From a virus: a stretch of 22,981 nucleotides of DNA. Position 1 is the first letter of the stretch; every line of letters starts with the position of its first letter. Shown here one piece after another: positions 1 through 22,981 of the stretch. Position numbers and translations under genes: made by a program. The notes beneath the pieces are model-generated. The model worked only from the letters and a program-made list of their open reading frames with translations, ran no database searches and was not told the DNA's origin. Location: positions 1 through 22,981 of the IMG/VR virus record IMGVR_UViG_3300010885_031891; one strand, 5' to 3'.

Positions 1-22
1 ACAAGAGAGAAAGGTATATATA

Positions 23-577
23 GTGAGTACACTTAATTGGGGCGATCTTGTAAAAGACGCTGGAGAAGGTACTAGTTTCGAACCACTGCCAGATGGCGAC
101 TATGATCTTACGATTGTTGAAGCTGTCGCAAAGGTTTCGCAATCTGGTAAGACAATGTTCGCTGTAAAGGCACAAGTGCAAAATGGAGCACATTCTAAGC
201 GTCTGGTCTGGGATAACCTTGTCGTTACTCCAGACAATTCTTCTGCTCTTGGAATGTTTTTCCGTAAGATGGGCGCTTTAGGCTTAGGACGTGACTTCTT
301 TGCTTCAAGCCCGTCTAACGCTCAAATCGAGCAAGCAATGCAGGGACGCGCCTTTCGTGCACAAGTTGGATCTCGTGTATGGCAAGGACAAAAGAAGAAC
401 GAAATTAAAATGTATTTTCCAGCAGGGGCAGCGTCTGCAACTGATTCTTTTGCAGCACCTGCACCAGCGCCTGCACCAGCACCTGCACCAGCACCTGCAC
501 CAGCACCTGCACCAGCAGTAGCTCCTGCTCGCGCTGAAGAACCAGCGCTTGCAGCTCCTCCGGCATCACCGTTCTAA
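23..577 (+). CDS. DUF669-like phage ssDNA-binding protein with Pro-Ala tail
   Basis: Likely a single-stranded-DNA-binding protein that works in phage replication or recombination. The N-terminal part (about residues 1-135) has the pattern I associate with DUF669 and actinophage SSB-like proteins: a PLPDGDYDLTIVEA segment near residues 22-35, a SGKTMFAVKAQV strand, and an LGMFFRKMGALGLGRDFF segment. The assignment is by family resemblance, not by search. Residues about 145-168 are an alternating Pro-Ala run, followed by a short end with two glutamates that finishes in Ser-Pro-Phe. A terminal Pro-Phe also ends bacterial SSB tails, where it docks partner proteins, although here the strongly acidic stretch is missing. 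The start is GTG, supported by AGAAAGG at 8-14 with an eight-base spacing. An intergenic hairpin follows the gene. Confidence 0.65.
   Translation: MSTLNWGDLVKDAGEGTSFEPLPDGDYDLTIVEAVAKVSQSGKTMFAVKAQVQNGAHSKRLVWDNLVVTPDNSSALGMFFRKMGALGLGRDFFASSPSNAQIEQAMQGRAFRAQVGSRVWQGQKKNEIKMYFPAGAASATDSFAAPAPAPAPAPAPAPAPAPAPAVAPARAEEPALAAPPASPF
455..517 (+). repeat. In-frame Pro-Ala coding microsatellite
   Basis: About five copies of a 12-base unit close to GCACCTGCACCA encode the alternating Ala-Pro run of the SSB-like protein. Such near-identical units change length easily by slippage. The encoded segment is probably an extended flexible linker between the DNA-binding domain and the C-terminal tip. Confidence 0.85.
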
Positions 578-578
578 A

Positions 579-593
579 TAACTCATTGAGTTA
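579..593. repeat. 15-base palindrome just after the SSB-like gene
   Basis: TAACTCA and TGAGTTA form a perfect inverted repeat around a single T, starting two bases after the stop codon at 575-577. It could be a protein-binding site or a weak RNA hairpin. No function can be assigned from sequence alone. Confidence 0.5.
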
Positions 594-601
594 GTCTGGT
601 T

Positions 602-628
602 CGTCATCTGTTGCAGTGACAGATGGCG
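602..628 (+). terminator. Intergenic RNA hairpin, possible terminator or processing site
   Basis: CATCTGT (605-611) and ACAGATG (619-625) pair perfectly across a seven-base loop. Three more pairs, one of them G-U, extend the stem to 602-628. It lies in the 86-base gap between the SSB-like gene and the next gene. There is no T-run after it, so it is not a classical intrinsic terminator. It may attenuate read-through, or stabilise the 3' end of the upstream message. Confidence 0.4.
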
Positions 629-663
629 TTCCAGATCAACTTAAAGAAGAAAGAAGGTAGTAA

Positions 664-1875
664 GTGAAAATTCTTATGAGTGGGTTTACTGCTTTACAAA
701 TAAACACTGAAAGACGCACTATACAAAAGATAGATGTGCCAGCATCTATCGTTAAAGCACTGCGTGAATCAGGGCATGAAGTAGACTGGAGAAAAATTAC
801 TCCAGGTGAAGATTTATCTTCTTATGATGTTTTATGGATAAATCTTGCTCCACTAAATTCTTTAAATGGCCGACAAGGAGCTATGGGAGCGCTTTACGCG
901 CTGTCGTCTGGTATACCTTGTGTAGGATTTTTTGACGACTGGCAATTTAATACTGTATTCAATGGTGCGCGTGCTCTTATGAGAAAACCAGCAATGCTTT
1001 ACAAACATTTACTTGTTGGAACAGATCATCGCGGTGACGAAGGTGCTACGTACTTTAGCAGAGAAGATATAGAAGCAGCACTAGAACGTGTTAGAGAGCT
1101 AAACCCTGACGCTGCTAAAAAGTGTTACATAGAACGTTACTACATGATGGACAATGACGAAAATATAAAACCTTATGAAAAACGCTTAGTGCAGTCTGCA
1201 ATAGATCTCCTTGCTGCTCGCTGGGAAGCTGGTATGGTGCCTGTGTGCCCTATGTACTCGTTTGGAGACAGATCAGTAGTGCGTAAACGTATGCCAAAAG
1301 AAGTTGGACCTATAGAAGCTCTTGACCCAACACCAACTGTTATTCCTTCGCTTCAGGCAGTAATAGAAAATGCGCCAGACACTAAAAAGAAAGCATGGGT
1401 GCTTGGAGCGCTAATGCCACACGATATTTGGCTAGAAAAGAAAAACTTTAATTGGCCAGTTGAAATAGTTGGAAGTAGAAAGCTTATTAAAAAGCTCGGT
1501 GGACAGCGATTTGATACGGAGCAAGACGTTCTTGAGTTCTACAATAGACACTGGGGAATTCTTTCGCCACCGTATCCTCACGCTGGTTCAGGCTGGTGGC
1601 GTAGCAGATTTTTATACGCTGCTCATGTTGGTTCTGTTCTCGTTACTGATAAAGGAGAAGGAAATCCTTTAGGAGACTCGTATAAACTTACAATATCAGA
1701 TGTAGAGAAGATGAATGAGACGCAGTTACATGAAGCTGCAATGGCTCAACGTGCGGCGCTTTCAAAATACATACCAACTTATGAAAGTTTTGTAGAGCAC
1801 TGCAATAGTATTGTTGAACGCGCAGTACTAGAAGATAAAGGATTAGAGCTAAACGCAGACGGGACTGTCGCATGA
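664..1875 (+). CDS. GT-B-like protein, first of a tandem paralogous pair
   Basis: Probably a glycosyltransferase-like protein of GT-B type; substrate unknown. It opens with a Rossmann-type strand (MKILMSGFTA), followed by a helix containing IVKALRESGHEVDW. This is the arrangement of the N-terminal half of GT-B enzymes, and of phage proteins often named glycosyltransferase. A second strand-like segment, GIPCVGFFDDW, lies near residues 83-93, and a GSGWWRSRFLYAAHVGSVLV stretch lies in the C-terminal third, where GT-B enzymes bind the donor nucleotide. The next gene is a diverged copy: both keep the GH-V helix end, a PL.SL...R..GAL segment and a C-terminal WW..R motif. The start is GTG with AAGAAGG at 651-657, six bases away. 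The stop overlaps the next start in ATGA. Acceptor could be modified DNA bases or surface glycan; neither is shown here. Confidence 0.5.
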   Translation: MKILMSGFTALQINTERRTIQKIDVPASIVKALRESGHEVDWRKITPGEDLSSYDVLWINLAPLNSLNGRQGAMGALYALSSGIPCVGFFDDWQFNTVFNGARALMRKPAMLYKHLLVGTDHRGDEGATYFSREDIEAALERVRELNPDAAKKCYIERYYMMDNDENIKPYEKRLVQSAIDLLAARWEAGMVPVCPMYSFGDRSVVRKRMPKEVGPIEALDPTPTVIPSLQAVIENAPDTKKKAWVLGALMPHDIWLEKKNFNWPVEIVGSRKLIKKLGGQRFDTEQDVLEFYNRHWGILSPPYPHAGSGWWRSRFLYAAHVGSVLVTDKGEGNPLGDSYKLTISDVEKMNETQLHEAAMAQRAALSKYIPTYESFVEHCNSIVERAVLEDKGLELNADGTVA

Positions 1876-2897
1876 GTAAAGTACTAGTCACCGGGATGTC
1901 AGCATCTCACGCATCTAAGGAAGCAAATACCAGGTCTCTTTCTTTTGCGGGTGCAATAGTTAAAGTTCTTGAGGAACAAGGGCACACAGTAACTCAAGAA
2001 GACCCAGACGTTTCATGGAATAGTAAAGACTTAGAAGAATACGATTCTGTACTGGTAGGTATAAGCCCTTTAACTAGCTTAAGTGCTAATAGAGTCTATG
2101 GCGCTCTTAGTGTAATTGACGTTATGCTAGAGTCTCCAAAACTTAGGCTACTCATTGATGCTCCAGAGCCTACGCGAATTACTTCTAGCCTAAAAGCAAT
2201 AAGTAAGACTCCAGATAATTTGACTAAGCCTTTCTATTCGTACAGAAAAAGTTTTTCTTACGCAACGCAGCCAACTGTGTTAGACAGTCTTATAGACGTT
2301 ATAGATTACTTACTAAACGAGAAATGGCCAGTAACGCTGTACCCTTCTCTTCCGTGGGGCGACGTAGAATCTGTTAAAAAACAGTTACCAGAACTAGCCA
2401 GAGATTCACTTACAGCTATAAATATTGACTCGTATTTACTGTCTAATCAAGATGTTATAGAGATAGAAAGAAGAGAAAAATGGGTAGTAGAGAACTATTC
2501 TACTCCATGGATAAAATCTACTGCAGCAACATTAGCAAGTCCTACAGTTCCGATGAAGTGGCACAAGGGCTGGACTGACGCGCAAGTGCTTGCACAAATA
2601 GCGAGTGGAATAGGAGCGCTTGTCACTCCTCATCAAAACGGAACATGGTGGAGTTACAGAATACCGCAGTGTCTTAATTCTCTTACTCCTATTGCCACCA
2701 AGTGGCAAGAAAGCAGCGTACTAGGAGATTCATGGACGTATCTTGCAGCAAAAATAGAAGATCTTTCTGAAGAAGACAGAGTAGCACTTGCGTACCAGCA
2801 GAGAGAAGCATACGTAAAAAGCATACCATCAAGAAGAGATGCTGCAGTAGCACTGCACAACTCTCTTGGCTTATACAGTAAGAAAGGGGCAAAATAG
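1872..2897 (+). CDS. GT-B-like protein, second of the tandem pair
   Basis: Diverged paralogue of the preceding gene and translationally coupled to it through an ATGA overlap. It keeps the opening strand (SKVLVTGMSASHA), the helix with IVKVLEEQGHTV, an EEYDSVLVGISPLTSL segment and a C-terminal NGTWWSYRIPQCL stretch with LGDSW after it, matching LGDSY in its neighbour. It is about 60 residues shorter, mostly because of shorter insertions in the middle. The pairing suggests a heterodimer, or one catalytic and one structural copy, but no catalytic residue can be named with certainty. The gene ends with AGAAAGGGG, which serves as the ribosome-binding site of the next gene one base downstream. Confidence 0.5.
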   Translation: MSKVLVTGMSASHASKEANTRSLSFAGAIVKVLEEQGHTVTQEDPDVSWNSKDLEEYDSVLVGISPLTSLSANRVYGALSVIDVMLESPKLRLLIDAPEPTRITSSLKAISKTPDNLTKPFYSYRKSFSYATQPTVLDSLIDVIDYLLNEKWPVTLYPSLPWGDVESVKKQLPELARDSLTAINIDSYLLSNQDVIEIERREKWVVENYSTPWIKSTAATLASPTVPMKWHKGWTDAQVLAQIASGIGALVTPHQNGTWWSYRIPQCLNSLTPIATKWQESSVLGDSWTYLAAKIEDLSEEDRVALAYQQREAYVKSIPSRRDAAVALHNSLGLYSKKGAK

Positions 2898-2898
2898 C

Positions 2899-3378
2899 AT
2901 GGGAATACTTTTTAATACATGGTTAGAAAAAACAAAAGATCTACAAAAAAGCGTGTATCGAATTGACTATGAAAAACTAGAAGGTGACACGCCAGAAAAC
3001 ATACGAAACTTAGTCGAGTACATGCGCTGGAATATGCTAGCTATTGATGATGAGCTGGCAGAGATGCGTCAAGCAATCTCATGGAAGCCATGGCAGCATG
3101 ACGATCCGTATGCTGATAGAGAAGAAATTATAAAAGAAGCTGTTGATGTTCTTCATTTTGTTGCAAATATCATCGTTGCGGCCGGGGGAACAGACGAAGT
3201 ACTAGACGCATTTTATGTAGAAAAAATGGAAAAAAATAGAAAACGTCAACTAGATGGATACAAAGTAAAAGAAGTAGGAGTAAAATGTCGCGTATGTACA
3301 CGAGCAATAGATGATGTTGGTGTAGGTAACGAAAATGACGTGTGCGCTAAATGCTCACCGGAAAAGAAAGAAGGATAA
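2899..3378 (+). CDS. Dimeric dUTPase / MazG-like NTP pyrophosphatase with C-terminal zinc knuckle
   Basis: Likely an all-alpha nucleotide pyrophosphohydrolase that hydrolyses dUTP or another (d)NTP to the monophosphate. The metal-binding pattern of this superfamily is present: E52 and E55 in DDELAEM, then E80 and D83 in KEAVDVLHFVAN. SWKPW between them and the later YVEKMEKNRKRQLDGY resemble the dimeric dUTPase (dUTPase_2) branch. After the enzyme domain comes a CxxC-x15-CxxC module (C130, C133, C149, C152), probably a zinc knuckle, which is not part of the core family. The start is the ATG at 2899, not an upstream in-frame codon at 2866, because AGAAAGGGG at 2881-2889 is well placed and the gene then follows the previous stop by one base. 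The role may be to keep uracil out of phage DNA or to balance nucleotide pools. Confidence 0.65.
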   Translation: MGILFNTWLEKTKDLQKSVYRIDYEKLEGDTPENIRNLVEYMRWNMLAIDDELAEMRQAISWKPWQHDDPYADREEIIKEAVDVLHFVANIIVAAGGTDEVLDAFYVEKMEKNRKRQLDGYKVKEVGVKCRVCTRAIDDVGVGNENDVCAKCSPEKKEG

Positions 3379-3383
3379 CACAC

Positions 3384-3803
3384 ATGCCTGAAGTAAATTA
3401 TGAGTGGGTGCGCTCTCAAATGCAAGAAGCACGAGTAAAAGTTGGAGTAGGTAACGCTCTTCTTAAATTACTAGAAACATGGGAAAAAATAAATGTTTCA
3501 CCGCAAGCTGCAAAAGAAGTAGTTAGCTTATTCTCTCAACTAGCGCTAACGCACTCAGTTGTTCCAGAGAAAAAAGATGAGAAATGGGAAGACGCTAGAC
3601 CAGGGTTTATAAGTGTTGGTGATGAAGTACGTGTTAAGAACGATGCGTATGACGGTTCGACTGGTGTACTTCATAATGGCAGACGCGGAAAAGTTGTAGG
3701 AGTCCGTTTTGGAGATATCATCGTGAAATCTACAGATGATAAACTTCCAATACTAGACGGCTCGCACTACTCTCCTCACCAAATACAGAAAAGAATAGGC
3801 TAG
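3384..3803 (+). CDS. Hypothetical protein with C-terminal SH3/KOW-like domain
   Basis: No family recognised. The first 75 residues are predicted helical (VNYEWVRSQMQEARVKV and an ETWEKINVSPQAAKEVVSLFSQL stretch). The last 65 residues contain VGDEVRVKNDAYDG, then GRRGKVVGVRFGDIIVK, the alternating strand-and-turn pattern of a small KOW or SH3-like barrel of the kind that binds nucleic acid or protein. The ATG at 3384 is preferred over an upstream in-frame codon at 3351, because GAAAGAAGG lies just before it (3366-3374) and the upstream start would overlap the previous gene. The stop overlaps the GTG start of the next gene by one base, so the genes are probably co-translated. Confidence 0.55.
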   Translation: MPEVNYEWVRSQMQEARVKVGVGNALLKLLETWEKINVSPQAAKEVVSLFSQLALTHSVVPEKKDEKWEDARPGFISVGDEVRVKNDAYDGSTGVLHNGRRGKVVGVRFGDIIVKSTDDKLPILDGSHYSPHQIQKRIG

Positions 3804-4012
3804 TGAGATCCACAGTGCAATTTACTGTAACTGGTAAAAATGTAAAAGAAATCGTGTCTAACGCGACCACTAGATGGAAAAAATATATTAATGATGATAG
3901 TGCAGATCTCCCGTACGACACCGAGCTACAAGTTAGCGATGCAGAGGGCACATTAGAAAGTGATATGGTAGCTAAAGTAACAATACGAGCAAAAATGGAA
4001 GAGGCACAGTAA
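3803..4012 (+). CDS. Small hypothetical protein
   Basis: A 69-residue protein starting at GTG 3803, with the G shared with the stop codon of the preceding gene. The composition is alternating: a strand (STVQFTVTG), a helix (VKEIVSNATTRWKKYI), then acidic turns and a final strand (MVAKVTIRAKM). This reads as a small alpha-beta fold, but I recognise no family. It is supported as a gene by tight packing: one-base overlap upstream and one base before the next start. Confidence 0.5.
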   Translation: MRSTVQFTVTGKNVKEIVSNATTRWKKYINDDSADLPYDTELQVSDAEGTLESDMVAKVTIRAKMEEAQ

Positions 4013-4013
4013 G

Positions 4014-4331
4014 ATGTCATCTGAAGAACCAGTAAAGTATAGGGTAGAAGCTTTAAGAGAAGCAGCAAAAATTATCTCTGGTGAAAGAGACATACAGTAC
4101 GGCGGCCCTGAAGAAAACTTTGATCGAATAGCAAAGATTTGGTCTGTTATACTTGGTTCTGCTGTCACTAGCGAAGATGTAGCTATGATGATGATTGGAC
4201 TAAAGGTAGCACGATACGCTTCTAAGTCAGGGTTCCAAGGTGACACTTGGATAGATGTGGCTGGCTACGCTGGATGCGGATACGAAGTAGGCATGATCTT
4301 CTTAGAAAAACAAGCTAACATTTCTTCTTAG
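4014..4331 (+). CDS. DUF6378 phage protein
   Basis: Belongs by appearance to the DUF6378 family, common in tailed phages and of unknown function. Diagnostic stretches are REAAKIISGERDIQYGGPEE near residues 15-34, FDRIAKIWSVILG, then SEDVAMMMIGLKVARYA, and finally WIDVAGYAGCGYEVG. Family members have the same order: an ERxxxYG motif, a phenylalanine-rich helix, a DVxxMMxxLKxAR helix and a DxAGYA end. The length of 105 residues is normal for the family. The gene starts one base after the stop of the previous gene, with AGAGG upstream as a modest ribosome-binding site. Homologues often sit among nucleotide-metabolism genes, as here beside the dUTPase-like gene. Confidence 0.75.
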   Translation: MSSEEPVKYRVEALREAAKIISGERDIQYGGPEENFDRIAKIWSVILGSAVTSEDVAMMMIGLKVARYASKSGFQGDTWIDVAGYAGCGYEVGMIFLEKQANISS

Positions 4332-4397
4332 TTTACCACTCGTTCTGCGCGTTAGTAGTATAGGGTTAGAGTATGTATTGTACGAAAGGCGCGTCCC

Positions 4398-5660
4398 TTG
4401 AGTAAGCTAAGTTTTATAGACTGTAATGGTCTTGCCGCTTTCATGAGTCTTGGCTTTGTTCAAAATGATATGGAAATGCTATTTCGTACAGGCACTCTTG
4501 ACTTTGGGAATGTTGTAGCTCAAAATAATCGACATCTTCTTGGAAACAATTGGTCAAGTTATTTTTCTGAAGAACCTAATGAGTGGCCCTTACAGAAAGC
4601 AGATATTGTTCTCGGGTGTCCTCCTTGCTCTGGTTGGTCCGTCTGGTCTGGTCCCGCTAATAGAGGACCTGACTCAAAGGCGCACGAGCATACCGTGGCG
4701 TTCATGAAGTACGCGGGACGAGTAAAGCCTCGCGCCATTGTTTTCGAGTGTGTACAACAGGCATACAATCAAGGAAGAGACGCTATGCTTAAGTACCGAA
4801 GCATGGTAGAAGAGATATCAGGTAGAAAATACGATCTTTACCACGTAAAAGAAAATAATCTACAAGTTGGTGGATTTTCGTACAGACCAAGGTACTTCTG
4901 GGTAGCAGTAGAAACTGGTCTAAAGTTGTCAATACCTCTTAACGAACCAGAAGAGCTCCCAAGAATAATGGATATTATTGGAGATCTTGCTAAACTGCCT
5001 CATACATGGAATAAGCAACGGTACACTTCTCCTTCTTCAAAGTGGGTAAAGCACTTAATCTCAAAGGACGGGTTTGTTGACGGCCACATTGGGGTTGAGA
5101 ACATACACGCGCAAAGAGTGCAAGAGGTGTTTGACATTATTGGAAATGAAGGTTGGGAAGGAAACGGAGATCTTGGCGGAGCTCTTAAAAAAGCAGTAGA
5201 ACTTAATAATGGAGAATTTCCTCAGAAGTGGATTGATATTTCTCCACGTGTTATCAGAAAAAACTTTAAGCTTGGATTCTCGCAGCCGTATCGCTGGAAG
5301 GAAGACCACTGGTGCAACGTTCTCACTGGCTCGGCTCTTGAGCATGTCGTTCACCCTACTGAACCAAGATTGATAACGCACAGAGAATCAGCGCGTATGC
5401 AAGGTCTTCCTGATGAATGGAATATTTCAGAATCCCGTGACTACAGCGCTCTTCGTGCGGTATGGGGCAAGGCGGTACCCGTACAAGCCGCCTCGTGGCT
5501 CGCTAAGGGCATAAAAGATTCTTTGAATGGTAATCCTCAAGGAGACGACGCGGTTCTTATAGGTGACAGAGAGTATCTTATCGAGACTGATAAAGGTTTT
5601 TCTCGTCATGCGGTGAAGAAAAAATGGTACTCATTGGAAGATAAGACTAGCGTTTTATGA
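4398..5660 (+). CDS. Divergent DNA cytosine-C5 methyltransferase
   Basis: Likely methylates cytosine C5 in DNA using S-adenosylmethionine. The catalytic motif IV is present as GCPPCSGWS, with the nucleophile at C77. Motif VI appears as FECV (residues 116-119) in place of the usual ENV. Motif VIII is GGFSYRPRYFWVAV near 158-171. Motif IX is RLITHRESARMQGLPDEW near 324-341, and motif X is WGKAVPVQAASWLA near 356-369, where GNAVP is typical. Motif I is unusual: FIDCNGLAAFMSLGF replaces the FxGxGG loop. The TTG start is chosen because it keeps motif I and has AAAGG at 4385-4389. The stop overlaps the next gene (ATGA). Possible roles are protection from host restriction or a step in base modification; the target sequence cannot be inferred. 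Confidence 0.8.
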   Translation: MSKLSFIDCNGLAAFMSLGFVQNDMEMLFRTGTLDFGNVVAQNNRHLLGNNWSSYFSEEPNEWPLQKADIVLGCPPCSGWSVWSGPANRGPDSKAHEHTVAFMKYAGRVKPRAIVFECVQQAYNQGRDAMLKYRSMVEEISGRKYDLYHVKENNLQVGGFSYRPRYFWVAVETGLKLSIPLNEPEELPRIMDIIGDLAKLPHTWNKQRYTSPSSKWVKHLISKDGFVDGHIGVENIHAQRVQEVFDIIGNEGWEGNGDLGGALKKAVELNNGEFPQKWIDISPRVIRKNFKLGFSQPYRWKEDHWCNVLTGSALEHVVHPTEPRLITHRESARMQGLPDEWNISESRDYSALRAVWGKAVPVQAASWLAKGIKDSLNGNPQGDDAVLIGDREYLIETDKGFSRHAVKKKWYSLEDKTSVL

Positions 5661-5941
5661 GTCTAGATAGCTATGGCGACGAAGAAGAGTACGAAGAAGA
5701 GTTTGTTCCTGTTTGTGAAAAATGCTGGATAAACAATAACAGTTTTTGGGAGCCAGAAAGTGTCAGTCAAGACGGCAAATTAGTTTCTCGTTTAATAGGG
5801 GTAAAAGTGCCTATGGAGCTATCGCCAGAGGTAAATGAGTGCTACTCTTGCGGAGAAGTAACAGTTGTTGGAATATACACTTCTAATATGGATATACTTC
5901 AGCATTACACAGATATAATAGACGAAGAAGATAACTTGTGA
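5657..5941 (+). CDS. Small zinc-ribbon protein
   Basis: A 94-residue protein with an acidic N-terminus and two Cys pairs, VCEKCW near residues 18-23 and ECYSCGE near 60-66, about 40 residues apart. This is the pattern of a zinc ribbon. Between them, WEPESVSQDG and VPMELSPEVNE resemble small proteins seen in many actinobacteriophages, all of unknown function. It overlaps the stop of the methyltransferase gene by four bases (ATGA), so it is probably expressed with it. It may be a DNA-binding accessory, but nothing in the sequence proves that. Confidence 0.6.
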   Translation: MSLDSYGDEEEYEEEFVPVCEKCWINNNSFWEPESVSQDGKLVSRLIGVKVPMELSPEVNECYSCGEVTVVGIYTSNMDILQHYTDIIDEEDNL

Positions 5942-5989
5942 TATTATAGAATATATACGTAATGACAAAAAGGACGGAAAATACAACTA

Positions 5990-6517
5990 ATGCAAACATT
6001 TCTACCGCAAACTAGTTCATTCAAGCACATAGCAAAAGAGCTTGATAATAAGCGCTTAAACAAACAAACTCTAGAAGGATGGCAAATTCTTCTTGCAATA
6101 ACTAAGTTAGACCCACAAGGTAATTACAGAGACCCTAAGGGTTGGGCAAATCATCCAGCCACGAAGATGTGGCGAGGACACGAGACTGCTCTTGTTTCGT
6201 ATCTTTCAGCTACATACTTTGAATGGATTAGCCGAGGCTTCAAATCTACTATGCTTGTTAAAATATATAAAACGTACGATATTGCTGTTATGTCTGGCTC
6301 TATATCGCAAAGTCTTACTCTTCCTAGTTGGATGCAAGACACGAAAAAATACGAAGAGCTTGCTGCTACTCATAGAGTAGCACTATTATATAAAAATTAT
6401 GAATGGTACTCTAAGTTTAACTGGAAAGAAGACACTGGAGAGAAACCAAAGTACTATCAGTATCTGTGGCCAGACACACAAGGAGATATGTATTTAGGTA
6501 CATATAACGCTGCGTAA
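5990..6517 (+). CDS. Pyrimidine-dimer DNA glycosylase-like protein (Pyr_excise family)
   Basis: Resembles the bacterial and phage family annotated as pyrimidine dimer DNA glycosylase / endonuclease V, which starts repair of UV-induced dimers. The signature runs MQTFLP at the start, LDNKRLNKQTLEGWQIL near residues 18-34, then WANHPATKMWRGHETALVSY near 52-71, a later THRVALLYKN-EWY segment and a C-terminal YYQYLWP. In phage T4 DenV the catalytic nucleophile is the N-terminal Thr at position 2; here the Thr is at position 3 after Gln, so the mechanism need not be the same. ATG 5990 is preceded by AAAAGGACGG with a long spacing of about ten bases or more. UV repair would suit a phage of sunlit water. 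Confidence 0.65.
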   Translation: MQTFLPQTSSFKHIAKELDNKRLNKQTLEGWQILLAITKLDPQGNYRDPKGWANHPATKMWRGHETALVSYLSATYFEWISRGFKSTMLVKIYKTYDIAVMSGSISQSLTLPSWMQDTKKYEELAATHRVALLYKNYEWYSKFNWKEDTGEKPKYYQYLWPDTQGDMYLGTYNAA

Positions 6518-6536
6518 CTAACTTTTAGTCAAAAAC

Positions 6537-6597
6537 ACAACGTCTCTAAGGTGATTGGAGACACTTTCACTAGCATGCTAGGGTAGTAACACGTTGT
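6537..6597. repeat. Nested inverted repeats in the gap after the glycosylase-like gene
   Basis: ACAACGT (6537-6543) and ACGTTGT (6591-6597) are perfect inverted arms enclosing two smaller structures. These are GTCTC and GAGAC with an 11-base loop near 6542-6562, and the perfect 12-base palindrome CTAGCATGCTAG (6570-6581). As RNA this could form a three-way junction; as DNA it could be a binding site. It lies in the 155 bases between the stop at 6517 and the next start at 6673. It is not a tRNA: too short and without a T-loop. Confidence 0.45.
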
Positions 6598-6672
6598 AAA
6601 AATTTGCTCTATACCGTACATTCTATTTCTACTCGATATACAATGGTCCTTACTGGCGTAAGGAGCATAGCT

Positions 6673-7011
6673 GTGAAGGACTCGCGTATAGGCGAACTTT
6701 TGTGGAAAGAATGGACTGGAGAAGGGCATGAACCTCTTCACGATAATTCTACTATCTTTTTTACAGAAGAACACGTTGATATTGAAAATGAGGTAATTAG
6801 ACGCGCCTTAGCCTCTGCAATACAAAGAGACGGAGTATTTTCATCTCTTGGAGAAAGCTTTTCTTCTTTAGACAAATCGCATGTGGCTTACGGGTACGCT
6901 GGCGCAGTAGATAGCGAAATTGATTTTTCCGTATGCGACGAGAACGGGGAAACAAGAGAAGGCGACTATGTAGACGATGTTATCTTCATTACCTGGGTGG
7001 AGATAGTATAA
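6673..7011 (+). CDS. Hypothetical protein
   Basis: A 112-residue protein I do not recognise. It is mixed alpha-beta, with a helical stretch VDIENEVIRRALASAIQR near residues 36-53 and an acidic C-terminal half ending DDVIFITWVEIV. The GTG at 6673 is the likely start, because AAGGAG at 6660-6665 sits seven bases before it. A longer reading frame from 6604 would begin at a TTG without a ribosome-binding site and run through the repeat-rich gap. The stop TAA is directly followed by the GTG of the WhiB gene, so the two are probably one transcription unit. Confidence 0.55.
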   Translation: MKDSRIGELLWKEWTGEGHEPLHDNSTIFFTEEHVDIENEVIRRALASAIQRDGVFSSLGESFSSLDKSHVAYGYAGAVDSEIDFSVCDENGETREGDYVDDVIFITWVEIV

Positions 7012-7503
7012 GTGAGTCTAAATCCCGGTGATCTTACATGGCAAAAAGATTCAGCATGCTCAAGGAAAGAAAATGAAAAAATAAGAGACTACTTTTTTTC
7101 AACTGATCCTGCTGAAAAGTATCAAGCAAAAAATCTTTGTTTCTCGTGTCCAGTAAGAAAAGAATGTCTAAAGTGGGCACTTGAGCACAGACAGATCTGG
7201 GGAATCTGGGGAGGAAAAGATGACGGAGAAATTAGAAGAGCTCTTTCAGTCTCGTGGAATGGTCAAGAATCTCGTAGGGAACGCTATCCTCAATGCCCGC
7301 TCTGCTCAGCTAGACCTAATCGTCTCTACGTTATAGTAGTTGATGTTCCTGGCGGTGGACGATGGAATACTGTAAAAGTAGTCGTGTGTAGCGACTGTGA
7401 TTTTTCTTGGAAAAGTAGAACAAGCGCTAACGCAGTAAACGCGTATCACGATGGAAGAGAAGAAAAACTAAAAAAACGAAAAGAAAAGTTCTCTAAAGAC
7501 TAG
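7012..7503 (+). CDS. whiB: WhiB-family iron-sulfur regulator fused to a zinc ribbon
   Basis: A WhiB-like transcription factor. The four iron-sulfur ligands are C16, C43, C46 and C52, in the order C-x26-CxxC-x5-C, with flanking W10 and NLCFSCPVRKECLKWALEH. The conserved turn GIWGG is at residues 64-68, followed by the charged segment KDDGEIRRAL. WhiB proteins bind the primary sigma factor and alter promoter choice in Actinobacteria. This one is longer than usual at 163 residues: a second module has C95, C98, C126 and C129 (CPLC and CSDC) as a zinc ribbon, then a very basic Lys-Arg tail. It starts at GTG straight after the previous stop, with GGTGGAG upstream. It ends convergently with the minus-strand glycosyltransferase gene, the two stops sharing CTAG at 7500-7503. 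It probably redirects host or phage transcription. Confidence 0.9.
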   Translation: MSLNPGDLTWQKDSACSRKENEKIRDYFFSTDPAEKYQAKNLCFSCPVRKECLKWALEHRQIWGIWGGKDDGEIRRALSVSWNGQESRRERYPQCPLCSARPNRLYVIVVDVPGGGRWNTVKVVVCSDCDFSWKSRTSANAVNAYHDGREEKLKKRKEKFSKD

Positions 7504-8591
7504 GTTAGCTTCTTTGGCTTTGCCTTCTGATCGTCATCTTCTGTAGCTTTGACGGAGAGTGCTAAGTTATTTTTTAGTCTCTCGTTATCTGGTTCTATTT
7601 TAATAGCTTCATTAGCATAGATAATACCTTTATCGTACATTTTTAGATTGTAAGCAGCTATAGATGCAAAGTCAAACGGAGCTGCTCCCCAAGCGTACGC
7701 TTCGCAAAGAAATTCTAATGGTTTATCTTTTATCTCCAACGCCATCTCCGCATACTTGAGAGAGTCTTCCCACTGCTTATTTTCGTAATAGTGCTGAGCT
7801 AAATCGACAATAGCTTCTCTTCTACCTGGAGCTTCTTCTACTGCCATTTTTAACCAATGCTCAGCTTCTTCTGGTAGACACTTAGCAAGATACCGCATTG
7901 ACGCTGCTCTTTCTGGTGGCCATAAAGCTCTAGGAAGAGAAAGATGTCTTTTGAATTCTTCTGCAGCTTTACCTAGCACATTGTAGTTAAAAAGTTCTCT
8001 AGCGTAGTAAAAAGCGTTTCTGTCGTCACTAGGATCTTCTTCTACAGAAAGTTGTAGAAGAGGCATGTACTGCGAGCGCGACTTAGAGTCGTCTGCATGA
8101 TGATGAATTTGTAAACCTGTCCATCCTTGAATTTCTATAATTCTGTCTGTTCTTAACACTTCGTGCACTGGATGTTTCCACATGTAGCCATTTCTTTTAT
8201 GTATCTTGTCTCCACCATACGTTAGTCCAGGAGTACCGTCATCATTCCAATTCCAAGTATACGAGTACCTTGGACGCGTCCAGTTCTGCGAGTGCGCAAT
8301 TTCTAGTTCTTCTCTCCAGCCTGCGATAAGTACTTCGTCCATATCTAATGCAATGCAGTAATCGATATCGTCTGGCAGTAGCGCTAAAGAAGCATTTCTT
8401 GCAACATCGAATCTCCAAGGTTTTACTGATACTGAGAAAACATTTATTCCGAGCCCTAGTGCTTTTTCTATTGTAGCATCCGTAGATCCAGTATCAGCAA
8501 TAAGAATGTAGTCAGCGTCTTTTGCTGAGTTGTGCCAGCGTTGCACGAACTGCTCTTCGTTTAATGCAATTGCGTAAACTGCTACTTTCAT
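7500..8591 (-). CDS. Family 2 glycosyltransferase with C-terminal TPR-like repeats
   Basis: Transfers a sugar from a nucleotide donor; acceptor unknown. The N-terminal 190 residues are a GT-A, family-2-like domain. It shows VYAIALNEEQFVQRW at the start, ILIADTGSTDATIEKA (residues 29-44) at the donor-binding loop, and the metal-binding D83-M84-D85-E86. HPVHEVLR follows about 60 residues on, as in related enzymes. Residues about 190-355 are helical pairs of TPR type, such as REAIVDLAQHYYENKQWED and YDKGIIYANEAIKIEPDN. GT2-TPR fusions of this kind are frequent in phages and in bacterial surface glycosylation loci. It is the last gene of the minus-strand cassette, 24 bases after the TPR-methyltransferase gene, with a weak AGGA before the start. 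The C-terminus is Lys-rich. Confidence 0.85.
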   Translation of the reverse strand: MKVAVYAIALNEEQFVQRWHNSAKDADYILIADTGSTDATIEKALGLGINVFSVSVKPWRFDVARNASLALLPDDIDYCIALDMDEVLIAGWREELEIAHSQNWTRPRYSYTWNWNDDGTPGLTYGGDKIHKRNGYMWKHPVHEVLRTDRIIEIQGWTGLQIHHHADDSKSRSQYMPLLQLSVEEDPSDDRNAFYYARELFNYNVLGKAAEEFKRHLSLPRALWPPERAASMRYLAKCLPEEAEHWLKMAVEEAPGRREAIVDLAQHYYENKQWEDSLKYAEMALEIKDKPLEFLCEAYAWGAAPFDFASIAAYNLKMYDKGIIYANEAIKIEPDNERLKNNLALSVKATEDDDQKAKPKKLT

Positions 8592-8615
8592 CTGTGATGG
8601 TATCCTAACTGATAT

Positions 8616-9929
8616 TTACTGAACGTTTATTTTCTCTACTGCCCATACTTCATGTCCCATTATAGTGATAAGTCGTTGACCGTGTCCACTTTTTTCTACT
8701 TCTTTAAGATACTTTGAGTGACATGAGTATTTGCACAAGAACAGCTTGTTGTGACCAAGAGCAAACGGTGTAAGAGTTGGGAAGTTCCTTAAATATTCTA
8801 AAGCTCCATCTACAACACCGAACCAGTGCTGATGAAGAATATCGTCTAATATTACTACTCCAGAATCGCTGATGTACTTTTCTGCTAATCTTAAATCATT
8901 TATCGTATGTACCTTAGTATGGCCGCCATCAATTGAGAAGAATCGTATAGAGCCTGAAGGAATAATTCTATCTAGTCTTTTATGCATTTCACTAGACGTC
9001 GAGTCTCCTTGTATTGGCACAACGCCTTTTCCACCGTGCGCGTCAAAATTACTTACGTTATCTTCAAATATATTTTTTCTTGCCAAGTTTGTTCCACTAT
9101 AGTCAATGTTTAGATGTTGTTCTTCAAACACGTCTATTCCATAAGACTTTTCTGGAGTGTCTATCAGTGCTCTAAGAAGTAAGAAAAACCTACCCATATA
9201 TACACCAATTTCAGCAACGCCACCTGAATTGTTCCACTCTACGTTTTTTAGAACCTTCATAAACTCTGGAAGTGTTCTTACAACCCAACCTGGTACTTGA
9301 AAAAATCCATTTTTTAGATACTTATCTAGTAGATTAGATTCCGCTATTTCTTCTTCTAAAATATTTAGTCTGTTCATATTGTATTTAACTGCATCTTCAT
9401 ACATCTTTGGTAGCGATTCCTTGTTTAGATTTATAAGTATTTCGCTACTCTCGTCTTGTCGACCGATCCACCACGCGGCAATAGCTTTTTGAAATAGTAG
9501 CCCGATAACTCCTGGACACTTTATATCTAATGGTAGAGGTGCTTGCGCGTGAGTTACTCTGCTAAGACCAGTCTCTGCTGCGGTGTACGACTCTTGCCAT
9601 TTAGCATTCTTTTCATAGTACCTTGATAAGAAGAACCAAGCTTCTGCCCTTGTAGGTTCGTATGCTACTGCTTTTAGAATAAGGTTATGCACTGTGCTAT
9701 CTCTATTTTTCTGATTTTCAAAGCACTGGGCAGACTTCAATAAGGAGGCGTACACGTGTTCTCTGTGCGAGTAGTAGCCATACTCAGCAGTTCTTAAGTA
9801 AAAAGAAACAGCTGATGCGGTTTGATCAATTTTTTCGTACTCGATAGCAAGTGACAAGTTAATTCGAGGATTAAAAGGATCATTAGAAAGTTCAACGACT
9901 AGATCGTCTATTTTGTTATACTCCTCCAT
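8616..9929 (-). CDS. TPR-like protein fused to a class I methyltransferase (Methyltransf_24 type)
   Basis: Likely an SAM-dependent methyltransferase acting on a sugar or small-molecule acceptor. The first 190 residues are TPR-like helices, closely related to those of the gene at 17574-18836: both have DPFNP, TASA-SFYLR-AEYGY and an STVHN/TTVHN segment. The C-terminal half has the SAM-binding strand GGVAEIGVYMGRFFLLLRAL, the acid strand KSYGIDVFEE, and then FFSIDGGHTKVHTINDLRLA with SGVVILDDI, the pattern of the Methyltransf_24 family. The ATG at 9927-9929 is preferred over a TTG two codons upstream, because AAGGAGG (9939-9945) is nine bases from the ATG but only three from the TTG. It overlaps the end of the upstream propeller gene by 14 bases. 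Confidence 0.7.
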   Translation of the reverse strand: MEEYNKIDDLVVELSNDPFNPRINLSLAIEYEKIDQTASAVSFYLRTAEYGYYSHREHVYASLLKSAQCFENQKNRDSTVHNLILKAVAYEPTRAEAWFFLSRYYEKNAKWQESYTAAETGLSRVTHAQAPLPLDIKCPGVIGLLFQKAIAAWWIGRQDESSEILINLNKESLPKMYEDAVKYNMNRLNILEEEIAESNLLDKYLKNGFFQVPGWVVRTLPEFMKVLKNVEWNNSGGVAEIGVYMGRFFLLLRALIDTPEKSYGIDVFEEQHLNIDYSGTNLARKNIFEDNVSNFDAHGGKGVVPIQGDSTSSEMHKRLDRIIPSGSIRFFSIDGGHTKVHTINDLRLAEKYISDSGVVILDDILHQHWFGVVDGALEYLRNFPTLTPFALGHNKLFLCKYSCHSKYLKEVEKSGHGQRLITIMGHEVWAVEKINVQ

Positions 9930-10926
9930 AAGCAAGAGCCTCCTTGATCATACTTTCAATAATGTCGTTAGGCACTCTTAAAATAAACGCAGCATTGTCT
10001 TGAAATCCGAAGGTTATTAGTACGTCTTTGTTGTGGACTGCCATACCTGCTGCAAATTCTATTTGAGCGTCTAGAAAAGAGAATGATTGCGGTGAAAGTC
10101 CGATAAGTGTAAACTTATCATCCCATATAAGAAGTCTGTGTCTGTACGTAGCATTTTTCTGTTTCATGTAGTTCTTGTATAAGACAACTTCGTGAGCTAA
10201 TGCTATGTACTTGTTGCCCCAGCGTATTACCTGTGAGCCTCCTCGTTGGTCTGCGGAAGGTACTACTCCTTCTTTTACAGATATCTGCTCGCAGCGTTCT
10301 GGAAGATCTGGGTACGTTTTTATAAGTTCTGTAGGAGATGACCATTTAACAAAGTGGTATGGTTTATCAAGCACTGGCATCCAGTTTTTTTCGCAGTATG
10401 CTTCAAGATCTACTGGTGGAGGTATTCTAATTCTAGATACTTCTTTTGCTGTCCATTTCTTTTTGTCTATTTTTATTTCTGATAATTCCATTCTACCTTG
10501 GCCGGTTGTTGTTGTGTCGCGTCTAACGCCAGTAGCATAGTATTTACCATCCCATTTTACTAGCCTAGCGTCTTCTTCACCAACAAAAGTCCATATTGGT
10601 TTTACATCAAGTTTAGATGTGTCTATTAAACAATAATCTGTGATATTGAGATCAGAGTCTAGTCTGCACAAGTAGTTTGTTGTAACAAGTCTTTGGTCTT
10701 CTTCTGGGTGCAAGTACGCTAATGGTCCCCACACACTGGGAAAACGTTGTTCGTGTTCAGCATGGTATAGCGTGTAGTTTATATGACGTAGAATGCATAA
10801 AATATCTCCGTCGTCATCTATAAAAATGGAAGGGTTCATTAGACCTGTGCCAGCAGTTATAGATGAAGGTATGATTAATGGACGCAGACGTCCACCGTTA
10901 CTTACGACGTTTTGTACAAGGTTCAA
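9916..10926 (-). CDS. GH130-like five-bladed beta-propeller protein, copy A
   Basis: Resembles glycoside hydrolase family 130 and related five-bladed propellers, which cleave or phosphorolyse mannosides. Visible hallmarks are MNPSIFIDDDGDILCILRH near residues 30-48, then EEDARLVKWDGKYYATGVRRD, which contains the ED-x-R element that carries the catalytic Asp in GH130, and a final FGFQDNAAFILRVP. The length of 336 residues suits the family. A closely related copy lies at 16586-17584 on the other strand, also followed by a TPR-methyltransferase, so the pair behaves as a unit. The start is TTG, supported by alignment with the ATG of copy B (both begin MNLVQ); the ribosome-binding site is weak. 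It could trim or bind a glycan, or be a non-catalytic scaffold. Confidence 0.65.
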   Translation of the reverse strand: MNLVQNVVSNGGRLRPLIIPSSITAGTGLMNPSIFIDDDGDILCILRHINYTLYHAEHEQRFPSVWGPLAYLHPEEDQRLVTTNYLCRLDSDLNITDYCLIDTSKLDVKPIWTFVGEEDARLVKWDGKYYATGVRRDTTTTGQGRMELSEIKIDKKKWTAKEVSRIRIPPPVDLEAYCEKNWMPVLDKPYHFVKWSSPTELIKTYPDLPERCEQISVKEGVVPSADQRGGSQVIRWGNKYIALAHEVVLYKNYMKQKNATYRHRLLIWDDKFTLIGLSPQSFSFLDAQIEFAAGMAVHNKDVLITFGFQDNAAFILRVPNDIIESMIKEALAYGGV

Positions 10927-11072
10927 ACGGCACCTACAATGGATACGTTAATAGACATAAGCGCATCCTAACATAAAATTGTGCACTTAGTACATGTTTT
11001 ATGCGCCGCGCTGGTGCTGCAGTAATCTACTTAGGTAGTCGTCTATACAACTGCCTGTCAGTAAAGACATTA
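10927..11072. other. Intergenic gap between sugar cassette and fibre operon
   Basis: 146 bases without a gene. CATAAAA (10972-10978) and TTTTATG (10997-11003) form a seven-base inverted repeat, and CTACTTAGGTAG (11027-11038) is a short palindromic element. Read on the minus strand, a GC-rich near-hairpin (GCACC, then GGCGC five bases on) precedes ATAAAA, which might be a weak terminator for the fibre operon. I see no convincing promoter here. Confidence 0.35.
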
Positions 11073-11402
11073 TTAGTTGCCGTTTAATACTTCTCGTATC
11101 ATTTCTGGGTCCCAACCAAATCTATTTAAATTGGCTTGAAACTCCATTTTACTTATTTCTTCTTTAGATGGAGGCACAATCAATTCACCATTTTTTTTAT
11201 CAGGTGGATGCGGAAGAGTATTGGTAGTATCAGTATGAAAAGCAACAAATTGTTCAGCCCAAAAGATTGCATCTTCTTGAGTTTCAAACGCATCACCGTT
11301 AGGGTAATGTGGTTGAAGCAAGAATGGCGATGTGGTTAGAGAGGCTTCCTCTGATTCCCAACAACGAACTGTATTTAATTCATCTACTTTATAATGGGTC
11401 AT
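11073..11402 (-). CDS. Small fibre-associated protein, possible assembly chaperone
   Basis: A 109-residue protein at the distal end of the fibre operon. It begins with a strand-rich part (MTHYKVDELNTVRCWESEEA), then a proline-containing PNGDAFETQEDAIFWAEQFVAF stretch. A WA-E motif after a G-x-F-E-T-x-E-D-A segment is common in small proteins encoded next to tail-fibre genes. The C-terminal 35 residues are helical and polar (SKEEISKMEFQANLNRFGW). Position directly after a receptor-binding-type gene suggests a fibre chaperone or a tip component, but that is inference. The start ATG has only a weak AGAAAG upstream. Confidence 0.5.
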   Translation of the reverse strand: MTHYKVDELNTVRCWESEEASLTTSPFLLQPHYPNGDAFETQEDAIFWAEQFVAFHTDTTNTLPHPPDKKNGELIVPPSKEEISKMEFQANLNRFGWDPEMIREVLNGN

Positions 11403-11413
11403 TATTTTTCTTT

Positions 11414-12472
11414 CTATGAGTAAACTAATGGGTCTGGATTGGCAAGAAAAAATGTTGGTGCTATAGGATATGTTATTGCAGTTAAAGTAGTTGGAGCACT
11501 GGCAATTATATGCATGTTAGAAGTAGCAACGTTTCCACCAAGATACATACGTCCAATACCGTCTGTTCCTTTAAAATAACTTCCTTTTTTAGCGCGATAA
11601 CTACCACTTATTGCTGTCATAGAACTTGCTGAAGTATTGACATTATAGCACAATGAAGTTGAGCCAGCATAACCATAGATATACCCAAATGATGAAAAAT
11701 CGCATATTACAGTATTATTACCGTCCCCAACTGAGCCAACACTATAACTTGTAATTGTAGTGTCACTTATCATTACTTGTGCTCTAAGGCTACCTCCACC
11801 ATAAGCACTGCCAACAAAATGACTATTATTGGCATATACAGAACCTAACATATAATTAGGAGCAACTCCTACAGTACTTGACCGAGTATAAGTTGCTGGG
11901 CTAGAAACACTTGCATAATCATAATATGTAGGATTATATATGTAAGGATAGTTGACAATATAATTATCTCCTGTTGAAGGATAACTCCAAGTTGTAAGGT
12001 TATTAGACATAGAAGTCCAGTTGTCACCATTGTCATCTGAATACCAAGCAGCAGTACTTCCACCAACATTAAAAACATATAAACGACTTGCATATGCCCC
12101 GTTGCCTCGGTTCAAAGCAAAATAACCATCACCAGCACTTCCAGTTCTAGGTGGAGTTACAGAGGTCCAAGTAATGCCATCATCGCTTTTATAAATCCAA
12201 GAAGAGGTAGAACTGTTTGTACCTGTAGCAAACATTGTTCCATTTTTTAAACAAATACACCATGAGTATCCAGCACCATCATTTATACTACGAGTTGGAA
12301 ATGGATATGTAGTACTAGTCCAAGTTGTTCCATCTTCCGTATAATAAAATCCAGTACTTGCACCTATAATAAATGCTCTTTTGAATTTAAAATCGGTAGT
12401 TTGGTCCCACATTTTTCCATACCTAGGAAGGTTATTAGTTAAAGAAGAAGTTTTAAAACGTCTTATTGCCAT
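11414..12472 (-). CDS. Asp-box beta-propeller tail protein, likely receptor-binding
   Basis: Probably a virion surface protein. Three Asp-box (BNR-like) elements are visible in the first half: YTEDGTTW at residues 44-51, KSDDGITW at 95-102 and YSDDNGDNW at 144-152. These sit at hairpin turns of sialidase-type propellers. The rest is rich in Ser, Thr, Tyr and Gly, as in tail adhesins. The N-terminus (MAIRRFKTSSLTNNLPRYGKM) is positively charged and may attach to the fibre. The ATG at 12470-12472 is preferred to a longer in-frame reading, because it follows the upstream stop by two bases and the extension is Cys-rich and overlaps that gene. No hydrolase active site can be identified, so binding is more likely than cleavage. 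Confidence 0.65.
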   Translation of the reverse strand: MAIRRFKTSSLTNNLPRYGKMWDQTTDFKFKRAFIIGASTGFYYTEDGTTWTSTTYPFPTRSINDGAGYSWCICLKNGTMFATGTNSSTSSWIYKSDDGITWTSVTPPRTGSAGDGYFALNRGNGAYASRLYVFNVGGSTAAWYSDDNGDNWTSMSNNLTTWSYPSTGDNYIVNYPYIYNPTYYDYASVSSPATYTRSSTVGVAPNYMLGSVYANNSHFVGSAYGGGSLRAQVMISDTTITSYSVGSVGDGNNTVICDFSSFGYIYGYAGSTSLCYNVNTSASSMTAISGSYRAKKGSYFKGTDGIGRMYLGGNVATSNMHIIASAPTTLTAITYPIAPTFFLANPDPLVYS

Positions 12473-12474
12473 AA

Positions 12475-12813
12475 CTATGCAGTGATTTCTGTGCCAAATG
12501 CTGTAAATGTTAAAGAACTTGCAGCACTTGCATAGCAAATAATAATATTTGTTGCAGCCAGAGTAATACCTAATGTTAATGCAACTGAATCATTAGCAGC
12601 AACTGCTACATCATATGCAAGATAGTGTTCGTTTGCCAGAGTAGTAGCAGTAGTAGGTTTTACTGCCAACCGATAAGTTCTGTTTGACGCAGAGATATTT
12701 GCAATAACAATAGTAGAAACTACTGCTTCTGTTGATGCTGGTACCTCGTAAAGAGTTTCAGCAGTTGTTGCTGCAGAAGCCTTACGACCTAGTACTTTAT
12801 ATGCTGTTGCCAT
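12475..12813 (-). CDS. Small virion protein, beta-rich
   Basis: A 112-residue protein of low complexity: Ala-, Thr- and Val-rich, with strand-like runs such as AVVSTIVIANISASNRTYRLAV and SVALTLGITLAATNIIICYA. It has the look of a small beta-sandwich virion component and is roughly similar in style to the protein at 14421-14774, another MAT-starting beta protein in the same operon. Its start follows the stop of the upstream gene directly (TAAATG), so translation is coupled. It may be a fibre-tip or decoration protein; no family is recognised. Confidence 0.55.
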   Translation of the reverse strand: MATAYKVLGRKASAATTAETLYEVPASTEAVVSTIVIANISASNRTYRLAVKPTTATTLANEHYLAYDVAVAANDSVALTLGITLAATNIIICYASAASSLTFTAFGTEITA

Positions 12814-13236
12814 TTATGCTCCCATTAGTAATAGTGGACTAAAAGACTCACCTTGTGCGGTTGCCCACTGAACACCGCTACCAGTAGATTTTAAAACTTG
12901 TCCATTTGTACCTACTCCACCACCAGCAGTTAATGTGCTAGTCAAAGTTGCTGCGGACAAAGTTTTATTAGTTAAAGTATCTGTAGTTGCTTTGCCAACC
13001 AAAGTATCAGTAGATGTAGGCAAAGTTAATGTACCTGTATTGCTGATGCTAGAGATAATTGGTGTGGTCAGAGTCTTGTTAGTTAAGGTCTGAGCAGTAG
13101 TCTTATCTACAGTAGTAGCAGTATCAATGGCTACAGAAACAGTACCAGAGGTACCACCACCACTAATACCAGTACCGGCTGTTACGCCTAATATGTCAGC
13201 AGCAGCGTTGTCTGCGTTAGTTCTGGACTTAGTCAT
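12814..13236 (-). CDS. Short tail-fibre protein with LTNKTL repeats
   Basis: A 140-residue fibre-type protein. TLTNKTLTTPIIS and DTLTNKTLSAATLTS are two copies of the repeat found in many phage tail fibres, where each forms one turn of a trimeric beta-helix. The N-terminus has GTGISGGGTSGTVSVAID, another common fibre segment. Near the C-terminus GGVGTNGQVLKSTGSGVQW is the standard fibre motif GQVLxS-x-G-x-W, also echoed in the collagen-like gene upstream ([11 protein letters not shown]). Its ATG overlaps the end of the preceding gene by eight bases. Confidence 0.7.
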   Translation of the reverse strand: MTKSRTNADNAAADILGVTAGTGISGGGTSGTVSVAIDTATTVDKTTAQTLTNKTLTTPIISSISNTGTLTLPTSTDTLVGKATTDTLTNKTLSAATLTSTLTAGGGVGTNGQVLKSTGSGVQWATAQGESFSPLLLMGA

Positions 13237-13576
13237 TGACTACCTCTTTCCAATTAAGGTCATCCTCTGACCAAGTGTAGAACTTATCATCTGTTGGGTA
13301 AGCAACTGGAGGTTGCCAATCAAAGTTACTGTCTAGTGACCAAGATGCAAAAGGTTGTGGGGCTACAAATACATCTGCATCAGGATTGTATGAGTAACCT
13401 ACTCCGCAATACTGTTTGCGTATATTGCCATTGTAACTTGTGCGCTTGCAGGTTTGACCTCTAAAGTTGCCGTACCAAGTTTCAGTATCTAAACCTTCAA
13501 TAAGTTCAGTTTCATCAATACCAGTAATAACTTCAGTAACTACATTATTAGAATCTAAAAATGCGTAATGTGCCAT
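13229..13576 (-). CDS. Conserved aquatic-phage structural protein (MAHYAFLD type)
   Basis: A 115-residue protein of a type widely seen in cyanophages, pelagiphages and other aquatic phages, where it accompanies tail or structural genes. Recognisable elements are MAHYAFLDSNNVVTEVITG at the start, then CKRTSYNGNIRKQYCGVGY, PDADVFVAPQPFASWSLD and a final FYTWSEDDLNWKEV. Its function is unknown; association with virions is established only by repeated context. The ATG at 13574-13576 sits in a TAATG overlap with the upstream gene and is preferred to a slightly longer reading. Two Cys residues flank the NGNIRKQY core. Confidence 0.7.
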   Translation of the reverse strand: MAHYAFLDSNNVVTEVITGIDETELIEGLDTETWYGNFRGQTCKRTSYNGNIRKQYCGVGYSYNPDADVFVAPQPFASWSLDSNFDWQPPVAYPTDDKFYTWSEDDLNWKEVVND

Positions 13577-14421
13577 TATGCCCAACTCACATTTCCTGTG
13601 CCAGCAGTTATTGTTGTTATCTTATAGCTACCGCTTGTTGCTGTTGTGCCTGTTAAACCTGCACCAATAGTAATTGTTCCAAGTGTCGTTAAATATTTAA
13701 GAACAACAATTCCTGAGCCACCATTAGCGCCATTGGAAGCAACAGTTTGTCCCGAACCAGCAGAGCCACCATTACCTGTATTGGCAGCTGCATTAGCAGG
13801 AGTTCCGCTATCGTTTGAGTGTCCACCGCGACCACCAACCGCATAAGTGACTGATGCGCCTGTAATAGAATTAGCACGACCTACACCACCTGCGCCACCT
13901 CCAGCATTATTATCTGCGCCAGTGCCGCCAGTACCTACACCACCTGCGCCACCTCCACCCGAGCCTGATGAGGCGCTAGCCTGACCACCAGCAAAACCAA
14001 ATCCAGTACCACCACCTGATGTACCTTGTGTAGCAGCTCCAGGCGCACCATTTGAACTTTGTCCAAAACCACCACCACCTGAGCCTCCGTTAGTTCCTGA
14101 AAAACCACCACCAAGAGCAGTTATGTCTGAAAATACAGAGTTGCTACCGTTTGAGCCAACATTGCTTGTAGAACTATTTCCTGAGCTGCCAGCACCTACG
14201 GTTACTGTGTAATTTGTTGAAAGTGAAACTGCCGAACCTGAGTGTTCAACTAATCCACCAGCGCCTCCTCCGCCTGAGCGGTTACCTCCAGCACCAGCGC
14301 CTCCAGCAACAACTAAAGCTTCAACTCTACCTACATCAAAAAAACCACCACCAAACCAATAATTGACGGTGTTGGCACCAGTAGCACCAGTTAATCTAGT
14401 TTGTTGTCCGTATCTTGACAT
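13576..14421 (-). CDS. Glycine-rich tail adhesin
   Basis: A 281-residue virion protein with a long Gly-rich core (about residues 40-235) containing repeated short runs such as GGGGAGG and GGSGGGG. It ends with NGGSGIVVLKY, a motif that closes many phage glycine-rich domains. Comparable polyglycine-II domains in T-even phage gp38 adhesins form the receptor-binding tip. The N-terminus (SRYGQQTRLTGATGANTVNYWF) looks like an attachment segment, and the C-terminal 45 residues are beta-rich (TITIGAGLTGTTATSGSYKI). It is translationally coupled on both sides through TAATG. I take it as a receptor-binding candidate. Confidence 0.7.
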   Translation of the reverse strand: MSRYGQQTRLTGATGANTVNYWFGGGFFDVGRVEALVVAGGAGAGGNRSGGGGAGGLVEHSGSAVSLSTNYTVTVGAGSSGNSSTSNVGSNGSNSVFSDITALGGGFSGTNGGSGGGGFGQSSNGAPGAATQGTSGGGTGFGFAGGQASASSGSGGGGAGGVGTGGTGADNNAGGGAGGVGRANSITGASVTYAVGGRGGHSNDSGTPANAAANTGNGGSAGSGQTVASNGANGGSGIVVLKYLTTLGTITIGAGLTGTTATSGSYKITTITAGTGNVSWA

Positions 14422-14774
14422 TATGCAATCCGATTCACATAGCCTGTAAGGGTTACAACGTTAGCAGTTCCAGCGAATGCTTTAATTACCAATGAGTTTT
14501 GCAATAAAATTCCGGGTGATACAAGGACAAGTCCGGTACCTTCGGCACCAATGTTAATTTCAATGTTGCCATTAGGTGCAGTTGCCTCTCCCCATTCAAG
14601 GGTAAGTTTAACTGTTGATGCAGATGAGTTATGAGCGTATAGCCAAATCTCATCAAGGGATGCGCTACCGCTTACTGCGGTATGGATAGTTGTTCCTGCG
14701 GTAGCAGTAGCAGCGACCAAAATAGCCTTGCCATTTGTTGAACCACTAAGAAGTGTTTTTGTAAACGTTGCCAT
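14421..14774 (-). CDS. Small beta-sandwich virion protein
   Basis: A 117-residue protein with strand-type patterns (LDEIWLYAHNSSASTVKLTLEW, GTGLVLVSPGILLQNSLVIKAF) and a final VVTLTGYVNRIA, an end typical of small phage neck, head-fibre or tail proteins that bind along a fibre. Its start has AAGGA eight bases upstream. It lies directly after the large collagen-like fibre gene and before the Gly-rich adhesin, so a linking role in the fibre complex is plausible. No family name can be given with confidence. Confidence 0.55.
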   Translation of the reverse strand: MATFTKTLLSGSTNGKAILVAATATAGTTIHTAVSGSASLDEIWLYAHNSSASTVKLTLEWGEATAPNGNIEINIGAEGTGLVLVSPGILLQNSLVIKAFAGTANVVTLTGYVNRIA

Positions 14775-14784
14775 TGCGTTTTCC

Positions 14785-16326
14785 TTATCCGAATATCTGA
14801 GAGGCTAGAATTGGTTGGTCATTATCTGCTGCTGAACCACCGGCTGCCCAAGTAGGCACACCACCGGAAACTGTTAGAACCTGTGTGCTTGAACCTATGC
14901 CTAGTCTAGTTATTGCACCAGAACCAGAACCATAGACTAAATCACCTGCTGTTGTGTAGGTACTAATTGCTGGAGATGTCAAAGTTAAACCAGCGATTGT
15001 AGTTACTGTTGCACCAGAGTTGATTACAGTTGAACCAAGAGTAGGTGCTGAGTAACCAGATATGCTTGACCAAGCCAACCCTGTTATCTGAGCGGAATCT
15101 GCTTGAAGGTATTGTCCGTTAGTTCCAACTGCAAGAGAACCAATAGTGCTTGCTCCTGTGCCAGCAACTACTGTTCCTTTAGCAGGATAATTACTTAATA
15201 GTACTGCGTTTGCAACGTTAAAGGTTCCAAAGGCTACTACTGAAACAATATCACTTGCAGCAAGTGCGCTTAGCGCAGTAATGCTTGTACCAGTTGTAGC
15301 AGTGTAATCGCTGTTACGAACTAAAAGGTTTCCGTTTACATACACCTGCTCTTGACCAACGGTATAAGAAAGTGTATTTGCGTTATCATCTGGACCAGAT
15401 ACGCTGGTTTGAGCAGCAGTTGCAGTATAAGTAAATTGACCAACCGTTGCACTTCCGGCTGTGCCTGTCGTTCCCTGTGTACCTGTCGTTCCTTGTGTAC
15501 CTGTCGTACCCTGGCTGCCTGTTGTACCCTGTGTACCAGCACCAGTTGTTCCTTGTGTTCCAGTTGCGCCTTGAGTGCCTGTTGCGCCTTGTGAACCAGT
15601 TGTTCCTTGAGAACCGGTTGTGCCTTGTGAACCAGTAGAACCCATATCACCAGTACGAGCAAAAGTAACTACGATGTCATCAGAGTTTGATAGAGTGCCA
15701 TTACCTGAAACGTATGAACAGTTTACTGTGAACCAGCCCGTGTTATCTGTTAAAGATGCGATCGTGTATAGCTTGAATACACTATCATCAAACTTCTTTG
15801 AGACACGGAAGTGACCCTTGATTGTTGATGTTGAATCATCAATAGTATTTAAGAAAGAGGAAAGGTCAGTAGACGCGTCGTTGCTGCTATCAATGTACAT
15901 TGCGGTTGCAGATGCTGGAGTGGCATTATTAAAGCGAAGGTTACCAGTGCCGGGGTCAGAGGAGGCAGTCGTGGTACTGAATGTGTAGTCAAAAGTTGCG
16001 CCACCAAAGTTGCCGTTTTGGCCAATCGTGCCTTGCGTACCAGTGGTTCCCTGTACACCTGTTGTACCTGTAGTTCCTTGTGAACCTGTAGTTCCTGTAG
16101 TACCTTGGCTACCAGTACCACCTTGCGTACCAGTTACACCTTGTGAACCAGTTGTACCCGTTGTGCCTTGTGCACCAGTAGTTCCTTGCGCGCCAGTTGG
16201 CCCAGTTGGGCCTACAGCAACGGAGCGAGTGCTATTCCAAGTAGTGCCGTCCCATGTCCATGTTAAACCAGCCGCAGTGTAGGTAGCGTTTACTGAAGGA
16301 GAGTTAGGAAAGTCTAGTGCTGACAT
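14785..16326 (-). CDS. Collagen-like tail fibre protein
   Basis: First gene of the fibre operon, 513 residues. Residues 1-35 ([17 protein letters not shown] and TWTWDGTTW) match an N-terminal module common on aquatic phage fibres. Residues about 39-107 and 228-293 are Gly-x-y collagen-like stalks dominated by GTTG, GTQG and GSQG, with almost no proline beyond the first two GPT triplets. Between them lies a beta-domain (108-225) ending [19 protein letters not shown], and after the second stalk a C-terminal fibre domain of 220 residues with [19 protein letters not shown]. The second stalk has one broken triplet (TGAGTQG). The gene seems to be transcribed leaderless: TATAAT lies six bases before the ATG and there is no ribosome-binding site. 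The stalk region and the preceding domain recur in the partial gene at the right end. Confidence 0.85.
15448..15645 (-). repeat. Collagen-like coding repeats, distal stalk
   Basis: Nine-base units coding Gly-x-y triplets, mainly Gly-Thr-Thr, Gly-Ser-Gln and Gly-Thr-Gln. The DNA is near-repetitive and similar to the stalk at 22519-22935, which makes unequal recombination between the two fibre genes possible. Confidence 0.8.
16006..16212 (-). repeat. Collagen-like coding repeats, proximal stalk
   Basis: Gly-x-y coding repeats near the N-terminus of the fibre, beginning with two GPT triplets and continuing with GTT, GSQ, GTQ and GVQ types. The same strand in other frames gives spurious open frames, which are not genes. 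Confidence 0.8.
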
Positions 16327-16332
16327 GTTTTT

Positions 16333-16338
16333 ATTATA
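16333..16338 (-). promoter_or_regulatory. -10 box of a leaderless promoter for the collagen-like fibre gene
   Basis: On the minus strand the sequence is TATAAT, then six bases (AAAAAC), then the ATG start. There is no ribosome-binding site in between. A TANNNT box six to seven bases before the start codon is the hallmark of leaderless transcription, frequent in Actinobacteria. No -35 consensus is seen. The ATACATGTAT palindrome lies just upstream, where a regulator could bind. Confidence 0.6.
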
Positions 16339-16488
16339 CGCCGTGTTCTATACATGTATTTATTACTGCCTTCCTCTTTTTACCTTAGAAAACAGGCTAA
16401 AGCGCACTAAGCATCTTAATTAGCCCTAAAAGAAGCAGTAAGAATAAGACACTTGTTTACTAGATAATAATATCATATATATCTAGGG

Positions 16489-16526
16489 AAGTTACTTATA
16501 ACTTGGTCTTATTATGTTACTTATAA
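16489..16526. repeat. Operator-like inverted and direct repeats
   Basis: GTTACTTATAA occurs twice, 25 bases start to start (16491-16501 and 16516-16526). The first copy is also part of an inverted repeat, AAGTTA-4-TAACTT (16489-16504). Spacing of about two and a half helix turns and position upstream of the plus-strand start suggest a binding site for a regulator, or elements of phage-specific promoters. Confidence 0.45.
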
Positions 16527-16573
16527 AAGGCGTGTGTCTAGTCTAGCTCGAGTCTTTTTTGCTACTCATATGA

Positions 16574-16579
16574 TAAGAT
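16574..16579 (+). promoter_or_regulatory. -10-like box of a leaderless promoter for the second sugar cassette
   Basis: TAAGAT is followed by six bases and the ATG at 16586, and no ribosome-binding site precedes that ATG. An overlapping TATGAT at 16569-16574 is an alternative -10 with a longer gap. The arrangement mirrors the box of the divergent fibre gene. No clear -35 element is seen. Confidence 0.5.
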
Positions 16580-16585
16580 CACTGC

Positions 16586-17584
16586 ATGAACTTGGTGCAA
16601 AGAGCAGTCGAGTATGGCGGAAAATTAGCGCCTATTGTTATCCCAGACGGGCTGACTGCTGGTACCGGGTTGATGAATCCTTCGATTTTTATTGACGATG
16701 ATGGTGATATTCTTGTTAACTTACGGCACGTTAATTACACGCTTTACCATTCAGAAAATACACAAAGATTCCATTCGCCGTGGGGACCATTAGCGTACTT
16801 GCACCCGGAGAAAGATGCGCATCTTATAACAGAAAACTATATTTGTCGACTAAATAAGGATCTTGAAGTTACTGACTATGCTCTTCTTGAGATGCTGGAA
16901 CTACACACTCCGATATGGGAGTTCCATGGATTAGAAGACTGTCGTCTTGTTCAATGGGACGGCGACTACTATGCGATTGGTGTAAGAAGAGACACCACAG
17001 AAGACGGTGAAGGTCGCATGGAGTACAGTCGTATCGAAATTGATAAGACTCAATGGAAGGTTAAAGAAACTCATCGTGTACGCATACCAACACCACTAGA
17101 CACAGTTTCGTATTGCGAGAAAAACTGGGTGCCTATCTTAGATAAGCCTTATCACTTTGTTAAATGGTCTATGCCTACAGAAATTATAAAGGCTGATCCT
17201 AATGAGCCTAAGTGCGAACAGGTGCGTGTTGTAGATACGCCACCTTCTCCAGGAGACCAACGAGGAGGCTCACAGGTAATACGCTGGGGCGAGTACTATA
17301 TTTCTTTTCCTCACGAAGTAAAAATATTTTTTAACTATCTTAGTCAAAGAGACGGGATATACAGACACCGTGTGATTGTCTGGGATAAGGACTTTAACTT
17401 TGTAGGTTTATCTAAAGTATTTTCTTTTCTCGATGCAAAGATTGAATTTTGTGTAGGGGCAGCTATTCTTGGAAAAGATCTTCTTCTTACTTTTGGATTT
17501 CAAGACAACGCGGCGTTCGTTCTTCGTGTTCCTGGCGTGCTTATCGACGAACTAATAGAAGAGGCTTCAAAATATGAAAATTGA
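16586..17584 (+). CDS. GH130-like five-bladed beta-propeller protein, copy B
   Basis: Paralogue of the minus-strand gene at 9916-10926 over its whole 332 residues. Shared elements include MNLVQ at the start, TAGTGLMNPSIFIDDDGDIL, RHVNYTLYH, WGPLAYLHPE, the GH130-type GLEDCRLVQWDGDYYAIGVR (GEEDARL in copy A), YCEKNWVPILDKPYHFVKWS, DQRGGSQVIRWG and FGFQDNAAFVLRVPG. The ED-x-R element carries the catalytic Asp in GH130, so glycan cleavage or phosphorolysis is possible; binding only is also possible. It begins at an ATG without a ribosome-binding site, apparently leaderless. The next gene starts inside its last codons (11-base overlap), as in copy A's cassette. It is therefore a cassette duplicate placed on the opposite strand. 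Confidence 0.65.
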   Translation: MNLVQRAVEYGGKLAPIVIPDGLTAGTGLMNPSIFIDDDGDILVNLRHVNYTLYHSENTQRFHSPWGPLAYLHPEKDAHLITENYICRLNKDLEVTDYALLEMLELHTPIWEFHGLEDCRLVQWDGDYYAIGVRRDTTEDGEGRMEYSRIEIDKTQWKVKETHRVRIPTPLDTVSYCEKNWVPILDKPYHFVKWSMPTEIIKADPNEPKCEQVRVVDTPPSPGDQRGGSQVIRWGEYYISFPHEVKIFFNYLSQRDGIYRHRVIVWDKDFNFVGLSKVFSFLDAKIEFCVGAAILGKDLLLTFGFQDNAAFVLRVPGVLIDELIEEASKYEN

Positions 17585-18836
17585 AGAGCTAATAATTGAC
17601 CTATCTAAGGATCCTTTTAATCCAGATAAAAACTTTCTTATTGCCTTAGAGTATGAAGAGCTGCACCAGACTGCTTCAGCAATTTCATTCTACCTACGCG
17701 CAGCCGAATACGGCTATGAAAGTCACCCGCAGGTAGTGTACACAGCCCTTTTGCGCTCATCACAGTGCTTTAAGCGTCAAGGAGATAGAGCAACTACGGT
17801 TCATAACAGTATCTCACAAGCGCTAACGTATCTACCTGAACGACCAGAAGCGTATTTCTTTATGTCTCAACTATGTGAAACTCAAGGGCAATGGCAAGAT
17901 GCGTACTCGTCAGCTAGTATAGGGCTAACTCTTACTAACGGAAAGACGTTTCCACGCTTGCCTGCACCTACTGGATACCCGGGATCATTTGGACTTAAGT
18001 TCCAAAAAGCTGTAAGTGCCTACTGGATCGGGCGCAGAGACGAGTCGCAGAAACTACTCTTCCAATTAGTGGAGATGGATCTGCCATACGAGTTTTATCA
18101 AGCAGTAAACGCTAGTTTACAGATGTTTGGAATTAAACGATCAGATGATCAATTTATTCCATTAGAGCCAGTAGTTACACAATACCGTAAGTACTTTGGC
18201 GCGTATGCTTCTACTATAATTGATATTGGCACTCGTGATGGTGATGACGCTTCTTATTTTGCTAGAAAACTTAAGGCAAGTACTGTTATTGCTATTGACG
18301 CTAACCCTACCGCTGTTGCGTCAACTCAGGAAAGATACCCTTTAATGCAGGTAGTGCACACTGCAGTTTCTGATGTTGATGGTAAAACTACTTTCCAACA
18401 AGTAGTGAGTGACGATATTTCAGTAGCGGGATGCTCTTCTATTTACGCTAATAAGGTCGCTAATGAACCTCAGTTTGAAGGTATAGTGAATACTATTACC
18501 GTACCTATGACGCGCATGGATACCTTTTTAGAAGAACAAAAGATAGATGATGAAATAGATATTGTAAAGATTGACGTAGAAGGTTACACCTGGGAAGTTC
18601 TACAAGGGTTTGGTGATCGACTCGAGGACGTCAAGGTCTTTCATTTAGAGACAGAAGTGGATCCTACGCACCCCACACATAAGAACAATACTCAAATTTC
18701 AGAATGGATGAAAGAGCAAGGATTTGTTTTAGCTGATGTTTCTTATGAAGGTAGTGGCGGAATCAATGGTGGTATTGAAGACCAGGTGTGGGTCAACCCC
18801 GTCCACGCTATTACTAATAAAGAATGTTTTAATTAA
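17574..18836 (+). CDS. TPR-like protein fused to an FkbM-family methyltransferase
   Basis: Likely an SAM-dependent O-methyltransferase, probably acting on sugars. Residues 1-190 are TPR-like helices clearly related to those of the gene at 8616-9929 (DPFNP, QTASAISFYLRAAEYGY, TTVHNSISQAL, EAYFFMSQL). After about residue 205 comes an FkbM domain: STIIDIGTRDGDDASYFARK for SAM binding, STVIAIDANP with the acidic residue, VVHTAVSDVDGKTTFQQV, and the family's IVKIDVEGYTWEVLQGFG near residues 322-340. FkbM enzymes methylate hydroxyls of sugars in antibiotics and surface glycans. Unlike its paralogue, which carries a Methyltransf_24-type domain, only the N-terminal half is shared. It ends nine bases before the convergent end of the next operon. 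Confidence 0.85.
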   Translation: MKIEELIIDLSKDPFNPDKNFLIALEYEELHQTASAISFYLRAAEYGYESHPQVVYTALLRSSQCFKRQGDRATTVHNSISQALTYLPERPEAYFFMSQLCETQGQWQDAYSSASIGLTLTNGKTFPRLPAPTGYPGSFGLKFQKAVSAYWIGRRDESQKLLFQLVEMDLPYEFYQAVNASLQMFGIKRSDDQFIPLEPVVTQYRKYFGAYASTIIDIGTRDGDDASYFARKLKASTVIAIDANPTAVASTQERYPLMQVVHTAVSDVDGKTTFQQVVSDDISVAGCSSIYANKVANEPQFEGIVNTITVPMTRMDTFLEEQKIDDEIDIVKIDVEGYTWEVLQGFGDRLEDVKVFHLETEVDPTHPTHKNNTQISEWMKEQGFVLADVSYEGSGGINGGIEDQVWVNPVHAITNKECFN

Positions 18837-18842
18837 GCTGCT

Positions 18843-18875
18843 TGTCACAGTTTTGCCCATAAATAGTCAGCAGCT
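18843..18875. repeat. 33-base repeat, copy 1 (identical to 20113-20145)
   Basis: The 33 bases covering the last ten codons and stop of the gene at 18845 are identical to those at the end of the gene at 20115. The shared protein end is AADYLWAKL. Identity at DNA level, including silent positions, beside much more diverged upstream parts suggests recent recombination or conversion. Confidence 0.8.
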
Positions 18876-19135
18876 GACGTGGGATCAAATGGCTTTTTAT
18901 CTCCCGTTAAAAAATCAGGTACTTCTAATTCTTTAAATGTATTTTCAAGATACATTTGCAAATCATTTTTTGTTAGAAATTCCACTATTGGAAGTTCATT
19001 ATAATTTGAGATCGTTATACCCACAAGAATCATCTCTTGCCAATCTGCTTCTTGTGTGGGATAGAAACCACCTTCATCAATGAAGTCTGGAATTGTGCCA
19101 TCTGGATTTAACTTGTATAAAATCATTTTTCTCAC
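18845..19135 (-). CDS. Small tail-associated protein with AADYLWAKL end, copy 1
   Basis: A 96-residue protein related to the one at 20115-20414. Shared features are a VRKMILYKLNPDGTIP opening (MNKVLISYELTTEGTIP in the other), a GGFYP / GGYYP turn, a MILVGIT / MILLGAA strand and the AADYLWAKL end. The start is taken as the GTG at 19133-19135, because AAGGAG lies eight bases upstream and this matches the start of the paralogue. A longer reading to 19228 would overlap the kelch-like gene. Each copy lies downstream of a kelch-like gene, so a chaperone or tip role for the adhesin is plausible but not shown. Confidence 0.6.
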   Translation of the reverse strand: MRKMILYKLNPDGTIPDFIDEGGFYPTQEADWQEMILVGITISNYNELPIVEFLTKNDLQMYLENTFKELEVPDFLTGDKKPFDPTSAADYLWAKL

Positions 19136-19163
19136 GATGCAATCTCCTTCAGTAAAAAATTTG

Positions 19164-20099
19164 TCATAGTCCACCGTGGCCATTTGACACTGCGCCCATT
19201 CCGCGAACCGCCTCCACAAGATCACCAAAACTTGTGCCGTTGCCGGTTGTTGCGGTGGTTACATATTCAACAACATTTGTTGCAATACTTGCAGAAGAAC
19301 CGCCTGCTATCAAAACTCTTGTTGGAGATGATGCTCCGCAAGGTTCATCTTTTATGGCCGTCATGGTTCCAAAACTTGTCGTGTTTCCGGTTGTTGCAAT
19401 AGTAATATAATCAATAATGTTTGTAGTTGGTGGAGCACCGGGATCACCGCCAAAGAATAAACCGCGTGTTGAACTACCGCCGCCGCCGTTTGCGTATTGT
19501 GTCGTTCTAAAGTTTCCGAAACTTGTTGCATTTCCAGTTGTTGCAATGGTTACATAATCAAATGCAGTTGTTGAGTATCCCATAGCAAATACTCCGCGTG
19601 TGGTAGATGATAATCCTGACAAATATCCTCTTGCCGAAGTCGCATTCCCAAAACTTGTGCCGTTGCCGGTTGTTGCAATAGTTATATATTCAATGGTTGC
19701 AATGTTTACATAATTAGGTGGACCACCCACTCCTAAACCGATGCAACCTCTTGTCGAACTTGAAAATGCTCCCGGCGCATATCGTTCGGCTATTAAAGTG
19801 CCAAAACTTGTTGCGTTGCCAGTTGTAGCAATAGTGATGTATTGAATTGTATTTAATACTGTCGCATCGGCTCCGCCGGAAAACACACCGCGAGTTGCCG
19901 AACCACATCCAGCAAAGAGATATGCGGCGGCAGTGAGATTTCCAAATGAAGTGTAATTTGAAAGAGTACCAACATCAAAATACTGCATCGCGGATTGTCT
20001 TACGCTGACCGCCTGTTTATCTCCACCGGCGAATACTGCTCTTGTTGCTGGCGGCGCAACGTAACGTGAGCCAATAATCCCAGGCATAAGATTAGGCAT
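19164..20099 (-). CDS. Kelch-like six-repeat tail protein, copy 1
   Basis: A 311-residue virion protein with six repeats of about 40-50 residues. Each repeat has the core Y-I-T-I-A-T-T-G-N-A-T-S-F-G, followed by a variable stretch, then an S-S-x-T-R-G-V-F-x-G-G element. This is the pattern of kelch-type or related beta-propeller blades common in phages of freshwater and marine bacteria. The repeats differ mostly between the conserved cores, as expected of ligand-binding loops. The N-terminus MPNLMPG is shared with copy 2 at 21210-22145, probably for attachment to a common base. ATG start with GGAG six bases upstream. Receptor binding is likely by analogy. Confidence 0.7.
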   Translation of the reverse strand: MPNLMPGIIGSRYVAPPATRAVFAGGDKQAVSVRQSAMQYFDVGTLSNYTSFGNLTAAAYLFAGCGSATRGVFSGGADATVLNTIQYITIATTGNATSFGTLIAERYAPGAFSSSTRGCIGLGVGGPPNYVNIATIEYITIATTGNGTSFGNATSARGYLSGLSSTTRGVFAMGYSTTAFDYVTIATTGNATSFGNFRTTQYANGGGGSSTRGLFFGGDPGAPPTTNIIDYITIATTGNTTSFGTMTAIKDEPCGASSPTRVLIAGGSSASIATNVVEYVTTATTGNGTSFGDLVEAVRGMGAVSNGHGGL

Positions 20100-20112
20100 T
20101 ATCTACTCCGCC

Positions 20113-20145
20113 TGTCACAGTTTTGCCCATAAATAGTCAGCAGCT
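20113..20145. repeat. 33-base repeat, copy 2 (identical to 18843-18875)
   Basis: Second copy of the identical 33-base segment, at the 3' end of the gene at 20115-20414 and in the same orientation. The two copies are 1270 bases apart and flank the kelch-like gene at 19164-20099, so recombination between them would delete or amplify that gene together with one small gene. Confidence 0.8.
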
Positions 20146-20414
20146 ATTTTAGGATCAAACGCTACTCCCTCATCTGATGGGTGAAGTGCCCTAGTCATCC
20201 ATCTATCTCCAGCGGTATAGCTTGTAATATAAGTTTCTAATTCATCGACATTTTCAAATGTGGTGACAGTCGAATCAAACTGCAAATCTGAATCAGCTGC
20301 ACCCAAAAGAATCATTTTTGTATCAATATAGTTGGGGTAGTACCCACCATCAATGACATATTCGGGGATCGTGCCTTCGGTAGTCAACTCATATGAAATT
20401 AAAACTTTATTCAT
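20115..20414 (-). CDS. Small tail-associated protein with AADYLWAKL end, copy 2
   Basis: A 99-residue relative of the protein at 18845-19135 with the same plan: basic start (MNKVLISYEL), EGTIPEYVIDGGYYP turn, MILLGAADSDL strand, a variable middle, and FDPKIAADYLWAKL at the end. The ATG at 20412-20414 overlaps the end of the upstream coiled-coil gene by eight bases, with GGGAG before it. Function unknown; its linkage to kelch-like genes is the main clue. Confidence 0.6.
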   Translation of the reverse strand: MNKVLISYELTTEGTIPEYVIDGGYYPNYIDTKMILLGAADSDLQFDSTVTTFENVDELETYITSYTAGDRWMTRALHPSDEGVAFDPKIAADYLWAKL

Positions 20415-21210
20415 TTGAATCTCCCATCGTCAAAGATTTTTCATCCAATGTTACAAATCCTCTTTGATGTGCAAAGTTGATGCCATTATCAATAAAGCGA
20501 TCTGCAAGTATATTCATCCAACGAATAACCATATCAAGTGTTGGTGTTTCATTAAGTGAAAGCATGTTGTTTTCCAGCTCTAATAAGGCAAAGATCTCTT
20601 GTTGGACAACTGCCCCATTGATGCCTAATTCAAAAAGATATATGTGATTGCCTTCATCAATAATTCCACCGTGAGCGCGAGCCGCGCACAAGGCTTGCTT
20701 TAGTGCAGTCATAATATGATGACGGGATTCATTTGATTCATATTCCATTTCAGTCAATTCAGTTTTATTCATCTTTTCCATGATTGCTTCATATTGAGTC
20801 ACAAAAAAACTCATCTTTCGAATGGCGGCCTTGATAGTTAATTCTGAGTTTTTCTTTTTGACTTCCATTTCCGCTAATTCCACTTCAATTAATTCTTTGT
20901 CAAATCCTTCTGCCGTTTCTAACTGTTGAACTTTTCTACGATATTCAATATCTTTTTTCTTAGTATTAAAATGTGCATCTTCTAATGCCCATCGGGTCTG
21001 CTCAATAACCGCCAAGATGTGTTTGATAGATCCAAAATCAGTTAATTCCGTTACATCAAGAGTCACATTCTTAAATTGTGAAGCGGCTTTGCCAAAGATT
21101 TGACTGTTTTCATATATTCCCAATGAATGCTTTTTGATGTGATCCAGCATTGATTGATATTGTGGATCAAGTGCAACATAAGATTTAAGATCTAAAGTTT
21201 CTAATTCCAT
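20407..21210 (-). CDS. Coiled-coil hypothetical protein in the adhesin operon
   Basis: A 267-residue, largely helical protein. The segment at about residues 65-150 is strongly charged with heptad-like spacing (IEYRRKVQQLETAEGFDKEL, VELAEMEVKKKNSELTIKAA), indicating a coiled coil. The C-terminal third is also helical (TLDMVIRWMNILADRFIDNG) with few repeats. It has no signal peptide or membrane segment. I recognise no family. It is coupled to the upstream kelch-like gene by a TAATG overlap and to the downstream small gene, so it is probably made with the adhesin, as a trimerisation or assembly factor or as a structural part. Confidence 0.55.
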   Translation of the reverse strand: MELETLDLKSYVALDPQYQSMLDHIKKHSLGIYENSQIFGKAASQFKNVTLDVTELTDFGSIKHILAVIEQTRWALEDAHFNTKKKDIEYRRKVQQLETAEGFDKELIEVELAEMEVKKKNSELTIKAAIRKMSFFVTQYEAIMEKMNKTELTEMEYESNESRHHIMTALKQALCAARAHGGIIDEGNHIYLFELGINGAVVQQEIFALLELENNMLSLNETPTLDMVIRWMNILADRFIDNGINFAHQRGFVTLDEKSLTMGDSNE

Positions 21211-22145
21211 TACATACCCCCATTGTCATTGCTCATACAACCAATATATCCTGCATCATATTGAAGTGTACCAAAAGATGTACCATTTCCTGTTGTTGCG
21301 ATTGTTACATATTCAATTCTATTTTTTTCATTTGAATATCCATCTGAGCCGCCGCCAATAACCGCCCTAGTGGTTGATGACGCACATCCCGGCGAATCTG
21401 ATGCGGTGACTAATGTGCCAAAAGATGTGCCGTTTCCGGTGGTTGCGATGGTGATATATTCGATTGAGTTCGTAGTTCCACTTGCCTCTCCGCCAAACCA
21501 AATTCCGCGTGTTGCCGATGACGCGCCGCCGTTGTTTCCGTTATATCTATTGAGATAAGGTGTTCCAAAAGATGTTGCGTTTCCGGTGGTTGCAATAGTC
21601 ACATAATCAACCGTTGAAGTTTGAGGATAACCACCTAGCCAAACTCCGCGAGTTGGAGATGCCAATCCCGATACTACATAAGTTGAGACGGTTCTTGTGC
21701 CAAAAGATGTTGCGTTTCCGGTCGTTGCAATAGTTATATAATCGATTGTATTTGAAAGAGAGCCGGTATATCCGCCGCCGAAAACGGCTCTTGTACTATT
21801 TGAAAGTGCGCCCAATCCATATCTCGTTGATGTTAAATTGCCGAAAGATGATGAGTTGCCGGTGGTTGCCCAAGTAATATATTCGATTGCCGCCGTTATT
21901 GTAAAACTACCTAAAACACCCATCGCCGCAACTCCTCGAGTGGATGATCCTGCACCGCTTGCTTGATATCCGACAGCCGATGCGCTACCCCAGGTTGCCG
22001 CGTTGCCGGTTGTTGCGATGTTTACATATTGCAAAAGATTTCGTAGCGTTTCATCTTGATTTCTACCATTGATCCAGATTGCTTGCGCAAGAGTTAGATG
22101 ACCTGTTATTGACGAGGCAATTGAGCCAGGCATCAGATTAGGCAA
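21210..22145 (-). CDS. Kelch-like six-repeat tail protein, copy 2
   Basis: A 311-residue paralogue of the gene at 19164-20099, with the same length and the same N-terminal MPNLMPG. Six repeats carry the core Y-[IV]-[TN]-[IW]-A-T-T-G-N-x-x-S/T-F/W-G, with S-S-x-T-R-[GA]-V-x-x-G-G between them. Cores are conserved while inter-core loops differ from copy 1, consistent with different ligands. The start is TTG, supported by AAGGAG six bases upstream and by alignment with copy 1. Followed by a coiled-coil gene in a TAATG overlap. Likely a receptor-binding or decoration propeller. Confidence 0.7.
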   Translation of the reverse strand: MPNLMPGSIASSITGHLTLAQAIWINGRNQDETLRNLLQYVNIATTGNAATWGSASAVGYQASGAGSSTRGVAAMGVLGSFTITAAIEYITWATTGNSSSFGNLTSTRYGLGALSNSTRAVFGGGYTGSLSNTIDYITIATTGNATSFGTRTVSTYVVSGLASPTRGVWLGGYPQTSTVDYVTIATTGNATSFGTPYLNRYNGNNGGASSATRGIWFGGEASGTTNSIEYITIATTGNGTSFGTLVTASDSPGCASSTTRAVIGGGSDGYSNEKNRIEYVTIATTGNGTSFGTLQYDAGYIGCMSNDNGGM

Positions 22146-22185
22146 GACACTCTCCTTTAACTACTGATCTTGCTTTTTAAGTAGC

Positions 22186-22981
22186 TTAGGAGATGTCGCC
22201 CACGACGTACCAGCGGTTGTTAGCTACCTTTAGGAGAGTTGCAGAGCTGTATTGAGCACGAAGAATCGGAGCGGTTGCTTGCGCACCAGTCGATTGAATC
22301 GTAGTCTGCGCGGTGTTAGCTGCTTGAATAATAACGTTCTGCGATCCGCGACGAGCTACTGAAATCTGCGTACCTTGCGCATAGGCAACGTTCGCATCGG
22401 TAGGTACCATAAAGTACGTAACACTTATAGTGTCACCCATTTCAACAACACTGTTAGCGTCAGCCAAGTACGGCGTATAGGTCGTTGTTGTACCGCCCTG
22501 GATACCAAACGTGGTGCTTCCAGAAGTACCCTGTGTTCCAGTAGTACCCTGTGAACCATTGGTTCCATTGGCGCCTTGCGTACCTGTGCCAGTTGTACCT
22601 TGTGATCCGGTTGTACCAGTTGTGCCTTGGCTACCGGTTGTACCAGTTGTACCTTGTGATCCGGTTGTACCAGTTGTGCCTTGCGTACCTGTTGTTCCTT
22701 GCGTACCTGTCGCACCTTGAGAACCAGTTGTACCCTGTGAACCAGTCGTACCTGTTGTTCCCTGTGTACCAGTCGCACCTTGAGAACCAGTTGCGCCTTG
22801 CGTACCTGTACCACCCTGCGAACCGGTTGTACCTTGTGAACCGGTTGTACCAACGGTACCTTGAGTTCCAGTTGCGCCTTGCGTACCTGTACCACCCTGC
22901 GAACCGGTTGTACCTTGAGAACCGGTATTACCAATATCACCAGTTCTTGCAAAGGTGATGATGATATCTTCGCTAGCACTA
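22186..22981 (-). CDS. Collagen-like tail fibre protein, C-terminal part (5' end outside window)
   Basis: An open frame enters from the right edge and ends with TAG or a related stop at 22186, giving the last 264 residues of a larger protein. It begins [20 protein letters not shown], the same junction as in the fibre at 14785-16326, followed by about 46 Gly-x-y triplets ([15 protein letters not shown]) with one interruption (GTGTQG). After the stalk comes a distinct C-terminal domain of about 115 residues ending [28 protein letters not shown]-like sequence, seen on other aquatic phage fibres. So the two fibres share stalk and preceding domain but have different ends. A shorter reading from an internal TTG at 22467 would be only this end domain and is not a separate gene. 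Confidence 0.8.
22519..22935 (-). repeat. Collagen-like coding repeats of the right-end fibre
   Basis: Nine-base Gly-x-y coding units over more than 400 bases, with larger repeated blocks, for example two near-identical stretches coding [16 protein letters not shown]. Proline is absent and Thr is very frequent. Regular repeats here are protein-coding and not a CRISPR array. Confidence 0.8.

Follow-up and report, generated by a model that had tools for sequence, protein, structure and literature searches.

Leaderless genes of Actinobacteria are recognizable by a TANNNT motif some 12 bp ahead of the start codon (Zheng et al., 2011, PMC3160421). The promoters of Mycobacterium tuberculosis are described as mostly TANNNT without a -35 motif, with a pyrimidine as the usual neighbor of the start and with the greatest activity in those that have a TGN extension (Cortes et al., 2013, PMC3898074). 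Similar promoters have been proposed for phages: a leaderless transcript has been predicted for gene 90 of Adephagia (PMC11373665), and in the Cluster O mycobacteriophages (the Corndog group) the divergent, SigA-like promoters PL1 and PR2 have been predicted to be leaderless, with a further promoter, PL2, in the structural operon (PMC4351075).

The locus considered here lies in a virus record of 22,981 bases (hereafter the window, meaning the whole stretch of DNA that was analyzed), in which a 259-bp gap of 33% GC separates a minus-strand fibre gene from a plus-strand sugar gene (Table 1). It resembles the PL1/PR2 pair in its divergent arrangement, its AT-rich intergenic region and a predicted +1 that coincides with the opening base of each start codon, and a second likeness is offered by PL2, which serves a leftward gene within the structural operon (PMC4351075). 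Divergent leaderless phage promoters, and one serving a reversed gene in a structural operon, are of a kind already known from that account (PMC4351075). The Cluster O prediction concerns five closely related phages (PMC4351075), whereas in the present comparison 50 of 69 diverged upstream regions of a single gene family, among the matches listed, contain the box. The host and genes also differ, and the plus promoter of the window is of the extended -10 type, with no conserved -35. What is new is the gene-specific, orientation-dependent conservation of the box across many uncultured phages, for which searches of the open-licence literature listed no precedent.

Gene Layout and Start Sites

The two plus-strand genes form an opposite-strand island, with the fibre genes to the left and the listed genes to the right (18845 onwards) all on the minus strand. 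No SD-like sequence precedes ATG 16586 or ATG 16326, and TAnnnT stands at -12 to -7 at just two of the 31 listed starts in the window, those of the sugar gene and the fibre gene. The preliminary description had held that both starts lack a ribosome-binding site and that a -10-like box lies six bases before each ATG, and this is borne out, the arrangement being TATAAT-N6-ATG on the minus side and TAAGAT-N6-ATG on the plus side, with TGn present in the plus promoter and absent from the minus one. The features of a leaderless sigma-A promoter, namely a TANNNT whose first T lies 12-13 bp ahead of the start codon and no SD, are found at both genes, with conservation for the plus gene only. The proposal of divergent leaderless promoters stands strongly for the plus side, where the box is conserved in relatives, and more weakly for the minus side, where a sister contig and one independent analogue speak for it.

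Two diverged sugar-gene paralogues of the window, one at 9916-10926 (minus) and the other at 16586-17584 (plus), flank the fibre genes and face opposite ways. The minus paralogue begins with TTG, follows a co-directional gene and has no box.

Table 1. Features in and around the divergent gap (positions in the window).
Feature	Position	Strand	Remarks
Collagen-like tail fibre gene, predicted leaderless	14785..16326	-	PF01391; PHROG tail fibre families; start backed by N-terminal homologues
-10 box TATAAT of the putative fibre-gene promoter	16333..16338	-	followed by aaaaac, then ATG 16326
Gap middle, largely missing from sister L002	16384..16463	.	sister comparison
Direct repeat copy 1, GTTACTTATAA	16491..16501	+	pair restricted to window and sister
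Direct repeat copy 2, GTTACTTATAA	16516..16526	+	25 nt from copy 1; pair restricted to window and sister
Extended -10 motif TATGA (complete TRTGn)	16569..16573	+	abuts TAAGAT; read from sequence
-10 box TAAGAT of the predicted sugar-gene promoter	16574..16579	+	followed by cactgc, then ATG 16586
Sugar gene, 332 aa (MNLVQ...), mRNA predicted leaderless from the A of ATG	16586..17584	+	fold like beta-mannosyl phosphorylases/mannosyltransferases
Second cassette gene, TPR-like N-terminal part (likeness to relatives) and FkbM methyltransferase	17574..18836	+	PF05050, TIGR01444

Conservation of the Predicted Plus Promoter in Relatives

A first set of sugar-gene relatives comprised the best 80 of 279 loci, from which L006 and L048 were left out because their upstream sequence was too short; the remaining 79 upstream regions, 78 and that of the window, formed 26 clusters, 25 of them independent, as the window and its sister contig L002 make up two. 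Within this best 80 of 279 loci, TAnnnT was found at spacer 6 or 7 in 22 of the 26 clusters (16 and 6, respectively; background 0.74 per position), the clusters without it being those of L005, L010, L012 and L070. An extended -10, leaderless and mainly divergent promoter was the prediction drawn from this set and was then tested on relatives from three more distant queries. Each search supplied the best 80 of more loci found, and all cluster counts below hold among the matches listed. The enlarged set contained 318 gene hits (316 loci and the window), of which 13 were dropped for having no nearby start codon, less than 60 nt upstream or an alignment start beyond residue 12; the 305 usable hits gave 124 upstream clusters, split by best query into 69 window-like and 55 cyanophage-like ones.

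Among the matches listed, 50 of the 69 window-like clusters have TAnnnT at spacer 6 (37) or 7 (13). The background is 2.95% for any one position, which for spacer 6 gives a binomial P of 5e-38. The comparison of the boxes in relatives, which the preliminary description had itself proposed, thus upholds the plus box. The box was also present in 29 of the 43 held-out window-like clusters listed (divergent 18/20, co-directional 11/23), and none of the 95 held-out members is at least 90% identical to a first-set locus over at least 300 nt. Orientation matters: among the matches listed, 34 of 37 divergent clusters carry the box vs. 16 of 32 co-directional ones (Fisher P = 1.2e-4). The orientation test took only ORFs of at least 70 aa, by which L070 and L252 were misplaced; in these, two of the three divergent clusters without a box, a short co-directional ORF overlaps the sugar-gene start. 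In the cyanophage-like branch the box occurs in 5 of the 55 clusters listed, which is about chance. Two loci with a sugar-gene copy are bacterial genome contigs, a Chitinophagaceae MAG without the box and a cyanobacterial MAG with it, and both may be binned phage contigs. One cyanophage relative, near 3992 in L165 (Synechococcus phage DSL-LC02), is flanked by minus-strand fibre genes like those of the window and has TTGACA and TAGAAT at least ~20 nt upstream of its start, judged by eye to be a leadered promoter.

Several further biases accompany the boxes, none of which was a criterion in their detection. TGn stands before 24 of the 50 boxes vs. 6 of 72 control TAnnnT in the same upstream regions (P = 9e-7), T at -5 and G at -2 of the box each occur in 36/50, and a pyrimidine directly precedes the start codon in 40 of the 50 boxed clusters (P = 1e-5). 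These biases fit a promoter from which transcription begins at the opening base of the start codon. No -35 or other upstream element was conserved across the upstream regions of the sugar-gene relatives, so that TATGA-TAAGAT in the window, the TGn frequency among relatives and the lack of a conserved -35 all correspond to an extended -10 promoter. The resemblance to actinobacterial leaderless genes extends to the first T of TANNNT about 12 bp before the start, the lack of an SD and of a -35, TGN in some cases and the preceding pyrimidine (PMC3160421; PMC3898074). The proportion of TGn differs, however, from the 7% given for M. tuberculosis TANNNT promoters, in a genome of other base composition (PMC3898074).

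The signal is confined to the sugar gene. Among the matches listed, an SD precedes it in 2 of the 69 window-like clusters and in none of the 37 divergent ones; a looser SD pattern flags 3 of the 26 first-set clusters, in two of which the match falls within the box. Other ATGs in the first-set loci, unlike the sugar gene, show an evident SD peak. Before other genes of the same loci there is no TAnnnT excess at spacer 6 or 7 (38 and 30 vs. 40.5 +- 9.2), from which we conclude that the signal is specific to the sugar gene. Leaderless starts as a general style of these phages were accordingly considered and rejected. When all ATG-started ORFs of the first-set loci are taken together, the spacer-6 count is 52 (mean 29, sd 9.4), hardly above the 50 at spacer 14 and the 48 at spacer 19; it is before the sugar gene alone that the signal is prominent.

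The Fibre Gene and Other Divergent Partners

The minus box TATAAT is retained in the sister (L002/L082), and an independent analogue is found in L202, where a fibre-like gene (MAINFPTP..., a start like that of the fibre gene in the window) is preceded by TATACT-N6-ATG. The sugar gene of L202 also has TATACT-N6-ATG, the two starts lie 105 bp apart and the direct repeat of the window is absent. The sister and this one analogue make up the case for the minus promoter, and broad conservation of the box could not be demonstrated among the fibre N-terminal relatives: of 35 (sister included), 24 gave a start, 8 of these with TAnnnT (including the sister and one similar group of 4) and 6 with an SD by the looser pattern.

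The 37 genes that lie divergent from the sugar gene among the matches listed begin with an SD in 18 cases, in a leaderless-like manner in 9 and with neither in 10, a count in which several candidate starts per ORF were considered, SD was given priority and one of the 9 leaderless-like starts is a doubtful TTG. Partner starts thus have an SD more often than they are leaderless, while the sugar side has none in 37, and the two sides are therefore without a common design; only a minority thus match the window in having both starts leaderless. Both-sided leaderless-like starts occur in the L077 group, in which the divergent gene encodes a cupin of the mannose-6-phosphate isomerase type (PF01050; L077 5596-5931 minus), a second mannose-related gene adjoining the cassette. 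In L225 the divergent neighbor of the sugar gene begins MKIEDLVIELSNDPF and resembles the second cassette gene, with a TAnnnT box on both; here two cassettes may stand back to back.

The Cassette and Its Surroundings

The sugar protein reached no family in Pfam, PHROG or NCBIfam, and its likely relationships come from structure prediction. An AlphaFold2 model built from 29 sequences (mean pLDDT 83.8) gave as its best Foldseek matches beta-mannosyl phosphorylases and GDP-mannose-dependent mannosyltransferases (PDB 6q4z, 7fip, 9fj8; E 1e-9 to 1e-7), which we take to be members of families GH130 and GT108. In the top rows TM is mostly 0.5-0.6 over most of the length, so the predicted fold is alike, at a sequence identity of about 10-15%; paraoxonase propellers also match the model at a lower TM (about 0.4). 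The phage collection that was searched yielded just two relatives of the gene, both in cyanophages, annotated as MGP protein or beta-mannosyltransferase. The TPR-like and FkbM parts of the second gene are fused in the window and in sister L002, the only relative that a search with the second gene brought up, and are separate genes in many relatives of the cassette. A mannosyltransferase-like gene together with TPR and FkbM methyltransferase parts looks, on the predicted fold, like a putative glycan-modifying cassette.

Phage morons are accessory genes that sit on the opposite strand within a late operon and carry a promoter of their own. The cassette, as read from its sequence, would be of this kind, comprising opposite-strand accessory genes with a predicted promoter of their own. 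A possible difference is that the one terminator-like site found after the cassette is on the opposite strand, with none found on its own. A search of the open-licence literature for a leaderless moron or glycan-cassette precedent returned nothing on point.

In sister L002 the match to 22179-22712 starts ~370 bp past the cassette end and most of the ~3.3 kb block 18845-22145 is missing, which points to module exchange beside the cassette. Within this part of the window, 19164-20099 and 21210-22145 encode similar 311-aa proteins with an MPNLMPG start and repeated 'ITIATTGN.TSFG' motifs, with other genes between them and no Pfam family.

Repeats and Alternative Explanations

A tempting alternative is that the gap is a shared regulatory switch, its repeats being bound by a regulator, WhiB or some other, that alternates between the fibre genes and the sugar cassette. 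The 25-base-phased direct repeat that had been reported is real (Table 1), moderately unexpected in such a gap (dinucleotide shuffles: P = 0.018 with 1000, 0.01 with 200) and exactly retained in sister L002. Its copies end ~60 and 85 bp ahead of the start predicted for the sugar gene, where an activator could plausibly bind. The divergent gap of L027 also has a repeat (9 nt, spacing 22, P = 0.01), and a WhiB-like protein is encoded by the window (7012-7503; PF02467) and by the sister; freshwater studies take whiB to mark actinophages (PMC6802176; PMC10202952). However, retention of the repeat in the sister is uninformative, given an identity to the window of 97% over 16464 to 18836. The two copies of GTTACTTATAA are the only ones on either strand of the window; across 478 loci, both strands, the pair is restricted to loci of the window and sister contig (L001, L002, L082, L166, L268), with single copies in L381, L389 and L398, loci from the cyanophage query. 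An 11-nt direct repeat is absent from the 21 other divergent gaps that are at least 60 bp long.

The inverted repeats add little to such a switch. At least five had been claimed, and loose settings do give 8 pairs, but they are not clearly above chance: exact complementary word pairs are marginal at k = 6 (40 observed vs. 27.4 expected, P = 0.048) and at chance for k = 7 (12 vs. 8.0, P = 0.16), k = 8 (6 vs. 4.3, P = 0.29), k = 9 (1 vs. 1.25) and k = 10 (1 vs. 0.96). Nor is the gap conserved as a unit, as the sister keeps 16327-16383 and 16464-16585, and with them both promoters, and lacks the ~80 bp between, which are probably dispensable for either promoter. The box also occurs independently of WhiB, in 6 of the 7 records that encode it and 17 of the 20 that do not, although records are fragments and not all independent, so that absence of WhiB is weak evidence. 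As WhiB turned up in just 7 of the 27 records, the host may not be an actinobacterium for all relatives. With no upstream element conserved and two sides that differ in start design, the proposed shared control point and its reading by WhiB are not upheld, and we regard the switch as very unlikely, while a regulator may bind the direct repeat in the window and sister lineage alone.

A second alternative is ordinary leadered transcription from promoters further upstream, the boxes being chance matches in AT-rich DNA. Co-directional copies may indeed be without the box, as half of them are, and there is a sigma-70-like match within the gap on the minus strand, one not above shuffles. Against this, the spacing-specific conservation in nearly all divergent clusters listed, with the TGn and -1 base signals, is hard to reconcile with chance at the plus gene. 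Leadered transcription is therefore a highly unlikely account of the locus, and for the minus gene alone it stays a candidate.

The weakest alternative, a phase-variable inversion in which the segment or its neighbors flip and so switch expression, could draw on the opposite orientation of the two sugar-gene paralogues either side of the fibre genes, but the gap has no long inverted arms, no Pfam recombinase family is found among the 31 listed proteins of the fragment (one may lie elsewhere) and the orientation in the sister is identical, so that inversion is barely credible and the phase-like switch suggested in the preliminary description is unsupported, as is the WhiB idea.

Meaning of the Predicted Divergent Promoters

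The gap is very probably made up of two separate back-to-back promoters of sigma-A type that give leaderless mRNAs, the plus one serving the cassette and the minus one restarting the fibre operon. The boxes, their spacing, conservation and orientation dependence and the lack of SD sequences are read from sequence, and it is from these that we infer the transcription starts, leaderless translation, timing, use of the host polymerase and the restart role. Lying on the strand opposite the structural genes, the cassette is unreadable by their operon and brings its own promoter. Each promoter would be placed so that transcription starts at the A of the start codon. The plus promoter, an extended -10 (TRTGn-TAnnnT, no conserved -35), would belong to the sugar cassette, and the host polymerase would make from it a cassette mRNA starting with the first codon, as in many actinobacterial genes. 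The minus-strand promoter would restart the fibre operon beyond the cassette. Overall, the best reading is a self-promoted, opposite-strand glycan cassette inside a structural operon.

More tentatively, and with rather less than an even chance in our estimation, the cassette may be a self-contained unit that moves between unlike phages together with its extended -10 leaderless promoter. Such a unit could be read by unmodified host polymerase, perhaps early and independent of the late programme, at any insertion site and in any orientation, and the promoter would be lost on landing downstream of a co-directional gene or in hosts, such as cyanobacteria, with no preference for leaderless translation.

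An attractive 'switch' reading of the repeats is thereby removed as unsupported. In its place there is sequence evidence from many uncultured phages that a leaderless start can be a design kept up for one particular gene rather than an accident. The gene itself supplies a natural control, as half of its co-directional cluster contexts and almost the whole cyanophage-like branch are without the box. The finding also provides a simple rule for start annotation and perhaps a hint of host type.
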